Shown here one piece after another: positions 1 to 64,000 of a DNA stretch of 64,000 nt. Made by a program: the position numbers and the translations under genes. The notes under the pieces were generated by a model that was not told the origin of the DNA, searched no databases, and saw nothing but the letters and a program-made list of their open reading frames with translations. The DNA lies in contig SUGL01000028.1 in assembly GCA_004963905.1 (NCBI GenBank), forward strand, positions 22,204 through 86,203. The letters run 5' to 3'. The stretch comes from Mesorhizobium sp. (GTDB lineage Bacteria > Pseudomonadota > Alphaproteobacteria > Rhizobiales > Rhizobiaceae). Each line of letters begins with the position of its first letter. Position 1 is the first letter of the stretch.

Positions 1-7
1 GACCGAG

Positions 8-1657
8 ATGTCAGCCGCGCTGCCGCGCTATGAGGACGCCGTGCGGCGCTTCCGCATAGAGGACGAGATCGCCAGGCTCGACGGCGATCCGGCGAGCGGC
101 ATCAACGCCTATGTCGAATGCTGCGGCCGCTACACAGGCGGAAACCGGCTGGCGCTGCGCGCGATCTCGGCCGGCGGCGAGCTGCGCGAATTCAGCTTCG
201 ACGATCTCGCCGACATGTCGGGCCGCGTCGGCACCGTGCTGAAGGACCTCGGCGTGCGCCCCGGCGACGTCGTGGCCGGCATGCTGCCGCGCATCCCCGA
301 ACTGGTGGCGCTGATCCTCGGCGCCTGGCGCGTCGGCGCGGTCTACCAGCCGCTGTTCACCGCTTTCGGGCCGAAGGCGATCGAGCATCGGCTGAGCTAC
401 AGCAGGGCGAAGCTGGTGGTGACCAACCCGGCAAACCGAGGCAAGCTCGACGAGGTGGAAAACCATCCGCGCATCGCCACCGTCCTCGCTCCCGGCGAGC
501 ATCTGCCCGAAGGCGATATCGATTTCCGCGCCGCCGTTGCCGCCGCATCTCCCGAGTGCGAGCCGGTGATGCGCAAGGGCTCGGATCTGTTCATGATGAT
601 GTCGACCTCCGGTACGACGGGGCACCCCAAGGGTGTGCCGGTGCCACTGCGCGCGCTGCTTGCCTTCGGCGCCTATATGCGCAACGCGATCGGCCTTCGC
701 GCCGACGATGTGTTCTGGAACATCGCCGATCCGGGCTGGGCCTATGGGCTCTACTACGCCATCACCGGACCGCTCCAGCTCGGCATCGCCACCACCTTCT
801 ACGAAGGCGCCTTCAACGCCAGAAGCACCTACGAGATCATCGAGCGGCTGGGCGTGACTAGCCTCGCCGGCTCGCCGACCGCCTATCGCCTGCTGATGGC
901 GGAAGGGCCAGAGGCGGCCAGCCGCGTCAAAGGAAAACTGAGGGTGGTGAGCAGCGCCGGCGAGCCGCTCAACCCGGAAGTGATCCGCTGGTTCGACGCC
1001 CATCTCGCTGCGCCCATCCACGACCATTACGGCCAGACCGAGAACGGCATGATGGTCAACAACCATCATGGGCTCGGCCATCCTGTCCGCGCGGGCTCGG
1101 CCGGCTTCGGCATGCCGGGCTACCGCATGGTGGTGCTGGACGAAGCCGGCAACGAGCTCGGTCCCAACCAGCCGGGCGTGCTGGCGGTCGATATAGCCAG
1201 GTCGCCGCTGTGCTGGTTCGACGGTTACCACCAGGCAGAGACGCCGGCGATCGCCGGCGGCTATTACCGCACCGGCGACACGGTGGAATACGAGCCGGAC
1301 GGCTCGGTTTCCTTCATCGGCCGCGCCGACGACGTCATCACCTCGGCCGGCTACCGCATCGGCCCCTTCGATGTCGAAAGCGCGCTGATCGAGCATCCGG
1401 CGGTCAACGAGGCGGCAGTGGTCGGCGTGCCCGACCCGCAGCGCACCGAGATCGTCAAGGCCTTCGTGGTGCTGGCGCCGGCCTACAAGGGCAACGAGGC
1501 GCTTGCCGAGGAGCTTGCCCAACATGTCAAGAAGCGGCTCTCGGCGCATTCCTATCCGCGCGAGGTCGAGTTCGTCGCCGAACTGCCGAAGACGCCGAGC
1601 GGCAAGATCCAGCGGTTCCTGCTGCGCAAGGCAGAGGTCGAGAAGCGGAAGGGGTGA
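8..1657 (+). CDS. AMP-dependent acyl-CoA synthetase (acetyl-CoA synthetase-like)
   Basis: A 549-residue adenylate-forming enzyme that would activate a carboxylic acid as an acyl-AMP and transfer it to CoA in the cytoplasm. The phosphate-binding motif STSGTTGHPKG lies near residue 200. The YRTGD and GRADDVITSAGYRIGP hinge motifs are in the last third, and the C-terminal PSGKIQR carries the catalytic lysine near residue 533. The length fits medium-chain or acetyl-type ligases. The start lies only seven bases from the window edge, so a more upstream start cannot be excluded and any operon partner on the left is invisible. The acid substrate cannot be read from the sequence. Confidence 0.9.
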   Translation: MSAALPRYEDAVRRFRIEDEIARLDGDPASGINAYVECCGRYTGGNRLALRAISAGGELREFSFDDLADMSGRVGTVLKDLGVRPGDVVAGMLPRIPELVALILGAWRVGAVYQPLFTAFGPKAIEHRLSYSRAKLVVTNPANRGKLDEVENHPRIATVLAPGEHLPEGDIDFRAAVAAASPECEPVMRKGSDLFMMMSTSGTTGHPKGVPVPLRALLAFGAYMRNAIGLRADDVFWNIADPGWAYGLYYAITGPLQLGIATTFYEGAFNARSTYEIIERLGVTSLAGSPTAYRLLMAEGPEAASRVKGKLRVVSSAGEPLNPEVIRWFDAHLAAPIHDHYGQTENGMMVNNHHGLGHPVRAGSAGFGMPGYRMVVLDEAGNELGPNQPGVLAVDIARSPLCWFDGYHQAETPAIAGGYYRTGDTVEYEPDGSVSFIGRADDVITSAGYRIGPFDVESALIEHPAVNEAAVVGVPDPQRTEIVKAFVVLAPAYKGNEALAEELAQHVKKRLSAHSYPREVEFVAELPKTPSGKIQRFLLRKAEVEKRKG

Positions 1658-1696
1658 AGGACGCCGTCGGCGATTGGCGAAGGCGGAGGAGTTGCC

Positions 1697-1912
1697 GATC
1701 TCCCCCCTCGTGGGGGAGATGTCCGGCAGGACAGAGGGGGGCGCGAAGGAACGCCACCTCAACCTTTTAGCGGATCTGCGTGTCTTTCTGGAGAATGCTC
1801 CAGCCGAGGCGGCCGACGACCGTGAGATGCCAGTGTGATTATCAGGAGAGGTTGGCGGGACAGCGCCCCCCTCTGGCCTGCCGGCCATCTCCCCCACAAG
1901 GGGGGAGATCAG
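1697..1912. repeat. Paired palindromic intergenic repeat, family A (copy 1)
   Basis: Two units of a GC-rich palindromic repeat fill most of the 398-base gap between the ligase and the next gene. The left unit reads GATCTCCCCCCTCGTGGGGG followed by AGATGTCCGGCAGGACAGAG. The right unit is its near reverse complement and ends in ACAAGGGGGGAGATC. Both can fold into hairpins. The same pair recurs at least six more times in the window. Confidence 0.85.
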
Positions 1913-2055
1913 CCGTCACGCGGCCCTTCGCCAATCGCCAATGCCTTTGGGGAGATCGGCAGTTTCAGCGTCGCACTCTTCCGTCTTTTTTTGGCCCGAT
2001 CTTGTCTTCAAATGTGCGTCTGTCATTGGGTAGAACGCATCGCGGGGGTTGCATC

Positions 2056-2949
2056 ATGCGGTTGATCTGGACGCTTCTGTTCGCGCTCGCGGGCGGCACG
2101 GCTTTCGCGGCCTCGCCTGAGGACGACTATATCGCGGCGCGCGACAAAGCGATTTCGGACATCGCGGCACTGGAGAGCTCGAACGCTCAAGTGGAAGCGC
2201 TCGATGCCGCGAATGCCAAGGCGCAGGCCGATCTCGAAAAGCGTCTTTCGGCCATCCTCGGCCCGCTTTCGGTCAAGGATTTTCCGGCAACCGGCACCAT
2301 CAATCTGGAAAGCCTCAGCGCCTCCGATATCGGCTTCGGCATGCTCGACGGGCTGCGTTACGCCAAGAGCGACGAAGGCCCGAGCATCGTGGCGACGACG
2401 CGGGGTCTCGCCGACCGCTGGCTGCAGTCCAGGGCCGACGGGGACGATGAAAGCCTGAGGCTGCCCACCAGCCTCGACGAGGCGCTGAAGCTCGACGGCT
2501 TCTACACCCAGGCGATCGGCGCCGACGCCGCCTTTGTCAAGACGCTCGATTTTCCGCTGAAGAAACCGGAAGGCGCCGATATCGCCGTCGCCCGGCTCGG
2601 CGGCTGGACGCAGGATGTCGGACCGATCTACGACCAGCAGGTCGTCGTCGCGGTGGTCAAGGGCGACCGCGTGCTGATCGCCGAGGCGCCCGCATCACCG
2701 CCCGTGCCGAAGATCGCGGCATGCGAAGCCATTTGGACCACGGCGGACGCCACCGCCCAGAAATTCCAGGAGACCTATCAGGGCTCGGACCTCAAGGACC
2801 AGCAGGCCTATGATTCCGCCAATGCCGCCTGGGAAAAAGGCGACGGCGACTATCGCGCCTGCATGGCCGAGCGCCTGCCCGGCGACCCAACCTTCCCCGC
2901 GCTGCTTGCCGAGGCGCAGCAGCTCGCCGACCACATGGCCGGCAAGTAG
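2056..2949 (+). CDS. Hypothetical secreted protein
   Basis: A protein of 297 residues with a clear N-terminal signal peptide (MRLIWTLLFALAGGTAFAA, cleavage likely after AFA). It is therefore expected in the periplasm. The mature part is alpha-helical and Ala/Asp-rich, with no motif I recognise. I chose the ATG at 2056 because it gives the signal peptide directly; the frame stays open upstream through repeat sequence, but that stretch is not protein-like. It stands alone between two repeat-filled gaps. Function unknown. Confidence 0.7.
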   Translation: MRLIWTLLFALAGGTAFAASPEDDYIAARDKAISDIAALESSNAQVEALDAANAKAQADLEKRLSAILGPLSVKDFPATGTINLESLSASDIGFGMLDGLRYAKSDEGPSIVATTRGLADRWLQSRADGDDESLRLPTSLDEALKLDGFYTQAIGADAAFVKTLDFPLKKPEGADIAVARLGGWTQDVGPIYDQQVVVAVVKGDRVLIAEAPASPPVPKIAACEAIWTTADATAQKFQETYQGSDLKDQQAYDSANAAWEKGDGDYRACMAERLPGDPTFPALLAEAQQLADHMAGK

Positions 2950-2960
2950 GCTCTCTCTCC

Positions 2961-3160
2961 TGATGCATGTCGCCCAAAAGTGCGCAGCGATCTTGGGAGA
3001 ACGACATGCATTCAAAACAAGGGCTTAAAGCGCGTCGTTTCAGCGAGACGCGCCTTAGAGCGGTTCAGCGTTTCACGGAATCGTCGAACCGCTCTAAGTA
3101 TTTGTTCTTACGCAATTCCTGACGGAAAACCGTGACACACTTTTCCTGGAATTGCTCTAG
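2961..3160. repeat. Modular intergenic repeat, family B (copy 1)
   Basis: Three modules lie side by side. The first runs from GCATGTCGCCCAAAAGTGCG to a second GACATGCAT and is an inverted repeat. The second has a TTAAAGCGCGTCG arm and a GACGCGCCTTA arm. The third has AGAGCGGTTC and GAACCGCTCT arms followed by CGCAATTCCTGACGGAAAAC. The modules recur, alone or together, at 29.4, 56.9, 58.6 and 63.1 kb. Confidence 0.8.
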
Positions 3161-3196
3161 ATGCAGCAACGCCGACAGGCTGATACCGCGAGCGCT

Positions 3197-4615
3197 TTAA
3201 CTTGCGTTGGCACGCATGTTGCGCCGGCTGTTGCGCCGCGCGGTCGGGCGCGCGGCTTCCGCGATGATGCCGTTGGTTATGGGCACGACGTCCTTGCGCG
3301 ACCTGGCATCCGTCACCCTGTGCAGCCGCTCGTAGGGCAGCAGCTCCTGGATGCGGGCATTGAGCGTCACGATCTCGGCGCGCAGATCCTCGCATTCCTG
3401 CTTCTGGATATCGAGCTGGATCTGCTCGGACGCCTGCTGCAGAGAAAGCTGCGAGAGATTCGTGCTTACCACCGACAGGTTCTTCTTGTCAATTTCGCTC
3501 TCGTTCCTGAGAACGGCCAGCCTTTCCTCCGCGATCTGCCGTTCGGTCACGGCATCGTTCAACTGCGCCCTGAGCCTCGTCATCTCGGCCGCGGCCTCGG
3601 TCTTGTCGTTCGAGGCCTGCTCCAGCCGCGATTGCAGTTCCTGGATCTCGGAACGCAAACCGCGCATCTCCGCCTGGCTCCGCGCCAGCTCGGCCGCCCC
3701 GTCGCTTTCGGCGATGCGGGCTGCCTCGGCCACTTCGGCAAGCTTGGCCTGCACCGCCTCCAGCGACTTCTGCAGACGGGCCTCCTCCTTGTCGTGGCTG
3801 CCGATCTGGGCCAACAGCTCGGAAATGCGCGCGGTTTCGTTGGCGTGGGCGGCGGCGAACTCGTCGAATTTGTGCCGGGCCTCGGCCTCGCGCTTTTGCG
3901 CCTGCTCCAGGTCGACCGAAAGCCCGACCTGCTTTTCACGCAGCAGCTTGTTCTCGGCGGCACGCCGGTCTGCTTCGACGGTCTTGGCGGTCAACGTCTT
4001 GACGATCTCACCGAACTCCGCCTCGCGCCTGGCGCTCTCGTTGCCCATCTCGACCAGTTCGAGCCGCACCGCCGCAAGCGCCTCGCGCAGTGCCTCCCGG
4101 TCCTGGACAAGGCTTGCCTCGCGCTGTTGCCAGGCCTCGGCCGCGCCGTCGCGTTCGCGTTGCTTCCTGGCGGCGTCGAGCAGTTGTTCCGACATGGTCT
4201 TGTGTTCGGCGCTCAGAGCGGCGTTCGCCAGCTCCAGCTCGTTGGCGCGAAGCGCGTCGCGATGCAGGACATTCAGGATGTCGCGCGTCATCTGATGCGC
4301 GGTGGCGATTTCCGCCAGCCTCGCCTGGATCTCCTCCAGATGGCCCTGCCCGTCGCGGAAAAGCCCGGAGACCGCTTCCAGCGCGGCCAGCCGCGTCTGG
4401 GTATGCGGCGTCAGCCGCGAGGCCACCGCCTCGGGCTGGCTTTCGGCCGGAGGATCCTCGTCGCCCGGCGCCAGATCGGCGACCATGTCGTCCTCGATCG
4501 ACGTCTGTTCGTCAGCCGCAAGACATTCCTCGAAAGCTTCCGCCAGATCCGACTGAAGCTCCTGAAATTCCTTGTCTACGTTTTCGGCCCGCTTGATCAG
4601 GGATTTGAAATTCAT
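3197..4615 (-). CDS. Coiled-coil protein of unknown function
   Basis: A 472-residue cytoplasmic protein that is almost entirely predicted coiled coil. Long runs of heptad-like Leu/Ala spacing with Glu, Arg and Gln extend from about residue 60 to 430, and a basic Arg/Asn-rich tail (ARPTARRNSRRNMRANAS) ends the protein. No signal peptide or membrane segment is seen. The ATG is preceded by AGAGGTG at proper spacing. The architecture resembles scaffold or chromosome/polar-organising proteins, but that is only a structural impression. It is a single gene, with repeats downstream and a gene-free stretch of about 490 bases upstream. Confidence 0.75.
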   Translation of the reverse strand: MNFKSLIKRAENVDKEFQELQSDLAEAFEECLAADEQTSIEDDMVADLAPGDEDPPAESQPEAVASRLTPHTQTRLAALEAVSGLFRDGQGHLEEIQARLAEIATAHQMTRDILNVLHRDALRANELELANAALSAEHKTMSEQLLDAARKQRERDGAAEAWQQREASLVQDREALREALAAVRLELVEMGNESARREAEFGEIVKTLTAKTVEADRRAAENKLLREKQVGLSVDLEQAQKREAEARHKFDEFAAAHANETARISELLAQIGSHDKEEARLQKSLEAVQAKLAEVAEAARIAESDGAAELARSQAEMRGLRSEIQELQSRLEQASNDKTEAAAEMTRLRAQLNDAVTERQIAEERLAVLRNESEIDKKNLSVVSTNLSQLSLQQASEQIQLDIQKQECEDLRAEIVTLNARIQELLPYERLHRVTDARSRKDVVPITNGIIAEAARPTARRNSRRNMRANAS

Positions 4616-5109
4616 AACGGCACACCTCTTACGCTCACACCCGCCGTATTAATTAACGAATTGCTAATCTAGCCCTTTGCATTCCGTACGGGAACCCTCT
4701 CCAAAAGACGGAAGAAATTAAGGTTATCGCGGGTTTCCAGAGGCTTGCGCGATGTTCCGCCAGCGACATCTCCGCCAAGCGCGATAAGTGGTTCCAACGG
4801 GAGGGTTCGGCCGCATAAGGTCAAGCCAAGGCAAGCATCTTGCGCCGTCGGGCGATGGCCTCGCCGCCGCCGCACCAGCCCGGCTTTCCCGGCAGGGCGT
4901 CAGGCAGTCGCATATATCGCGGGCGGATTGTCGCCATGAGTCGAACCCCGCGATATTTCCCCAATCGCGGCAGCGGCCACTTCGGAATCAATGCCCCGAA
5001 CACTCAGACCCTCCGGCAAATTTGATTTGACTCTCGTCCGTTCTTGACAGAATAAATTCCTACCAATTTTGAGGGAGTGGCAGTTCTCAAAAGCTTGGGG
5101 CCAGGAGCG
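4616..5109. other. Gene-free intergenic stretch
   Basis: I see no convincing gene here. An AT-rich patch (TTAATTAACGAATTGCTAAT) at about 4650-4670 probably holds the promoter of the coiled-coil gene. A TTGACA at 5044-5049 may belong to the promoter of the small gene starting at 5110, but no good -10 element follows at standard spacing. Confidence 0.4.
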
Positions 5110-5376
5110 ATGCCGATAGGACGCTACGCCGAAAATGGCGGCTTCTTTGAACCTGACGAGTTGGCACATCTGCAGAACATCTTCGATCAAATCTGTGCGC
5201 GTGGCGAGATCGACCGCCGAAGCGAGCAGGCCGAATTCGTGGCGACATACCTGATCACCCTCTATCGACGCGGACTGCGCGGCGACGAGTTGTTTGACGC
5301 TGTTTCGCCGAAGATGCCTCGCCGCCTAGGACACCCCCATGGCACGGCGCCGGTAAGATCTTCGGAAAGCGCCTGA
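5110..5376 (+). CDS. Small F-x-P-x-E-L family protein (paralogue 1)
   Basis: An 88-residue soluble protein with the N-terminal motif FFEPDELAHLQNIFDQIC, followed by an acidic/Gln region and RRGLRGDELFDAVS. Two further genes in the window (31763-31981 and 57962-58159) share the order F-x-P-x-E, a hydrophobic helix ending in [IV]F[DE], and a second helix ending in an E-L pair, so this is a small diverged family. The ATG at 5110 follows AGGAG closely. An in-frame GTG at 5077, also after a purine-rich stretch, is the alternative start. Function unknown; a helical protein-protein adaptor is possible. Confidence 0.6.
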   Translation: MPIGRYAENGGFFEPDELAHLQNIFDQICARGEIDRRSEQAEFVATYLITLYRRGLRGDELFDAVSPKMPRRLGHPHGTAPVRSSESA

Positions 5377-5467
5377 TGGGATCTGGACCGTCTTCGACGT
5401 GTTCACCGGACAGCCCACTGGGTGACCGGCTAGTCGAGTGTTGCATTGGAAAAGACGGGCTTCGACC

Positions 5468-5869
5468 TTAGGGGCAACGCAGCCTTTTCGTCGGCCGGCT
5501 CCCTAATTCGTCGACCTGGTCTGCCGGTGTCTGCACGTGATAAGCCAACCCCTGCCGTTCGGCATAGCGAACGGCTGACTCCAATGTCGGAAAGTTGAGT
5601 TCGATCTGCGCCAGCGTATCTTCGCCGCCGGTATAGCCCATCAGCGAATCGATGAATGGCGCGGTGCGGCGCTCGAAGACGAGACGCCAGCCTTTCGTGC
5701 ATGCCTTGCCCGACGTCGTCACCGAGCGGGACGCCTTGCAGATGCGGGCGACGGCATCCCGCGGGAACAGCGAGCGACCCATCTCGAGCGCCGAGTTCCG
5801 GCTGGAGGGCAACGCCGTCGATCCGTAGCTTGTTCTGCTTTTCGCTCTCCGTGTGGCGTTCTCCATCAT
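5468..5869 (-). CDS. NDUFS4-like ETC complex I subunit paralogue
   Basis: A 133-residue protein whose C-terminal two thirds match the conserved region of the 18 kDa accessory subunit of NADH-ubiquinone oxidoreductase (ETC_C1_NDUFA4/NDUFS4 family): ARICKASRSVTTSGKACTKG, then WRLVFE, DSLMGYTGGEDTLAQIELNF and AVRYAERQGLAYHV. The ATG at 5869 follows GGAGGGACGCG. It lies 67 bases after the second Hsp20 gene on the same strand and is probably co-transcribed with it. The basic N-terminus (residues 1-30) is longer and less conserved than usual, so this is probably a stress-associated paralogue and not the housekeeping copy; that role is inference. Confidence 0.75.
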   Translation of the reverse strand: MMENATRRAKSRTSYGSTALPSSRNSALEMGRSLFPRDAVARICKASRSVTTSGKACTKGWRLVFERRTAPFIDSLMGYTGGEDTLAQIELNFPTLESAVRYAERQGLAYHVQTPADQVDELGSRPTKRLRCP

Positions 5870-5936
5870 CGCGTCCCTCCCCGAGCGGCGAAGGACGGTG
5901 CCGACGGCGGCTCGAGCCGCCGTCGGCACTACTCGC

Positions 5937-6446
5937 TCAGTGTCTGATTTCGATGCGCTTGGCCTGCGACTGCGCCTTCGCGGTCTTGGGCAGCGTCACC
6001 GTCAGCACACCGTTCTTGAAGCGGGCATCGATCTTGTCCTCTTCGATCTCGTAACCCAGAGGTATGCGACGCTCGAAGCGGCCATAGACGCGCTCGGAGA
6101 ACTGCCGTTCCTTGTCCTCCGTCTCGGAGCGCTTTTCACCCTTCAGCGTCAGCACGCCATCATCAAGCAGGACCTCGATGTCCTTCTCCTCCAGCCCGGG
6201 CACTTCGGCCGCCACCTTGATCTCCTTCTCGCTGTCGGAGATTTCGACGCTCGGCCAACCGCCACCGAAGGCTGAAACGCCGCCCGGGGACGGCAAGCCG
6301 GAGCCGAAGCCGCGGAAGACGTCATCGAACAGCCGATTCACCTCTCGATGCAGCGACAGGAACGGATCGCGTTCGCCGTCGCGAAAGACACTCGGTAGCT
6401 GGTTGCTATTGTTTCGGCCCCAGGGAATAAGATCACGCACAGTCAT
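5937..6446 (-). CDS. Small heat-shock protein, Hsp20 family (class with extended N-terminus)
   Basis: An ATP-independent holdase chaperone of 169 residues. The alpha-crystallin domain begins near residue 65 (WPSVEISDSEKEIKVAAEVPG) and contains KGEKRSE and the hallmark GVLTVTLPK near the C-terminus. The IEI motif in the tail (RIEIRH) is the usual I-x-I oligomerisation contact. The ATG at 6446 follows AAGGAG; an in-frame ATG seven codons upstream has no such site. It is downstream of another Hsp20 gene on the same strand, separated by 94 bases that hold a GCTTCGCGCGAAGC hairpin. Confidence 0.92.
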   Translation of the reverse strand: MTVRDLIPWGRNNSNQLPSVFRDGERDPFLSLHREVNRLFDDVFRGFGSGLPSPGGVSAFGGGWPSVEISDSEKEIKVAAEVPGLEEKDIEVLLDDGVLTLKGEKRSETEDKERQFSERVYGRFERRIPLGYEIEEDKIDARFKNGVLTVTLPKTAKAQSQAKRIEIRH

Positions 6447-6540
6447 TGTTTTCTCCTTTCTGTTCACCTTCTGTTCATCCGCGAGACTGCCTCAAAACGC
6501 CGGGGCGTATCACCCGACGCTTCGCGCGAAGCGGTGAAGC

Positions 6541-7011
6541 TCAGGCGGCCTCGGCCTCGATTTTCTTCGGGGCGGCCTTTGGCACTGCCTTGTCCGGCGT
6601 GATGTCGATCCGGCGCGGCTTCATTTCTTCCGGAATTTCGCGCTTGAGATCGATCGTCAGCAGGCCGTTGACGAGGCTGGCGCCGATGACCTTGACGTGA
6701 TCGGCAAGCTCGAAGCGACGCCGGAACGAGCGGCCCGCGATGCCGCGATGCAGATACTCGCCCTTGTCTTCGCCTGTCTTCTGGCCAGAAACCATCAGCA
6801 TGTTCTGCTCCTGGGTAATGGTCAGTTCATCCTGACTGAAGCCCGCCACCGCCATGGTTATGCGGTAGTCGTCCTCGCTGGTCTTGGCGATATCGTAGGG
6901 CGGCCAGTTATCAACGGTTTCGATGCGGCTCGCGGTCTCGAGCGCGTTCAGCATTCGATCGAAGCCGATGCTCGACCGGAACAGGGGAGAAAAGTCGAAG
7001 CTGGTTCTCAT
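6541..7011 (-). CDS. Small heat-shock protein, Hsp20 family (IbpA/HspA-type)
   Basis: A 156-residue holdase chaperone of the IbpA-like rhizobial class. The alpha-crystallin domain starts near residue 40 (YDIAKTSEDDYRITMAVAGF) and includes YLHRGIAGRSFRRRFELADH and GLLTIDLKREIPEE. The tail is Lys/Ala-rich. The ATG at 7011 follows GGAGGATGTAGCT, about nine bases after the core Shine-Dalgarno. It is the first gene of a likely hsp20-hsp20-NDUFS4-like operon. The leader contains strong hairpins and an RpoH-like promoter, so heat induction at both transcriptional and translational levels is likely. Confidence 0.93.
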   Translation of the reverse strand: MRTSFDFSPLFRSSIGFDRMLNALETASRIETVDNWPPYDIAKTSEDDYRITMAVAGFSQDELTITQEQNMLMVSGQKTGEDKGEYLHRGIAGRSFRRRFELADHVKVIGASLVNGLLTIDLKREIPEEMKPRRIDITPDKAVPKAAPKKIEAEAA

Positions 7012-7106
7012 AGCTACATCCTCCACTGAGCAACATAGATACGAGGAGCGCCAAGGAGGCGACGCTCCCTGACCTTGCCGGCCACTTCAGGCGCCGGCAA
7101 AAATCG
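7012..7106 (-). promoter_or_regulatory. Structured 5' leader, candidate ROSE-like RNA thermometer
   Basis: Read on the minus strand, the leader holds a perfect 8-bp stem TTGCCGGC/GCCGGCAA, then GGAG..CGCC/GGCG..CTCC, then a final element where GTTGCTC lies just before GTGGAGGATGTAGCTATG and can pair part of the Shine-Dalgarno region. A series of hairpins with the last one occluding the ribosome site is the ROSE arrangement known for rhizobial small heat-shock genes. Pairing in the last stem is imperfect. Confidence 0.55.
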
Positions 7107-7135
7107 ATTTGGGAATTGTTTCCTCTCGCGTCAAG
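7107..7135 (-). promoter_or_regulatory. RpoH-like heat-shock promoter
   Basis: On the minus strand CTTGAC is followed after 17 bases by CCAAAT, close to the alphaproteobacterial sigma-32 pattern CTTGAA-N16/17-CCTATAT. It is placed about 95 bases before the first Hsp20 start. The groESL promoter has the same -10 hexamer. Confidence 0.55.
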
Positions 7136-7391
7136 GGCGCGGACGGTTTCAGCTTGGTTGGACCGTCGCGGCACCAGAACCAGTGTCCCTCGTCGGCGGA
7201 AGACTTTGCATTTCGCTTGGATTTCCGACGGCTGGGGAGCCTTGGCCCAGCAGGCCGTCCGCCCGATCCCAACCTCGAAGCCAGGCTCTTGAAGTTTTGG
7301 GGACCGTCACCAACTGAACTGCGGACGTGCGCGAATAGCGCCGTCCGATTGCTTGCTCGCAAAAGACGTCAAAACAAAAACGGAGGAAGTG
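7136..7391. other. Intergenic stretch before the first DUF982 gene
   Basis: No convincing gene is seen. ATTGCTTGCTCGCAAAAGAC lies just before the DUF982 gene and resembles GTTGCTTGTCAAAAGAC upstream of another DUF982 gene at 59330, so the two leaders may be related. Confidence 0.35.
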
Positions 7392-7715
7392 ATGAATGAC
7401 GTTCGGTTTCCCGAACCTGTTATACTCAGATTTTCCACCGCATCGCGTAACGTCGCCAGCAGCTTCGAGGCGCTGGAATGTCTCAACCAGCAATGGCCCG
7501 AATGGGCGCGCGGACGCAGTTGGCGTGCGGCCGGACGTGTCTGTCGCGATGCCCTGGACGGCTGGCGCAGCGCGCATGACGCGCACAGAGCCTTTGTCAA
7601 GGCGGCCAGGCGGGCCGGGCTGATCCCGGCAAAAACGCCGTCTCGTCACCATTCACGCCCAGCTCAGGTCGGCGGCGCCGCTCGACCTGGGACCCCCCTC
7701 AGCCCGTGGCAATAG
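7392..7715 (+). CDS. DUF982 protein (copy 1)
   Basis: A 107-residue protein of the DUF982 family, which is mostly rhizobial and of unknown function. The family pattern is visible: FPEPVILRF strand, SSFEALECLNQQWPEWARG with the conserved EA..L...WP, then A..VCRDALDGWRSAHDAHRAF and KAARRAGL. The C-terminal 25 residues are an extra, disordered, Pro/Arg-rich tail. ATG at 7392 follows CGGAGGAAG. It sits between heat-shock genes, which suggests but does not prove a stress link. Three other DUF982 genes are in this window. Confidence 0.8.
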   Translation: MNDVRFPEPVILRFSTASRNVASSFEALECLNQQWPEWARGRSWRAAGRVCRDALDGWRSAHDAHRAFVKAARRAGLIPAKTPSRHHSRPAQVGGAARPGTPLSPWQ

Positions 7716-7816
7716 CCCAATCGAGGTCCAGCTATCGAAAGGTCTTGCAAGACGATGGCGGGCGGGCGCGTAGAAGTGCAGCGCGTCCACCCGGCCGCAT
7801 GATTACCGAGGAAGCG

Positions 7817-8158
7817 TCATGCCTCCAGGCGATCGAAAATATGCAGACGTTCGCCTGCAGGCTTCGGCGGCGTGGTGGCGGCATCGAGCCGGCATAGCGC
7901 ATCCATGATCTGATCGAACGAGACCGGCCGATCGCTCCCCGGAGGCAGCCGCAGGGCCGGGACCGATTCAACGGCGCAGGCATCCGAAGCCCAGGACGAA
8001 AGGATCGCCCGCTTTTCCTGAAGGTCGAGGCTGTCGTCCTTCACGACATCGTCGGGATGCTTGAAATGCCTTGCCGGCGACAGAAGCCGGTCAAGCGCAA
8101 GGTCGCGTGTTTCGGGAACAAGAGAAGGCATGATCGGCGAGATATCCTGTCGGTCCAT
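7817..8158 (-). CDS. Conserved hypothetical protein of the heat-shock island
   Basis: A 113-residue soluble protein. Its central part, SPARHFKHPDDVVKDDSLDL followed by EKRAILSSWASDACAVES, looks like a well-conserved block of short rhizobial proteins of unknown function often seen in stress loci (from memory). The ATG at 8158 follows GGAGGAC. The gene faces away from groESL. A CTTGAA-N17-CAAAAT sequence upstream is a possible RpoH promoter. No enzymatic motif is seen. Confidence 0.7.
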   Translation of the reverse strand: MDRQDISPIMPSLVPETRDLALDRLLSPARHFKHPDDVVKDDSLDLQEKRAILSSWASDACAVESVPALRLPPGSDRPVSFDQIMDALCRLDAATTPPKPAGERLHIFDRLEA

Positions 8159-8225
8159 TTTTGTCCTCCGTCCTCCAAAAACTCCTCTCACAGGTTCCAG
8201 CTCACCCGATAGAGTGGCTCGAATG

Positions 8226-8254
8226 ATTTTGTTCTGCCGTCTGGAAATTTCAAG
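8226..8254 (-). promoter_or_regulatory. Possible RpoH-like promoter
   Basis: On the minus strand CTTGAA is followed after 17 bases by CAAAAT, one base from the CCAAAT seen in the two other heat-shock promoters here. It lies 68 bases before the start at 8158. Confidence 0.4.
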
Positions 8255-8301
8255 CGTGAAAGCAGGGCGCCGGATCTGATTAGGTCTGTGTTTTCATGGC
8301 G

Positions 8302-8328
8302 CTAGCACTCGTGTGAAGCGAGTGCCAA
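8302..8328 (+). promoter_or_regulatory. CIRCE operator (HrcA binding site)
   Basis: The arms CTAGCACTC and GAGTGCCAA are separated by nine bases, matching the CIRCE consensus TTAGCACTC-N9-GAGTGCTAA except at the outer positions. It precedes groES by about 145 bases, so HrcA repression of groESL is expected. hrcA itself is not in the window. Confidence 0.93.
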
Positions 8329-8345
8329 AAAATTTTTCGCGGCCT

Positions 8346-8373
8346 CTTGAAACCGACAAGCGCAAAACCAAAT
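8346..8373 (+). promoter_or_regulatory. RpoH-like promoter of groESL
   Basis: CTTGAA, a 16-base spacer, then CCAAAT. It lies just downstream of the CIRCE element and about 100 bases before groES. Together they suggest dual control by HrcA and sigma-32. Confidence 0.55.
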
Positions 8374-8473
8374 CCACATGCGCGATGCCGAAAGGATCGC
8401 GAGCCCCGCTCCGGTCCTTCCGGTCCGGAGTGGTGGAACCTCTCAAAATCTGTTTGTCCCGAAGGAGAACGAT

Positions 8474-8788
8474 ATGAAGTTCCATCCATTGCATGACCGT
8501 GTTCTGGTCCGCCGCATCGAGGCCGAGGAGAAGACGGCCGGCGGCATCATCATCCCCGACACAGCCAAGGAAAAACCGCAGCAAGGCGAAATCATCGCCG
8601 CCGGTCCGGGCGCTCGCGACGAGAGCGGCAAACTGATCCCTCTCGACGTCAAAGTCGGCGACCGCATCCTGTTCGGCAAATGGTCCGGCACCGAGATCAA
8701 ACTCAACGGCGAAGACCTGCTCATCATGAAGGAAAGCGACGTGATGGGCGTGATCGAGCAGCCATCCGCACTCGAAAAAGCGGCCTGA
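8474..8788 (+). CDS. groES: Co-chaperonin GroES
   Basis: The 104-residue heptameric lid of the GroEL chaperonin. N-terminal [20 protein letters not shown] and the mobile loop [18 protein letters not shown] that binds GroEL are intact, and the [15 protein letters not shown] strand is conserved. The ATG at 8474 follows AAGGAG at seven bases. It is 53 bases from groEL on the same strand and forms the classic operon under CIRCE. Confidence 0.98.
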
Positions 8789-8829
8789 GCCGGCCCAACT
8801 CGATCCGGTCAATGAAAGCTACCTGCTGA

Positions 8830-10470
<1,641 letters not shown>

Positions 10471-10483
10471 GACGCTGACCAAA

Positions 10484-10510
10484 GGCCCGCTCCCGGTTTC
10501 GGAGCGGGCC
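10484..10510 (+). terminator. Hairpin after groEL
   Basis: A perfect 10-bp stem GGCCCGCTCC/GGAGCGGGCC with a 7-base loop starts 13 bases after the groEL stop. No T-run follows, so it may act as an RNA-stabilising hairpin or an attenuator between groEL and the next gene. Confidence 0.6.
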
Positions 10511-10534
10511 TCCTACGAGAGATGGGAGGCCATC

Positions 10535-10747
10535 ATGGATGTGGTAAGCGGTGCCGGCCCGGTTCCGGCGCCGGCACATGAGCCGAGCGAGTTCCTAGCC
10601 TATGAGGCTGAGTGCCGAAACGCGCTGCAGCCGCTGCTCGCGGGAGTGCTCGACGCGGCCGAAGCCGCCGGCTGGAGGCGCCGAACCGCCGCCTCGACGC
10701 TGATGTTCCTGGCAGCGCAGCAGGTGTCGGAAACGGCCAAGGGCTGA
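10535..10747 (+). CDS. Small hypothetical protein downstream of groEL
   Basis: A 70-residue acidic helical protein containing EFLAYEAECRNALQPLLAGV and AEAAGWRRRTAASTLMFLAA. No known motif. The ATG at 10535 follows GGGAGGC. It starts 64 bases after groEL, past the hairpin, and is followed by a perfect terminator-like dyad, so it may be read through from groESL or have its own transcript. Confidence 0.55.
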   Translation: MDVVSGAGPVPAPAHEPSEFLAYEAECRNALQPLLAGVLDAAEAAGWRRRTAASTLMFLAAQQVSETAKG

Positions 10748-10757
10748 ACCGAAAGCT

Positions 10758-10782
10758 GGACCTCGCCTGCCAGGCGAGGTCC
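10758..10782 (+). terminator. Perfect inverted repeat, likely terminator
   Basis: GGACCTCGCCTG and CAGGCGAGGTCC form a perfect 12-bp stem around a single base, 10 bases after the preceding stop. TTGAG follows with no long T-run. Confidence 0.65.
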
Positions 10783-10845
10783 TTGAGTCCAACCGCGCTG
10801 CATCGACGAACCGCATTCGATGCAGGCATACTGAATGAGGGTCAC

Positions 10846-11256
10846 GTGATTGCGGGGCGTTTGCGAGAATGCATGAAGGTGCTGAGGTGGGAAGCAGCCG
10901 ACCTGGCTGAGGAGCTCGGTCATCCCTCGACCGATGTGGCGCGATGGCTGGATGGTCGCGCCCGGGTACCACTTGCCGTTGCCGCCTGGATCGAGGCGTT
11001 GGTCAAGGCCCACAAGGCGCTGCCGCCGCCAGGCCCGAGCCAGGCCGAAGTGACGGCGCCGACCAGTTCGGCCGAACCCGTGGCCCGCCCCGAGGCCGTT
11101 CCGGCAGCAGCCCCCGCGATCAGGCTTCCGGAGCCGCGCGGCATTGTCCTGCGCACACCTTACCCGCGTCGCCAGGCGCTTGCCGGTGGCCCCCGCCCCG
11201 ATCCGATGGCCGCGCAACCGAACGGAGCTTCAGACCATGGAACACGACCACTTTGA
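10846..11256 (+). CDS. Small XRE-like helix-turn-helix protein
   Basis: A 136-residue protein. Residues 3-50 (GRLRECMKVLRWEAADLAEE, then LGHPSTDVARWLDGRARVPL) look like the helix-turn-helix of XRE/Cro-type regulators, followed by a Pro/Ala-rich tail. I chose GTG at 10846, which follows GAGGG at five bases; ATG at 10873 is the alternative. Its last 20 bases overlap the next gene. It may regulate the adjacent DUF982/htpG genes, but that is a guess from position. Confidence 0.55.
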   Translation: MIAGRLRECMKVLRWEAADLAEELGHPSTDVARWLDGRARVPLAVAAWIEALVKAHKALPPPGPSQAEVTAPTSSAEPVARPEAVPAAAPAIRLPEPRGIVLRTPYPRRQALAGGPRPDPMAAQPNGASDHGTRPL

Positions 11257-11542
11257 AGAACCCGTGACCATTCTCGTCGGCATGGGCTTGCCGGTGAGGC
11301 TCGAAACGGTGATGGAGGCCTATGCCCTGCTTCAGGACTGGCCGGCGGCGAACAGGAGCTGCGCGCATGAGATCGCGCTCAACGCCTGCAAGGCCGGCAT
11401 TGCCGGGGAGGTCGACGCGGAAACGGTCAGGGCAACCCTTGTTGCCTTCGCCCGCCGCCACGATATTCTGGTGCCGGACATGGTTTCGCAGGCGCCGGCG
11501 GCACTGGCGGGCGGCACCTCAGTTCAAACAAGCAGTGGCTGA
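11237..11542 (+). CDS. DUF982 protein (copy 2)
   Basis: A 101-residue DUF982 protein: FEEPVTILVGMGLPVRLETV then EAYALLQDWP, AHEIALNACKAGIAGEVDAE and AFARRHDILVPD. It conserves the EA..L..WP core but lacks the second Trp and Arg residues of copies 1 and 4, so it belongs to another subgroup. It overlaps the preceding HTH gene by 20 bases in another frame and ends 61 bases before htpG, which suggests a transcript leading into htpG. Confidence 0.75.
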   Translation: MEHDHFEEPVTILVGMGLPVRLETVMEAYALLQDWPAANRSCAHEIALNACKAGIAGEVDAETVRATLVAFARRHDILVPDMVSQAPAALAGGTSVQTSSG

Positions 11543-11603
11543 AACATTTACGACCCGGCGCGCGCTGGCGCGGCGGATAGAAAGACTAGCGCAGGAATTC
11601 TGA

Positions 11604-13496
11604 ATGACGACGGATACGAAAACGACGGAAACCAGGACATTTGAGGCCGACGTCTCGCGGCTGCTGCACATGATGGTGCATTCGGTCTATTCGGACCGGG
11701 ACGTCTTCCTGCGCGAGCTGATCTCCAACGGCGCCGACGCCTGCGAGAAGCTGCGCTTCGAGGCGATCACCCGTCCCGAGCTGCTGGGCGAGGACGCAAA
11801 GCCGCGCATCACCATTTCCGCCGACCCTGACAAGAAGCAGCTTGCCGTCGAGGACAACGGCATCGGCATGGGCCGCGACGAGATGGCCGAGGCGCTGGGC
11901 ACGATCGCCCGCTCCGGCACGCGCGCCTTCATCGAGCGCGTCGAGGCCGGAAAGGCGAGCGAAGACTCGGCACTCATCGGCCAGTTCGGCGTCGGCTTCT
12001 ACTCGGTCTTCATGGTGGCAGATCATGTCGACGTCCTCAGCCGGCAGGCCGGCAGCGAAGAAGCCTGGCGCTGGTCGTCCGACGGCAAGGGCACCTATGA
12101 GATCGCTTCCGTGCCGCTTGCCGCGGCGCCGAAACGCGGCACGCGCGTCGTGCTGCACCTGATGGAGGATGCTACCTCCTACACCACGCCCTACCGGCTC
12201 GAAGGGCTGGCCAAGTCGCACTCCGGCCATGTGCCGGTGCCGATCGCGCTTGTCGAGAAGCCGGGCGCCGAGCCGCGCGACATCGCCGACGGCACGGCGC
12301 TGTGGGTCAGGCAAAAGAGCGAGATCAAGCCCGAGGAATACACCGACTTCTACCGCAGCGTCGCCGGCCAGTATGACGAGCCGGCCGCCACCATCCATTT
12401 CCGCGCCGAAGGCCGGCAGGAATACAGCGTGCTCGCCTTCGTGCCCGGCTCGCGTCCGTTCGACCTGTTCGATCAGGACCGCAAGGGCCGCATGAAGCTC
12501 TATGTGCGGCGCGTCTTCATCACCGACGATGCCGATGTCCTGCCGCGCTACCTGCGCTTCGTGCGCGGCCTGGTCGATTCCGCCGACCTGCCGCTCAACG
12601 TCTCGCGCGAGATGATCCAGGAAAGCCCGCTGCTCGCAGCGATCCGCAAGGGCGTGACCAACCGCGTGCTCGGCGACCTCGCCAAAACAGCCGACAACGA
12701 TGCCGAGGCTTATGCCAAGATCTGGGAGAATTTCGGCGTCGTGCTCAAGGAAGGGCTCTACGAGGATTACGAGCGGCGCGAGCAACTGCTCAAGCTCGCC
12801 CGCTTCCGCTCGACGGCCTCCGGTGACGCGTTGCGCAGCCTGGCCGACTATGTCGCGGCGATGAAGGAAGGGCAGAAGGCGATCTTCTTCATGGCTGGCG
12901 ACGACCGCGCCCGGCTGGAGGCCTCGCCGCAGCTCGAAGGGTTCCGGGCGCGCGGCATCGAAGTACTGCTTTTGACTGATCCGGTCGACAGTTTCTGGAC
13001 GACGATGGCGCCGGAATTCGACGGCAAGCCGTTGAAGTCGGTGACGCAGGGCGCCGCCGATCTTTCGGAGATTCCGCTGCTCGACACCGGTTCAAAGCCG
13101 GATGCCGAAATCCCGTCCGAAATCGCGACCTTCCTGGCTTTCGTGAAGACGGCGCTGGGAGACGAGGTCTCGGATGTGAAGGCCTCCGACCGGCTCACCG
13201 AAAGCGCGGTCTGCCTGGTCGCGCCCGAGCATGGTCCCGACCGCCAGTTCGAGCGGCTGCTCAACGCCGCCGGCCGCCTCGACAAGGCGGCCAAGCCGAT
13301 CCTCGAGATCAACCCGCGGCACGAGCGGGTCGCAGCGCTGGCGAAGCTCGGCGTCGAGGAGCGGAGCTTCAAGGAGGATGCGGCGCATCTGCTCTACGAC
13401 GAGGCGCGTGTGCTCGACGGCGACAAGCCGGCCGACGCCAAGGCGTTCTCGGCGCGGCTTGCGAGGCTGATCGAGCGCGGGTTGGCGAAAGGGTGA
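11604..13496 (+). CDS. htpG: Hsp90 chaperone HtpG
   Basis: Bacterial Hsp90 of 630 residues, an ATP-driven homodimeric cytoplasmic chaperone. The GHKL ATP site shows LISNGADACEKLRFEA, VEDNGIGMGRDEMAEALGTI and LIGQFGVGFYSVFMVADH. The middle domain has the catalytic-loop type DLPLNVSREMIQES, and the C-terminal dimerisation region ends at LARLIERGLAKG. Length agrees with E. coli HtpG (624). Start ATG at 11604. It closes the heat-shock island. Confidence 0.97.
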   Translation: MTTDTKTTETRTFEADVSRLLHMMVHSVYSDRDVFLRELISNGADACEKLRFEAITRPELLGEDAKPRITISADPDKKQLAVEDNGIGMGRDEMAEALGTIARSGTRAFIERVEAGKASEDSALIGQFGVGFYSVFMVADHVDVLSRQAGSEEAWRWSSDGKGTYEIASVPLAAAPKRGTRVVLHLMEDATSYTTPYRLEGLAKSHSGHVPVPIALVEKPGAEPRDIADGTALWVRQKSEIKPEEYTDFYRSVAGQYDEPAATIHFRAEGRQEYSVLAFVPGSRPFDLFDQDRKGRMKLYVRRVFITDDADVLPRYLRFVRGLVDSADLPLNVSREMIQESPLLAAIRKGVTNRVLGDLAKTADNDAEAYAKIWENFGVVLKEGLYEDYERREQLLKLARFRSTASGDALRSLADYVAAMKEGQKAIFFMAGDDRARLEASPQLEGFRARGIEVLLLTDPVDSFWTTMAPEFDGKPLKSVTQGAADLSEIPLLDTGSKPDAEIPSEIATFLAFVKTALGDEVSDVKASDRLTESAVCLVAPEHGPDRQFERLLNAAGRLDKAAKPILEINPRHERVAALAKLGVEERSFKEDAAHLLYDEARVLDGDKPADAKAFSARLARLIERGLAKG

Positions 13497-13540
13497 TTGG
13501 CGCGCTGGCGATAGCCAGTAGAGAGACGCGCAGCCCTTGT

Positions 13541-13702
13541 CTTCGTCATCCTAGGGCGGAGCAAGGAGCGGAGCGACGAGCGCAGACCCTAGGATCCATG
13601 CCGTGACGCTAAGGCGTTGCAGGGGTTGCAGAATTCTGCGCCGATGCACTCTTCGGCAGAGGTCACGGCATGGATCCTCGGGTCAAGCCCGAGGATGACG
13701 AC
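13541..13702. repeat. Long inverted repeat, family C (copy 1)
   Basis: The outer left arm starts CGTCATCCTAGGGCGGAGC and runs through AGACCCTAGGATCCATGCCG; the right arm has CACGGCATGGATCCTCGGG and ends GAGGATGACGA. The family recurs at 27020-27212 and partly at 59771. It fills the gap after htpG. Confidence 0.75.
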
Positions 13703-13752
13703 CGGAGGGTGTCGGCCCGCAGCGGAGGCGGTCTCGCCCCTAAGCCCGTTTC

Positions 13753-15375
13753 CTACCCTCTCAACCCCGGTGCCTCCTGCCCGGTTCTCGCGACATATTC
13801 GGTATAGCCGCCGCCATAGGTGTGGATGCCGTCGGGCGTGAGCTCCAGCACGCGGTTCGACAGCGCGGCCAGGAAATGGCGGTCGTGCGAGACGAAGAGC
13901 ATGGTGCCTTCATATTGCGCCAGCGCCTCGATCAGCATCTGCTTGGTCGCCATGTCGAGGTGGTTGGTCGGCTCGTCGAGCACCAGGAGGTTCGGCGGAT
14001 CGAACAGCATCAGCGCCATCACCAGCCTGGCCTTCTCGCCGCCCGACAGCACGCGGCATTTCTTCTCGATCTCGTCGCCGGAAAAGCCGAAGCAGCCGGC
14101 AAGCGCCCGCAGCGGCGCCTGGCCTGCCTGCGGGAAATTATCTTCCAGCGTCTGGAAGACGGTGCGCTCGCCGTCGAGCAGCTCCATGGCGTGCTGGGCG
14201 AAGTAGCCCATCTTGACGCTCGGGCCGCGCGCGACGGTGCCCTCGTCAGGCTCGGAAGCGCCGGCGACCAGCTTGAGCAGCGTCGACTTGCCGGCGCCGT
14301 TGACGCCCATCACGCACCAGCGCTCGCGGCGGCGGATCTGGAAGTCGAGGCCGGCATAGATCGAGCGGCTGCCATAGCTCTTGTGGATGTTCTTCAGCGT
14401 CGCCACGTCCTCGCCGCAGCGCGGCGCCGGCTGGAACTCGAAGGCGACCGTCTGGCGGCGCTTCGGCGGCTCGACGCGGTCGATCTTGTCGAGCTTCTTG
14501 ACCCGGCTCTGCACCTGCGCGGCATGCGAGGCGCGCGCCTTGAAGCGCTCGATGAAGGCGATCTCCTTGGCGAGCATCGCCTGCTGGCGCTCGAACTGCG
14601 CTTGCAGTTGCTTGTCGGCCAGCGCCCGCTGCTCCTGGTAGAATTCGTAATTGCCGGAATAGGAGGTGAGCGCGCCGGCATCGATCTCGATCACCTTGGA
14701 GACGATGCGGTTCATGAACTCGCGGTCGTGCGAGGTCATCAGCAGCGCGCCGTCGTAGTCTTTCAGGAATTTCTCCAGCCAGATCAGGCTTTCGATGTCG
14801 AGATGGTTGCTCGGTTCGTCGAGCAGCATGACGTCGGGCCGCATCAAGAGGATGCGGGCAAGCGCGACGCGCATCTTCCAGCCGCCGGAAAGCTTTGCGA
14901 CGTCGCCGTCCATCATCTCCTGGGAGAAGCCGAGGCCGTCGAGCACCTCGCGGGCGCGGCCGTCCAGCGCATAGCCGTCGAGCTCCTCGAAGCGGTGCTG
15001 CAACTCGCCATAGCGCTCGATGATTTGATCCATCTCGTCGGCGCGGTCGGGATCGCCCATGGCGTGCTCGAGCTCGCGCATCTCGGCGGCCACCGCGCTC
15101 ACCGGACCGGCGCCTTCCATCACCTCGGCGACGGCGCTCATGCCACCCATGTCGCCGACATCCTGGCTGAAATAGCCGATGGTGACGCCGCGATCGACCG
15201 AGACCTGGCCTTCGTCGGGCTGCTCCTCACCGATGATCATGCGGAACAGCGTCGTCTTGCCGGCGCCGTTCGGGCCGACGAGGCCGATCTTCTCACCCTT
15301 CTGCAAGGCGGCCGAGGCTTCGATGAAGACGATCTGGCGGCCGTTCTGCTTGCCGATGTTTTCGAGACGGATCAT
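13753..15375 (-). CDS. ABC-F family ATP-binding protein
   Basis: A 540-residue soluble protein with two fused ABC ATPase domains and no membrane segments, the hallmark of ABC-F ribosome-associated factors. Domain 1 has GPNGAGKTTLF near residue 36, LSGGWKMRVALARILLMRPD and LLDEPSNHLD. Domain 2 has GVNGAGKSTLLK, LSGGEKARLVMALMLFDPPN and LVLDEPTNHLDM. The linker between them is basic and coiled-coil (KQLQAQFERQQAMLAKEIAF). The ATG at 15375 begins MIRLENIGKQ; the frame stays open upstream into repeat sequence, which is not coding. It is nearest to YbiT/Uup-like members; EttA and antibiotic-protection types cannot be separated by eye. Confidence 0.92.
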   Translation of the reverse strand: MIRLENIGKQNGRQIVFIEASAALQKGEKIGLVGPNGAGKTTLFRMIIGEEQPDEGQVSVDRGVTIGYFSQDVGDMGGMSAVAEVMEGAGPVSAVAAEMRELEHAMGDPDRADEMDQIIERYGELQHRFEELDGYALDGRAREVLDGLGFSQEMMDGDVAKLSGGWKMRVALARILLMRPDVMLLDEPSNHLDIESLIWLEKFLKDYDGALLMTSHDREFMNRIVSKVIEIDAGALTSYSGNYEFYQEQRALADKQLQAQFERQQAMLAKEIAFIERFKARASHAAQVQSRVKKLDKIDRVEPPKRRQTVAFEFQPAPRCGEDVATLKNIHKSYGSRSIYAGLDFQIRRRERWCVMGVNGAGKSTLLKLVAGASEPDEGTVARGPSVKMGYFAQHAMELLDGERTVFQTLEDNFPQAGQAPLRALAGCFGFSGDEIEKKCRVLSGGEKARLVMALMLFDPPNLLVLDEPTNHLDMATKQMLIEALAQYEGTMLFVSHDRHFLAALSNRVLELTPDGIHTYGGGYTEYVARTGQEAPGLRG

Positions 15376-15500
15376 GGGGCGGTCCGGGTAAATGCGCTGG
15401 GGTGGCGGGATTTGCCCGGGCGTGTACGCGAATGAAGGTGCGAGGGGAAGAGGAAGAAGCGCCGCAGAGCGCTGAAGATTGGCGAAGGCCGGCGTGACGG

Positions 15501-15684
15501 CCGATCTCCCCCCTCGTGGGGGAGATGTCCGGCAGGACAGAGGGGGCGCCTCGCGCCAACGTTTCAACTCTGTCGCGCGTTCTTCCGCCAACTGTATGGC
15601 CGGGGTAAGGAATAAATCGAGCGCCGAGATCCTTCGCGCCCCCTCTGCCCTGCCGGGCATCTCCCCCACAAGGGGGGAGATCAG
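15501..15684. repeat. Paired palindromic repeat, family A (copy 2)
   Basis: Same inward arrangement as copy 1: a GATCTCCCCCCTCGTGGGGG unit on the left and a TGCCGGGCATCTCCCCCACA unit ending GGGGGGAGATC on the right, 85 bases apart. It lies between the ABC-F gene and the oxygenase gene. Confidence 0.85.
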
Positions 15685-15702
15685 CGGTTCCTTCGCCGCG
15701 CG

Positions 15703-16446
15703 TCACTTCGCATCGTGGAAGATAATCCCCACGGTATGCCGCTGCCCCGACCGCAATCTGCTCACCCCATGACGCAAATTCACCCGGTAATATCCCTTGG
15801 TGCCTTGCACCGGACGGTTGTGCACCGCAAAGATCACCGCGTCGCCGCGCTTCAACGGCACCACCTCGGCGCGGCTCTGCATGCGCGGGCGCTGTTCGGT
15901 GAGCACGAATTCGCCGCCTTCGAAATCCTCGCCGGGCTGCGACAAGAGGATCGCCACCTGCAGCGGAAAGGCGAGCGCGCCGTAGAGGTCCTGATGCAGG
16001 CAGTTGAAGTCGCCGGGGCCGTATTGCAGCAAAAGCGGCGTCGGCTTGGCCTGGCCCTCGTCGTGGCAGCGTTTCAGGAAGGCGGCGTGGTCGGCGGGGT
16101 AGCGAAGGGCCGCGCCCATCTTCTCGTTCCAGTCATTGGCGACGGTGGCCAGCCGCGGATAGAGCGCGGTGCGCAGGCCCTCGATCAGATCGGGAAGCGG
16201 ATAGCGGAAATAGCGGTACTCGCCCTTGCCGAAGCCGTGGCGCGCCATCGCCACATGGCTGCGGAAATGTTCTTCGTGCGGATAGAGCGCGGCGATTTCG
16301 GTGCATTCCTCGGGCGAGAGCAAGCCCGGCATGACGGTTGAGCCATTGGCGTTGAGCTCGGAGACCAGAGCGCGCCAGTCTTGCGTTGCGACGCGGGATT
16401 CGGCGGAGCGGCTGGCGCGCTTGGTGTTCAGGGAGTGGATGGTCAT
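15703..16446 (-). CDS. 2OG-Fe(II) oxygenase family protein
   Basis: A 247-residue cytoplasmic protein with the double-stranded beta-helix metal triad: HQD (in GDFNCLHQDLYGALAFPLQ) near residue 150 and a distal His near residue 225 (NLRHGVSRLRSGQRHTVGII), with a following Arg/His that would bind 2-oxoglutarate. GDAVIFAVHNRPVQG lies between. It resembles the family annotated as an oxygenase acting on damaged (alkylated) DNA (COG3826-type), from memory, but the substrate cannot be confirmed. Single gene between family A repeats. Confidence 0.75.
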   Translation of the reverse strand: MTIHSLNTKRASRSAESRVATQDWRALVSELNANGSTVMPGLLSPEECTEIAALYPHEEHFRSHVAMARHGFGKGEYRYFRYPLPDLIEGLRTALYPRLATVANDWNEKMGAALRYPADHAAFLKRCHDEGQAKPTPLLLQYGPGDFNCLHQDLYGALAFPLQVAILLSQPGEDFEGGEFVLTEQRPRMQSRAEVVPLKRGDAVIFAVHNRPVQGTKGYYRVNLRHGVSRLRSGQRHTVGIIFHDAK

Positions 16447-16545
16447 GGGTTGGCTCCGTCGCTTGGTTGTCCCGAAGATGGGGCGTGCGGCGGAAGCGGA
16501 CCACCCGTTTCATGACAAGGCGGGCGTGCGATCAATGGAGACGCC

Positions 16546-16716
16546 GGCGGGACAGCGCCCCCCTCTGTCCTGCCGGACATCTCCCCCACAAGGGGGGAGA
16601 TTGGCAGCCTTTGCGACGACGCCATTCCTGCAACGCTGGCGATTGGCGAAAGCCGACGCGATGGTCAATCTCCCCCCTCGTGGGGGAGATGTCCGGCAGG
16701 ACAGAGGGGGGGCGCG
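16546..16716. repeat. Composite palindromic repeat, family A (copy 3)
   Basis: Outward arrangement: the left unit begins GGCGGGACAGCGCCCCCCTC and the right unit ends CCGGCAGGACAGAGGGGGG. The 60-base core contains CAACGCTGGCGATTGGCGAA, also found in the copies at 23.4 and 24.8 kb. The whole resembles a non-autonomous palindromic element of about 170 bases. Confidence 0.85.
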
Positions 16717-16729
16717 AAGGAACTCGGCC

Positions 16730-17263
16730 TCAGCCCTGTGCTTTCCGCCGATACCCCTCCAGCTCCGGATCGAGATCCACCTTCACCGCATTGGTGAACA
16801 CGCAGGTCGCCACCATGATGCCGGCGAAGGCGACGAGGTTGACGAGCAGCGTCTCGTCATAGCGCGCCTTGAGCGCGGCCCAGGTCTCGTCTGGAATGGC
16901 ATTGGCGTCGGCGGCGACCGCCTTGCCAAAAGACATCAGCAGCGCCTCGTCGGCGGTCGGCTCGATCGCCTCGGGATCGAGGCCGCTGTCGATCAGCGCG
17001 CGGCGGAAGAAGGTGACCGGAACCTCGGCGCGCATCGTCTCGGCGATCGCCTTTGAGAACAGCCATATCGCACGGTCGTCGAGCACGGGCCTGAGCAGGT
17101 CGCGCAGCGTGAACCACTCGGCGTAGATTCGATGCGCGGCCGGCGAATTGAGCAGGATGCGCTTCATGTTGGTCATGCGGCCGCGCAGCGCGAGCTCGCG
17201 GTCATGCTCGGCGCGGATTTCGGCCGAAGCGGTTGCGTAGTCGATCGAGGACAGATGCGCCAT
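16730..17263 (-). CDS. Carboxymuconolactone decarboxylase-family (AhpD-like) protein
   Basis: A 177-residue all-helical protein whose pattern (RMTNMKRILLNSPAAHRIYA, LDDRAIWLFSKAIAETMRAE, VAFAGIMVATCVFTNAVKVD) fits CMD/AhpD-like proteins. The usual CxxC peroxidatic motif is absent; only one Cys is seen near the C-terminus (ATCVFTN), so alkyl-hydroperoxide reduction by the classic mechanism is doubtful. A GTG at 17272 would overlap the stop of the OsmC gene as GTGA; I prefer the ATG at 17263. It is co-directional with the OsmC gene, suggesting a redox-related pair. Confidence 0.65.
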   Translation of the reverse strand: MAHLSSIDYATASAEIRAEHDRELALRGRMTNMKRILLNSPAAHRIYAEWFTLRDLLRPVLDDRAIWLFSKAIAETMRAEVPVTFFRRALIDSGLDPEAIEPTADEALLMSFGKAVAADANAIPDETWAALKARYDETLLVNLVAFAGIMVATCVFTNAVKVDLDPELEGYRRKAQG

Positions 17264-17268
17264 CGCCC

Positions 17269-17691
17269 TCACCCGAGCGTCGCGTGAAGCGCCGGCGCGC
17301 CGCGCAGCGTGTTGGAGACGGTGCAGATGTCTTCTGCATCCTCGACGATGCGCTGTTTGGTCGCTGCGTCGAGATCGCCGGCGATCTCCAACTTGATGGT
17401 GAACGTCTCGACCCGCGACGGCTCGTCCTTCGCCTTCTCGCCACCAACATCCGCCCTCACCTCGCCGAGCCGGTCGGCGACGCCCAGGCGGTTGGCGGCG
17501 ATGCGGGCGCTGAGCACCATGCAGGCAGCCAGGGAAGCGTAAAGCAGGTCAAGCGGGTTGAAGCCCGGCGCGCTTACCGCAGTCACCACATCGACCGCGC
17601 CACCGGTCGGTGTCGTGACGGCCGGCAGGCCGCCCGGCGGAAGGATGGCGGAAGCGCCGGTCGCACGGGTCCTGATCTTCAGCTCGCTCAT
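17269..17691 (-). CDS. OsmC family protein
   Basis: A 140-residue protein of the OsmC/Ohr fold, thiol-dependent peroxidases that detoxify organic hydroperoxides. FNPLDLLYASLAACMVLSAR carries the first conserved Cys in the central helix, and EDAEDICTVSNTLRGAPALH carries the second. RVETFTIKLEIAGDL is the C-terminal beta strand. It starts at ATG 17691 (MSELKIRTRA). It is immediately upstream of the CMD-like gene and essentially overlaps it, which points to co-transcription. Confidence 0.88.
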   Translation of the reverse strand: MSELKIRTRATGASAILPPGGLPAVTTPTGGAVDVVTAVSAPGFNPLDLLYASLAACMVLSARIAANRLGVADRLGEVRADVGGEKAKDEPSRVETFTIKLEIAGDLDAATKQRIVEDAEDICTVSNTLRGAPALHATLG

Positions 17692-17767
17692 CGAATGTCC
17701 TCGTCCGATATGAGGACCTTCAATAGCGGACAGGAATTCGTTGAGGCAATCGCGGAAGGCTGTTTCC

Positions 17768-17896
17768 TCGCCCCCGCGAAAGCGGGGGAGAGGTGGCCGC
17801 GAAGCGGCCGGAGCGGGGGCCTTCGTAGGGCGCTCCCCCTCTCCGTCTCGGCTTCGCCGAGCCACCTCTCCCCCACTTCGTGGGGGCGAGGAAACT
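17768..17896. repeat. Long inverted repeat, family D
   Basis: Arms CCTCGCCCCCGCGAAAGCGG and CACTTCGTGGGGGCGAGG, with internal GGAGAGGTGGC and GCCACCTCTCC arms, form a large imperfect stem. Only one copy is present in the window. Confidence 0.65.
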
Positions 17897-17909
17897 CAAC
17901 TCAGACACG

Positions 17910-19442
17910 CTACTTCGTCAGATCGAGCGCCGCCGTCAAATCGCCCAGCGGCGGCTCGCCGTTGGCGGCCAGCGCCTTGTCGCGGGCGACGAGGCCAGGC
18001 AGCACCGGCAGGTCGTAGCGGGCGGTGATGAAGCGCAGGATCGAGGTGGTGTCATACTGCGTGTGGTCGACCGTGCCCATCTTGGCATAGGGCGAGATGA
18101 TGATGGCCGGGATGCGGTTGCCCGGGCCCCAGCGGTCGGCCTTGGGCGGCGCGACATGATCCCAGAAGCCGCCATTCTCGTCATAGGTGACGACTACCAG
18201 CATGTGCGGCCATTGCGGGCTCTTCTCCAGACGCGCGACGATGTCGGCCAGATGCTTGTCGCCCGAGGACACGTCGGCATAGCCGCCATGCTCGTTCAAA
18301 TTGCCCTGCGGCTTGTAGAAGGTGACGGCCGGCAGCTTGCCGTCGTCGATCGCCTTGACGAACTCGACGCCGTCGAGGCCGCCGTCCTTGAGATGCTCGG
18401 TTCGCGCCGCCGTGCCAGGCGCGTAAGCCGCGAAATAGTTGAAGGGCTGGTGGTGGAACTGGAAGTTCGGCACCGGCGTCGCGTTCTTGCCGTCGAGCGC
18501 CGCCTGCCAGGCGCCGGAATACCAGGCCCAGGAAACACCTTTCAGCGAGAGCAGATCGCCGATGGTGATGTCGCGCTGCGGCGGCAGCGTGGTCGGCGCC
18601 GCCGGATCGGCCAGCGTCTTGTCGCCGCCCTCGGCCGGCTTGTTGGCGCTCGGCTGGTAAGGCGGCTGCATGGTATTGACAGCGTAGAAGTCCGGCGTGA
18701 TCGCGCCGTCATTGGCGAATTTCGGCACGCCGCCAAGTGCGGAGGCGGGCGAGTTGTCGGCCACCTTCAGCGTCACGCCATCGGGCTCGACGACGGCGAT
18801 CTGGCCCTTCGCCGGGCTGGTGTCGGCATGCGGGTAGGACGGCGCGCAGGCGCAGGCCAACATGAAGTGGTTGAGGAAGGAGCCGCCGAAGGCGCCCTGG
18901 AAGAAATTGTCGGCGAGCACGTATTTCTTGGCCACCGCCCACATCGGCAGTACCGAGCCATCATAATGGCCCATCACCAGCGCGCCGGAATCGGCCCAGG
19001 CGACGAACTTGTCGTTCTTGCCTCCGTCGATCTGCATCTGCTCCTGGTAGAAGCGGTGCCAAAGATCATGCGTGATGACGTTGGTGCCCTCGTTGAAACC
19101 CTTGGGATCGTCGATGGCGAAGACGGCATTGGCGAGATGGGCTGTCTGGGCTTCCGTCACGGCCGGCGTCACGCCCTTGCCGGTCAGCCCGCCCCAGGCC
19201 GGCGGCAGCTCGGAAAGCGGCTTGCCGTCGCGGTCGAGCTGGCGCGCCTGGTCGGCCGAGACGTTGGCGAGGCCATTGGCGCCGGGGAAGCCGCCATAAA
19301 GATTATCGAAGCTGCGATTCTCGGCATAGATCACGACGACGGTGTCGATCTTGTCATAGCCGGGAGGAGCCGCCTGGGCAGCAGCGGCGAACGATGCCAG
19401 CGCCGTCGAGGCGAGGCAAAGGGAGAGGAAGGACCGGATCAT
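17910..19442 (-). CDS. Secreted acid phosphatase / phosphoesterase (AcpA-like)
   Basis: A 510-residue periplasmic enzyme of the phosphoesterase family that includes AcpA and bacterial phospholipase C. It has a signal peptide (LCLASTALASFAAAAQA) and the N-terminal metal/nucleophile motif VVVIYAENRSFDNLYGGFPG, where Glu-Asn binds metal and Ser is the nucleophile position. It also has FLNHFMLACACAPSYPHADT and, near the end, VVVTYDENGGFWDHVAPPKA. A PHO-box-like site lies 60 bases upstream, so phosphate-starvation control is likely. It is divergent from a dihaem peroxidase gene. Confidence 0.88.
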   Translation of the reverse strand: MIRSFLSLCLASTALASFAAAAQAAPPGYDKIDTVVVIYAENRSFDNLYGGFPGANGLANVSADQARQLDRDGKPLSELPPAWGGLTGKGVTPAVTEAQTAHLANAVFAIDDPKGFNEGTNVITHDLWHRFYQEQMQIDGGKNDKFVAWADSGALVMGHYDGSVLPMWAVAKKYVLADNFFQGAFGGSFLNHFMLACACAPSYPHADTSPAKGQIAVVEPDGVTLKVADNSPASALGGVPKFANDGAITPDFYAVNTMQPPYQPSANKPAEGGDKTLADPAAPTTLPPQRDITIGDLLSLKGVSWAWYSGAWQAALDGKNATPVPNFQFHHQPFNYFAAYAPGTAARTEHLKDGGLDGVEFVKAIDDGKLPAVTFYKPQGNLNEHGGYADVSSGDKHLADIVARLEKSPQWPHMLVVVTYDENGGFWDHVAPPKADRWGPGNRIPAIIISPYAKMGTVDHTQYDTTSILRFITARYDLPVLPGLVARDKALAANGEPPLGDLTAALDLTK

Positions 19443-19502
19443 TGAGGGATGCCTCGTGGCTGGGGAATGGCTGGAGGAACCCGGCGACGCTAGGGCGGGC
19501 GC

Positions 19503-19520
19503 TTGTCAGCTTTGTGACAG
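19503..19520 (-). promoter_or_regulatory. PHO-box-like PhoB site
   Basis: On the minus strand CTGTCAC-AAAG-CTGACAA, two 7-base half-sites on an 11-base repeat, 14 of 18 matches to the rhizobial/E. coli PHO box. It is 60 bases upstream of the acid phosphatase start. Confidence 0.65.
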
Positions 19521-19650
19521 AGGGTGGTGGAGCGCGATGGGTATTAAGCGAACCTGCTACGCTGGCGGGACAGCGAAGGAACTCGACGCGGGCAAATGAC
19601 CACGTCCCAAACGTCATCAATCCGTAGCAATCCATGCCTACGCAAGAGCC

Positions 19651-20898
19651 ATGACACGCTGGACCTCCGCCGTCTTCGCCAGCCTTGCCGCCCTCGCCAT
19701 TCTCTGGCCGGCCGACGGCCTCCCGTCCGGCAGCGTCCACCCCGGCCCGATGTCGCGCGCGCAGGCCTATGCGCGCGCCGAGGCGCTGACGGCGCTCGGG
19801 CGGCAGATGTTTTTCGACCCGTCGCTATCGGCCTCGGGAAAGCAGGCCTGCTCGTCCTGCCACGATCCCAACCGCGCCTTCGGCCCGGCCTCGGCCTCGC
19901 CGGTCGAGATGGGCGGACCGAAACTCGACCAGCCCGGCCTGCGCGCCGTGCCGTCGCTGCGCTACCTGCAGGCGGCGCCTGCCTTCACCGAGCATTTCTA
20001 CGATTCCGAAGACGAGGGCGACGAGAGCGTCGACAACGGTCCGACCGGCGGGCTGACCTGGGACGGCCGCGCAGACCACGGCAAGGACCAGGCGAGGATC
20101 CCGCTGCTGTCGCCCTTCGAGATGGGCAACAAGGATGAGGCACAGGTGGCCGCCAGCCTGCGCAAGGCGCCCTATGCCGAGGCCCTCAAGGCGGCGTTCG
20201 GCGCCGACGTGTTCGACCACCCGCGGGACGCCTTCGACGCCGCGGTGGAAGCGCTCGGCACTTTCGAGCAGAGCAGCGCCGACTTCTATCCCTATTGCAG
20301 CCGCTACGACGCCTTCCTCGCCGGCAAGGCGCAGTTGACGGCGCAGGAGCTGCGCGGCCGCGCGCTGTTCGAGGACGAGACCAAGGGCAATTGCGCGAGC
20401 TGCCATCTCAGCGAGCCCGCCAATGACGGCGAGCCGCCGCAATTCACCGATTACGGCCTGATCGCCATCGCCGTGCCGCGCAACCCGGCGATCCCGGCAA
20501 ACGACGACCCCAACTATTTCGACCTCGGTCTTTGCGGCCCGTTGCGCACCGATTTCAAGGGCCACGGCGAGTATTGCGGCCTGTTCAAGACCCCGACGCT
20601 GCGCAACGTGGCGCTGCGCAAAAGCTTCTTCCACAACGGCTATTTCCACACGCTGCGCGAGGCGGTGGCCTTCTACGCCAGCCGCGACAGCGACCCCGGC
20701 CGCTGGTATCCTAGGAACGCCGACGGCACGGTCGACAAATTCGACGACCTGCCAAAAGCCTACTGGGGGAACCTCAACACGGGCCCGCCCTTCAACGGCA
20801 GAAAGCCCGGCGACAAGCCGGCGCTGACCGACGCCGAGATCGACGACATCGTCGCTTTCCTCGGCACGCTGACGGATGCGGATCAGGCGGGACAGTGA
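19651..20898 (+). CDS. Dihaem cytochrome c peroxidase / MauG-like protein
   Basis: A 415-residue periplasmic protein with a hydrophobic signal sequence and two haem c sites: CSSCH near residue 70 and CASCH near residue 250. GRQMFFDPSLSASGKQACSS and TPTLRNVALRKSFFHNGYFH are typical of the bacterial cytochrome c peroxidase/MauG superfamily. It may reduce peroxides or oxidise a partner protein. Two extra Cys pairs occur (PYCSRYD, GLCGPLR, EYCGLF). It is divergent from the AcpA-like phosphatase. Confidence 0.88.
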   Translation: MTRWTSAVFASLAALAILWPADGLPSGSVHPGPMSRAQAYARAEALTALGRQMFFDPSLSASGKQACSSCHDPNRAFGPASASPVEMGGPKLDQPGLRAVPSLRYLQAAPAFTEHFYDSEDEGDESVDNGPTGGLTWDGRADHGKDQARIPLLSPFEMGNKDEAQVAASLRKAPYAEALKAAFGADVFDHPRDAFDAAVEALGTFEQSSADFYPYCSRYDAFLAGKAQLTAQELRGRALFEDETKGNCASCHLSEPANDGEPPQFTDYGLIAIAVPRNPAIPANDDPNYFDLGLCGPLRTDFKGHGEYCGLFKTPTLRNVALRKSFFHNGYFHTLREAVAFYASRDSDPGRWYPRNADGTVDKFDDLPKAYWGNLNTGPPFNGRKPGDKPALTDAEIDDIVAFLGTLTDADQAGQ

Positions 20899-21055
20899 GG
20901 CGGCGAAGGCTCCGCCGCCTTGGTACAGTGCCCAGAATTTGCCGTTCGGCCCCGAATCGAGGATATCGGACGAAGGTGGCCTCTATGTGGGCCAGATCAC
21001 AGGATCAACATGAAACGCCTGTCATATTAGGCATTCTTCATGGATGGAGTCTCGC

Positions 21056-21250
21056 ATGAGATTCGTCGCGATACAGGAACCGACCGGCAGTTGGGCCGTG
21101 TTCGATACGGCCAATGAGGAGCCCGCCGAATTTGCCGGCCGCGTGCTCATCGGCCTGACGCCGCATGAGGCCTGGCGGCTCACGGCAGCAGCGAATGATG
21201 AAGCGGGGTGCAGGGATATCGACGCACAAGGCTCATTTCGGGGCCAGTAA
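21056..21250 (+). CDS. Small conserved hypothetical protein
   Basis: A 64-residue soluble protein: MRFVAIQEPTGSWAVFDTAN, then PAEFAGRVLIGLTPHEAWRL and TAAANDEAG. The pattern of a short beta hairpin plus one helix resembles small rhizobial proteins of unknown function. Weak purine-rich TGGATGGAG lies upstream. Flanked by gaps of about 100-160 bases with no other feature. Confidence 0.5.
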   Translation: MRFVAIQEPTGSWAVFDTANEEPAEFAGRVLIGLTPHEAWRLTAAANDEAGCRDIDAQGSFRGQ

Positions 21251-21356
21251 GGCGGAACGCCTGACATTCCCGCGCTCCAAGGAAAAGCGAAAGCGAACAA
21301 GCGGTTGAAGCGGCACGCTGCGAGATCGATTCAGGCAGCGCGCCTTGAAGTGCCCT

Positions 21357-21944
21357 TCACCCGGCCTGCGCGTAGCGGCTCACCACCATGCCGCAGGCAT
21401 AGGCTTTGGACCCGAGCAGTTTCAGCCTGGCGAAGCCGCCCTGGTCGAAGATGCGGCGGCCGGCGCCCAGCACCGCCGGATTGATGAAGAGCTGGAACTC
21501 GTCGACCAGCCCGGCGGCGATCAGCGCCGAGGCGAAACCGGCGCCGCCGAACACGGCGATGTCGCCGCCCTCGCCCGCCTTCAGCGCATCGACCTCGCGC
21601 GGCAAGTCACCGCTGGCAAGACTCGTGCGCTCCCAGCGCGAGGCTTTCAGCTTGTCGCTCAGCACCACTTTTTGCGCTTCGACGATACGCTGGGCGAAGG
21701 CATAGAAGCGGTCCTCCGGGTATTTCCTCGCCGCGTTGGCCCAGTGGCCGACATAGCCCTCCTCGGCCATCTTGCGGCTGAGCAGAATGGTGTCGACGGT
21801 GTCGAAGACGGCGTTGAAGTCCGTCTTCAGCTCGTCGTCCCAGTCGCTCTCCTCGCCCCAATCCCAGAGCTGCCAGCGGTGGTCTTCAACCGCGCCGACG
21901 AAGCCGTCGACCGACATCTGCATCTGCAGGATGAGCTTTTTCAT
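21357..21944 (-). CDS. RibD C-terminal / dihydrofolate reductase-family protein
   Basis: A 195-residue cytoplasmic protein of the RibD_C fold (NADPH-dependent reductase family). MKKLILQMQMSVDGFVGAVE is the family N-terminus; DTILLSRKMAEEGYVGHW follows; GGDIAVFGGAGFASALIAAG is the nucleotide-binding turn; and DEFQLFINPAVLGAGRRIF is the second family signature. Substrate unknown. It is divergent from an HxlR regulator, 103 bases apart, which is the usual arrangement for genes controlled by HxlR proteins. Confidence 0.88.
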   Translation of the reverse strand: MKKLILQMQMSVDGFVGAVEDHRWQLWDWGEESDWDDELKTDFNAVFDTVDTILLSRKMAEEGYVGHWANAARKYPEDRFYAFAQRIVEAQKVVLSDKLKASRWERTSLASGDLPREVDALKAGEGGDIAVFGGAGFASALIAAGLVDEFQLFINPAVLGAGRRIFDQGGFARLKLLGSKAYACGMVVSRYAQAG

Positions 21945-21969
21945 CTCCGGGCCTCCTCATGTTCCCAAT

Positions 21970-22041
21970 TGATTTACTTTTGGAACCGTTTGACGCATGA
22001 GCTGAATGATGTCAATAGTAAAGTGATTTAAAAATGGAACC
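21970..22041. promoter_or_regulatory. Candidate HxlR operator: two 18-base direct repeats
   Basis: TGATTTACTTTTGGAACC at 21970-21987 and TGATTTAAAAATGGAACC at 22024-22041 match at 14 of 18 positions and are 54 bases apart, about five helical turns. They lie between the divergent RibD-like and HxlR genes, the second directly in front of the HxlR start. Confidence 0.55.
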
Positions 22042-22047
22042 AAATTT

Positions 22048-22464
22048 ATGTCGACCAAGGAAAGGTCCGGCTGCCCAATCAGCCTGTCGCTCGAGCTCAT
22101 CGGCGACCGCTGGACGCTACTCATCATCCGCGACCTTGTCTTCGCCGGAAAACGGCATTTTCGCGAATTCCTGCAGTCGGACGAAGGCATCTCGTCGCGA
22201 ACGCTGGCCGAGCGGCTGCAGACGTTGCAGGACGAAGGCATCCTCACCCGCAGCGACGACCCCAGCCACGGGCTGAAGGCGATCTACCGGCTGACGGAAG
22301 CCGGCATCGACCTGCTCCCGGTGCTGGCGACGCTCGGCGCCTGGGGCAGCAAGTACCGCAAGGCGGACGGTGATCTCGCCAGGATCGCCAGGGAGCTCGC
22401 GGCCGGGGGCGAGCCGGCACTGGCGCGGATGAAAGAGAGGCTGAAGGCGGAGCATTTGGAGTAG
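22048..22464 (+). CDS. HxlR family transcriptional regulator
   Basis: A 138-residue winged-helix DNA-binding protein of the HxlR family. It shows CPISLSLELIGDRWTLLIIR with the conserved CP and GDRWTLLI. FREFLQSDEGISSRTLAERL forms the recognition region, and YRLTEAGIDLLPVLATLGAW follows. The Cys at residue 9 is the redox-sensing position in several HxlR proteins, so thiol or electrophile sensing is possible. It very likely controls the divergent reductase-family gene. Confidence 0.9.
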   Translation: MSTKERSGCPISLSLELIGDRWTLLIIRDLVFAGKRHFREFLQSDEGISSRTLAERLQTLQDEGILTRSDDPSHGLKAIYRLTEAGIDLLPVLATLGAWGSKYRKADGDLARIARELAAGGEPALARMKERLKAEHLE

Positions 22465-22495
22465 GCGCCGCGAGGCAAATCGCCGGGGCCGACGT

Positions 22496-22545
22496 TCTAC
22501 GGCGCCCCCCTCTGTCCTGCCGGACAGAAGGGGGCGCGAAGGATC
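22496..22545. repeat. Shortened family A repeat
   Basis: GCGCCCCCCTCTGTCCTGCC then GGACAGAAGGGGGCGCGAAG. The CTCCCCCAC...GGGGGAG inner hairpin is missing, so this is a deleted single unit. Confidence 0.65.
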
Positions 22546-22635
22546 GCGGCGCTACTAAGATCACTCGTCGCGCTCCCCTTTCAGGAGACTCCGACGCTCC
22601 CCTGCGTTAGACTCGGCCTGAACAGGATCGCCGCC

Positions 22636-23361
22636 ATGATCGTCCAGGCCTGCATCAACGGCGCCCGCGCCGCCGATTTCCATCCTGCCCTGCCGCTCGA
22701 CCCGGACGCCATGGCGCGTGACGGCGCCGCCTCGATCGCTGCAGGCGCAGCCGAGCTCCATGTCCACGCGCGCGGCGCCGACCGCCAGGAAAGCCTCGCC
22801 CCGGAAGCGATGGACCGGGCGGTGGCGGCGCTACGCCGTGCCTGTCCGGGCACGCTGATCGGCGTCTCCACCGGCGCCTGGATCGAAAAGGACGACAGGC
22901 GCACGCTCGCGGCTATCGCCGCCTGGCATGAGTTGCCCGACTACGCCTCGGTCAATCTCAGCGAAGCGGCGGCGCCCGAGGTGATGGAGACGCTGCACGG
23001 CCGCGGCGTCGGCATCGAGGCCGGGCTGGCGTCGATCGGCGACGCGCTCAGGCTCGCCGGCCTCGACCATGGCGGGCGGGTGCTGCGGGTGCTGATCGAG
23101 ATTTCCGAGCAGGCGCTGGACGAGGCCTTTGCCGTCGCCAACGGGATCGAAAAGGTGCTGCAGCGCGAAGGCATCCACCGCTCGATCCTGCTGCATGGCG
23201 AGAACGCGACCGTGTGGCCTTTTGTTCAGCGGGCGGCGGTGCGGAAATTTTCGACCCGCGTCGGGCTGGAGGACGGCAACGAGTTGCCGGACGGCAGCGT
23301 GGCCGATAGCAATGCGGCGCTGGTGGCGGCGGCGGTGGGGATTTATCGAGCGAGACGGTAG
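22636..23361 (+). CDS. BKACE family beta-keto acid cleavage enzyme
   Basis: A 241-residue protein of the 3-keto-5-aminohexanoate cleavage (BKACE, DUF849) family: TIM-barrel, metal-dependent enzymes that condense a beta-keto acid with acetyl-CoA and cleave it. QACINGARAADFHPALPLDP replaces the usual AxxNGA N-terminus; AAELHVHARGADRQESLAPE holds the two metal-binding His (HVH); the distal strand ends in EDGNELPDGSVADSN. It is shorter than canonical members (about 280-300), with the C-terminal cap reduced. Substrate unknown. Confidence 0.8.
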   Translation: MIVQACINGARAADFHPALPLDPDAMARDGAASIAAGAAELHVHARGADRQESLAPEAMDRAVAALRRACPGTLIGVSTGAWIEKDDRRTLAAIAAWHELPDYASVNLSEAAAPEVMETLHGRGVGIEAGLASIGDALRLAGLDHGGRVLRVLIEISEQALDEAFAVANGIEKVLQREGIHRSILLHGENATVWPFVQRAAVRKFSTRVGLEDGNELPDGSVADSNAALVAAAVGIYRARR

Positions 23362-23378
23362 AGAATATTGGTTGGGCT

Positions 23379-23548
23379 GGCGGGACAGCGCCCCCCTCTG
23401 GCCTGCCGGCCATCTCCCCCACTTGGGGGGAGATTGGCAGTTGCGCCGAAGGTGCTTTTCCTTCAACGCTGGAGATTGGCGAAAGCCGACGCGACATCCA
23501 ATCTCCCCACCTGTGGGGGAGATGTCCGGCAGGACAGAGGGGGGCGCC
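23379..23548. repeat. Composite palindromic repeat, family A (copy 4)
   Basis: Outward arrangement from GGCGGGACAGCGCCCCCCTC to GGCAGGACAGAGGGGGGCG, with the shared core CAACGCTGGAGATTGGCGAA. It separates the BKACE and adenosine deaminase genes. Confidence 0.85.
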
Positions 23549-23614
23549 GTAGAGCGCCGACTCCGCCTAATGAGGCCGAGCAACCCAAAAGGCTGTGCCG
23601 CCCTCGCCGCTTTG

Positions 23615-24637
23615 TCACCCCTGCCAGACCGCCAGATCCGCCAGGATCCGCGCCTTCACGGCAGTGTCGGCATAGCTCGCATGCACCGATGTCGCGGCGA
23701 GCCGGCGGATGGTTTCGCTGTCCCAGGCGAAGGTGTCGGCGCAGGCGGCGTAAGAGGCTTCGAGCGTCGTGCCGAGCAGCGCCGGATCGTCGGTGTTGAT
23801 CGAGACAGGAACGCCCGCCTTGCGCAGCGCATCGATCGGATGTTCGGCAAGCGAAGGATAGACGCCGAGCGCGACGTTGGAGACCGGGCAGACGCCGAGG
23901 GGAATCCGCCTCCGCGCAAGCAGCTCGACCAGAGCCGGCTCCTCGATCGCCCGCACGCCATGGTCGATGCGGTCGGCGCCGAGCAGCTCGATGGCGTCGC
24001 GGACACCTTCGGGACCGCTCGACTCGCCGGCATGGACGGTCCGCCGCAATCCCGCCGCGGCGGCGCGGCGGAAGGCCTCGGCGAAGCGCGGGCCAGTACG
24101 GCCGGCGGCCGCTTCATTGCCGTCGATCGAAAGGGCCACGACGCGCGGGTGCCTGATCCTGGCGAGCAGTTCCACCAGCTCGATCGCGTCGTCGGCCGGC
24201 TGGGTGCGCAGCAGACTGACGCAGAGCCCGACCGGCGGATATCCATCCTGCTCGGCGGCCGCGAAACCGGCGTCGAAGGCATCGATCATCCCGGAGATGT
24301 TCCCGTGCCAGTGCGGCCAGTGCGTCGGGTTGACGATGACGTCGGCATAGCGCACGCCGCTTCTGGCCATTCGCCCGGCAAATTTATAGGCGGTGACGGC
24401 CAGCTGCTCGCGCGTGCGGAACGTGCCGCACAGCCAATCGAGCATTTCGAGGAAGCTCTTCAGGTCGTGGGCCTCGAAGAGCCTGTCGCGCGGCGCGCGC
24501 AGCGGAATGCCCGCCTCCTCGCAATTCCTGATCACGTCGTCGGCCTCGAAGCAGCCCTCGACATGGATGTGCACTTCGGCCTTCGGCAGTCCGATATAGT
24601 CGGTCAATGAAGCCTCCCCGGTTCGTGGCCGCATCAA
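23615..24637 (-). CDS. add: Adenosine deaminase
   Basis: A 340-residue zinc-dependent deaminase converting (deoxy)adenosine to inosine. PKAEVHIHVEG (residues 18-28) has the two zinc His; TVHAGESSGPEGVRDAIELL has the zinc His and catalytic Glu-type helix; ADRIDHGVRA has the HG pair; VSINTDDPALLGTTL holds the zinc Asp pair. All catalytic residues are present. Start codons ATG-ATG at 24637/24634 are adjacent. It stands between two composite repeats. Confidence 0.92.
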   Translation of the reverse strand: MMRPRTGEASLTDYIGLPKAEVHIHVEGCFEADDVIRNCEEAGIPLRAPRDRLFEAHDLKSFLEMLDWLCGTFRTREQLAVTAYKFAGRMARSGVRYADVIVNPTHWPHWHGNISGMIDAFDAGFAAAEQDGYPPVGLCVSLLRTQPADDAIELVELLARIRHPRVVALSIDGNEAAAGRTGPRFAEAFRRAAAAGLRRTVHAGESSGPEGVRDAIELLGADRIDHGVRAIEEPALVELLARRRIPLGVCPVSNVALGVYPSLAEHPIDALRKAGVPVSINTDDPALLGTTLEASYAACADTFAWDSETIRRLAATSVHASYADTAVKARILADLAVWQG

Positions 24638-24750
24638 ATCACGAAAGGCGCGGTCCGAGCTTCAAGAAATGATTGAAAGATTTGTGTGTGGGCAGCGCGG
24701 GAAGCGCTTTGGGCAATATGACTTTGGGAGTTCGCCACCTTGGAAAGGCC

Positions 24751-24925
24751 GGCGGGACAGCGCCCCCCCCTTCTGGCCTGCCGGCCATCTCCCCCCACGT
24801 GGGGGGAGATTGGCAGCTTCGCCGGCGGCGCTCTTCCGTCAACGTTGGAGATTAGCGAAAGCGGGTGTGGCGGCTGATCTCCCCCCAAGTGGGGGAGATG
24901 TCCGGCAGGACAGAGGGGGGCGCCG
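24751..24925. repeat. Composite palindromic repeat, family A (copy 5)
   Basis: Outward arrangement from GGCGGGACAGCGCCCCCCCC to GGCAGGACAGAGGGGGG, core CAACGTTGGAGATTAGCGAA. Located between the deaminase and the oxidoreductase gene. Confidence 0.85.
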
Positions 24926-24962
24926 TGGAGCGCCGGCGGCTCTGCTACTGCTCGGCGAAATC

Positions 24963-26021
24963 TCACTGCGTGTCCGCGTTGGCCCTCAGCTCGGCGCGCT
25001 TCTCGTCGGACACCACGGCTAGATCCAGCACCTTCTGCAGGCCCGCGGCGTGGCGGAAGTTCGGCTCGGTCTGCACGCCGCTGCCAACGGCATCGACGAA
25101 GCGCTGGTAGTTGGTCGGCACGGTGCCGGCGTCGAGTTCTTCCCATTTGGCGTTCTCGACATTGTCGCCGACACAGGCCTTGAGCAGCGAGCCGTTGAGA
25201 TTGTGCACCACCTCGATGCCGCCCTTGTCGCCATAGATGCGCAGCCTGAGCTCATTGAGATGGCCGGTCGCCCACCGGCTGGCATGCACCACGCCGAAGG
25301 CGCCGTTGGCGAAGTCGAGCGTCATGGCGAAGCTGTCATTGGCGTCGAGCTGGTATTCGCCGATGCGGTTGTCCGGCGCCTTGTCGAAGGCGCGCAGCCG
25401 GCAGAAGACATGGTCGATGTCGAGCGCCGCGCCATAGCTGGCGAAGTCGAGTATGTGGATGCCAACATCGCCGAGCACGCCGTTGGAGCCATGGCCGCGC
25501 GACAGCCGCCAGAGCCATTTCGGGTCGGTGCGCCAGTCGCCCCAGAATTTGGACACCAGCCAGCTCTGCAAATAGGAGGCCTCGACATGGCGCACCGTGC
25601 CGATCTCGCCCGCCCGCACCATCTGCCGCGCCTTCTGCAGCGGCGCGACGTTGCGGTAGGTGAGGTTGACCATGTTGACGATGCCGGCGGCCTCCGCGGC
25701 GTCGGCCATCTCGCTCGCCTTGCCGAAATTCTCGGCCAGCGGCTTTTCGCACAGCACCGGCTTGCCGGCGGCGATCAGCGCCATGGTGGTCGGGTGGTGG
25801 ATACGGTCGGGCGTGACATTGGCGACGGCGTCGAAATCGCCCCAGTCGAGCGCCGCCTCCAGCGAGGTCAAGCGTCTCGGGATGTTGTAATTGTCGGCGA
25901 ATTCGCCGACGCGGGCCGGATCGACATCGACGGCGCCGACGATGTCGACGCCCTCGATGGCGCTGAAGCGGCGGGCATGTTCCTGCGCCATCCAGCCGGT
26001 ACCAAGTATCAAAAGCCGCAT
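24963..26021 (-). CDS. Gfo/Idh/MocA family oxidoreductase (ThuB-like)
   Basis: A 352-residue NAD(P)-dependent sugar or inositol dehydrogenase. MRLLILGTGWMAQEHARRFS is the Rossmann glycine loop, and GKPVLCEKPLAENFGKASEM contains the EKP catalytic-lysine motif near residue 95. The C-terminal domain holds GDVGIHILDFASYGAALDID, where DVGIHILD is the family's DxGxHxxD signature. A ThuA-family gene follows upstream on the same strand, as in rhizobial trehalose/maltose utilisation loci where ThuB is of this family. Without the transporter genes the disaccharide role is only an inference. Confidence 0.88.
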   Translation of the reverse strand: MRLLILGTGWMAQEHARRFSAIEGVDIVGAVDVDPARVGEFADNYNIPRRLTSLEAALDWGDFDAVANVTPDRIHHPTTMALIAAGKPVLCEKPLAENFGKASEMADAAEAAGIVNMVNLTYRNVAPLQKARQMVRAGEIGTVRHVEASYLQSWLVSKFWGDWRTDPKWLWRLSRGHGSNGVLGDVGIHILDFASYGAALDIDHVFCRLRAFDKAPDNRIGEYQLDANDSFAMTLDFANGAFGVVHASRWATGHLNELRLRIYGDKGGIEVVHNLNGSLLKACVGDNVENAKWEELDAGTVPTNYQRFVDAVGSGVQTEPNFRHAAGLQKVLDLAVVSDEKRAELRANADTQ

Positions 26022-26084
26022 TTTTCTCCTCCGAAGGAATTGGTTCGATTCAATGATGAGGCGAACGTGTCTAGGTGGTAATTC

Positions 26085-26126
26085 TGGGCAGTTCCAGACG
26101 GAAAACCGCTGTTGGAATCGCTTTAG
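26085..26126. repeat. Degenerate family B fragment
   Basis: GCAGTTCCAGACGGAAAACCG followed by GGAATCGCTTTA resembles the third module of family B in decayed form. Confidence 0.4.
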
Positions 26127-26908
26127 CGGAAACCGGACTCGCCGGACGCATGCAGCTTGCCGCCACGCTCGACGATCGGCTCCAGCGCCCTCTCGACCGG
26201 CACGTTCGGCGCATCGAGGATGGCCGGCTTCGAGCCTTGCGGGTTATGCGCCCACTTCACCGCGTTGCGCAGCACCTTGTGCACGGTGGCGTCATGATAG
26301 GTTGGATAGGTCTCGTGGCCAGGGCGGAAGTAGAAGACGTTGCCGGCGCCGCGCCGGTAGGTCAGCCCCGAGCGGAACACCTCGCCGCCCTGGAACCAGG
26401 AGATGAAGACCGTCTCCAGCGGCTCCGGCACGGCGAACTGCTCGCCATACATCTCCTCGTTCTCGAGCTCGAAAAACTCGCCGACGCCTTCGGCGATCGG
26501 ATGGCTGGGGCTCGTCACCCAAAGCCGCTCGCGCTCGCCGGCCTCGCGCCATTTCAGCGTGCAGGGCGTGCCCATCAGCCGCTTGAAGATTTTCGAGAAA
26601 TGGCCGGAATGGAGCACGATCAGCCCCATGCCTTGCCAGACTCGGCGGGCGACGCGCTCGACCACCTCGTCGGCCACCGCGCCGTGGTCCTTGTGGCCCC
26701 ACCAGACGAGCACGTCGGTTTCGGCGAGGCGGGATTCCGGCAGGCCGTGCTCCGGCTGCTCCAGCGTCGCGGTCGAGGCGGAGATCGCCTTGTCGGCGTT
26801 GAGCGCGTTGGCGATGGTGGTGTGCATGCCTTGCGGATAGATGCCGGCTACCACCTCGTTGGTCCGCTCATGGATGTTCTCGCCCCAGACGACAGCGCGT
26901 ATTGTCAT
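26123..26908 (-). CDS. ThuA family protein
   Basis: A 261-residue cytoplasmic protein of the ThuA (trehalose utilisation, GATase-like) family. [20 protein letters not shown] begins the fold, [20 protein letters not shown] and [19 protein letters not shown] match the family, and [20 protein letters not shown] ends the domain. The ATG at 26908 follows GAGGAAACC. It lies about 100 bases upstream of the Gfo/Idh/MocA gene in the same direction. In rhizobia ThuA and ThuB act together on 3-keto-disaccharides from trehalose; here this is likely but not proven. Confidence 0.85.
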
Positions 26909-27019
26909 GGTTTCCTCGTGCATGATTGTGAGGGTGGAGCCGCCCCGCGCCATAGATAGCGTCTTCGGCGGGTATTGGAAGCGGTTTTCGAACGCTGGTT
27001 GGGCGAGACCTCTCAACTT

Positions 27020-27212
27020 CGTCATCCCAGGGCGGAGCAGGAGCGAAGCGACGTCGCGGAGACCCTGGGATCCATGCCGTGACAGTTGCCGGAGAACGAA
27101 GGCGGCGCAAAACAGAGCGCCATTCTGCCCTGCCGCAGCGCTGATAGGTAACGGCATGGATTCCAGGGTCTGCGCTCCGCTTCGCGTCGCTACGCCCTGG
27201 AATGACGAATTC
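27020..27212. repeat. Long inverted repeat, family C (copy 2)
   Basis: From CGTCATCCCAGGGCGGAGC through ACCCTGGGATCCATGCCGTG to AACGGCATGGATTCCAGGGT and CGCCCTGGAATGACGA. It is homologous to the repeat at 13541 and lies between the ThuA gene and the next gene. Confidence 0.75.
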
Positions 27213-27257
27213 GCGAAGCCAATTGGCAAGCGGCCTTTGCCATGCGCAATATCAGCC

Positions 27258-28013
27258 ATGGGTGAAGTGCTTGTAGGGACAGCGATCTTTGCTTGTCTGG
27301 CCGGGGCCGCGCTGGTCAGCCTGATGGTGCACGAGCGCTTTCCCGCCCACCACCGCCAGGACGACACCAGCGCCGTGGTGCGGCTTGCCGCGAACCTCTT
27401 CGTGGTGATGTCGTCGCTGGTGCTCGGCCTGATGATCAATTCGGCCAAGAACACGTTCGAGGCCATCGACGGCAATGTCCACGCCTTCGCCACCGATCTC
27501 ATCCTGCTTGACCGAACGCTCCGACAGTACGGACCGGAGACGGACAGCGCCCGGCAATCGCTCACCGCCTATGTCCAACGCGTCGTCGATACTTCCGCCG
27601 CCGACAACGACACGACCGTCGTCCCAAACAAGCTGTCGGAGCTGCTGCTCAATCAGGTCGGCGACATCCTGGCGGGCTTGACGCCCGCGGACGCCAAGCA
27701 GACCGCCGCGCAGCAGGCCGCGACACAGCAGCTGCGGAAGGTGATCGAGCAACGCTGGATACTGGCCGAGCAGTCCGAGGGCGCCATCCCCGCGCCGCTG
27801 ATCGCCCTGCTCGTCGCCTGGCTGACACTGATCTTCGCCAGCTTCGGCTTCCGGGCACCGCGCAACGCCACCGTCGTCTGCACTTGCCTCATTTCCGGGG
27901 CGTTGGTGGCCGCGGCGATCTATCTGATCATGGACATGGACACGCCATTCTCCGGCCCGATCCAGGTCTCGCCGGCGCCCCTGCAAAGGGCGCTGGCGGA
28001 ACTGACGCAGTGA
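27258..28013 (+). CDS. DUF4239-like membrane protein
   Basis: A 251-residue inner-membrane protein. TM segments lie at about residues 5-23 ([17 protein letters not shown]), 40-60 ([20 protein letters not shown]), 180-200 ([18 protein letters not shown]) and 208-230 ([20 protein letters not shown]). The loop between TM2 and TM3 is long and helical. The layout fits DUF4239 (bestrophin-like) proteins of unknown function. The stop is 2 bases from the end of the convergent glycosyltransferase gene. Confidence 0.75.
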
Positions 28014-28015
28014 AA

Positions 28016-29257
28016 TCACCCGCCACTCAATGCTTCAATCAGCAACTTTGCCGCCACTGCCGCGCCGTCAGGGCGGATCAAGCGAGCGGCCGCGCTTGCC
28101 CGGACACGGGTCTCGGGCGCCAGCGCCGTCTCCAGCGCCGCAGACAATGACTCCGCCGTTGGCGTCGGGTCGTCATGCGCGGCGCCTATGCCGAGCTCAA
28201 CCACTCGCCGCCCCCAATAGGGCTGGTCGCCGATCTGGGGCACCACCACCTGCGGCGCCCCTGCCCGCGCCGCGGCGACGGTGGTGCCGGCGCCGCCGTG
28301 ATGGATGACCGCCGCCAGCCGACCAAACAGCGCCTGCTGGTTGACATCGCCGACAGCGAAGCAATCGTCGAGCTCGTCGATCGGGCCGAGCTCGGCCCAG
28401 CCATGCGCTATGACCGTGCGCCGGCCCTTGGCGCGGATCGCCTCGACGGCCGCGCGGCCGGCCTCGCTCGCGACCGCAATGGAGCCGAAGCCGACATAGA
28501 CCGGCGGAGCGCCGGCTTCGAGGAACGCCTCCAGCCCGTCGGGCAGCGGCCGTTCGTCGGCCAGGATCCAGGCGCCGGTCTGCAGGGCGCCGATCAAGTC
28601 CGAGGGCAGCCAAGGCCCGAGCGTCGGGTCGCAGGCAAGCAGGACGGGATCGCCGTAGACATAACCGCGGACGTTGTCCAACGCAGGCAGCCCGAGCGAC
28701 GCGCGGTGGCTGTTGATCGCGCCGCCGAACAGCGCGTTCTTGGTCCGGATATCATGGTCCCAGAGCGCCGTGTTGTCGGTCACGCCAGCAGGAAGCGGAT
28801 GTCCGGGATATTCAAAGGGCCGGTTGTGCGCCGACGGCAGCCAGATCGGACAGAAGGTGCCAAGGATGTAGCGGATGCCCCGCTGCTCGGCGACCAGCCG
28901 CGCCGCGGCGCAGGAAGGAAAGAGGCCGCACGCCACCACGGCATCGCAGCCTTCGGCGGCCGCCATGAGCGCATCGTATTGCCTGGCGACGATCTCGGCT
29001 GCCTGGCTGGAGATAAGCTCGGCCCGGCCCTCGGGCGACGCCGATCTCCTGCGCCGCATCATCTCCTTTGTCCATTCGCGCACCGGCGCGAAGGCCGGCG
29101 CCAGCGGCACGCCGGCGCGGGCGCACAGCGCGGCAAATTCCTCATCACCGGGGACGCTCACCCGCACCTCGGCGCCGAGCGCCTGCAGCCGCGAGCCAAG
29201 CGCCACCACCGGCTCGACGTCGCCGCGCGAGCCGTAAGTCGACAACAAAATCCGCAT
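28016..29257 (-). CDS. UGT/MGT-type glycosyltransferase (GT1)
   Basis: A 413-residue glycosyltransferase of the GT-B fold. The N-terminus MRILLSTYGSRGDVEPVVAL is the GT1/GT28 start that binds the acceptor, and the C-terminal nucleotide-sugar motif is HHGGAGTTVAAARAGAPQVV then PQIGDQPYWGRRVVELGIG. Such enzymes glycosylate small hydrophobic molecules (macrolides, sterols, carotenoids). The ATG at 29257 follows AAAGGGA. Single gene, convergent with the DUF4239 gene; the acceptor cannot be inferred. Confidence 0.87.
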   Translation of the reverse strand: MRILLSTYGSRGDVEPVVALGSRLQALGAEVRVSVPGDEEFAALCARAGVPLAPAFAPVREWTKEMMRRRRSASPEGRAELISSQAAEIVARQYDALMAAAEGCDAVVACGLFPSCAAARLVAEQRGIRYILGTFCPIWLPSAHNRPFEYPGHPLPAGVTDNTALWDHDIRTKNALFGGAINSHRASLGLPALDNVRGYVYGDPVLLACDPTLGPWLPSDLIGALQTGAWILADERPLPDGLEAFLEAGAPPVYVGFGSIAVASEAGRAAVEAIRAKGRRTVIAHGWAELGPIDELDDCFAVGDVNQQALFGRLAAVIHHGGAGTTVAAARAGAPQVVVPQIGDQPYWGRRVVELGIGAAHDDPTPTAESLSAALETALAPETRVRASAAARLIRPDGAAVAAKLLIEALSGG

Positions 29258-29411
29258 TCGGGAATTCCCTTTCCGAAAATTCAGGCCAAGGGCAGCGTAC
29301 ATACGGCATGTCCGGGGTCTTGCCGCAAGCCCGGGGTGCGCCATATCTATAACCTGGGAGGGGGATAGGATTGCGCTCTCTCGATCCCGCCGATTTCGCG
29401 GTTCCGGCCGA

Positions 29412-29518
29412 CGCCAGAGCGGTTCACCGTTTCACGGAAACGGCAACCCGCTCTATCTCCTTGTTTTGATGCAATTCCGGACGGAAAACCGTTTCCACTT
29501 TTCCTGGATTGCTCCAGG
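29412..29518. repeat. Family B repeat (third module)
   Basis: AGAGCGGTTCACCGTTTCAC, then CAACCCGCTCT, then GCAATTCCGGACGGAAAACC and TTTTCCTGGATTGCTC. It is the same module as at 3057-3160 and occupies most of this 335-base intergenic gap. Confidence 0.75.
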
Positions 29519-29592
29519 TGAGGTCGCCCCGCCGCTTCACAGCGGCAGAGGATATGATACGGTCGAAGCGGAAAGCGGCTATGCCGGCCTGA

Positions 29593-31314
29593 TCAGCCCT
29601 GGCGCCCTTCCTGGGCGACCTGGGTGGGCGACCTGGTGAGCCGCGGGACGACGACGAGGCGCTTGATCTTGCCTTTCTTGTAGGCGGACAGGAAACGCTG
29701 ATAGTCCTTGAAGACGACGCAGCCGTTGGATTCGGCGCGGCCGCCCCGCAGCATGTAGGTGTGGGCGAGCAGGCCGTCGCGGCCATATTTGTTGCCGCCG
29801 CTGGTCGGCGTCAGCCGGATCGCCTCGACGCCGTGGAAACGCGATTCACGCAGCGACAGGTTGTAGGTATCCGGCGGTGTCGGGCCGACATTCTTGCGAT
29901 TGACGAAGCGCGGCTGGTCGACCATCGAGCCGAGGCCCGAATGCGCCTCGAGCTTCGAGCCGTCCGGCATGTAGACCGTCTTGGCCGAGATATCGTAGAC
30001 GGCGACGCCGTTACCCGTCGAAGGCGAATTGAACAGGCTGCCAAAGGCCCTGCCGAGGCCGCCGCGCTCGGGCGTGTCCGGCTTGGCATAGGCGAGCATC
30101 TCGGAAGGCTGCGCCTTGCTGCGCTTGGCCGACCCACCATCGACCGGCTTCGAACCCTGCACGCCCGGAAGCGCCTCGTCGGAGTTCCTGAGCGAGCGCG
30201 GCGTCTGCGGGCCTCGGGCTGTATCGACAGCGGCCGGTTGCGGCTTGGCAGGCTCCGGCTTGGTAGCTTGGGGCTTTGCCGCCTGGGTTGCCTGCGGCTT
30301 GGCCGGCTCCGGCTTCCGCGCGGCATTCTGTTCCGGCGCCTCGGTCGCGCGATCGAGCGTGGTGCGCGGCCTCAGGCCGGGCACGGCGATGCTGTCTGGC
30401 AAATCATCCTGCGGCGGCAGCGAGGCGACCTGCACTTCGCCCTGGTTTCCGGCGTCGCCGTTGTTTCCGGCGTTGTAAGAGGCGTCGGCCGTAAGGTCCG
30501 GCTCGCCGCCGTTGGCGAGCGCGACGGCGGTCGGCACGTCAGCCGTCTCCTCAGGCATGACATTAGCCAGCGCCAGCGCCAATTTGGACGCACGCTGGAC
30601 GTCGACCTGATTTGAGCCGAAGCGTGCCTCGGCCGGGCCGCTCTCGGCCAGGTCGGGCTGGGTCGGATCGGTCCGGGCCGGGTTGGTCTCAGCCGCGCCG
30701 CCGAAGCGGTTCGCCGCCGGCAGGCTCGCAAGCAGGAAAGGCGCGCGCTCGGCGCGCTGGAAGGCATCGGCAAGTTTCTGCGGCGAAAGCCCGGCGCGCT
30801 TGACGACGCTGTCGAAACGGTCGGCGACGTCCGCGGCGGAGGCCACCTTCACGGCCTCCTCACGCGCAACTCTGAGCTTTTCAAACGCGACGCTGTCCGG
30901 CGCCGCCGGCTTCAAGCGCGCCGCCTTGCCGTCGTTAACCAGGGTGGTGGGAGTCGGGGTGGAGTGCGCGAAGCCGGCGGCTAGGCCGAGGCAGCCGGCA
31001 TCGCAGCCGCCGGTCAGCGAACCCGTCTTGTAGGGGCCCGTCGCGGCCAGGCGCGGCGCCCAGGCATTGGCGAGCTTGCGGCGCTGGTCGGCGAGCGCGA
31101 TGTTGCGCGGCGCAAGCAGGCTCTGCGGCAATCCGTTGGAAGCAGCGGTGAGAGAGGTGCTCACCGAGTAGAGGCCTGCCATGGTCGCCACCGACCACAG
31201 GGCAAGGGCGGCGCCGACAGCAGGCACCAAAACCCAACGATGACCACCAGATTTTTTCGAAGTTACCCCCTCTTCAGGAGTGTCACCCCGGTTCTTCAAA
31301 CGCAAAAACGCCAT
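29593..31314 (-). CDS. DUF2778 (Tlde1-like) membrane-anchored cell-wall protein
   Basis: A 573-residue protein with a cytoplasmic N-terminus, one TM segment near residues 28-50 (WVLVPAVGAALALWSVATMA), a long Ala/Pro/Lys-rich disordered linker (including repeated KPEPAKPQ and AAKPQATK near residues 330-370), and a C-terminal DUF2778 domain from about residue 440. That domain ends in HTYMLRGGRAESNGCVVFKD, carrying the His and catalytic Cys of the L,D-transpeptidase-like fold (Tlde1 family). Most Tlde1 proteins are about 150-200 residues, so the long anchor is unusual. ATG at 31314 is chosen; 31335 is possible. Confidence 0.75.
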   Translation of the reverse strand: MAFLRLKNRGDTPEEGVTSKKSGGHRWVLVPAVGAALALWSVATMAGLYSVSTSLTAASNGLPQSLLAPRNIALADQRRKLANAWAPRLAATGPYKTGSLTGGCDAGCLGLAAGFAHSTPTPTTLVNDGKAARLKPAAPDSVAFEKLRVAREEAVKVASAADVADRFDSVVKRAGLSPQKLADAFQRAERAPFLLASLPAANRFGGAAETNPARTDPTQPDLAESGPAEARFGSNQVDVQRASKLALALANVMPEETADVPTAVALANGGEPDLTADASYNAGNNGDAGNQGEVQVASLPPQDDLPDSIAVPGLRPRTTLDRATEAPEQNAARKPEPAKPQATQAAKPQATKPEPAKPQPAAVDTARGPQTPRSLRNSDEALPGVQGSKPVDGGSAKRSKAQPSEMLAYAKPDTPERGGLGRAFGSLFNSPSTGNGVAVYDISAKTVYMPDGSKLEAHSGLGSMVDQPRFVNRKNVGPTPPDTYNLSLRESRFHGVEAIRLTPTSGGNKYGRDGLLAHTYMLRGGRAESNGCVVFKDYQRFLSAYKKGKIKRLVVVPRLTRSPTQVAQEGRQG

Positions 31315-31762
31315 ACGACCACTCTCAATCGGCATGCCGGTTTGCGGACCTGGCACCCGTCACGATCACAGTTCGCCTGGTGCCCCCTGCACCTTCACGC
31401 GTCTGTTGCCGATTGATTCAAAAGATGGACAAAGATGGTTAACCAATCCCTCCACCAATCGCCACTGTGGCGACGGTCCATACGAAAAAAGAGCCCTCCA
31501 TGGTCTCCGCCACGGTAAAAATGCTCTCCCTCGCCTGCTTTTGCTGCCCGTTTTTGCGGGCCGAGTCAAGCAAACACAAGGGTTTTGCCCTTTCGGGCAA
31601 TCGCCGGCTACAGATGGATTGAGGTAAAAAAGCGGCAGGAACAGCCCGGCGCGGCGAGATGCGACATCCCTTCGCGAGCAGGACGCAACGCGAGCCCGCG
31701 CTGCCGGATGGCATGTTTCGGCGCGTGCCGAAAATCAATGACAGACTACTGGCCAGGCCGCT
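31315..31762. other. Intergenic stretch without a gene
   Basis: No convincing gene. It holds the promoter of the DUF2778 gene and a short 6-bp hairpin (TTGCCC/GGGCAA, 31585-31600). Confidence 0.4.
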
Positions 31763-31981
31763 TCACGCTCTGGCCGAGTGGCGCTTCGAAAGCGACTGCC
31801 ATAACTCCGCTTCGGCGGTGAAGCCGTTCTGGAAAGCTTCTATGACTTGGCAGGCAAGCTGTTGTCTTTGGTCCCCGTCCTTAAGGGCCAGACGGCGCTC
31901 GTCGCACAACTGGTCGAATACCCTTTGGAGAAGTTCCAGCTCGATCGGCGTGAATACGCCGCTGTGTTTAGTGAAAGCCAT
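31763..31981 (-). CDS. Small F-x-P-x-E-L family protein (paralogue 2)
   Basis: A 72-residue protein: FTPIELELLQRVFDQLCDER, then QQLACQVIEAFQNGFTAEAE and ELWQSLS. It shares the F-x-P-x-E-L helix and the second helix ending in G-[FIL]-[TR]-x-E-x-E-L with the proteins at 5110 and 57962. The start at 31981 follows GGGGGAGGAAGCGTG, an exceptionally strong ribosome site; GTG at 31984 overlaps it. It is an isolated gene with no functional assignment. Confidence 0.65.
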   Translation of the reverse strand: MAFTKHSGVFTPIELELLQRVFDQLCDERRLALKDGDQRQQLACQVIEAFQNGFTAEAELWQSLSKRHSARA

Positions 31982-32189
31982 CACGCTTCCTCCCCCGCAG
32001 ATGGGCGAAAGCATGATCTACTCTTTCAAGCGTCCGTGTGCCTCGGCTTGGTGCGGACGACAAGGCATTCTACACTCTTCGCGGTGGTGTAGCGATTCCC
32101 TTGTGATCGAAGATCGAATTTCAAGCCACCCCGCAACCCGTCGGCCGGGGGAACCTGAGCTGTTCAGCCTTTGAATCGCTTACCCAGCC

Positions 32190-32225
32190 TAACTATTTGT
32201 TTTTACGCAGTTCCCTGGAGCAGCT
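32190..32225. repeat. Degenerate family B fragment
   Basis: CTATTTGTTTTTACGCAGTT followed by CCCTGGAGCAG resembles the third module of family B. Confidence 0.4.
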
Positions 32226-32250
32226 TCAAACACCGTCAGGCGTCCGGCAT

Positions 32251-32730
32251 TCAGTGCATTTCAGCCGGTCCGTCGGCGACGCCGACGTGATGCCGATAGA
32301 CCATTCCCCAGCCCTTCCAGCCGGTGAACAGAAGGATGAGAACGACGATCAGCGACAGGACCAGTCCGACCGGCACCACCGCAGCCTCTGCGCGGACATA
32401 TCGAAAGTACCAGTTGTAGAGCTCGATCAGGACGACAATCACGTTGCCGCCGGCGTGAAGCCAGACGTCGCGAAGATTACGGATCTGGGCATCGCCCAGT
32501 ATGTCGGTTAGGCCGGCAAGAGCGGCGAGCGCCGCCATGACGAGACCTGCCCCCAGAAGCCAGAGCGACGGGGTGACCCAGGCCGGATTGCCGGTCCGCC
32601 AGAAGACGAGGTCGCAAACGAAGGTCGCGACGAAAAAGGCGATCGGGAACGGTATCAGCATTGCATGGACGGGATGGCCGGCAATGCTTGCCGTGCTGTG
32701 CGGATTATGGGGGATCGTATGGTTGGCCAT
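32251..32730 (-). CDS. DUF2231 membrane protein
   Basis: A 159-residue inner-membrane protein with four TM segments at about residues 20-40, 55-75, 95-112 and 120-140 and the family motif GHPVHAMLIPFPIAFFVATF near the N-terminus, followed by FWRTGNPAWVTPSLWLLGAG. DUF2231 proteins are membrane proteins of unknown function. The ATG follows CCGGAGGCATTACG. Single gene, opposite to the methyltransferase gene. Confidence 0.85.
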   Translation of the reverse strand: MANHTIPHNPHSTASIAGHPVHAMLIPFPIAFFVATFVCDLVFWRTGNPAWVTPSLWLLGAGLVMAALAALAGLTDILGDAQIRNLRDVWLHAGGNVIVVLIELYNWYFRYVRAEAAVVPVGLVLSLIVVLILLFTGWKGWGMVYRHHVGVADGPAEMH

Positions 32731-32972
32731 CGTAATGCCTCCGGGAGGCGTGGCGGGCGCCGCCCTCGGGCCACATCACAACTCTTCGCAGGCTTGGCGG
32801 CAAAAGCCGGATACATAGCGAACTCCGGTTGCCCCGGAATGTTCCATAACCCCGACGCCCTGGAGCCGCCGGCATAGCCGCATATGCGGTGGACGGCACT
32901 CGATCGAAAACAAGCCAAAGCAGATGTTTCCATGCTAGCCTCGCGGGCCAGACGGAACATCGGGTGACGGCA

Positions 32973-33785
32973 ATGCTGGAAACGGACAAGGTCTTCGCTG
33001 GCTCGATCCCGGAAAACTACGACCGCCACATGGTGCCGTTGATTTTCGAGCCATACGCCGCCGATCTTGCGCGACGGGCAGCGTCACGATCGCCCAGCGC
33101 CGTCCTGGAAACCGCCGCGGGCACCGGGGTCGTCACCCGCGCGTTGGCGCCAAGACTGTCTCCCGGCGCGAGCTATATCGTGACCGACCTCAACCAGCCG
33201 ATGCTCGACTACGCCGCTTCGCGGCAAGGTCCCGACAGCCGCATCACATGGCGCCAGGCGGATGCCCTGGCGCTGCCGTTCGAGGATGCGGCCTTCGATC
33301 TCGTCTGCTGTCAGTTCGGCGCGATGTTCTTTCCTGACCGCTCGGCTGCCTATCGCGAGGCAAAGCGCGTTCTCGAGCCCGGAGGACGCTTCCTGTTCAG
33401 CGTATGGGATCGCATCGAGGAGAATATCTTCGCCAATGACGTGACGAATGCGCTCGCAAGGATTTTTCCGAACGACCCGCCGCGCTTCCTGGCACGCACG
33501 CCGCACGGCTACCATGACAAGGACCTGATCCGCAGGGACCTGGCGGATGCGGGTTTCTTCCAGGTGGCGATCGAGACGCGAGCCGAGCAGAGTCGCGCAT
33601 CCTCGCCGCGCGTTCCGGCCGTCGCCTATTGCCAGGGGACCCTGCTTCGCAACGAAATCGAGGCCAGGGACGCGGGAAAACTGCAAGCCGCGACGGACTA
33701 CGCCACTTCGGTGATCGCGGACAGGCACGGCAGCGGCGAGGTCGCCGCGAAGATTCAGGCGCATGTGATCGTGGCTGTGGCCTGA
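32973..33785 (+). CDS. Class I SAM-dependent methyltransferase
   Basis: A 270-residue methyltransferase of the UbiE/Methyltransf_11 type. VLETAAGTGVVTRAL (near residue 44) is motif I; YIVTDLNQPMLDYAA is motif II; ITWRQADALALPFEDAAFDL is motif III; and AKRVLEPGGRFLFSVWD is the post-motif helix. Substrate unknown. ATG at 32973 is chosen; GTG at 32964 is possible. It converges with the PKS operon, six bases separating the stops. Confidence 0.85.
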   Translation: MLETDKVFAGSIPENYDRHMVPLIFEPYAADLARRAASRSPSAVLETAAGTGVVTRALAPRLSPGASYIVTDLNQPMLDYAASRQGPDSRITWRQADALALPFEDAAFDLVCCQFGAMFFPDRSAAYREAKRVLEPGGRFLFSVWDRIEENIFANDVTNALARIFPNDPPRFLARTPHGYHDKDLIRRDLADAGFFQVAIETRAEQSRASSPRVPAVAYCQGTLLRNEIEARDAGKLQAATDYATSVIADRHGSGEVAAKIQAHVIVAVA

Positions 33786-33791
33786 GGCAGC

Positions 33792-35039
33792 TTATCGAGC
33801 CAGGCCTGAAACGTCCAAACCGGGGACGGGTTTCGTCTTGCCGCTTAGCCGCGCTCCCAGAGTCAGCGTCCGCGGAAAGTTACGGACGACCGTCTCCATC
33901 AGCGCGGCGCCGCCGGGGCCGAGCGCCATGCGGGCAATCGCTTCAGCGGCAAGGACCCGCGTCGAGAACAGTCCTCGCCAGGCCGCTTCGTAGCGCCTCC
34001 CGGCGGTCTCTCGCCCCGCCTTCCGTCCGGCCCTGCCGAGCTCCTCAGCCAGAAGCCAGCCGGATTGAAGCGCCATCGATATGCCCTCGGCGATGATCGG
34101 ATGCGACTCGCCAGCGGCATTGCCGACGCGGAAGATGCCCTTTTCGTAGCCGGCGCGGATGCCTGGCCGGATCGGGCCGGCGGCAAGCCACGGACCGTCG
34201 AGGCGGGCTTGCTCCAGGGCGTCCCGCGCTCCCCGGCATGTCGCCATGATGTGATGCGCGACGGCTTCGGCCGCCGAGACATGGCCGCCACGTTCGGCGG
34301 CAAGGCTGCCGCGCAGCCGGGCCAGCCTATCGCGCCTTATGCAGCAGGAGATCGACATGCGGCCATGGTCGGCAAGGACCATGCCGCCATAGCCGCCCGG
34401 AAACGTTAAGAGCGGCATCAGATCAGGCGGCAGCGACGATCCGGTGAAATGCGCCTTGAAGCCAAGCAGGTCCGAGGGGCGATTGACCTTTCCGAGCTGG
34501 CTCGGCAGCGGCCCCGGCTCCCACGAGCCGTGCGCGGCCACGATCACCGGCGCGCGCAGGATCGTCGCCTCGTCGCCGGCCTTGCCGCCCGTTGGCTGGA
34601 TCCGCACCGCCTGTCCGTCGCCATCGCCTTCGATGGCGACGGCGCGGCAAGGCTGGAAGACTTCTGCGCCGGCCGAGCAGGCCGCGTCGAGCAGCAAGGC
34701 GTCCAATATGTCGCGGCCGAGCGCGCGGCCGAAGCCGCCTCTCGCTGGCCCGCATCGTGCGCCCGGCATAGGGGCCTCGATTGTGGTGTCGCCGGAAAAC
34801 AGGCCGACCCGGCGAATTTCGGGACCGGCCTCGGCGCGCCAGGCATCGCCGATCCCCAGCCTATCGAGAAGCGCGAGATTGCTTGCCGAGATATATTCGC
34901 CGCACACCTTGCGGCGCGGAAACGGGCTCTTCTCCACGATCGCGACGGCCCATCCGCGCCGGGCGAGCGCCAACGCCGCCGACGTGCCCGCCGGACCGCC
35001 GCCGATGACGATCGCATCGTGGGTGGATGGCCGTCTCAT
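33792..35039 (-). CDS. FAD-dependent oxidoreductase of the PKS operon
   Basis: A 415-residue flavoprotein of the geranylgeranyl-reductase/hydroxylase superfamily. The N-terminal dinucleotide site AIVIGGGPAGTSAALALARR is intact, and VGNAAGESHPIIAEGISMAL near residue 305 is the second FAD motif (GNAAG instead of GDAAG). It is the last gene of an operon: its ATG overlaps the methyltransferase stop as ATGA. By analogy with the Streptomyces srsABC operon (PKS, methyltransferase, flavoprotein) it probably hydroxylates or reduces the ring or alkyl part of the polyketide; the exact reaction is inference. Confidence 0.82.
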   Translation of the reverse strand: MRRPSTHDAIVIGGGPAGTSAALALARRGWAVAIVEKSPFPRRKVCGEYISASNLALLDRLGIGDAWRAEAGPEIRRVGLFSGDTTIEAPMPGARCGPARGGFGRALGRDILDALLLDAACSAGAEVFQPCRAVAIEGDGDGQAVRIQPTGGKAGDEATILRAPVIVAAHGSWEPGPLPSQLGKVNRPSDLLGFKAHFTGSSLPPDLMPLLTFPGGYGGMVLADHGRMSISCCIRRDRLARLRGSLAAERGGHVSAAEAVAHHIMATCRGARDALEQARLDGPWLAAGPIRPGIRAGYEKGIFRVGNAAGESHPIIAEGISMALQSGWLLAEELGRAGRKAGRETAGRRYEAAWRGLFSTRVLAAEAIARMALGPGGAALMETVVRNFPRTLTLGARLSGKTKPVPGLDVSGLAR

Positions 35040-35773
35040 GCCGCATTCCTGGCCGGCATCCGCGCTTCGCCGACAAAGACGTGCGAGAAAGGCCCGGCGC
35101 GCCCCTCCTCGAGTGGCCTGCCGCCGGCCGCGCTCCAGAGGTCGGAAAGCTCGCTGCCGCGGAAGCCGGCGCGCACGCTCTGGGCCGCGTCATGCCTGGT
35201 GACGTCGTTGGCGCCGATCGCCGGCAGAAGACGGGTTGCGGCGAGCGCCAAGCCCGCCCGCAGCGGTTCGGCCGCCAGGATGAGCGGAGCCTTGCGCCGC
35301 AAAAGCGAAAACAGGCGCAGCAGTCCGTCGTCGTCGAAATGATGCAGGAAGAGGTTGACCGTGATCGCGTCGAAGGGCCAGCCGCCAGCGTTCCCCATCG
35401 GGTCTTTCTCCGCCCAGTCGAAGACGTCGGCGGTGATGGTTTCGAGCTTCCATCCCAGCGCGGCGAAATCCGCCGTGAGCTCCGGCGTGACGAGGGCGAC
35501 GCGATCGAGCATCGTCAGCTCCACCTCGCGCCAATCCCCTGCCACGCGCCGCGCCACCTTCAGCGCGAAGCTGCCATCGCCGGCGCCGATCTCCAGGATA
35601 CGGCCGGGCGGCTCCGGCAAGAATTTCCGCATGAGCGACGCCATGATCGACGCGTGGAACATCAGTGCGTTGATGCGGGCGAGATCGCGGCGCGAGCGGC
35701 GCGCCCGCGCATCGTCGGCCGCGAGCCCGTCCAGGATTTCCGGAACGAGACTGCGCTGGGCGAGCGTGCTCAC
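35036..35773 (-). CDS. Class I SAM methyltransferase of the PKS operon
   Basis: A 245-residue methyltransferase beginning with GTG at 35773, which overlaps the PKS stop as GTGA. ILEIGAGDGSFALKVARRVA (near residue 59) is the SAM-binding loop; ADVFDWAEKDPM and FDAITVNLFLHHFDDDGLLR are motifs III and IV, and APLILAAEPLRAG follows. The frame runs further upstream inside the PKS gene, but that part is out of register with any homologous domain. In related loci such enzymes O-methylate the resorcinol or quinone ring. Confidence 0.85.
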   Translation of the reverse strand: MSTLAQRSLVPEILDGLAADDARARRSRRDLARINALMFHASIMASLMRKFLPEPPGRILEIGAGDGSFALKVARRVAGDWREVELTMLDRVALVTPELTADFAALGWKLETITADVFDWAEKDPMGNAGGWPFDAITVNLFLHHFDDDGLLRLFSLLRRKAPLILAAEPLRAGLALAATRLLPAIGANDVTRHDAAQSVRAGFRGSELSDLWSAAGGRPLEEGRAGPFSHVFVGEARMPARNAA

Positions 35774-36837
35774 GAGACGGTCCTGAACAGCATGGTCTCC
35801 GCCGTCAGCCCTGGTCCGAAGGACATGCCGCAGCCGAGCAGGCCGGCCGGCTTCTTCAACATCTCCTCCATCACGAACATGACGGTCGGCGACGACATGT
35901 TGCCGTATCGGCGCAGCACCTCGCGCGAGGGCTTGAGCGCGGCGGGCTCGAGGTCGAGCGCCCTTTCGACGGCATCGAGAACGGTGCGGCCGCCAGGATG
36001 CACGGCCCAGAGGTCGATCGCCTCCGGCGGCCGGCCGCCCAGGATGGCGTCCTGGTTGCCGCGCAGCGCTTGCTGGACCGCCGCGGGCACCTTGCCGGAA
36101 AGGACCATGTCGAAGCCGTGGTCGCGGATATCCCAGGTCATCAGGTCGCGCTGCTCGTCGGCGACGGCGCAGCGGAAGGAGTCGAGCTCGATGCCGGGCG
36201 GCTCGGCGGTGATCAGCGTCGCCGCGCAGCCATCGCCCCACAGGCAGAAGGACAGAAGCTTCTCCAGCTCTGCGGTTTCCCTCAGATGCAGCGTGCAGAG
36301 CTCGATATTGACGAGAAGCACCCTGGCTTGCGGGTTGGAGCGGACGATGTGGCGGGCAAGCTTGAGGCCGTTGAGCGCCGCATAGCAGCCCATGAAGCCG
36401 ATGATCGTGCGCTCGACGTCGTCCGGCAGGCCGCAGCGCTGAACCAGGTCGAGGTCGATGCCGGGCGCGGAGAAACCGGTGCAGGTGGTGACGATGAGGT
36501 GGGTGATGCGCGATGCCTCGTTGCCGAGATGGAGCCCGTCGACGCCGTTTTGCGCCAGGACGGGCGCGGCTTCGCCGAACATCGTCATTCTGGCGGCCGT
36601 TCCCGGAAACGCGCCGCGCCTGAAGGTTCCGCCGAGATCGGCCGACGGCCCCTCCGGGTCGAGAGCGGGCGCAAAGCAGGAAAAGCGATTCTCGATGCCT
36701 GCGAGGCCGGCCATGCGTTCGAATATCCTCCTGCGATCGCCGGCGAGCATCGAGGCGGCGTAGCGCAGGTAGAACCGATGGACTTCATGTTCCGGAACCG
36801 CTGTCGCGATCCGGTTGATATAGGCGTTGGCGGACAT
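35770..36837 (-). CDS. Type III polyketide synthase
   Basis: A 355-residue homodimeric chalcone-synthase-fold enzyme that extends an acyl-CoA starter with malonyl-CoA and cyclises the product. The catalytic triad is complete: Cys119 in IVTTCTGFSAPGID, His280 in WAVHPGGRTVLDAVE and Asn313 in RYGNMSSPTVMFV. CGMSFGPGLTAETML ends the fold. ATG at 36837 follows GGGAGACAG. It is the first of three overlapping genes. The product is probably a phenolic or pyrone lipid, but the starter and chain length cannot be read here. An EcfG-like promoter lies upstream. Confidence 0.93.
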   Translation of the reverse strand: MSANAYINRIATAVPEHEVHRFYLRYAASMLAGDRRRIFERMAGLAGIENRFSCFAPALDPEGPSADLGGTFRRGAFPGTAARMTMFGEAAPVLAQNGVDGLHLGNEASRITHLIVTTCTGFSAPGIDLDLVQRCGLPDDVERTIIGFMGCYAALNGLKLARHIVRSNPQARVLLVNIELCTLHLRETAELEKLLSFCLWGDGCAATLITAEPPGIELDSFRCAVADEQRDLMTWDIRDHGFDMVLSGKVPAAVQQALRGNQDAILGGRPPEAIDLWAVHPGGRTVLDAVERALDLEPAALKPSREVLRRYGNMSSPTVMFVMEEMLKKPAGLLGCGMSFGPGLTAETMLFRTVS

Positions 36838-36943
36838 GTACTGTCTCCCTGGGCTTCGGGCGCGATGCGCGCTGTTGCCGGAGGGGTTCATTGCTCATGA
36901 GGCCCTTGTCAGGCGCCAGGCTCTGAGCGCTGTCTGTTCGATA

Positions 36944-36969
36944 AACGTTTCGGAAAACCTGTTTCTTCC
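36944..36969 (-). promoter_or_regulatory. Candidate EcfG-type promoter of the PKS operon
   Basis: On the minus strand GGAAG-N17-CGTT fits the alphaproteobacterial general-stress EcfG pattern GGAAC-N16/17-CGTT apart from the fifth base. It is about 107 bases before the PKS start. A similar sequence with the same flank lies at 37433. Confidence 0.4.
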
Positions 36970-37069
36970 CTGGCGCGTGATCCCGAACCTAGAAGGTTTG
37001 CAAGGGATGATGAGCAAAATCAAAGTGTTACGGCCTTTTCCGCGCCTGACAGGCAAGGACTCCGGGCGA

Positions 37070-37228
37070 TCACTTGCTGCCCTGCACCGCTCCGGGCACG
37101 ATCAAGGTTCCCTGGTCGCGCTCTGAATATTTGAAGCCGATAAAGAACAAGGCGATGATGATGAGGCAGACCGCCAACACGGTGGCGAGGATCCTTCCCG
37201 GGTTATCGGCAGGCGGTTTGTCTTCCAT
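37070..37228 (-). CDS. Small single-pass membrane protein
   Basis: A 52-residue protein with one TM helix (ILATVLAVCLIIIALFFIGF, residues 12-31) flanked by a charged N-terminus MEDKPPADNPGR and a short tail. ATG at 37228 follows GCGAGGCGAACTGCC. No homology recognised. A GGGAC-N17-CGTT sequence about 205 bases upstream may be its promoter. Confidence 0.5.
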   Translation of the reverse strand: MEDKPPADNPGRILATVLAVCLIIIALFFIGFKYSERDQGTLIVPGAVQGSK

Positions 37229-37432
37229 GGCAGTTCGCCTCGCATAATAAACCCTGCGAGAGCGGCAAGGGTTCCACAAGGCGCGTTCGTCGGATTGGGG
37301 GAATGCCGAGCTGCCTGCCGCGATCACGTGACGTCGATCGCCACCATCAGCCCGCCGCTGCCCTTTTCCGGCCCAACACTGCGCCTTGGGGCGCGCAGCG
37401 CGGACGCGGGCATTGAGCGTTGCCTGTTCGAT

Positions 37433-37458
37433 AACGTTTTCAGGGCCGATTTCGTCCC
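37433..37458 (-). promoter_or_regulatory. Second EcfG-like promoter candidate
   Basis: On the minus strand GGGAC-N17-CGTT. The neighbouring + strand sequence TGAGCGTTGCCTGTTCGATA is nearly the same as TGAGCGCTGTCTGTTCGATA beside the PKS promoter candidate, suggesting one ancestral element. Confidence 0.35.
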
Positions 37459-37484
37459 AGGAAATGAAAGGTCCGGCAGGATCG

Positions 37485-37570
37485 GGCCAAGTATGGCTTG
37501 GCCAGGATGAGACTCGATGCCGCGCCCATGAGAGATCACGGGCCTGCTACTTGCAAAAGCCGGATTTTGC
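37485..37570 (+). promoter_or_regulatory. Two dyads upstream of the copper/thiol cluster
   Basis: GGCCAAG-N5-CTTGGCC (37485-37503) and GCAAAA-N6-TTTTGC (37553-37570) precede the first gene of the cluster. They are possible operators. No MerR-type 19-base spacer is visible here, unlike at 43093. Confidence 0.4.
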
Positions 37571-37588
37571 CGTCAGCCTAAGCGGGCA

Positions 37589-37972
37589 ATGGCTCGGCTA
37601 TCGCCAAAACACCTCCTGGTCATCCTGCTCGCGGTCTTCCTGACCGCTGGGTTCAGTCTGTCCGCCGTACAGGCCAGCACCATGTCAGTCCGCATGACCG
37701 GCGCCATGGCCATGCCTGCCGATACGGGCATGGGCAAAATGGCCGGCTCAGACATGAAGGGCGACTGCAACGCCTGCCTCAAGGATACGGGCGACAAGGG
37801 CAGCCCGATGCAGTGCCCGCCGGCCTGCATCGCGCCGGCGCTCGCCGTGCTGCCGCAGGGTTTCGGGATAACGCCGGTCCCCTTCGTGCAGCAGCCATCG
37901 GCCTTGCCAGCTCCGTTCCTGCGCGGGCGAAGTTCCCTACCCGACCCATACCCTCCCAGACCCGGCGCCTGA
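37589..37972 (+). CDS. Secreted Met/Cys-rich protein of the copper cluster
   Basis: A 127-residue protein with a signal peptide (LLVILLAVFLTAGFSLSAVQA). It contains Met-rich MTGAMAMPADTGMGKMAGSD and four Cys in DCNACLK and MQCPPACIAP, followed by a Pro-rich tail. Met and Cys clusters of this type bind Cu(I). It heads a run of copper-related genes and resembles short exported proteins found in rhizobial metal loci. Weak ribosome site. Function as a periplasmic copper buffer is inferred. Confidence 0.6.
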   Translation: MARLSPKHLLVILLAVFLTAGFSLSAVQASTMSVRMTGAMAMPADTGMGKMAGSDMKGDCNACLKDTGDKGSPMQCPPACIAPALAVLPQGFGITPVPFVQQPSALPAPFLRGRSSLPDPYPPRPGA

Positions 37973-38109
37973 CGCCGTTTCAGCCGCAACACGGCTGATC
38001 CCCGGCGCCTGATCGCCTGCGCGCGCGTGGTCGCGCCGTGGGTGCGCATGGCAATCCAGGTCGATGCCGAACCATTCGCCGTCGATCGCGATCGCAAAGG
38101 GTCAGAAGG

Positions 38110-39546
38110 GTGAATTACGATTTCAAATGCCACTTATCGCGCCGAGGCTTTCTCGCCGCCGCGGCGGGGCTTGCCGTATCCGCTTCGTTACGTCCCGCCA
38201 TGGCCTCCGGCGTCGACGAGCGCAGCATCAAGGTCGCGCCCAGCCAGGCGCGGCTCACCGGGCAGGACGGCCCTGCAACCGCTGTCTGGGCGTATAATGG
38301 CACCGTCCCCGGTCCGGCGTTGCGGTTCAGGCAAGGCCAGCCGGTCCGCATCACCGTCGAAAACGGGTTGGACGAGGACACGACTGTCCACTGGCATGGA
38401 ATCCGCCTGCCGAACGCCATGGACGGCGTGCCGGGGCTGACGCAGTCGCCGATAAAGCCGGGCGAAAGCTTCGTCTACGAATTCACGCCGCCGGATGCAG
38501 GCACCTTCTGGTATCATCCGCATGCCGACAGCCTGGTGCAACTCGGCCGCGGGCTGGCCGGCCCGCTGATCGTCGAGGAGGCCGAGCCGATCGCAGTCGA
38601 CCGCGATCTCGTATGGCTGCTGCAGGACTGGCGGCTCACCAAAGACGGCCGGATCGCCGGGGGCTTCGGCAGCATGATGGATGCCTCGATGTCCGGCCGC
38701 GTCGGCGATGTGGTCACCATCAACGGGCAGGCGCCGACGGACCAGAGCGTAAGGGCCGGCGAGCGCGTCAGGCTCCGGCTCGCCAATGCCGCACTTGCCC
38801 GCATGATGGCCCTGTGCTTCGAGGGCCACCGTCCGGTTATCGTCGCGATCGACGGCCAGCCGTGCGAGCCGCATGAACCGGCTGACGGTCGTCTTGTGCT
38901 TGCGCCGGCAATGCGCATCGACGTCGTGCTCGACATGCAAGGTGACCCCGGCAGCCGGCATGCCGTGATCGACGACTTCTACGATGGGCTTGCCTACACG
39001 CTGACCAACCTTGCCTACGACAAGGCGTCGCCGCTTCGGGCGCATCCGCTCGACACCTCCGTCGGCCTGCCTCGCAACCCACTGCCTGCGCCGAGCCTGG
39101 CGAACGTCGTGCGTCAGGAAATCGTGCTGCAGGGCGGCATGATGGGCGGCGGCAAGCTCGCCGGCGTCGGCGGCATGATGGGCATGGGCATGCCCGGCAT
39201 GAACGGAGACGCCGCCTGGGCGATCAACGGCATGTCGATGACCGGCGACGGCCATGCCGGCATGGCGCCGCAGTTCACGCTCGAACGCGGCGTCACCTGC
39301 CATCTCACCATGCGCAACGAGACCGCCTGGTGGCACCCGATGCATGTGCACGGGTTCAGCCTTTCGGTGCTTTCCCGCAACGGCGCGCCGGTACCGCATC
39401 GGCAATGGCAGGACACGGTGCTGCTCGCGCCCAAGGACACGGTCGAATGCGCCTTCGTCGCCGACAATCCCGGCGACTGGATGCTGCACTGCCATGTCGC
39501 CGATCACCAGATGGCCGGTCTGATGACCGTGTTCCGGGTGACCTGA
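38110..39546 (+). CDS. Multicopper oxidase 1 (Tat-exported)
   Basis: A 478-residue periplasmic multicopper oxidase. Tat signal SRRGFLAAAAG follows the GTG start at 38110. Copper ligands are all present: HWHG at 94-97, WYHPHAD near 134-140, HPMHVHG in the last quarter and HCHVADHQMAGLM at the end (HCH 460-462). At the usual type 1 axial Met position (five residues after the last His) there is Leu, so a higher-potential site is possible. A Met/Gly-rich loop (GGMMGMGMPGMNGDA) may guide Cu(I). It is 38 bases before the DUF411 gene. Confidence 0.9.
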   Translation: MNYDFKCHLSRRGFLAAAAGLAVSASLRPAMASGVDERSIKVAPSQARLTGQDGPATAVWAYNGTVPGPALRFRQGQPVRITVENGLDEDTTVHWHGIRLPNAMDGVPGLTQSPIKPGESFVYEFTPPDAGTFWYHPHADSLVQLGRGLAGPLIVEEAEPIAVDRDLVWLLQDWRLTKDGRIAGGFGSMMDASMSGRVGDVVTINGQAPTDQSVRAGERVRLRLANAALARMMALCFEGHRPVIVAIDGQPCEPHEPADGRLVLAPAMRIDVVLDMQGDPGSRHAVIDDFYDGLAYTLTNLAYDKASPLRAHPLDTSVGLPRNPLPAPSLANVVRQEIVLQGGMMGGGKLAGVGGMMGMGMPGMNGDAAWAINGMSMTGDGHAGMAPQFTLERGVTCHLTMRNETAWWHPMHVHGFSLSVLSRNGAPVPHRQWQDTVLLAPKDTVECAFVADNPGDWMLHCHVADHQMAGLMTVFRVT

Positions 39547-39583
39547 TTTTCAATCCAACCCAATAACCCAAGGAGAACCGCAA

Positions 39584-40024
39584 ATGAAATTGACCTACGC
39601 GCTGACCGCCCTCGGCCTCGCAATCGCAACGCCGCTGCCGGCACTCGCCGCGACGATCGACGCGGTGATGTACAAGAACCCGCAATGCAGCTGCTGTGAG
39701 GCCTATGCCGCCTATCTCGAGCAGAACGGCTTCAAGGTCGACATCAAGCCGGTCAACAACCTTTCGCAGATCAGCAGCGATGCCGGCGTGCCCGCCGACC
39801 TCGAAGGCTGCCACACGATCATGGTCGACGGTTATGTCGTCGACGGCCTAGTGCCTGTCGAGATCGTCAAGAAGCTCCTGACCGAAAGGCCGGCAATTGC
39901 CGGCATCACGCTCGCCGGCATGCCTGCCGGCGCGCCGGGCATGGGCGGCGAGAAGAGCGAGACGTGGACGATTTACGCCTTCACCAAGGATGGCAAGGCG
40001 CCGACCGTCTATGCGACCGGGTGA
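39584..40024 (+). CDS. DUF411 periplasmic metal-binding protein
   Basis: A 146-residue protein with signal peptide (TALGLAIATPLPALAA) and the DUF411 thioredoxin-like core: MYKNPQCSCCEAYAAYLEQN with CxxC-C, and GCHTIMVDGYVVDGLVPVEI. DUF411 proteins occur next to multicopper oxidases and copper exporters and are suspected copper-binding proteins. Start follows AAGGAGAACCGCAA. The next gene starts 7 bases after its stop. Confidence 0.88.
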   Translation: MKLTYALTALGLAIATPLPALAATIDAVMYKNPQCSCCEAYAAYLEQNGFKVDIKPVNNLSQISSDAGVPADLEGCHTIMVDGYVVDGLVPVEIVKKLLTERPAIAGITLAGMPAGAPGMGGEKSETWTIYAFTKDGKAPTVYATG

Positions 40025-40030
40025 ACGCCC

Positions 40031-40576
40031 ATGACCGCATGCAAACTGGCCGTGGCCCTTTTGGCGATGCTGTTCGCGGCCGTGCTGCCCACAAGGGCGG
40101 CGGAGGCGCCGCAGAACTTCACCGTTCTCGATACGCCCGCCGCCGTGCCGGAGATCAGCTTCGCGGACGCCGCCGGCAAGCAGAAAACGCTCGCGGATTA
40201 TTCCGGCAAGGTGGTGCTGCTCAACATCTGGGCGACATGGTGCGCGCCCTGCCGCAAGGAAATGCCGACGCTCGACCGGGTGCAGGCCAAGCTCGGCGGA
40301 CCGGACTTCGAGGTGGTCGCGCTGTCCATGGATCGCAAAGGGCCCGACGCGGTGAAGAAATTCTTCGCCGAGACCGGCGTCACGCACCTTGCGTTGAACA
40401 TCGACACCTCGGCCAAGGCGATGTTCACGCTTGGCGCCGTGGGCCTGCCGATGACGCTGTTGATCGACCGGCAAGGCAAGGAGATCGGCCGGCTGATCGG
40501 CCCGGCCGAGTGGGACGCTCCCGACATGGTGGACTTCATCCGTGGCCGAATCACCGCCGAACAGAAGGAGGAATGA
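40031..40576 (+). CDS. TlpA-like thioredoxin-family protein
   Basis: A 181-residue periplasmic thiol-disulfide reductase of the TlpA/ResA type. The active site is NIWATWCAPCRKEMPTLDRV (CAPC near residue 76) and the cis-Pro is in GAVGLPMTLLIDRQGKEIG. In rhizobia TlpA reduces the Cys pairs of copper chaperones such as ScoI and of cytochrome oxidase subunit II; placement between DUF411 and Sco genes fits this. Only 6 and 3 bases separate it from its neighbours. Confidence 0.92.
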   Translation: MTACKLAVALLAMLFAAVLPTRAAEAPQNFTVLDTPAAVPEISFADAAGKQKTLADYSGKVVLLNIWATWCAPCRKEMPTLDRVQAKLGGPDFEVVALSMDRKGPDAVKKFFAETGVTHLALNIDTSAKAMFTLGAVGLPMTLLIDRQGKEIGRLIGPAEWDAPDMVDFIRGRITAEQKEE

Positions 40577-40579
40577 ACG

Positions 40580-41323
40580 ATGGTTGTTCGGACACTGCAC
40601 CGGCCGGCGGATCGTTGTCTCACACCGAGTTGGATGCGCCTGCTGCTCGGCCTGGTTGCACTCGCGGCGATGGCCGTCGGCTTCGCGCATGGCGCCCGGG
40701 CGCATTCGCTCGAAGATATCGATGGCTTGCTCCAGAGCGACGAGAAATATTTCCAGCCAATCGACAAGCCGATACCGGATTTCACGCTGCGCACCGCCGA
40801 TGGCCGCACCGTGCGGCCTGCCGATCTCTCCGGCAAGGTCGTCGTGCTCCACTTCATCTACACCTCATGCCCGGACGTTTGCCCGCTGCATGCCGAAAAG
40901 ATCGCCGAGGTGCAGAAGATGGTGAACTCGACACCGATGAAGGATCGGGTCGTCTTCATCAGCATAACGACCGACCCACGAAAAGACACGCTCGATGCAC
41001 TCGAGGCCTACGGGCCGACACATGGGCTCGACCCAGCCAACTGGTTGTTCCTGACCACGGTTCCCAACCAGCCGGAGGATACCACCCGCAAGCTGGCTGA
41101 AGCCTTCGGCCACAAGTTCACCCTCACCGACGACGGCTATCAGATGCACGGCATCGTCACCCACGTGATCGACAGGGAGGGCCGCTGGCGGGCGAACTTC
41201 CACGGGCTGAACTTCCAGCCCATCAACCTCGTCACCTTCGTCAACGCTCTCACCAACAATGTCGAGCGCCCGCACCATGAGCAGGACGAAGGCTGGCTGG
41301 CGAAACTGAAGAACCTGCTGTGA
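40580..41323 (+). CDS. SCO1/SenC family copper chaperone
   Basis: A 247-residue protein anchored by an N-terminal TM (LLLGLVALAAMAVGFAHGA) with the periplasmic thioredoxin fold of Sco proteins: VVVLHFIYTSCPDVCPLHAE has the Cu-binding CxxxCP, and MHGIVTHVIDREGRW supplies the His ligand. Sco inserts copper in the CuA centre of cytochrome oxidase or acts as a redox protein. TlpA lies directly upstream and a DsbA-like gene downstream. Confidence 0.93.
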   Translation: MVVRTLHRPADRCLTPSWMRLLLGLVALAAMAVGFAHGARAHSLEDIDGLLQSDEKYFQPIDKPIPDFTLRTADGRTVRPADLSGKVVVLHFIYTSCPDVCPLHAEKIAEVQKMVNSTPMKDRVVFISITTDPRKDTLDALEAYGPTHGLDPANWLFLTTVPNQPEDTTRKLAEAFGHKFTLTDDGYQMHGIVTHVIDREGRWRANFHGLNFQPINLVTFVNALTNNVERPHHEQDEGWLAKLKNLL

Positions 41324-41358
41324 GGCAGGACCAACGTTTTCGAAAGGAAGGAAAGCAC

Positions 41359-42150
41359 ATGTCCACCAGGACGCGCACGGGCCGATTTTTCAGAAGCATC
41401 TTTCGCACCATCTTGCTCGCTGCGCTGGCGGGATGGTTTCTGCTCAATCCAGGCTTGCCAGGTGCTCGGACACCGGCATTCGCGGCTGGCGAGATGTCCC
41501 AGGACCAGCTCGACCAGCGGATTCACGACTACATTCTGGCGCATCCGGAGGTTCTCGTGCAGGCGCTGCAGAGTCTGGACGAGCGCCAGCGTCAAGCGGA
41601 GGCGGCCGAAGCCAGGAAGGTGCTCAAGGCGCGCGCGGACGACATCTTCCAGGACGGGCACAGCCCCGTCGGAGGCAATGCGCAAGGCAATGTCACCTTG
41701 GTCGAGTTCTTCGACTATAATTGTCCCTATTGCCGGATGATGGCGCCGATCATGGAACAGGCCGTGGCCGACGATCCGCAGCTCAGAATCGTCTACAAGG
41801 AATTTCCCATACTCGGCCCCGATTCCGTGTTCGCGGCCAAGGCGGCGCTCGCCGCCGACAAGCAAGGCAAATACGCGGCGTTTCACAAGGCGCTTTATGC
41901 GGCAAAGACAAGAGTGACCGAGGCGGTCGTGCTCAAGACCGCCGCCGAGGCCGGGTTGGACGTCGAACGCATGAAGGCCGACATGCGTCAGCCGGACATA
42001 CAAGCATCGATCGACCGCAACACGGAACTGGCCCAGGCACTGAGAATCACCGGGACGCCGGGCTTCGTTGCAGGCGACCAGATTTATCCCGGCGCGACCG
42101 ATCTTGCGACCCTGAAGACATTGGTCAACCAAGCGAGGGCCGGCAAATGA
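41359..42150 (+). CDS. DsbA family periplasmic thiol oxidoreductase
   Basis: A 263-residue protein of the DsbA/Com1 (27 kDa) class. A basic N-terminus and TM (TILLAALAGWFLLNPGLP) are followed by a helical DUF-like N-domain (DQRIHDYILAHPEVLVQALQ) and the thioredoxin domain with FFDYNCPYCRMMAPIMEQAV (CPYC near residue 125) and cis-Pro ITGTPGFVAGDQIYPGA. ATG at 41359 follows GGAAGGAAAGCAC. Its stop overlaps the next start as ATGA. Likely oxidises or isomerises disulfides of exported copper proteins. Confidence 0.9.
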   Translation: MSTRTRTGRFFRSIFRTILLAALAGWFLLNPGLPGARTPAFAAGEMSQDQLDQRIHDYILAHPEVLVQALQSLDERQRQAEAAEARKVLKARADDIFQDGHSPVGGNAQGNVTLVEFFDYNCPYCRMMAPIMEQAVADDPQLRIVYKEFPILGPDSVFAAKAALAADKQGKYAAFHKALYAAKTRVTEAVVLKTAAEAGLDVERMKADMRQPDIQASIDRNTELAQALRITGTPGFVAGDQIYPGATDLATLKTLVNQARAGK

Positions 42151-42704
42151 GCAGTACCCCAAACCGGCGCACGGTTGTTCTCGGCGCGTTCGGCGTCGCC
42201 ACGGCCGCGGGCCTTTTCGAGCGGCCTGAGCCAGCAACCGCCGCCGACGATCCCGAATTGGCCAAGCGTTTCAAGGATCTCAGCGAGAACGGCAACAGCA
42301 CCTGCTCGGCCAAGTTCACGGACTCGATCGCGATGATGCCGCCGATGTCCCGCATCAAGGGCTCATGCTGCAGTCCGATGGAATTGAAGCGCTATGGCGA
42401 GCAGGTGCGAGGGCTTGCCAAGTACCGCGCCATCCCGATGATCCCCAGCGATCCTTATGACATTGCGGCGGCGACAGCGCAGCAGATGATGCCGTACTAC
42501 GATCTGAAGCTCACGGGAGACGAGCAGAAGGCCTATGACTACGCGATGGCCAATTCCGAGGAGAAAGGTCCCTGCTGCTGCCCTTGCTGGCGCTGGAAGG
42601 TGTATGGCGGACTGGCGAAATACCTGATCCACGAGCATGGTTTCGACGGCGAGCAGATCGTGGATGTATGGAACCTCTCCGACGGCTGTGGCGGGGGGAT
42701 GTGA
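42147..42704 (+). CDS. Cys-rich exported protein of the copper cluster
   Basis: A 185-residue protein starting at ATG that overlaps the DsbA-like stop. Tat-like N-terminus NRRTVVLGAFGVATAAGL. The mature part has eight Cys: NSTCSAKF, SCCSPMELKRYGEQVR, EKGPCCCPCWRWKVYGGLAK and SDGCGGGM. KYRAIPMIPSDPYDI and YDLKLTGDEQKAYDYAMANS are well ordered. I do not know a named family. Translational coupling to the DsbA-like gene suggests it is its substrate or partner; copper binding by CCCPC is plausible. Confidence 0.75.
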   Translation: MSSTPNRRTVVLGAFGVATAAGLFERPEPATAADDPELAKRFKDLSENGNSTCSAKFTDSIAMMPPMSRIKGSCCSPMELKRYGEQVRGLAKYRAIPMIPSDPYDIAAATAQQMMPYYDLKLTGDEQKAYDYAMANSEEKGPCCCPCWRWKVYGGLAKYLIHEHGFDGEQIVDVWNLSDGCGGGM

Positions 42705-42757
42705 GAAGTTGCCCGAGCATCTGAGCTTCCCGGCCGACAACCTCAATCCTTCACGCC

Positions 42758-42785
42758 TTGACGACGTCTCGTCGCGAGGTAGTTA
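42758..42785 (+). promoter_or_regulatory. Possible sigma70-type promoter
   Basis: TTGACG-N16-TAGTTA lies upstream of the 35-residue gene at 42848. Weak -10 element; the call rests only on pattern and position. Confidence 0.3.
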
Positions 42786-42847
42786 CCATCGCATTCGCCG
42801 ATAGGCATCGCGAGACTTCCCGGTAACAAAGGAGGATGATCGTCGTG

Positions 42848-42955
42848 ATGGACGGTGGCACGTGGATGATGGGCGGCATGGCGCTCATCTGGGTTCTGGC
42901 GGTGATCGCCCTTCTGCTCTCGATTGGCGCGCTCGTCAAATACCTGCGAAGCTGA
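42848..42955 (+). CDS. 35-residue membrane peptide
   Basis: MDGGTWMMGGMALIWVLAVI followed by ALLLSIGALVKYLRS: one TM helix with a Met/Gly-rich exterior segment and a Lys/Arg end. ATG at 42848 follows AAAGGAGGATGATCGTCGTG, a very strong ribosome site. Similar tiny membrane proteins occur near copper genes in other bacteria. It would be missed at common length cut-offs. Confidence 0.6.
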   Translation: MDGGTWMMGGMALIWVLAVIALLLSIGALVKYLRS

Positions 42956-42974
42956 GTGATAGCCCATACCGGCC

Positions 42975-42995
42975 TCGACCTTCCGGCAGCTGGAA
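42975..42995 (+). promoter_or_regulatory. Half-related CueR-type dyad
   Basis: TCGACC then TTCC-N7-GGAA, the same layout as the better site at 43093 and 118 bases upstream of it, but no -10 follows at 19 bases. It may be a decayed copy. Confidence 0.3.
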
Positions 42996-43092
42996 CTGTT
43001 GGGTGAATGAAACGTCGTCCGAAGACGCGCAGCGTCGGGCGGTGTAGCTTGAGCCTGTTGCTGGCCCTGTCCGCTGGTTCGCCCGATCCCGC

Positions 43093-43123
43093 TTGACCTT
43101 CCAGTTGCTGGAAGCCCTAGCCT
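43093..43123 (+). promoter_or_regulatory. MerR/CueR-type promoter with 19-base spacer
   Basis: TTGACC and TAGCCT are separated by exactly 19 bases, and the spacer contains the perfect dyad CTTCCAG-TTG-CTGGAAG (43098-43114). This overlong spacer with a centred dyad is the signature of promoters twisted open by MerR-family activators such as CueR. It is 57 bases upstream of multicopper oxidase 2. Confidence 0.8.
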
Positions 43124-43179
43124 GAGTAAAAGGATCGCCCCGGCGGCGCCCTTCCCAATCACGAACGAGGGCAAAAAAG

Positions 43180-44709
43180 ATGCATCGACGCGGCTTTCTG
43201 GTGGCGGGCCTGGCAACGGCTCTCGCGGGCTCGCGCGCACTGGCGCAGATGAAGATGGACGGCATGTCGGACATGGATTCCATGCCGGGCATGGGCGGCC
43301 ATGCTGGCCACGACATGGGCGCCATGGGCGCCATGGGTCAGAGCCCGACCGCGCTGCCCCAAGGCGAGGCGCTGCGCGAATTGCCGCCGCTGGCCAACGA
43401 AGCCGGCCGGTCCGGCCTGTTCAGGGCGCGGCTGACGGCGGAGCCGGCCACGGCTCGCTTTGTCGCGGACAGGGAAACGCCGATCCTTGCCTATAACGGC
43501 ATGAGCCCGGGGCCGCTGATCGAGGCCTATGAGGGCGATCGCGTCGAGATCACCTTCGCCAACCGGATCGGGGACGAGCCCAGCACGATCCACTGGCACG
43601 GCATGCCGGTGCCGGCCGACCAGGACGGCAATCCGATGGACCCGGTGGCGGCGGGCGCGGACCGCGCCTACGCCTTCGAGCTGCCGGAAGGCAGCGCCGG
43701 CTCCTACTGGTATCACCCGCATCCGCACGGCCGGACGGCCGAGCAGGTCTATCGCGGCCTTGCCGGCGCCTTCGTCGTCAAAGCCAAGGCCGATCCTGTT
43801 CCGGCTGCCTATGGCGACACCGTGCTCATGTTCACCGACCTTCGCCTTGCCGCCGACGGCTCAATGCCCGACAACACCATGACCGACCTGATGAACGGCC
43901 GCGTCGGCGACCATGTGCTGGTCAACGGCCAGAAGAACCCCAAGCTGACCGTGGCGATGGGCGCGAGGCGGCGCCTGCGGCTCTATAACGCCACCAATGC
44001 GCGCTTCCTCAGGCTCGCCTTCGGCAACGCCGCGATGACGGTGATCGGCAGCGATGGCGGCCTGCTGGAGAAGCCGGTGGCGGCTGACGAGATCCTGCTC
44101 AGCCCGGCCGAGCGCATTGAACTGGTCGTCGCCTTCGACAAGCCGGGAACCGCTTCGCTCACCACGCTTGCCTATGACCGCGGCTGGATGGGTCCGGGCC
44201 GGCCCGAGGACGCCGGGTTGACGTTGCTGACGGTCGAAGTTTCCGACGCACCGGCCGAGGCGATGCCGCCGCTGCCCGAGCGGCTGAGGCCGATCGCGCC
44301 GCTTGCGGCTCCCACGGTCAGCCGGCGCCTCGTCTTCACCGAGACCATGGCGATGAACGCCACCGGCATGGAGATGGGTTTTCTGATCAACGGCAAGGCG
44401 TTCGACATGGGGCGCGTCGACATCGTCGCCAAGGCCGGCGAGACGGAACTCTGGGAAATCGTCAACCAGGCCGACATGGACCACCCGTTCCATCTTCACG
44501 GCACGCAGTTCCAGGTGGTCGAGCGCGAGCGCGGCGGCAAGGTCTCCAAACCGCCCTATCTGGCATGGAAGGACACGGTCAACGTGGCGCGCGGCGAGAC
44601 GGTGCGGCTTATCACGCGCCAGGAGCGGCCGGGGCCGCGCATGTATCACTGCCACATCCTCGAGCATGAGCAGCTCGGCATGATGGGCATCGTCGACGTG
44701 CAGGCGTGA
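43180..44709 (+). CDS. Multicopper oxidase 2 (CueO/CopA-like)
   Basis: A 509-residue periplasmic multicopper oxidase. A Tat-like start HRRGFLVAGLATALAG is followed by a Met/His-rich segment (MKMDGMSDMDSMPGMGGHAG and DMGAMGAMG) expected to bind Cu(I). Ligands: IHWHGMP, SYWYHPHPHG, HPFHLHGTQF and MYHCHILEHEQLGMM, with Met in the axial position, unlike oxidase 1. It probably oxidises toxic Cu(I) to Cu(II). Transcribed from a CueR-type promoter and coupled to cytochrome c556 by a GTGA overlap. Confidence 0.93.
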   Translation: MHRRGFLVAGLATALAGSRALAQMKMDGMSDMDSMPGMGGHAGHDMGAMGAMGQSPTALPQGEALRELPPLANEAGRSGLFRARLTAEPATARFVADRETPILAYNGMSPGPLIEAYEGDRVEITFANRIGDEPSTIHWHGMPVPADQDGNPMDPVAAGADRAYAFELPEGSAGSYWYHPHPHGRTAEQVYRGLAGAFVVKAKADPVPAAYGDTVLMFTDLRLAADGSMPDNTMTDLMNGRVGDHVLVNGQKNPKLTVAMGARRRLRLYNATNARFLRLAFGNAAMTVIGSDGGLLEKPVAADEILLSPAERIELVVAFDKPGTASLTTLAYDRGWMGPGRPEDAGLTLLTVEVSDAPAEAMPPLPERLRPIAPLAAPTVSRRLVFTETMAMNATGMEMGFLINGKAFDMGRVDIVAKAGETELWEIVNQADMDHPFHLHGTQFQVVERERGGKVSKPPYLAWKDTVNVARGETVRLITRQERPGPRMYHCHILEHEQLGMMGIVDVQA

Positions 44710-45272
44710 GGTTCCGCGCCGTTCTCGGGGCGGCGATGCTTGCGCTCGCCGGCCCGCCGACCTTTGCTCCGTCGCTGGCGGCAGGTCCCGGCAATCCCAT
44801 CGTGGCGGCACGCCAGGCCTCGATGAAGGAGATGGCGGCGGCCGCGAAGACGATCGCCGAGATGTTCGACGGCAGGCGCGCCTATGAGCCGGCAGCCTTC
44901 AAGGCGGCGGCGAAAACGCTCAGCGCCCGCACCGGCCCTGCCCTCATCGCCGAGTTCCCCGCCGGCTCGCTCGGCGCGCCATCAGCCGCCAGGCCGGAGA
45001 TCGACCAGGCTCGGCCGGAGTTCGAGGCGCTCGCCCGCCATGTCGGCCAGCTCGCCGACGCGCTCGCCGCCAAGGCAGATCAGGCGCCGACCGCGATCAC
45101 CGGCGATATGCGCATGGGCGCCATGCTGCCGATGGACGGCGGCAGCCTGCTCGGCAAGCGCCCGGGCGCCGCCGAGACCGATCCGGCAAAGCTGCCGGCC
45201 GAGCATCTCCTGCATCTCATCCTGCAGGATTGCTCGAGCTGTCATTCGAAATTCCGACAAAAGACGGAGTGA
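44706..45272 (+). CDS. Cytochrome c556 / c'-like monohaem protein
   Basis: A 188-residue periplasmic four-helix-bundle cytochrome. GTG at 44706 overlaps the oxidase stop. Signal peptide LGAAMLALAGPPTFAPSLAA. The single haem c site CSSCHSKFR sits at the very C-terminus, as in cytochrome c'/c556, and ARQASMKEMAAAAKTIAEMF forms helix A with a Met that may be the axial ligand. It may take up electrons from oxidase 2 or be an NO/copper-stress protein. Confidence 0.85.
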   Translation: MRFRAVLGAAMLALAGPPTFAPSLAAGPGNPIVAARQASMKEMAAAAKTIAEMFDGRRAYEPAAFKAAAKTLSARTGPALIAEFPAGSLGAPSAARPEIDQARPEFEALARHVGQLADALAAKADQAPTAITGDMRMGAMLPMDGGSLLGKRPGAAETDPAKLPAEHLLHLILQDCSSCHSKFRQKTE

Positions 45273-45313
45273 GGCGCGCATCGGGCGGCCCGGCCATCGG
45301 CAAACACTTGTTC

Positions 45314-45337
45314 AGCACAATAAAATCAGTTTGTGCT
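45314..45337 (+). promoter_or_regulatory. Dyad upstream of the cupin-like gene
   Basis: AGCACAA-N10-TTGTGCT, a perfect 7-base inverted repeat in an AT-rich promoter zone 53 bases before the next start. The regulator is unknown. Confidence 0.4.
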
Positions 45338-45389
45338 AATATATAGAATGCCATGCTCATCCGTGCATGACAGGTTTAGGGAGGATGCG

Positions 45390-45812
45390 ATGAAAACGAT
45401 GAATCGCAGGTCTGCAATCGCTCTCGGCGTGACGGCAGCAACGGTTGCGCCCCTGTTCGCAACGGCGACATTTGCGAAAACCAAGAAGTACGGTGCGAAC
45501 GAAGGCAAGGAGATCGCGCCCGGCGTCAGAGTGGTGGAAGTCGGCACCGGCAATTCCGACATTCCCGCTTACAAGAGCATCTCGATTGTCGACGTGGTGT
45601 TTCAGCCCGGAGCACACGCGCCTCAGACCGTGATGGACAACGACATGGTGTGCACGATTACCTCCGGCGCATTCACCATCAAGAAGGCGGACAAGGAGTT
45701 CAAGCTGAAGGTTGGCGACATGTACACCTGCTCCAAGGGCAAGACCGACGAGGCGACGAACACCAGCAAGGAAGTCGGCGTGCACCGGATCGCCGTGCTG
45801 GTTCCCGCCTGA
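45390..45812 (+). CDS. Tat-exported cupin-like small protein
   Basis: A 140-residue protein with a Tat-like signal (MNRRSAIALGVTAATVAPLF) and a small beta-barrel-like body: VDVVFQPGAHAPQTVMDNDM, VCTITSGAFTIKKADKEFKL and KVGDMYTCSKGKTDEATNTS. The PGAHAP and GD motifs suggest a cupin, with one His instead of the usual metal-binding HxH. ATG follows AGGGAGGATGCG. It is transcribed independently at the end of the copper cluster. Function unknown. Confidence 0.65.
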   Translation: MKTMNRRSAIALGVTAATVAPLFATATFAKTKKYGANEGKEIAPGVRVVEVGTGNSDIPAYKSISIVDVVFQPGAHAPQTVMDNDMVCTITSGAFTIKKADKEFKLKVGDMYTCSKGKTDEATNTSKEVGVHRIAVLVPA

Positions 45813-45874
45813 TTGAGAAAGGAACGGCCGGCCGATCGCTCGGCGGCCGCGGCCACCTTGCGATATCGCCCCGT

Positions 45875-45918
45875 GGCGATCCTTCGCGCCCCCCTCTGCC
45901 AGCCGGAGGGGGCGCTGC
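45875..45918. repeat. Family A fragment
   Basis: GATCCTTCGCGCCCCCCTCT then GCCAGCCGGAGGGGGCGCTG, one shortened arm of the family A repeat in a 300-base gap with no gene. Confidence 0.55.
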
Positions 45919-46112
45919 CCCGTTCGGCGTCGGAAGATTTCTCCACTGTCGCGGCAATCGCACCATGCTGTTCAGGCGGGCGTGTGCTCTCGAACGATGC
46001 GCCACCCCTGCCGGATCACCCACATGACCACCGCGTCGAGGCGCGCATCACAAAAGTGACGTTCTGACGGAGCTATATGCTAGGCCCATACAGCCAACAC
46101 AGGGTTCTGGTC

Positions 46113-46346
46113 ATGGATGCCAGCGAACTGCAGGCCATAGGCGACACGCTGATGCGCCTCGTCACACCCGAGATGACGCCGAAGGAACTGGTCAAGGCCG
46201 TCCGCAAGGTGCATCCCGGCGCCAAGAAGAAGGACATCGCCCGCGCCGCCTTCCACGCCATCATCGCCAATGCCGACCAGGATCTCGGCAAATCGAGGAA
46301 CCTGCAGGCCTTCGCGCTCACCGAGCGCACCCAGCAGGCGGAATAG
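46113..46346 (+). CDS. Small conserved hypothetical protein
   Basis: A 77-residue helical, mixed-charge protein: MDASELQAIGDTLMRLVTPE, KELVKAVRKVHPGAKKKDIA and FHAIIANADQDLGKSRNLQ. An in-frame ATG 12 codons upstream is possible, but the shorter form fits better. No motif recognised; possibly nucleic-acid binding through the KKK segment. Confidence 0.55.
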   Translation: MDASELQAIGDTLMRLVTPEMTPKELVKAVRKVHPGAKKKDIARAAFHAIIANADQDLGKSRNLQAFALTERTQQAE

Positions 46347-46452
46347 CGACCACCGAGGATAGCTGCAAATTGCACCGATCGAATTGTGAGAAAATTAATA
46401 AGCGGTTTCTAATATTGCGGGTCACCCGGCAACAAACCCGGCGACGGACCCC

Positions 46453-46599
46453 ATGACGAAGAACCTCGGCAATGCCAAGCCCAACGCTCCAGCGAGAGAG
46501 ATGAAACCCTCGCCGCTCGGCAGGATCGCACCGGCGCTGTTCCCGCTGGTGGTCGTGGCGCTGGGCTATGTCGTCGGCAAGCAGTTCTTCGGCTTCTGA
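46453..46599 (+). CDS. 48-residue membrane protein
   Basis: MTKNLGNAKPNAPAREMKPS then PLGRIAPALFPLVVVALGYV and VGKQFFGF. One TM helix near residues 25-42 preceded by a charged N-terminus. No homologue known to me. It lies between two independent genes. Confidence 0.45.
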   Translation: MTKNLGNAKPNAPAREMKPSPLGRIAPALFPLVVVALGYVVGKQFFGF

Positions 46600-46626
46600 T
46601 CCGAGGCTCGCCTCATCCCCGGCAAA

Positions 46627-46647
46627 CTGATTGCAAAATGCAATCAG
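46627..46647 (+). promoter_or_regulatory. Perfect dyad, candidate operator
   Basis: CTGATTGCA-AAA-TGCAATCAG, a perfect 9-base inverted repeat 41 bases before the reductase-family gene. Its shape fits a dimeric winged-helix or GntR/MarR-type regulator; none is adjacent. Confidence 0.55.
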
Positions 46648-46688
46648 ATGTGCATCCTTGACCTCGAACAGGTCACGAGGAGGCGCGG

Positions 46689-47240
46689 ATGGCCAGGATC
46701 ATCTATTCCATGCTGATGTCGCTGGACGGCTATATTGCCGGGCCGGACGGGAGCATCGACCTGCCGGTGCCCGAGGAGGAACTGCACCGGCATTTCAACG
46801 AGGACATGCGGCGGACCGCGATCATGCTCTGCGGGCGCCGCCTGTACGAGATAATGCGCTTCTGGGACGATCCGGAGCGGGAGAAAGGCGGCGAGGTCGA
46901 GCGCGATTTTGCCCTGGCCTGGCGCAAAACGCCGAAGGTCGTGTTTTCGACGACGCTCCGCGAGGTTGGCGCCAATGCGCGTTTGGCGGATGGCGATGCC
47001 GTGGCGGTGGCAAGGTCACTCAAGGCGGAGACGGATGGCCAGATCGGCGTCGGCGGCGCCGAATTGGCCGGGCATCTGGCCCGCGCAGGCCTGATCGACG
47101 AGTATCGGCTCTACATGCATCCGGTCGTGCTCGGCGGCGGCAAGCCGTATTTTCGGCATGGCCAGTCGTTCACGCTGACGCCGCTCGGCACGCAGCGCCT
47201 CTCCCAGGGCGTGACGCTGCTGCGCTACGCCCCAGCCTGA
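46689..47240 (+). CDS. Dihydrofolate reductase-family (RibD_C) protein
   Basis: A 183-residue protein of the RibD_C/DHFR fold: ARIIYSMLMSLDGYIAGPDG, MLCGRRLYEIMRFWDDPERE, IGVGGAELAGHLARAGLIDE and YRLYMHPVVLGGGKPYFRHG. The last two blocks are the family signature. It is a second member beside the one at 21357, with low visible identity. A purine-rich CACGAGGAGG precedes the ATG and a perfect dyad precedes the promoter zone. Confidence 0.9.
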   Translation: MARIIYSMLMSLDGYIAGPDGSIDLPVPEEELHRHFNEDMRRTAIMLCGRRLYEIMRFWDDPEREKGGEVERDFALAWRKTPKVVFSTTLREVGANARLADGDAVAVARSLKAETDGQIGVGGAELAGHLARAGLIDEYRLYMHPVVLGGGKPYFRHGQSFTLTPLGTQRLSQGVTLLRYAPA

Positions 47241-47668
47241 GCGAGCTTGAGCGCGGCAGGTTGAATGCCGGTCAGCGGAACAGGATCGGGAGGCCGCCGC
47301 TTCGGCCGTTTGCCCTCCCCTCGCTGCTTTGGTCCTAGGGCCTAGGTCGTTCTTGCCCTTGCATGAGCGCGAGCGCATGTTCGAGATAGCCGGCAGGCTC
47401 GCAAACTCCGGTCAGGCCCGGCCGCCGAACCCAATACACCCCCCCAGGCTGCCGGGCCGCCGGCGTGGCGCTTGGGTCTCGGAACCTGTCTTTTTGCGTG
47501 ACGACCAGCGGTTTCTCGATATTCTCGTTTCCGTTGTCAAATCGGCGCGTTACCGGCGACTTTTCTCCTACTAAAGACCAAGGAGCGGAAACCTTGCGGC
47601 AACCCTTCGGGCATTAAATCGTATTGCTTCCGAGGATCGAATTCCTGGGCAACGAGCTGGAGCTGCAC
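47241..47668. other. Intergenic stretch without a recognisable gene
   Basis: No convincing gene or repeat. Frames here lack ribosome sites and protein-like composition. Confidence 0.35.
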
Positions 47669-47887
47669 ATGGTGGCAGGCGAACCAGACAGTGTCCGCGT
47701 GAAATTCATCAACGCCCAATGGCTGGTGCGCGTCGTCGAAGGCGGCAGGCTGACGCATCGGCTTTTCGACATCCACGCGGAAGCCGAAGCCTTCGCCGAG
47801 GAGGAACGCCACCGGCTGGGCCTGCCCGGCGAGCCGCCGGCCGAGGAGCCGGTCGAGACAAGGCGGCGCGGCGGGCGCGGGCGCTGA
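47669..47887 (+). CDS. Small hypothetical protein
   Basis: A 72-residue charged protein: MVAGEPDSVRVKFINAQWLV, RVVEGGRLTHRLFDIHAEAE, and a basic tail ETRRRGGRGR. A TTG start at 47624 would add IEFLGNELELH at the N-terminus. No motif recognised. The tail suggests nucleic-acid contact. Confidence 0.4.
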   Translation: MVAGEPDSVRVKFINAQWLVRVVEGGRLTHRLFDIHAEAEAFAEEERHRLGLPGEPPAEEPVETRRRGGRGR

Positions 47888-47950
47888 GCGACATACCACA
47901 CCCAGCCATCCATGATTATCTGCCAACCAGGATAGGTCGGCACTCTACGA

Positions 47951-48118
47951 TACCCCCCTCTGTCCTGCCGGACATCTCCCCCCCAAGGGGGGAGATCGGA
48001 TGTCACCCAAGTTTTCGCCAATCTCCCACGTTGCAGAATGGCGAGGCCGCGAAACTGCCAATCTCCCCCCTTGAGGGGGAGATGTCCGGTAGGACAGAGG
48101 GGGGTGCTGTCCCGCTGC
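47951..48118. repeat. Composite palindromic repeat, family A (copy 6)
   Basis: Outward arrangement, with the core (GAATGGCGAGG, CCAATCTCCCACGTTGCAG) in the opposite orientation to copies 3-5. The right end reads AGGACAGAGGGGGGTGCTGT. Confidence 0.8.
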
Positions 48119-48168
48119 CATCACAAAGTTCGCGCCCAGTCCAGCGGCGGTCGGTGTAGAAACGCCCC

Positions 48169-49101
48169 TTAAGCCTTCACGCGCTTCAGCGCCTGCGCCA
48201 TGCAGTGGATGCCGCCGCCGGTCTTGGAGATCTCGCTCATGTCGATGGCCGCGACCTCGAAGCCCTGCGCCTTCAGCTTTTCGATCAGCGTCTTGCTCGA
48301 CGTCGGCGCGATCACCCTGTCCTTGCCGAGCGACATGAAGTTGCAGCCGAGCGCCATCGTGTCCTGGAAGGGCACGTCGATGATCTCGTGACCCTTGCCC
48401 TTCAGCCAGTCGACGATGCCGGGCTCGGTGCAGGCGAGGCAGACGGCGGTGAGCTTTTCGGCGATCGGCACCACCATCAGGTCGATATGGACGTAATACT
48501 CGTCGATGAAGGCGATGCGGGTTTCCCAGCCTTCCTTGTCGAACCAGGCCTGCACCTGGCGCGCACCTTCTTCCTGGGTGCGGGCGCCGCCGCAGCCGAT
48601 CAGCACCACGCCTTCCTCGATGACGTTGAAGTCGCCGCCCTCGAAGGTGCCGGCCGTCACCATGTCGTAGATCGGGATGCCAAGCTTCTCATAGGTGCGG
48701 ATGGCGGCGTAATTCTCGCCGCGCCGCCACCAGTTGGCCATGGCGGTGATGAAGGCGCCGTAAGGCGTCATGACGCTGGAGTCGCGCGAATAGACCTGCA
48801 TCGGCAGTTCCGGCGTCGGCTCGTGCCAATGGATGTTGACGCCGAAATGTTCGTAGGCCGCGACGAGGTCCTTGTGCTGCGCCTGCGCGATCTGGATGTT
48901 GCAGGGCGCCTCGCGCAGGTGCTTCCTCGACAGCGAGCTGGTCGACAGATGCCTGAGGAAATTGGGCGAGCCGAGCAGCACGTCGGTCAAGACATCGGTT
49001 TCGTTGGCGAAGCCCCAGGCGGTCAGCGGCTTGGTCCCGCCGGCGGGGTTGCGGCGCTGCAGCGAGAAGGGTTCGGCGACGATGCGGTCATGGACGGTCA
49101 T
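48169..49101 (-). CDS. Arginine-deiminase-fold amidinohydrolase (ADI/DDAH-like)
   Basis: A 310-residue guanidino-group modifying enzyme. TFEGGDFNVIEEGVVLIGCG carries the substrate-binding EGGD; DEYYVHIDLMVVPI supplies the conserved His-x-Asp; and TGGGIHCMAQALKRV holds the catalytic Cys. The triad needed for amidine hydrolysis is complete. Substrates could be arginine, dimethylarginine or another guanidine. ATG at 49101 follows GAGGAGAACCCC. It is 25 bases downstream of the M20 gene on the same strand, forming a two-gene unit. Confidence 0.85.
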   Translation of the reverse strand: MTVHDRIVAEPFSLQRRNPAGGTKPLTAWGFANETDVLTDVLLGSPNFLRHLSTSSLSRKHLREAPCNIQIAQAQHKDLVAAYEHFGVNIHWHEPTPELPMQVYSRDSSVMTPYGAFITAMANWWRRGENYAAIRTYEKLGIPIYDMVTAGTFEGGDFNVIEEGVVLIGCGGARTQEEGARQVQAWFDKEGWETRIAFIDEYYVHIDLMVVPIAEKLTAVCLACTEPGIVDWLKGKGHEIIDVPFQDTMALGCNFMSLGKDRVIAPTSSKTLIEKLKAQGFEVAAIDMSEISKTGGGIHCMAQALKRVKA

Positions 49102-49126
49102 GGGGTTCTCCTCGATTTGATATTGG

Positions 49127-50716
49127 TCATGCGGCGGAAGCGGACGGGATCCACCAGTCGCGCCCGCGCGGCGTGGTGACATATTCCGGCCAGCGGAAGT
49201 TTATCGGCGGGTCGTAATCGCAGAGCGGCGCGATCCAGTTCGAGCCGCCGACGCCGCCGCCGGTGCGGGCGACGAACTCGTCCATCGCGGCGTCGCGCGC
49301 GGCCTTGTCCTCGAGCAGGCGCAGCGCGGTCAGCGCGACCGTCTTGGCAGCGCAGGTGACCATCGGGTCAATGGTGGCGGAAATGCCACCCAGCGCGTTC
49401 ATCGCCCAGGAAGGATAGGCGTGGCCGTTGGCCGCGCGCAGCGCCGGACGGGCGACGTAGAAGCGCGACGTCGGCGCGTGCCAGCTCATGTCGGTATAGT
49501 CGTCGGAGGTCGAGTTCACCTGCGAGGGCGGCAGGTCGCGGCGCAGGACCGCCTCGGCCTCCTGTGGCGCAATCAGCCGCTCCAGCTCGTCGATGAACGG
49601 GTTCTCGGTCGCCTCGCCGCCGGCATTGACCTGGACCTCGCGGGCGATCGCCCTCGCCTCTTCGTTCCATTGCGGCGCGCCGACGGTCGACAGCGCCTGA
49701 TAGGTGATGTCGGCCATGGCGTGGTTGGCGAGGCCCGGCCGTGACTTCGACACCCAGTGGCGCTCGTAGCGGCAGCCGCTCATCCTGGCGGCGGCTTCCG
49801 CGTTGCGGTCGAGCACGGCGGTTACCTGCTCGGCCATGGCAATGGTCGGCACGCGGATCATGTACTGGATTTCGGCCAGCCCCGCCGGCAAATTGTCGGC
49901 GGTCGCCTGGCCCGCGGTCAGGATCGCCTCGCTGATCGACCAGCCGCCCTGGTGCGTCAGCATGGAATCGCGAAGCGCCTTGGAGGCCATGTACATCATC
50001 ATCAGCGCGTCGTTGGCGCCGGGCGCCCTGACCGCCGAATGCGCCTGCGGGATGGGTGCGTCGCTTGCGCGTCCCCAATTTTCGGGTTCGTCGCAAATAA
50101 AGCGGTAGATCATCGCGTAAGCCGCGCCGCAATGCGTGTCCCAGCGCGCGGTGTTGCAGAGCGGCAGCATGTAGAAGGGATGGAAGGAGATCATGCCGGC
50201 AAGGCCGTCATAATAGCCCTTGGCCGCATGGATCGGCTTCGAGCCCCTCACCTTCTCGGCCGGTTCGCCGGTGAAGCGCAGCGTGCCCTTTATGCCATGC
50301 TGCTGCATCGCCGCCTTGGCGGCGAGCAGGCCGCCGAGGCTGCCGATGCCGAGGCCCGAATGCGGGTCGGTGTGACCGCCGGCCTCGAAGCCCAGGCCGG
50401 GCCTCGGCTGCTTCACGGTCGCGGCGTCCTGGCAATTGCCGGGCACGGCGTCGTATTCGGCATACATGCCGACGATAGGGCCATCCCCGTTCGTCCAATG
50501 GGCGCAGAAGGCGGTCGGCATGCCGCCCGAGCCTTCCTCGACCGAGAAGCCCTCGCGCTTCAGCCTGTCGACATACCAGGCGGCCGACTGGTACTCGCGC
50601 CAAGCGGTTTCGCCATAGTCGAAGATGGTGCGCGTCCAGGCCGACAGCAGCGGCTGGATGCCGTCGATGCAGGCGAGCGCGGTTTCCTGCGCTGAGGTCG
50701 TCACCGGTTCCTCCAT
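49127..50716 (-). CDS. M20-family amidohydrolase/peptidase (AbgB-like)
   Basis: A 529-residue zinc amidohydrolase of the M20D group. GPIVGMYAEYDAVPGNCQDA is the N-terminal metal-site region (YDAVPG), followed by GGHTDPHSGLGIGSLGGLLA and the carboxylate-rich LRFTGEPAEKVRGSKPIHAA; the lid holds GANDALMMMYMASKALRD; and DDYTDMSWHAPT gives the last ligand His. AbgB-type enzymes cleave N-acyl amino acids or p-aminobenzoyl-glutamate. It is divergent from a LysR regulator (82-base gap) and upstream of the amidinohydrolase gene, so the pair may degrade an N-acylated guanidino compound. Confidence 0.85.
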   Translation of the reverse strand: MEEPVTTSAQETALACIDGIQPLLSAWTRTIFDYGETAWREYQSAAWYVDRLKREGFSVEEGSGGMPTAFCAHWTNGDGPIVGMYAEYDAVPGNCQDAATVKQPRPGLGFEAGGHTDPHSGLGIGSLGGLLAAKAAMQQHGIKGTLRFTGEPAEKVRGSKPIHAAKGYYDGLAGMISFHPFYMLPLCNTARWDTHCGAAYAMIYRFICDEPENWGRASDAPIPQAHSAVRAPGANDALMMMYMASKALRDSMLTHQGGWSISEAILTAGQATADNLPAGLAEIQYMIRVPTIAMAEQVTAVLDRNAEAAARMSGCRYERHWVSKSRPGLANHAMADITYQALSTVGAPQWNEEARAIAREVQVNAGGEATENPFIDELERLIAPQEAEAVLRRDLPPSQVNSTSDDYTDMSWHAPTSRFYVARPALRAANGHAYPSWAMNALGGISATIDPMVTCAAKTVALTALRLLEDKAARDAAMDEFVARTGGGVGGSNWIAPLCDYDPPINFRWPEYVTTPRGRDWWIPSASAA

Positions 50717-50798
50717 GCCGTAAAGAAAGCAGTGAAGCGGCTCATCAAAAAGTGATATGTTTTCCCGGCTCGTGCAAATTCGGTTCACCTGAGGCATC

Positions 50799-51686
50799 TT
50801 GCGAATACCTTCCACGCAGGCGCTGCGCGCCCTCGACAGCTTCGCCCGTCACGGCAGCGTGTGGCGCGCCGCCGACGAACTCCACCTCACCCGCAGCGCC
50901 GTCTCGCATCAGCTGAGGCTGCTCGAACGCGACCTCGGCTTCGATCTGCTGCAGCGCATCGGCAAGGGTGTGGCGCTGACGCCGCGCGGCCAACGCTACG
51001 CGGCGGATGTGCGCAAGGCGCTGACCGTGCTCGGCGACGCGGTGACACAGGGCGGCGGCACCGGCGTCGGCGGCTCCTTCGCCATCTCCTGTCCGCCGGG
51101 CTTCGCCTCGATGTTCCTGTGCACCCACATCGGCGAATTCCAGCAGATGTATCCGGACGTCGCGCTCTCCGTGCTGACGCCGCGGCGGCTCGACGACGTC
51201 TCCAATCCGGAGGCCGACGCCTTCATCGCGTTCGGCGTCGGCAACTGGCCGAACCGGGCCGTGGAGCTGCTCTGCGAAGTCTCCTTCACGCCGCTCTGCA
51301 GCCCGACGCTGCTCAACAAGATCGGCGGATTTTCCAAACCCGCCGACGTGCTGCGCGCCAATCTGCTCCATCTCAGCGACACCGAGGACTGGGCGCGCTG
51401 GCTGGCGCTGTCCAAGGTGGAAAATCCCGATACCGAGGGCGGCATCTTCTTTTCCGACATGAACCTCGTCTTCTCGGCGGCGATCGCCGGCCAGGGGATT
51501 GCGCTCGGCGACGAGCTGACCGGCCGCAGGGCGCTGAGCGAGGGGCGGCTGGTCAAGCCGTTCGAAGCGACTGTCCCTTCGCCGCGCGCCTATTTCCTGG
51601 TCTTCGAGCATGCCAAGGCGCAGCACCCGGTGCTCAATGCCTTCAGCGAGTGGCTGAGGGCGAAGCTGTCGGAGAACAGGCTTTAG
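50799..51686 (+). CDS. LysR-type transcriptional regulator
   Basis: A 295-residue regulator with the N-terminal winged helix-turn-helix LRALDSFARHGSVWRAADEL, HLTRSAVSHQLRLLERDLGF and GVALTPRGQRYAADVRKAL, followed by a LysR substrate domain. The start is TTG at 50799, preceded by GAGG. It is divergent from the M20 gene and probably regulates the M20/amidinohydrolase pair, as is usual for LysR proteins. Confidence 0.93.
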   Translation: MRIPSTQALRALDSFARHGSVWRAADELHLTRSAVSHQLRLLERDLGFDLLQRIGKGVALTPRGQRYAADVRKALTVLGDAVTQGGGTGVGGSFAISCPPGFASMFLCTHIGEFQQMYPDVALSVLTPRRLDDVSNPEADAFIAFGVGNWPNRAVELLCEVSFTPLCSPTLLNKIGGFSKPADVLRANLLHLSDTEDWARWLALSKVENPDTEGGIFFSDMNLVFSAAIAGQGIALGDELTGRRALSEGRLVKPFEATVPSPRAYFLVFEHAKAQHPVLNAFSEWLRAKLSENRL

Positions 51687-51703
51687 AGGGATTGAGATTA
51701 GCT

Positions 51704-51888
51704 AATCTCCCCCCTCGTGGGGGAGATGTCCGGCAGGACAGAGGGGGGCGCTGTCCCGCCAGCCTATCCGCTATTTTGAACCCGCACATCGCCGGTTGCG
51801 CCCGGAACAGATCACCGCGAAAGTAGCGTTCCTTCGCGCCCCCCTCTGCCCTGCCGGGCATCTCCCCCACAAGGGGGAGATTGGCAGC
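51704..51888. repeat. Paired palindromic repeat, family A (copy 7)
   Basis: Inward arrangement: AATCTCCCCCCTCGTGGGGG unit on the left and TGCCGGGCATCTCCCCCACA unit on the right. It lies between the LysR gene and the ABC transporter operon. Confidence 0.85.
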
Positions 51889-52008
51889 TCCTGCGCCGCT
51901 CCTTTCTCCCACCCGTGAATCAAATTTGCCGATCGGGCGAAAACTATTCGGTTGCGGTGAGCCGCCAGCGTGCCTACGATTTCAGCCGAGACTGAGGATA
52001 GAGGCAGG

Positions 52009-53103
52009 ATGCAGCAACCCGGCCGGGCCGCAGAGATCAAGGCGAACGGGATCGGCAAGAGCTTCGGCTCGTTCCGGGCGCTGGACGATCTGACGCTCGA
52101 TATCGGCCGCGGCGAGTTCCTGACGCTGCTTGGGCCGTCCGGTTCCGGCAAGACCACTTTCCTGATGATTTTGGCCGGCTTCGTTCAGCCGAGCGAAGGC
52201 CGCCTCTTCAGCGACGGCGCCGACATCACCGACCGCCCGGCCGAGCAACGCGCCGCCGGCATGGTGTTCCAGGGTTATGCGCTGTTCCCGCATATGAGCG
52301 TGGAGCAGAACATCGCCTTCCCGCTCAAGGTGCGCAAGAAAACGGCCGCCGAGATCAAGCGGCGCGTCGGCGAGATGATCGAGCGCGTCGGGCTGAAGGG
52401 CCACGAGAAGAAATTGCCGGCGCAGCTTTCCGGCGGCCAGCAGCAGCGCGTGGCGCTCGCCCGCGCGCTGGTGTTCGAGCCGGGCGTGCTGCTGCTGGAC
52501 GAGCCGTTCTCGGCGCTGGACAAGAGCCTGCGCGGCCAGATGCAGGCCGAGATGAAGCGGCTGCACCAGGAGACCGGCACCACCTTCGTCTTCGTCACCC
52601 ACGACCAGAGCGAGGCGCTGGCGCTGTCGTCGCGCGTCGCCATCTTCAACCACGGCAAGCTTCTCCAGGTGGGCCGGCCCGACGAGGTCTACGACCGGCC
52701 GGCCAACCGCTTCGTCGCCGAGTTCCTGGGCGAGATCAACATGCTGCCGGTGAAGGGCGTCAAGCCCGCCGACAATGGCGCGACGGGGCTCTGCGAGGAC
52801 CGCGCGGTCAACATGCGCTGCAAGGCCGAAGCGATCAAGGGCGATGCCATCCTGGCCATCCGTCCGGAGCACATGTCGATCGCGCCCGAAGCTTCTGTCG
52901 GCGAGAACGGCATCGCCGCGACCGCCGTCGCCTCCACCTATCTGGGTGCCGCGACCAGGCTCGACCTCACGACGCGCCAGGGCGCGAAGGTCACCGTCTC
53001 GGTGCCCAATGAGGTTGCGGCCTCCGCGCTCAGCAAGGGCAATTCGGTCTGGCTGACCTGGCCGGCCGAAAAAGGCTTCCTCCTTCCGGACGGAGGACAA
53101 TGA
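52009..53103 (+). CDS. ABC transporter ATP-binding protein (PotA-like)
   Basis: A 364-residue ATPase of the polyamine/putrescine/opine importer class. GPSGSGKTTFLMILAGFVQP is the Walker A; QLSGGQQQRVALARALVFEP the signature; VLLLDEPFSALDKSLR the Walker B; FVFVTHDQSEALALS the switch His. A C-terminal TOBE_2 domain (AILAIRPEHMSIAPEASVGE) is present from about residue 290. ATG at 52009 follows GAGGCAGG. First gene of an ABC operon. Confidence 0.95.
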   Translation: MQQPGRAAEIKANGIGKSFGSFRALDDLTLDIGRGEFLTLLGPSGSGKTTFLMILAGFVQPSEGRLFSDGADITDRPAEQRAAGMVFQGYALFPHMSVEQNIAFPLKVRKKTAAEIKRRVGEMIERVGLKGHEKKLPAQLSGGQQQRVALARALVFEPGVLLLDEPFSALDKSLRGQMQAEMKRLHQETGTTFVFVTHDQSEALALSSRVAIFNHGKLLQVGRPDEVYDRPANRFVAEFLGEINMLPVKGVKPADNGATGLCEDRAVNMRCKAEAIKGDAILAIRPEHMSIAPEASVGENGIAATAVASTYLGAATRLDLTTRQGAKVTVSVPNEVAASALSKGNSVWLTWPAEKGFLLPDGGQ

Positions 53104-53171
53104 GCACCGAAGCGGCCTGAAATCGCCGCACCGGCTTCCGGATCAGATCAACAAAAACAAGGGGAACTGAC

Positions 53172-54287
53172 ATGACGAACGATACCAAGAAGCAAACCAT
53201 CAACTCCCTCGCCGAGAGGGCAAAGCGCGGCGAGATCTCGCGCCGCCAATTCGCGCAGCTTGCGGGCCTCGTGCTCGCCGGCACGCCAATGCTGTTGCGC
53301 TCGACCCACGCTCAAGCCGAGACGAAAGGGCTGGTGCTGGTGAACTGGGGCGGCGACGCCATCACGGCTTACGACGCCGCCTACGGCCAGGCCTTTACTA
53401 AGGACACCGGCATCCCGGTCAAGATGGACGGCTCGGGCCCGACCGAGGGCGCCATCGCCGCGCAGTTCAAGAGCGGCGCGCCGACCTGGGACCTCGTCGA
53501 CGTCGATCCGTTCTCGGCGATCACGCTGGGCGGTCAGGGCATGCTCGAGCCGATCGACTACAAGATCGTCGACAAGAGCAAGATGCGGCCGGGCTTCGGC
53601 TGGGAATATGCCGCCTCGACCTACTTCTTCTCCTATGTGATCGCCTACGACTCGCAGAAATTCGGCTCGAACGCGCCGACCGGCATGGCCGATTTCTTCG
53701 ACGTCAAGAAATTCCCAGGCAAGCGTTCGCTCTACAAATGGGGCGTGTCGAGCTGGGAAGCGGCGCTCCTTGCCGACGGCGTGGCGCCCGCCTCGCTCTA
53801 TCCGCTCGACCTCAAGCGCGCGCATGACAAGATCGCCGCCTTCAAGGAGAATGTCGTTTCCTATTGGGGCGGAGGCGCCGAAAGCCAGAGCGTGCTGCTC
53901 AACGGCGAGGCCTCGATGGCGATCGTGTGGTCGACGCGCGCTTCGCTGATCGAGCAGGACTCGGGCGGCCAGATCAAGTTCATCTGGGACCAGGGCCTGA
54001 TCTCGCCCGGCGCGCTGGCGGTGCTGAAGAACAATCCCGGCGGCAAGGAGGCGGCGATGAAGTTCATCGCCAGCACGCAGGATCCGCAGAAGGAACTGGT
54101 GATGTTCGACAAGCTCGGTCAGGGTCCGGCGAACCCGGCGGCCGACGCGCTGATCCCGGCCGACAAGAAACGCATCAATCCCGTCGATCCGGACAACATG
54201 AAGAAGCAGATCCCGCTCGACATGGAGTGGTACGCCAAGAACTACGGCGCAGCACTCGACGAGTACACCAAGATCATCTCCGCCTGA
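53172..54287 (+). CDS. Extracellular solute-binding protein (PotD/PotF-like)
   Basis: A 371-residue periplasmic binding protein. A Tat-like signal region (RGEISRRQFAQLAGLVLAGT) lies around residues 18-37, then mature GLVLVNWGGDAITAYDAAYG starts the family 1 (spermidine/putrescine) binding fold. DLVDVDPFSAITLGGQGMLE and ASMAIVWSTRASLIEQDSGG are typical. It presents the substrate to the two permeases encoded downstream. The substrate may be a polyamine or other small cation. Confidence 0.92.
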   Translation: MTNDTKKQTINSLAERAKRGEISRRQFAQLAGLVLAGTPMLLRSTHAQAETKGLVLVNWGGDAITAYDAAYGQAFTKDTGIPVKMDGSGPTEGAIAAQFKSGAPTWDLVDVDPFSAITLGGQGMLEPIDYKIVDKSKMRPGFGWEYAASTYFFSYVIAYDSQKFGSNAPTGMADFFDVKKFPGKRSLYKWGVSSWEAALLADGVAPASLYPLDLKRAHDKIAAFKENVVSYWGGGAESQSVLLNGEASMAIVWSTRASLIEQDSGGQIKFIWDQGLISPGALAVLKNNPGGKEAAMKFIASTQDPQKELVMFDKLGQGPANPAADALIPADKKRINPVDPDNMKKQIPLDMEWYAKNYGAALDEYTKIISA

Positions 54288-54310
54288 TCGGGCGGAGATG
54301 CCGAGCTGAC

Positions 54311-55144
54311 ATGAGAGGCACCCTCTCCGACAGGATGGGCGCGGCGTTGCTGATGGCGCCGCTGCTCCTGTTCCTCGTCCTTGCCTATGCCTGGCCTTTC
54401 CTCGGCGTGGTGAAGTGGAGCTTCACCTTGCCAACGCCAGGGCTCGGCCAATACGGCGCGCTGGTCAGCGATCCGCTGGTGCAGTCGGTGTTCATCCGCA
54501 CGCTGCGCATCGCGGCCATCGTCACGGTCGTGTCTGTGACCGCCGCCTACGCCATTACTGTGGTGTGGGTGCGCGGCAGCCCGGTGCAGCGCGTGCTTGC
54601 CGAATTCTGCATCCTGGTGCCGTTCTGGATTTCGGTGTTGACGCGCGCCTTCGGCTGGGTGGCGCTGCTCTCCAATCGCGGCCTGATCAACACCTGGCTG
54701 CAATCGATCGGCTTCATCTCCGAGCCGCTGACCTTGGTGCGCAACGAGTTCGGCGTCATCGTCGGCATGTCGCATTTCCTCATACCTTTCGCGGTGTTCC
54801 CGCTGGCGTCCGCCATGCGCAGCCTCGACGAGCGCGTGCTGCTTGCGGCGCGCGGGCTGGGCTCCAGCCGCATGCGCACCTTCTGGACGGTGTTCGTGCC
54901 GATGACGCGCTCCGGCATCATCGGCTCGGCGCTGATCGTCTTCGTCTTTTCGCTCGGCTTCTTCGTCACGCCGGCGATCCTCGGCGGCGGCCGCAGCGTG
55001 ATGATCGCGGAGCTGATCTACCTGCGCATCTTCCAGAGCCCGGACTGGGGGTTGGGCGCGGCGATCAGCGTCGTGCTGGTGGTGTTCGTCGGCGCGCTGA
55101 TGGCGTTGCTCTTCCGCTACGTCAAACCGAAGCAATTGGTGTAG
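54311..55144 (+). CDS. ABC transporter permease (PotB-like)
   Basis: A 277-residue inner-membrane permease with six predicted TM segments, starting with LLMAPLLLFLVLAYAWPFLG. The coupling helix EAA-type motif is ARGLGSSRMRTFWTVFVPMT, which contacts the ATPase. ATG at 54311 is 24 bases after the binding-protein stop. The next gene starts 5 bases after its stop. Confidence 0.93.
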   Translation: MRGTLSDRMGAALLMAPLLLFLVLAYAWPFLGVVKWSFTLPTPGLGQYGALVSDPLVQSVFIRTLRIAAIVTVVSVTAAYAITVVWVRGSPVQRVLAEFCILVPFWISVLTRAFGWVALLSNRGLINTWLQSIGFISEPLTLVRNEFGVIVGMSHFLIPFAVFPLASAMRSLDERVLLAARGLGSSRMRTFWTVFVPMTRSGIIGSALIVFVFSLGFFVTPAILGGGRSVMIAELIYLRIFQSPDWGLGAAISVVLVVFVGALMALLFRYVKPKQLV

Positions 55145-55148
55145 CGCG

Positions 55149-55955
55149 ATGCCGACCTACCGCCCCGGCCCCGTCTCGCTCATCCTCGCAGTGCTCGTGG
55201 CGCTGTTCCTGCTTATGCCGTTGCTGGCCGTCATCCCCGTGTCGCTGACGCCGAGCCGCATGCTGACCATGCCGACGGGCGAATTGTCGCTGCGCCACTA
55301 CCGCTCGTTGATCGAGGATCCGCGCTGGCTCGATTCGATCCTGCTCTCGCTCCGGATCGGTATCGTCAGCAGCGCGCTCTCCACCGTGCTGGCGCTCACC
55401 TTCAGCCTGGGCGTGTGGATGTTCCAGCCGCGCTTCACCGCCGCCCTCGTCGGCTTCGTGCTGCTGCCGATGGTGGTGCCCCCGGTGGTCTCGGCGGTGA
55501 CGCTCTATTTCCTGCTCACCTCGGTCTCCGGCATCTCGTCCTTCTTCGGCTACGATACGTGGCTGGGCGTTGCCATGGCGCATTCGGTGATGACCGTGCC
55601 TTTCGCCACCGTTCTGATCCTGGTGTCGCTCAGCCAGCTCGACCGCCGCATCGACCTTGCCGCGCGCGGCCTGGGCGCCAGCGTGTGGGAGCGCGCGACG
55701 CGCGTCATCATGCCCAACATCAAATTCGGCATCGTCACCGCGGCACTGCTCTCCTTCGTGCTTTCCTGGGAAGAGATCGGCGTCACGCTGTTCATCACCT
55801 CGGTGAACGCCATCACCTTGCCGCGCCTGATGTGGATGGGCCTGCGCGACAACATCGATCCGGCGATCGCGGCGCTCTCGGTGATCCTGATCATCATCAC
55901 CGTGCTGGTGCTCGCCATGCGCAGTGTCATCACACGGCGGCGCCCAGCGGCGTGA
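55149..55955 (+). CDS. ABC transporter permease (PotC-like)
   Basis: A 268-residue permease, the second half of the heterodimeric channel. LILAVLVALFLLMPLLAVIP is TM1; the EAA-like coupling motif is ARGLGASVWERATRVIMPNI; ITVLVLAMRSVITRR ends the protein. The start is 5 bases from the preceding stop. It closes the operon and is followed by a terminator hairpin. Confidence 0.93.
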   Translation: MPTYRPGPVSLILAVLVALFLLMPLLAVIPVSLTPSRMLTMPTGELSLRHYRSLIEDPRWLDSILLSLRIGIVSSALSTVLALTFSLGVWMFQPRFTAALVGFVLLPMVVPPVVSAVTLYFLLTSVSGISSFFGYDTWLGVAMAHSVMTVPFATVLILVSLSQLDRRIDLAARGLGASVWERATRVIMPNIKFGIVTAALLSFVLSWEEIGVTLFITSVNAITLPRLMWMGLRDNIDPAIAALSVILIIITVLVLAMRSVITRRRPAA

Positions 55956-55984
55956 ACCTTGCCTGCCCGTGCCTCAAACGAAAA

Positions 55985-56010
55985 GAGGCCCGCCGGGAGC
56001 GACGGGCCTC
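55985..56010 (+). terminator. Terminator hairpin after the ABC operon
   Basis: GAGGCCCG-N10-CGGGCCTC forms a perfect 8-bp stem 30 bases after the last stop. It is followed by GTGAGG, so the T-run is missing. The rest of the gap to 56287 holds no gene. Confidence 0.6.
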
Positions 56011-56287
56011 GTGAGGCGCCGAAGTGGAAGTTCGACCCGTCACGTGATCCGGGGGTATGGATCGCCAAAAGCTTAGCCAACGGAGGTCGAGCGGGCGATT
56101 TACAAATCCGTAAACTTCGAAAGGGCGGGAGCGAACGGCTTCGGCGAAAAGACGCTGATTTTCATGGCCTTGCGGGCATTGGCGGCTTCACCGACACAGC
56201 GCCCTTCAATCAAAAGTGATGCCGCCATTCCGGTCGGAACAGGGCCGGCGCAACGACGACCGGCCGCGGTGAACGAAACCCGGCGTG

Positions 56288-56830
56288 TTACCGGTTCCCG
56301 GGCAGCATCCTGGCCATGACCGCGTCCCTGCGAACGAAATGATGATAGAGCGCGGCAAGGGCGTGTATGCCGGCCACGATCAGTATGCCGTTCGCGCATA
56401 GCGAATGCAGCTCGCGGATGGTTCGCGCGGTCGCTCGGTCCGGAGCAAACGGCGCCGGCACGGTGAACAGGCCGAAGAAGCTCAATGCGTCGCCCCTGAA
56501 CCAGGTCAACAGGATGCCGAGGACGGGAATCGCGACCAGCAGCGCGTAGAGGACGAAATGACCGACCTTCGCGGCGGCCTGCTCCGCGGCGGTCATCTCC
56601 GCCGGGAGGCTCGGCGCCCCTTTCATGCCGCGCAGGACCACCCGCCAAAAGACAAGCGCGGCGAGCAGGAGGCCGAAGGAAATGTGCAATCGCCAAATGG
56701 CGTCGACCGCCGGATCGCCACGGGGATAGAACTCTTCGCCGAAGGTTAGACCATAAAGCAGAATAACGAGGGCAAAGAGCGCCCAATGCAAGAATTTCTG
56801 GCTGGACGTATAGGTGCTGATAACGGCCAT
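56288..56830 (-). CDS. Cytochrome b561 family protein
   Basis: A 180-residue dihaem membrane protein with four TM helices. Haem ligands are visible as His: SQKFLHWALFALVILL, IWRLHISFGLLLAALVFWRV, KVGHFVLYALLVAIPVLGIL and IVAGIHALAALYHHFVRRDA. It transfers electrons from the quinone pool or acts on superoxide. ATG at 56830; a GTG directly before it is the alternative. Single gene. Confidence 0.9.
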   Translation of the reverse strand: MAVISTYTSSQKFLHWALFALVILLYGLTFGEEFYPRGDPAVDAIWRLHISFGLLLAALVFWRVVLRGMKGAPSLPAEMTAAEQAAAKVGHFVLYALLVAIPVLGILLTWFRGDALSFFGLFTVPAPFAPDRATARTIRELHSLCANGILIVAGIHALAALYHHFVRRDAVMARMLPGNR

Positions 56831-56851
56831 CACGCGGCTCCGCTGGACAGT

Positions 56852-56957
56852 TAAAGCGCGTCGTCTGAATCCGTTTCAGCGCGACGCGCTTTAAGCCTTT
56901 GTTTTGATGCATGTCGTTCTCGCAAAACCGCTGCGCGCTTTTGGGCGACATGCATTA
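56852..56957. repeat. Family B repeat (first and second modules)
   Basis: AAAGCGCGTCGTCTGAATCC / GCGACGCGCTTTAAGCC, then GATGCATGTCGTTCTCGCAA and CGCTTTTGGGCGACATGCAT. It is the reverse-oriented version of the repeat at 2961. It fills much of the gap to the ArsR gene. Confidence 0.8.
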
Positions 56958-57153
56958 GCCGTGTTTCGGGCGTGTTCCTGGCAGGTTTGTGACGGCCAAA
57001 TTAAGAATTGGTAAGGCTTCGACCAATTGACAGGTTGGCGCGAGCAGACGTCCCGCGTCGTAGGCAGTGTCGTTTCACTTGCCAGTATTCCACGCCGGTC
57101 GAGCGGCGCCGCGCAAGGCGAAGGCCCCCCGGCCTCGCCTGCGTCGCAGCCGA

Positions 57154-57531
57154 TCAGGCGGCCTGCGGCCGCCGCATCCTCTCGACGAGAGCCTGCCGGG
57201 CCGGGCCGGCAAGCGGCCTGTCCATGGTCAGCAGGCCATCGAGCAGAGCGAGGAGCTCTCGCGCCGCGGACGACTTGCAGGAGTAGTAGACCATCTGGCG
57301 GTCGCGGCGGGTGTCGACCAGGCCAAACCTGCGCAGTTTGGCCAGATGTTGGGACAGTGCTGACTGGCTGAGTTCGACCTTGTCGGCGAGCGTGCCGACC
57401 GACAACTCGCCTTCGGCCAGGTAGTTCATGATGAGCAGACGCTTCTCGTTGCCCATCACCGCAAGAAAGGCTGCCGCGCTTTCTGCGTTGGCGGTAAGTT
57501 TCTTCGTCACCATCGATTTCCCCATGTTCAT
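57154..57531 (-). CDS. NolR-like ArsR family repressor
   Basis: A 125-residue dimeric winged-helix repressor. FLAVMGNEKRLLIMNYLAEG, TLADKVELSQSALSQHLAKL (recognition helix) and FGLVDTRRDRQMVYYSCKSS are nearly those of rhizobial NolR, which represses nodulation and other genes. No metal-binding CxC typical of ArsR/SmtB sensors is seen in the recognition helix. The ATG at 57531 follows GGAAGAGC. Single gene; an extended dyad lies upstream. Confidence 0.85.
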   Translation of the reverse strand: MNMGKSMVTKKLTANAESAAAFLAVMGNEKRLLIMNYLAEGELSVGTLADKVELSQSALSQHLAKLRRFGLVDTRRDRQMVYYSCKSSAARELLALLDGLLTMDRPLAGPARQALVERMRRPQAA

Positions 57532-57685
57532 GCTCTTCCGAGGCCATGGGGGCGATGGCTTCAGAGTTCCAGAGCATTCGTGGACCTGCTCCGACATGGA
57601 ATCGGAACCTGCCCTGCTTCTTTGTTCGACCAAATCCCGTCGTAACCCGGTTGCCACCACGTCGGGATATTGGCCTCGGACAGCA

Positions 57686-57719
57686 TGCGCCACGTTGTTG
57701 CGTGACGCAAGTTGGCGCA
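57686..57719. promoter_or_regulatory. Extended dyad upstream of the NolR-like gene
   Basis: Outer arms TGCGCCA and TGGCGCA enclose TTGCGTGACGCAA, itself a perfect dyad. It lies about 155 bases upstream of the repressor start in a 430-base gap with no gene. It could be an operator or an RNA hairpin. Confidence 0.45.
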
Positions 57720-57961
57720 GACTCGGAATAATTCCGCGCCGCTAATGAATATCAGTGCTTCGTTGTTTCAGCAAGGATATAGCGAGGGTGGCCCAGCATC
57801 CGGCGTGCTCGCGGGCCAAATCATGAGAGGAAAAGCCTGCAGGCCGCGGCCCTGCGAAAGACATATACCGTCACCATTTTTTCGAAGACTCACCTCGTTT
57901 CCGAACCCGTGATAATATTAGCCGGGGAAGAAAAAGGGGGACATGGGCGGAGGAGGAAGCC

Positions 57962-58159
57962 ATGTCCAATATGTCACGAAACACGTTCACACCGTTAGAG
58001 ACGGCCCTGTTTGGGCGCGTCTTCGAGAGCGGCCGCGTCGCCGGCGAGACGGAGGAGCAAAAGGAAGCGCGCGCCTCGCGCATCATCGCGAACTACATGG
58101 CGGGCATCACCGACGAGGCGGAACTCGTCGAACTGTCCCGCAAGCCGCTCGGACGATAG
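57962..58159 (+). CDS. Small F-x-P-x-E family protein (paralogue 3)
   Basis: A 65-residue protein: NTFTPLETALFGRVFESGRV, then ARASRIIANYMAGITDEAEL and VELSRKPLGR. It matches the two other family members in order and spacing of F-x-P-x-E, [IV]F[DE] and the G-I-T-D-E-A-E-L end of the second helix. ATG at 57962 follows GGAGGAGGAAGCC. Function unknown. Confidence 0.65.
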   Translation: MSNMSRNTFTPLETALFGRVFESGRVAGETEEQKEARASRIIANYMAGITDEAELVELSRKPLGR

Positions 58160-58276
58160 CACGGGACGATGTCTGCCGCCGGCGCGCACTGCTCACATCC
58201 TGTTGAAATATCGGGATGAAACCCTCCGGGCAGTTGCGCGTTTCTGATCCGCTCACAACGCATCAGGGGTTTCGCG

Positions 58277-58522
58277 ATGATCCAGGGATGGTTTTCCAGG
58301 CCGGTCGAGGTGGCCGTCGGCGTGGCGGGCTCGATCCGACACATTTCCAACGCGCAGCAGGCCGTCGAATTGCTGACGGGCCAGTGGCGCGACGCCGGCA
58401 GCGCGCAGCATGGCGCGGCGCTGCGCGCCTGCCGCCGAGCAATGACTGGCGACGTTCCGGCCGACAATGCCAGGGACGCCTTCGTCAGCGCCGCGCGTGA
58501 AGCGCATGTGCTGGTCGAATAG
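58277..58522 (+). CDS. DUF982 protein (copy 3)
   Basis: An 81-residue DUF982 protein: FSRPVEVAVGVAGSIRHISN, AQQAVELLTGQWRDAGSAQH and AALRACRRAMTGDVPADNARDAF. It has the Q-A-V-E-LL-W core with Gln-Trp instead of the usual Trp-Pro. ATG at 58277. Isolated gene 117 bases downstream of the small-family gene. Confidence 0.7.
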   Translation: MIQGWFSRPVEVAVGVAGSIRHISNAQQAVELLTGQWRDAGSAQHGAALRACRRAMTGDVPADNARDAFVSAAREAHVLVE

Positions 58523-58540
58523 GCAATCATTGTCGGCCGA

Positions 58541-58715
58541 ACCGCTCCGAGGATTTGCTCTACGCAATTCCGGACAGAGAACCGTCGCACCTTTTCTGGG
58601 AATTGCTTAAAGCGCGTCGGGTCGAAACGAATTCAAGCGACGCGCTTTAAGCCCTTGTTTCGATGCATGTCGTTCTCCCAAAACCGCTATGCACTTTTGG
58701 GCGATATGCATTAGC
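58541..58715. repeat. Family B repeat (three modules)
   Basis: Module order is reversed relative to 2961: CGCAATTCCGGACAGAGAAC, then TTAAAGCGCGTCG / GACGCGCTTTAAGCCC, then GATGCATGTCGTTCTCCCAA and CTTTTGGGCGATATGCATTA. Confidence 0.8.
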
Positions 58716-58815
58716 GGTAGAAGAGCCACAAAAGCACCAGCACGGCGAACGCTGCCGGCGAGAGCAGGATTCCGGCCCGCAAAACGCACATGACCAGGTA
58801 AAGCGGCGTGGACAT
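58711..58815 (-). CDS. 34-residue membrane peptide
   Basis: MSTPLYLVMCVLRAGILLSP then AAFAVLVLLWLFYR: a single hydrophobic helix. Its stop lies at the end of the family B repeat. No homologue recognised. Confidence 0.4.
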   Translation of the reverse strand: MSTPLYLVMCVLRAGILLSPAAFAVLVLLWLFYR

Positions 58816-58828
58816 GCCTGGCCGGCTT

Positions 58829-59017
58829 TTATCGATTGCGCAAACTGACGGGCCGGTTGCGTGAATTGACGGGAAGCCGACGCGCCGGCCGAAACCGATG
58901 CGCGCGATCCGCCTCGGCATGCGAACGGCTGCGCACAACAGCCTCCTCATAGAGCCCGAAAGCGGTCGCCATCAACGTGGCGACGGTCATGGCGGATGCA
59001 AGCACGGCGATCAGCAT
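58829..59017 (-). CDS. Small membrane protein, hypothetical
   Basis: A 62-residue protein with an N-terminal hydrophobic segment MLIAVLASAMTVATLMATAF and a basic tail (RARRLPVNSRNRPVSLRNR-like). ATG at 59017 follows GGAAGACCTATC. Possibly co-transcribed with the 34-residue peptide, 13 bases downstream. Confidence 0.4.
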   Translation of the reverse strand: MLIAVLASAMTVATLMATAFGLYEEAVVRSRSHAEADRAHRFRPARRLPVNSRNRPVSLRNR

Positions 59018-59206
59018 GATAGGTCTTCCCGCGTTTCAGCAGCCTGTCGGGTCTGATTATCGCCGCGGGCTGCCGCGCAGCCAGTGACTTTGGTCACGTG
59101 TTTTGGGGTCACGTCTTTTTGGCGGCACGCCAAGTCGTGTCGGGCGGCTTGGATCAGGCCCGCATGCCGACCCCGCGCGGCGCATCGCCGGTCTCAAAAA
59201 TTCTTC

Positions 59207-59231
59207 GGAACATTATCGGCGGTGGCTGGTT
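59207..59231 (+). promoter_or_regulatory. EcfG-like promoter candidate
   Basis: GGAAC-N16-GGTT fits the general-stress pattern GGAAC-N16/17-CGTT except at one base. It is 99 bases upstream of the DUF982 gene at 59330. Confidence 0.45.
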
Positions 59232-59329
59232 AACGCGCGGGTCCGCCAATCATCCCGGACCCGCATTCCAACAGGCGCCCCGCCGGCGCCGTTGCTTGTC
59301 AAAAGACCACCATACGAACGGAGGATGTG

Positions 59330-59572
59330 ATGAACGACGTCTGGTTTTCCGAGCCGGTCGTGATTGATTTCGAGCCAAGCGGACAACACAAGGTCTCAAG
59401 CTGCTTCGAGGCCGTCGAATGCCTCGACCAGCGCTGGCCAAGACGGGCGCGCGACGGCGCCTGGCGGTCGGCAAGCCGCGTCTGCCGCGACGCGCTCGAC
59501 GGTTTGAGAAGCCCCGTCGAAGCCCGCAAAACCCTGCGCAAGGCGGCGAAGGCCGCCGGCCTGCTGGCCTGA
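59330..59572 (+). CDS. DUF982 protein (copy 4)
   Basis: An 80-residue DUF982 protein: WFSEPVVIDFEPSGQHKVSS, CFEAVECLDQRWPRRARDGA and VCRDALDGLRSPVEARKTLR. It is closely similar to copy 1 at 7392 (EA.ECL.QRWP, RVCRDALDG) and lacks the Pro-rich tail. ATG at 59330 follows GGAGGATGTG. A terminator lies downstream. Confidence 0.85.
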   Translation: MNDVWFSEPVVIDFEPSGQHKVSSCFEAVECLDQRWPRRARDGAWRSASRVCRDALDGLRSPVEARKTLRKAAKAAGLLA

Positions 59573-59631
59573 GGCGCGTCGCGCGGCCACAGGCGTCGCC
59601 CGTAGCCGCCCGCGACCTGGGAAAAACTTCG

Positions 59632-59655
59632 GAACATTGCAGCCGCCGGCCTGTT
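59632..59655 (+). promoter_or_regulatory. Second GGAAC-type motif
   Basis: CTTCGGAACATTGCAGCC then CTGTT: GGAAC-N17-GTT. It begins with the same CTTCGGAACATT as the site at 59205, but no gene starts within reach. Confidence 0.3.
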
Positions 59656-59699
59656 CTTCCACCGTAGTCTCCTGACTACGGGTTCCAGACCCAAGCCGA

Positions 59700-59741
59700 G
59701 CCCGCCCTGGCTTCCCCTCGCCGGGGCGGGCTTGATTTTTG
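59700..59741 (+). terminator. Rho-independent terminator
   Basis: GCCCGCCC-N16-GGGCGGGC forms an 8-bp stem followed by TTGATTTTTG. It is 128 bases after the DUF982 stop. Confidence 0.8.
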
Positions 59742-59770
59742 CGCCATGGAGATTGACCGAAACGCCTATC

Positions 59771-59826
59771 CCGTCGTCATCCTCTGGCGGAGCGGGAAGC
59801 GAAGCGTACTAAGTAGATCCAAGGAT
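59771..59826. repeat. Family C fragment
   Basis: CGTCATCCTCTGGCGGAGCG then GATCCAAGGATCCTGTGCCG resembles the left half of the family C repeat. Confidence 0.5.
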
Positions 59827-60076
59827 CCTGTGCCGTGCACTTTTCCTGGAATTGCTTTGGCGAAGCGGCGACCGACGTATACTCGAGAGCGTTCAGAGCG
59901 CATCCCATGGGGTACATGAAAACGTCGGCCGCCGGGCTTCAGGGGTGCCTATTGTCCAGGCCCCTTTATCTCGGCGAGTCGGCTGCCCGACAGCAACGCG
60001 AAGACCGGTTCGTGGTGAACGGGAGGTTACTATCCACAGGATGCGCCCGACCGGCTCGGATGGTTTCGGCGTTCGA

Positions 60077-61042
60077 TCAGCCGAATCCGCCGAGCACTTC
60101 TGGAAACCGAACCGCCATGGCTCCCTCGTCCGCTTGCCTGGCGTAGATTTCATGCATCTTCCTGCCGTCGTATCTGGCGCGGCGGCGCTGGACGTCCTTG
60201 CCGAAGAGGCCTGCAACGGCGTCAAAACGCCGGAGAAGGCGCTTGATCACGCCGCGTTCGAACGGCACGCGCTGCTCGAAGGGCTTGCCCCATGGCGTGC
60301 CCTTTGCCAGATCGCGCCAGATCCCGAGCGCGTCGAGTTCCACCCCAACCTGGCTGCCCCATGGCTTGCCGCCCGCGAAATGCCGGGCATAGGCCTGGGA
60401 GAACCGAAATTCGTTCGTGCCGTTCGACATCAGATTCCAGTTCGGGTGCATCGTCTGCCACTTGCCCTCGAAGACGATGTTGAGCGCATTCTGGTCGTTC
60501 ATCTGCCCTTCGACGGCGAGCCTGCGGGCCTCGCTCAACAGGTCTTCCTCGCGCACCGGCGGCATGTTGAAGACGATGATGCCGGCATTGAAATAAGGCG
60601 CGCCCGGCTGCATCGACATCTCTTTCCGGTAGCCCGGGCGGAAATACATGTAGTCGTCGTGGGCCGCCAGCAGGTGCGCATGGATTGGCTGGTCCACCAG
60701 ATCGGCAATGTCACGGTTGAACAGGACGTCGCAGTCGATATGGGCGATGCGGTCGTATGCCGCGAATTCGGGGAACCGGTCGGCGAACAGCCGGATGAAG
60801 GTGGCGACGCTTCCCGGCCGAAAACGGTAGCCGGAGTCAGCCATGAAGTTCGCCACGTCCACGATCCGGATGCGGTCTTTCAGCAAGCGATCGGCAATGT
60901 CGATGTCATCCTTGCTTGCCCCGACATGCATAATGAAACCGGGCGTCATTTTGCGCGAGACGTCCAGAATTCTGCGAGCCGCCAGGCAGGCGTAGGGAAA
61001 GTATTTGGCGTCCGCCGCCAGAAAGAAACAAGAATTTGTCAT
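60077..61042 (-). CDS. Family 8 glycosyltransferase
   Basis: A 321-residue GT-A glycosyltransferase of the GT8 type (galactosyl- or glucosyltransferase for lipopolysaccharide or capsule). [20 protein letters not shown] holds the DxD metal site (DCD) near residue 103, [20 protein letters not shown] and [20 protein letters not shown] follow. The ATG overlaps the acyltransferase stop as ATGA. Last gene of a three-gene minus-strand operon. Confidence 0.87.
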
Positions 61043-61644
61043 TTGAAACGGCTATTGTAACCTTCTTCGTTCGCAATTCCTGAGACGCGATGCCTCTCGA
61101 TGAAAGTCTCGATGGGGCCAGTTAGGGCATCTGCCTCCCTTTTGACCTTATCGTCGTCCCACTCCCACCACCGGATCGCCAGCAGCTTCGAGATGACGTC
61201 TTGAGAAAAGCGGTATCTGATCAGCCGGGCCGGAGACCCGCCCACGATCGCATAGGGCGGCACGTCCTTGGTGACCACGGCCCCCGCGCCGACGACAGCA
61301 CCGTCGCCGATCGCCACCCCCGGCAATATTATGGCGCCGTGGCCTATCCAGACGTCATTGCCGATCATGATGCCGCCCGGCCTGCCGCCATTCCCCATCG
61401 GTTCGGGCCGCTTCAGTATCCGGCTGTGGATCGGAAATGAAGTGGCGCTGCCGGTCGAATGTTGACCGGAGCACATAAAGAGCACTTCGCCGGCGACCGA
61501 GCAGAAGGATCCGACCTTCAACGGCGCTTCCTTCGACGGGAACAGAACCTTTCGCCATGTCACGCCGTAAGTGTGGCGGCCGACGGCCACATGCTCCGGC
61601 AGTTTGGAGCGAGCATTCCTCAGCCATTGGGAAAATACGGACAT
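61039..61644 (-). CDS. CatB-type hexapeptide acyltransferase
   Basis: A 201-residue left-handed beta-helix acyltransferase (xenobiotic acetyltransferase/WbbJ family). Hexapeptide coils lie in [20 protein letters not shown] and [20 protein letters not shown], and [19 protein letters not shown] is the CatB tail. Probable role: O-acetylation of surface sugar. ATG at 61644 is chosen. Overlaps the GT8 gene start; the FkbM gene lies 80 bases upstream. Confidence 0.88.
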
Positions 61645-61724
61645 TCGCACAGCCCCACCCGTAGCCCTTCCGCGACTTGGCGTCGGATGGGCCAACCATA
61701 ACTCTCGAGATTCGCAGCCCGAGA

Positions 61725-62384
61725 TCAGCCCCAGCCCAAGTCGATGTTGTTGATGCCTTCTCTGCCGATGCGGTCGCGAAGCGCTGCGATCCTGTTGGAC
61801 AAGTCCCGCGACAGCCTTTCGTGCGTCTCCACCAGAACATGACCGATGGACCGATAGACGCCGTCATCGAGCATGGACTCGATGCATTCGGCTTCGGCAC
61901 CCTCGATGTCCATCTTGACGACGGTAGCGGGCTCCTCCAGCTCTTTCAGAAATTGCACCAGGTCGATCACCTCTACTTCAACGGCGCGGCCGTTCGCGTG
62001 CTCCGGCACCTCGAACAGAGACGACCACTCCGTCATACGGACATTCTGCGTGTCCGGCCTCTGATGAAGGATCGCCGTCCTGGCGGAGCCTCCCACCGCT
62101 TTTGGAATGATCGTCACCCGCTCGTCATCGCCGAACCGGTCCCTCAAAATCTCGAGGGCCGTGGGGTCCGGCTCAAAGGCGATTACCCTCATGCCATAGC
62201 TGAGAGCATGCCGGGTCACATCGCCTATATTGGCCCCGAGGTCGATGAAAAGGCCACGGCGCGGAAGGGATTTCATCAGCCGATGAAAATCGAACTCGGC
62301 CTGCCTCTTCGGGCGCGGCGGACGATGCCATCTGCGGTACAGATGCCAGCGTAACATAAATTCGAGATAACTTTCCTGTAACAC
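61725..62384 (-). CDS. FkbM family methyltransferase
   Basis: A 219-residue SAM-dependent methyltransferase: [20 protein letters not shown] is the SAM loop; [20 protein letters not shown] is motif [22 protein letters not shown] is the FkbM signature with the D-I-E-G-A-E metal-like site; [10 protein letters not shown] ends the fold. FkbM enzymes methylate sugars or polyketides. It is the first gene of the GT8/acyltransferase/FkbM group, so glycan O-methylation is likely. Confidence 0.9.
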
Positions 62385-62816
62385 GCCGAAGCCCCCGCTT
62401 CTTTGGCGCGGATATACTGACCACCGCGCGCGTCTTCAAGCATGGAATTCCTCGCCGAGCGCCACGCGGTGACATTCCGGTCGAGCAGCGAGGTTGGCCG
62501 AGGGCGTCAATTGAAGGGCTGCGTCAGCGATCTTGTCCTTTGGCCCAGGCGTAAAGCACCGCGCGCCGATCGCACGGGAATTCCTTCGCTCATCCGCGAG
62601 CAAGGTCGGACTGTTCAATTCAGACCTGGGTCGCATATGTCGCAGGACTGCAGGTCCATTTCCAAGCGCCGTGCAAGCCAAGTATTATTCAGTGGGCGAA
62701 AGTATCGGGATGCGTTGACCACCAATTTTGAACGGGCAGCGGTTGGCGGATGTCCGTATCGACGGCGACCTCCAATCCGGCAGACCTGTATCGCTGAAGC
62801 CGGGGGGCTCTTGGGA
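62385..62816. other. Intergenic stretch without a clear gene
   Basis: An open frame on + (from 62442) reaches the small gene at 62817, but its N-terminal part has no protein-like features or ribosome site. It may be a decayed gene. No repeat recognised. Confidence 0.3.
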
Positions 62817-63023
62817 ATGACCTACGTCGTCAGCGTATTCGAGACGTGGTATTGGCAGTCCGTCCTTGCCACGAAGGACTGGGCCGAAGCATTGGCGCTG
62901 GCCAGAGAGATCGGCGACAAAGGGCGCGTCGAGCAGAAGCCGGAACCGGATACGCCTTGGACTGGCGTGGCCTCCAGAACCTCTTGCATGTCGCCAGCCA
63001 ATGACCGGTGGGCCAAGACCTGA
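62817..63023 (+). CDS. Small hypothetical protein, doubtful
   Basis: 68 residues: MTYVVSVFETWYWQSVLATK, DWAEALALAREIGDKGRVEQ, then a low-complexity tail. The aromatic-rich N-terminal helix is protein-like; GGGGGGCTCTTGGGA precedes the ATG but is not a clean ribosome site. Could be a remnant. Confidence 0.35.
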   Translation: MTYVVSVFETWYWQSVLATKDWAEALALAREIGDKGRVEQKPEPDTPWTGVASRTSCMSPANDRWAKT

Positions 63024-63051
63024 GCTTTCGACCACGGTAAGCGTGTCAGGC

Positions 63052-63332
63052 GCTTAAAGCGCGTCGCGACGAAGACGAAACAGATTCAGGCGACGCGCTT
63101 TAGTCTTTGTTCTGATGCATTCGTTCTCCCAAAACCGCTGCGCACTTTTGAGCGACATGCATTAGGCTCGCCTGCGGCGCAACACCCAGCCCATACAATG
63201 TTCGCGTTCGGGCTCCGGACCTTGGCCTGAAGCGCGTAGCGATCCTGCGGATTCGCTCTATGCGCTTAGGCTTTGATTTTGCGCGTGTCTTGTCCCGAAA
63301 CCGGTTTCCATTTTCGGGAAACATGCGTTTGG
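63052..63332. repeat. Family B repeats, tandem copies
   Basis: First copy (63052-63168): TTAAAGCGCGTCGCGACGAA / GCGACGCGCTTTAG, then GATGCATTCGTTCTCCCAAA and TTTTGAGCGACATGCATTAG. A related element at 63228-63332 has GCGCGTAGCGATCCTGCGG and TGTCTTGTCCCGAAACCGG / CATTTTCGGGAAACATGCG. Confidence 0.7.
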
Positions 63333-63576
63333 ACCTCCCCTTCGGCTCACCCGTTCAACTGCAAACGCAACGCGACCCTTGAAGAAGAAATGCCGTGGGC
63401 GTCTCCACGGTCGCCATCTGCCACAAACATATATCGGCACATACTTTATTATAAATAAATAATATTAAAGGAATCTTTAACCCATCTCTTTAAGATCAAA
63501 TCAAGTAGATGCCCGTATTAAATGGCCGCTGTCACGTAGCTTACTTAAGCTACACATTAAAGAAGGGGCATCTAAT
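63333..63576 (+). promoter_or_regulatory. AT-rich promoter region of the Flp pilin gene
   Basis: A strong local AT peak (63430-63560). The dyad GTAGCTTA-CT-TAAGCTAC lies at 63536-63553, 24 bases before the start; it is perfect (8 bp) and may be an operator. Confidence 0.5.
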
Positions 63577-63756
63577 ATGCGTGATCTGATGAAGAAGTTC
63601 GTCGCCGATGAGTCTGGCGCCACTGCGATTGAATATGGCCTGATCGCTGCTCTTATTGCGCTTGCGATCATGGTCGGAGCGACCTCCCTCGGCACCGCTC
63701 TGAATGCCAAGTTCGTGCTCATCGCGAACAAACTCGCCAGCGCCAAAGCGAAATAG
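63577..63756 (+). CDS. Flp/Fap family type IVb pilin
   Basis: A 59-residue pilin: MRDLMKKFVADESGATAIEY then GLIAALIALAIMVGATSLGT and ALNAKFVLIANKLASAKAK. The prepilin cleavage site lies in SGATAIEYGLIA (cut after Gly, with conserved Glu at +5), followed by the hydrophobic assembly helix. Flp pilins are assembled by the Tad machinery. ATG follows AGAAGGGGCATCT. A strong terminator follows, so the gene is monocistronic. No tad/cpa genes are in the window. Confidence 0.93.
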   Translation: MRDLMKKFVADESGATAIEYGLIAALIALAIMVGATSLGTALNAKFVLIANKLASAKAK

Positions 63757-63804
63757 GCGATCCAACGTTTTTCTTGCTCCGCGTTTACAGCACGGACAAG
63801 TGCT

Positions 63805-63832
63805 GGCCGTCCGGCAACGGGCGGCCTTTTTT
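63805..63832 (+). terminator. Rho-independent terminator of the pilin gene
   Basis: GGCCGTCCG-GCAA-CGGGCGGCC with TTTTTT directly after it: nine pairs including one G-U and a tetraloop. Confidence 0.92.
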
Positions 63833-63835
63833 GTT

Positions 63836-63862
63836 GACGGAGAGAGCCGGACTCGAACCGGC
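63836..63862 (-). pseudogene. tRNA-like 3' fragment (possible tRNA-Ser remnant)
   Basis: On the minus strand GCCGG-TTCGAGT-CCGGC is a good T-arm, followed by TCTCCGTCA, close to the TCTCCGCCA end of serine tRNAs. I cannot find a matching 5' half, so it is not a functional tRNA. Such fragments often mark old integration sites. Confidence 0.35.
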
Positions 63863-63912
63863 CGCGGACGGCATGAGTCCAGACCTCCATGGCGGAGTCC
63901 AAACTCTGATGT

Positions 63913-64000
63913 CGTCCGGTGAGCGACCCGAGACATGGGTGACGATTTGTACCGGACACATGGGTAACACTTTTCGGTTTTTACCGGGAGGTGTTGATGC
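63913..64000. mobile_element. Possible insertion-sequence end at the right edge
   Basis: GACATGGGTGACGATTTGTA and GACACATGGGTAACACTTTT are direct repeats within 25 bases, a pattern I recall at the ends of IS481-type elements. No transposase is visible in the window. Confidence 0.35.

Follow-up and report, generated by a model that had tools for sequence, protein, structure and literature searches.

A probable two-unit copper-tolerance cluster with a CutF-like first gene in Mesorhizobium

A run of genes lies between positions 37589 and 45812 of the window, as we call the whole stretch of 64,000 nucleotides of DNA from the soil bacterium Mesorhizobium analysed here. It brings multicopper oxidases (MCOs) together with thiol-disulfide proteins, and the question is whether these genes serve one pathway, and which one. 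A sequence-only reading had proposed a single pathway coupling copper oxidation, copper delivery and disulfide handling. Window translations together with profile searches recovered every gene named in that reading, all on the plus strand, and also the touching or overlapping genes it had described: the TlpA gene is flanked by gaps of 6 nt and 3 nt, and 4-nt overlaps join the Dsb-type gene to the gene for an eight-cysteine (8-Cys) protein and the second oxidase gene (MCO2) to a cytochrome c556 gene. The coupling of copper handling to thiol/disulfide proteins stands, but the genes are probably not all transcribed as a single unit, because a separate CueR-type promoter precedes MCO2-c556 and this part was not found in 15 of 20 related loci (the entire cluster is missing from two of these 15, and the L020 sequence stops about 1.2 kb past the 8-Cys gene). 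We consider it likely that the genes form a two-part periplasmic cluster for copper tolerance, unit 1 at 37589-42704 and unit 2 consisting of MCO2-c556, working by the mechanism set out below. Judging from their sequences, the first three genes appear to be the already known cutF-cutO-cutG set, and the new part would be its extension by the TlpA, Sco, ScsC-type and 8-Cys genes.

Gene order in relatives and genomic context

The 20 loci are those with the 8-Cys protein from a pattern-based search of GTDB genomes. A comparison of gene order with relatives had been proposed in the sequence-only reading, and the order is kept: in 18 of the 20 loci, the genes for the Met/Cys-rich first protein, the first oxidase (MCO1), DUF411, TlpA and the Dsb-type protein precede the 8-Cys gene in the same order and on the same strand, and the clustering is therefore not due to chance. 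A Sco match of at least 67% identity is present in 15 of the 20 (in L017 over a short piece), weak in two and absent in three. L023 and L026 carry the 8-Cys gene without the cluster, and only 39 of 146 genus genomes contain this marker at all. Four of the seven plasmid regions opened carry the cutF-like, MCO and DUF411 genes with the thiol genes and the 8-Cys gene; MCO, CopG and RND genes neighbour the cluster in the plasmid relatives, and CopC/CopD domains are also present in the region in relatives. PCuAC adjoins the ScsC-type gene in 3 of 30 genus loci, with no Sco match in the stretch examined there. As these genes stay together both in Mesorhizobium and on Sinorhizobium/Ensifer plasmids, the proposed copper function and its coupling to thiol proteins are supported.

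The missing P-type ATPase, which had been regarded as unusual, is a local feature only. A genome profile search gave seven PF00122 matches, all outside the cluster and at least three of them carrying a CPC motif, and a CueR homologue is encoded elsewhere in the genome; this absence has been dropped as a distinguishing trait since copper-type ATPases are encoded elsewhere. A literature search by title or abstract opening, covering few subscription papers, gave no report on this combination in rhizobia or with CutF/DUF411.

The CutF-like gene and the RNA ahead of MCO1

A conserved element (CTTGCAAAAGCCGGATTTTGCCGTCAGCCT, 37550..37579, plus strand) with the inverted repeat GCAAAA-N6-TTTTGC lies 5' of the first gene and, from its sequence, is probably the promoter or operator of the cutF operon. 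By eye, it can be made out ahead of cutF in all of the 19 aligned loci except L022. A genome search allowing up to 3 mismatches gave a single occurrence, compared to none for the reversed-pattern control.

The first gene (37589..37972, plus strand) encodes a Met-rich protein of 127 aa (116-133 aa in the 19 loci) with four cysteines, an N-terminus typical, by eye, of a signal peptide, CxxC and CxxxC motifs and a C-terminal PDPYPPRPG. It has no Pfam family at E<=0.1 and no NCBIfam match. The CPPAC (CxxxC) and PYPPRP (PP) motifs are kept in all 19 loci, and the distance from the second Cys of CxxxC to PP is 42 residues in every one of them even though the intervening sequence varies. MCO1 is encoded by the next gene. 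The published rule set for CutF proteins comprises a length below 170 aa, no Pfam family, CXXXC, PP, a signal peptide and an MCO within ten genes (PMC8456105; this and the other papers cited here are represented by excerpts). The first protein agrees with this set in size, lack of a Pfam family, CXXXC, PP and MCO neighbour; for the signal peptide, its N-terminus looks typical by eye. CutF in Rhodobacter capsulatus is described as a copper sensor controlling oxidase translation (PMC8456105, PMC9973294), and by analogy the first protein looks like a CutF-type copper sensor working during translation. This identity had been missed when the protein was described simply as a Met/Cys-rich exported protein: it looks like a regulatory leader rather than a copper carrier. 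Membership in DUF2946 was considered and rejected, as the window place is absent among the four PF11162 matches to E 10 in the genome.

Arrest-like codons CCA TAC CCT CCC AGA (P-Y-P-P-R; 37946..37960, plus strand) span the PP motif. CCT is present in 19/19 and CCA in 18/19 loci, although they account for 7.1% and 3.9%, respectively, of the Pro codons in the 22 window ORFs taken as genes. Such invariance is not unique to PP, as a valine column is also GTG in 19/19 loci. Directly 3' of the cutF stop codon, a hairpin (37973..38007, plus strand) is predicted in the RNAalifold consensus of 18 loci. Its pairs are mostly kept; the changes are one-sided or broken and none is compensatory, and the covariation term of the whole structure (-0.24) is negligible. 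L022, included in the 19-locus protein and spacing counts, was left out of the RNA folding analyses since no oxidase start was found there.

The Shine-Dalgarno (SD) region of MCO1 (38096..38109, plus strand) consists of AAAGGG and then AGAAGG before the GTG start at 38110; in the alignment, the start is ATG in L008, L017 and (by eye) L019. On average, 6.0 of the 10.9 units of its predicted pairing are with the PP-codon segment, although such pairing is almost absent in L008 and L017. When the PP segment was constrained to be open, the mean SD openness rose from 0.36 to 0.43, compared to a mean of 0.37 for control stretches and 0.43 for the best stretch per locus, and in 4 of 18 loci the openness dropped by 0.01 to 0.13. 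The oxidase starts of L009, L012, L013, L014, L019 and L025 look too far downstream and were not used as evidence; for the SD-openness folding they were set by a nearby-codon rule. Pairing of the PP codons with the SD region (anti-SD) is a suggestion only, because the modelled effect is small and equal to that of the best control stretch, and because covariation is negligible.

Copper and thiol proteins of the two units

The cutO-like MCO1 (38110..39546, plus strand) is a Tat multicopper oxidase with a Met-rich stretch and three Cu-oxidase Pfam domains. Its translation contains an SRRGF signal and the motifs HWHG, HPH, HPMHVHG and HCH, whose meaning we take from general knowledge, and it scores 169.4 bits on the NCBIfam CueO model NF008205, below the cut-off of 525. 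The cutG/CopG-like DUF411 protein (39584..40024, plus strand; PF04214, 68.5 bits, cut-off 27) contains C-X-C-C as CSCC and matches PDB 6wis (E 2.6e-20), the structure named CopG in PMC8456105.

The TlpA-like thiol-disulfide protein, predicted to be periplasmic (40031..40576, plus strand; CAPC; Redoxin/AhpC-TSA domains), has TlpA 1jfu as its best PDB match (E 2.8e-41), followed by 4txo chain C. It scores about 177.7 bits on NF047696, below the cut-off of 230, and another genomic copy scores 294.6. The Sco-family protein (40580..41323, plus strand; CPDVCP; PF02630, 75 bits, cut-off 22.8) has its CxxxC as CPDVC and 4hde as best PDB match, with 4wbj also matched; a second Sco elsewhere in the genome scores 176 bits compared to 75-76.5 for the cluster copy. 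The next protein (41359..42150, plus strand) had been called DsbA-like. This holds for its DsbA-type domain with CPYC (PF01323, 98.1 bits), but it also carries the ScsC N-terminal domain (PF18312, 38.9 bits, cut-off 25.8), making it a ScsC/Com1-type thioredoxin-fold protein; its PDB matches are 3gyk (E 2.3e-47), 7rgv (2.8e-38) and 4xvw (7.3e-29). A profile search found no ScsB among the genes of the window cluster. Of 30 genus loci, 29 have a ScsC-type gene upstream of the 8-Cys gene, and in 8 loci ccdA (PF02683) lies between the two. The pair is not strictly needed, because in L071 the 8-Cys gene is whole but the match to the ScsC-type protein covers just its C-terminal 29 residues.

The 8-Cys exported-type protein (42147..42704, plus strand; 185 aa) belongs to an orphan family with a GPCCCxCWRW motif and seven cysteines invariant in an alignment of 20. 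It had no match in Pfam, NCBIfam or PDB sequences (to E 10), and its AlphaFold2 model (pLDDT 81.0) had no Foldseek match to PDB folds at E<=0.001. In the distant proteobacterial genome L023, the 8-Cys gene directly follows a gene read as CutF-like, and no multicopper oxidase was seen among the neighbouring ORFs read. The role of this protein is the least certain part of our explanation. A tentative reading, less probable than not, is that it represents a new periplasmic Cu(I)-thiolate family in which a ScsC-type/CcdA relay would reduce the CC and CCCxC cysteines for copper uptake, with the CutF leader tying its production to periplasmic copper. A Met-rich, single-helix membrane peptide of 35-39 aa follows (42836..42955, plus strand). 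It has no Pfam match; tblastn matches lie downstream of the 8-Cys gene in 8/20 loci, and the Met-rich core and KYLR end are kept in all seven of those eight whose sequences were compared.

Unit 2 stands behind a CueR-type promoter (43093..43123, plus strand) of the form TTGACC-19 bp-TAGCCT with the dyad CTTCCAG-N3-CTGGAAG. The box lies 52-85 bp before the MCO2 match in 6/6 loci (the window plus five) and in 5/5 further MCO2 loci of the genus, four of which look identical to loci already counted; a degenerate second box is found at 42975. MCO2 (43180..44709, plus strand) is a Met-rich Tat multicopper oxidase with Cu-oxidase Pfam domains that scores 272.9 bits on NF008205, below the cut-off of 525, and is thus CueO-like only. 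The cytochrome c'/c556-like protein (44706..45272, plus strand; CSSCH) matches PF01322 with 59 bits. The linkage of the gene for a cupin-like exported-type protein (45390..45812, plus strand; PF07883, 17.8 bits, below the cut-off of 27.2) to the cluster is loose: it occurs in 8/20 loci, four of these without an MCO2 match.

Proposed mechanism, alternatives and known systems

Gene identities, the kept order, the CutF motifs with their fixed spacing, the predicted hairpin and the CueR-type box are direct results of these comparisons; from relatives in R. capsulatus, Caulobacter and Bradyrhizobium we infer every functional step of what would be an accessory copper-tolerance operon. CutF would be translated and exported, and copper on its cysteines would slow the ribosome at the PP segment. 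The slowed ribosome would open the RNA ahead, allowing MCO1/CutO to be made, which would convert Cu(I) into Cu(II), the less toxic form. DUF411/CutG, the 8-Cys protein and Sco would bind Cu(I) via thiols. These thiols would be held in the reduced or properly paired state by TlpA and the ScsC-type protein, and CcdA, whose gene adjoins in some relatives, would feed the latter two. A CueR-type activator whose gene lies elsewhere would turn on unit 2.

A quite unlikely alternative is that the genes assemble cytochrome oxidase, with TlpA reducing Sco, Sco loading the CuA site of aa3 oxidase and the multicopper oxidases protecting this supply route. The TlpA and Sco genes are adjacent and both products match chains of PDB 4txo, which we take to be the Bradyrhizobium TlpA/Blr1131 (Sco) entry, and PCuAC, also a CuA chaperone, occurs in the region in some relatives. 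However, this reading is lowered because the genome has other, better-scoring copies of Sco (176 versus 76.5 bits) and TlpA (294.6, above the family cut-off, versus about 177.7). The restriction of the 8-Cys marker to a minority of the genus genomes also speaks against it, no translated neighbour ORF resembles, by eye, an oxidase subunit, and the MCO, CopG and RND genes adjoining the plasmid relatives suggest tolerance. That the main metal is instead another soft metal (silver, gold or mercury), or that the cluster serves thiol-oxidation stress, is very improbable: CueR-type promoters also answer silver and gold, soft metals bind Cys and Met, and pSinB, which carries a cluster relative, comes from a gold mine, but two multicopper oxidases, CopG and Sco here, with PCuAC and CopC/CopD domains in relatives, are copper proteins.

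It is also rather unlikely that the first protein actually carries copper in the periplasm, its fixed spacing and PP tail serving oxidase binding, even though it is rich in Met with four Cys and the excerpt of the 2021 paper discusses CutF as a possible copper chaperone of CutO (PMC8456105). According to an excerpt of the 2023 work, mutation of the downstream stem-loop makes CutF unnecessary (PMC9973294). In the present loci, the 18-locus consensus places a hairpin after the stop codon, rare codons are kept at PP, and the spacing is fixed despite the variable sequence between the motifs.

The reading as a CutF-led copper-tolerance cluster can be compared with several known systems. Like cutFOG of R. 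capsulatus, the window has the order CxxxC/PP exported protein, Tat MCO, CopG/DUF411, with a stem-loop between the first two genes (PMC8456105, PMC9973294). The spacing is 41 there (C73 to P114, paper numbering) and 42 here (PMC8456105); the window is extended by TlpA-Sco-ScsC-type-8-Cys, and the RNA pairing, here predicted, differs in detail. CruR/DUF2946 of Bordetella pertussis shares an exported-type leader, a Cys motif, a C-terminal PP, a nearly fixed spacing (45 intervening residues) and a long intergenic region (PMC9426467). However, CruR has CXXC and RAPP where the window has CxxxC and PPRP, the window gene is unmatched by PF11162, and CruR turns genes off with copper, unlike the proposed window leader (PMC9426467). 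With the Scs system the window shares the ScsC N-terminal domain, the CPYC thioredoxin-fold domain and the copper context, and it differs in having no adjacent ScsB, with CcdA adjoining in some relatives (PMC8900818); in sequence, the ScsC-type protein of the window is nearest to 3gyk, listed as a "27kDa outer membrane protein". According to literature excerpts, Caulobacter ScsC in its reduced form binds Cu(I). The TlpA-ScoI pair of Bradyrhizobium resembles the window in that a TlpA gene, whose product is a homologue of 1jfu and of 4txo chain C, adjoins a Sco gene; it differs in that further copies exist here and the best PDB match of Sco is 4hde, not Blr1131. As in the CueR-CueO regulon, a CueR-type box precedes a CueO-like MCO, with a MerR gene nearby in 3/5 MCO2 loci; in the window, by contrast, the closest regulator gene is elsewhere in the genome, and c556 follows the oxidase.

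If our reading is true, CutF-type nascent-chain copper sensing controls a larger accessory copper operon of rhizobia, in which the distance from sensor to PP is fixed. A Cys-rich, uncharacterised 8-Cys family accompanies copper and thiol genes on both chromosomes and plasmids, and the 8-Cys protein would then be suggested as a client of the ScsC-type protein.

Gene content and the cutFOG genes

The sequence-only reading had proposed a single copper and thiol pathway at 37589..45812, and all of its named genes were found on the plus strand of the window. The close packing it described was also seen: gaps of 6 nt (DUF411-TlpA) and 3 nt (TlpA-Sco), and 4-nt overlaps at the junctions of the Dsb and 8-Cys genes and of MCO2 and c556. 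The genome is Mesorhizobium-like (G000, 7.06 Mb in 450 contigs), and the close 8-Cys matches obtained by a pattern-based search of GTDB genomes belong to Mesorhizobium.

Judged by their sequences, the first three genes, encoding a Met/Cys protein of 127 aa (37589..37972), a Tat multicopper oxidase, MCO1 (38110..39546), and a DUF411 protein (39584..40024), are a cutFOG set. In R. capsulatus, cutFOG encodes CutF, which has CxxxC and a C-terminus rich in proline, together with the Tat oxidase CutO and the CopG homologue CutG, which carries C-X-C-C (PMC8456105, PMC9973294). The first protein in the window has fewer than 170 residues, CXXXC, PP and an adjoining oxidase gene, its signal peptide being recognized by eye only. 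It has no Pfam match, and a profile search gave none to PF11162; Pfam matches were excluded by rule from the CutF-like set of PMC8456105. The DUF411 protein matches CopG (6wis, E 2.6e-20). For MCO1, GTG 38110 is the best start, because ATG occupies that alignment position in two loci of other genomes, L008 and L017 (and, by eye, in L019).

In all 19 loci compared (the window and 18 others), the last PP follows the second Cys of CxxxC at a distance of exactly 42, the sequence between them being variable; this distance is 41 in the S. meliloti locus L037 and 40 in L023. The published numbering of R. capsulatus CutF (PMC8456105) gives 41 (C73 to P114). CruR proteins likewise hold the spacing of their own motifs nearly constant, with 45 intervening residues. 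Elsewhere in the own genome, a stretch on contig C111 (L040, C111:75440) carries a separate DUF2946 gene above its cut-off. This CruR-type gene has a CopC-like gene and a YcnI-looking protein in its vicinity.

Just 5' of cutF lies a well-conserved element (37550-37579) with the inverted repeat GCAAAA..TTTTGC, occurring once genome-wide when up to 3 mismatches are allowed. Directly 3' of the cutF stop codon, a hairpin is predicted in the consensus structure of 18 loci. None of its pairs has two-sided changes, 3 of the 28 pairs of the whole consensus structure have them, and the covariation term is -0.24; the sequences are too similar for covariation to confirm the hairpin. The Shine-Dalgarno region of MCO1 is predicted to pair mainly with the PP-codon segment, CCA TAC CCT CCC AGA (mean 6.0 of 10.9 units). 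Within this segment, CCT is kept in 19/19 loci and CCA in 18/19, although these codons make up 7.1% and 3.9%, respectively, of proline codons in the 22 window ORFs taken as genes; some common codons elsewhere are equally fixed (e.g., GTG, 19/19). Forcing the segment open, however, raised mean Shine-Dalgarno accessibility only from 0.36 to 0.43, with controls at 0.37 (mean) and 0.43 (best stretch), and lowered it in 4 of 18 loci. We take anti-SD pairing by the PP-codon segment as suggested rather than demonstrated.

Conservation and distribution of the cluster

Using the 8-Cys protein as the query, the GTDB search yielded 20 loci (L008-L027). The gene order was borne out in relatives: Met/Cys, MCO1, DUF411, TlpA and Dsb lie upstream of the 8-Cys gene in the same order and on the same strand in 18 of them, some with extra genes interspersed, the exceptions being L023 and L026. 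Sco reaches at least 67% identity in 15 of the 20 (in L017 over a short stretch), is weak in two (L014, L021), and without a match in three (L010, L023, L026); a PCuAC gene fills the gap in L010. Downstream, MCO2 plus c556 were found in 5/20 loci, and the cupin-like gene (45390..45812) and the small peptide (42836..42955) in 8/20 each, counts that include loci ending early, such as L020. In 11/20 loci (L014:5585-5938 and ten others) there is also a small protein of membrane type that has Cys-rich segments, encoded mostly between TlpA and Sco; it has no Pfam match and is absent from the window.

Within the genus, the cluster was found in at least two chromosomal settings, next to a type-III-PKS-like gene or next to a tyrS-like gene (by-eye identifications): L008, L011, L017, L019 and L025 versus L009, L010, L012, L014, L015 and L027. 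These differing settings suggest movement or recombination of the cluster.

The 8-Cys protein was matched in 39 of 146 genus genomes, counting the own genome and a few partial matches, and in 3 of 398 genomes sampled across the phylum, all three of this genus. Thirty genus loci were examined, their genomes being partly shared with the GTDB set. The ScsC-type gene lies upstream of the 8-Cys gene on the same strand in 29/30; in L071 only its last 29 residues are matched, the 8-Cys gene there being complete. Between the two genes sits ccdA in eight of the 30 loci, and in three PCuAC adjoins the ScsC-type gene, with no Sco match within the 3.5 kb examined.

Thirteen plasmid records carry 8-Cys matches, ten of them from Sinorhizobium or Ensifer. 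Four of the seven plasmid regions examined have a small protein-MCO-DUF411 group with thiol proteins, CcdA and 8-Cys behind it, and pSinB groups SCO, DsbA, CcdA and 8-Cys. A Microvirga record has its 8-Cys gene on the opposite strand, about 4.5 kb off, and in a Burkholderia record the match is a 52-residue piece only, with an MCO and a MerR gene nearby.

The thiol branch and the 8-Cys protein

The window TlpA (40031..40576) is closest to TlpA of Bradyrhizobium (PDB entries 1jfu and 4txo). A second TlpA in the genome (contig C166) exceeds the family cut-off (294.6 vs 177.6 for the window copy), and a second Sco (C333) scores 176 bits vs 76.5 for the window Sco (40580..41323), so that the window copies look like dedicated ones. 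The DsbA-like protein (41359..42150) has an ScsC_N domain and matches 3gyk, 7rgv and 4xvw, the last identical in sequence to 5id4. In the Caulobacter ScsC paper (PMC8900818), 7rgv is cited, 5id4 is named Proteus mirabilis ScsC, and reduced Caulobacter ScsC is described as binding Cu(I).

In the 8-Cys protein (42147..42704), seven cysteines (C53, C74, C75, C143, C144, C145 and C147) are invariant and the eighth nearly so across 20 sequences (the window and 19 of the 20 loci). Searches at E 0.1 matched it to nothing in Pfam or NCBIfam, and a sequence search of the PDB to E 10 was likewise empty. Its AlphaFold2 model is mostly helical (pLDDT 81.0, pTM 0.74; first 29 residues below 50), and Foldseek returned no matches at E<=0.001 and 29 at E<=10, the best at 1.7. 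Sinorhizobium and Microvirga relatives have short His clusters beyond the GGG end. Directly 5' of the 8-Cys gene in L023 (9506-10483) is a gene whose 118-aa product combines CxxxC with an SPPRA tail and is, in our reading, CutF-like; the neighbouring ORFs read included no multicopper oxidase. In L026 (Solirubrobacterales), a CopC-CopD protein adjoins the 8-Cys gene, with a CcdA-like gene about 4 kb off. We infer that the 8-Cys protein may be a Cu(I)-thiolate protein or an ScsC client.

The CueR-type oxidase unit and the cluster as a whole

MCO2 (43180..44709) and c556 (44706..45272) are preceded by a CueR-type box at 43093-43123 (TTGACC, 19-bp spacer, TAGCCT). A similar box lies 52-85 bp 5' of the MCO2 match in 6/6 loci (the window and five others) and is present in 5/5 further genus MCO2 loci, four of them apparently duplicating loci in the earlier count; its -10 is poorer in some loci. 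In L008, L017 and L025, MCO2 has a MerR gene nearby. In the own genome, contig C110 carries the closest MerR relative (62%), with a CPC-type ATPase about 12 kb away. Another own-genome stretch (L085, contig C244:1-12000) holds, at about 4800-6700, pieces of a second DUF411 protein and of a multicopper oxidase together with a Met-rich single-helix peptide; these are apparently the remains of a second copy.

On the sequence evidence, our verdict is that the cluster would be an accessory copper-tolerance set: a cutFOG operon extended with a thiol branch and an orphan Cys-rich protein, and behind it a CueR-type oxidase unit. Its core is already known, and its interest lies in the combination of genes and in the orphan Cys-rich family.
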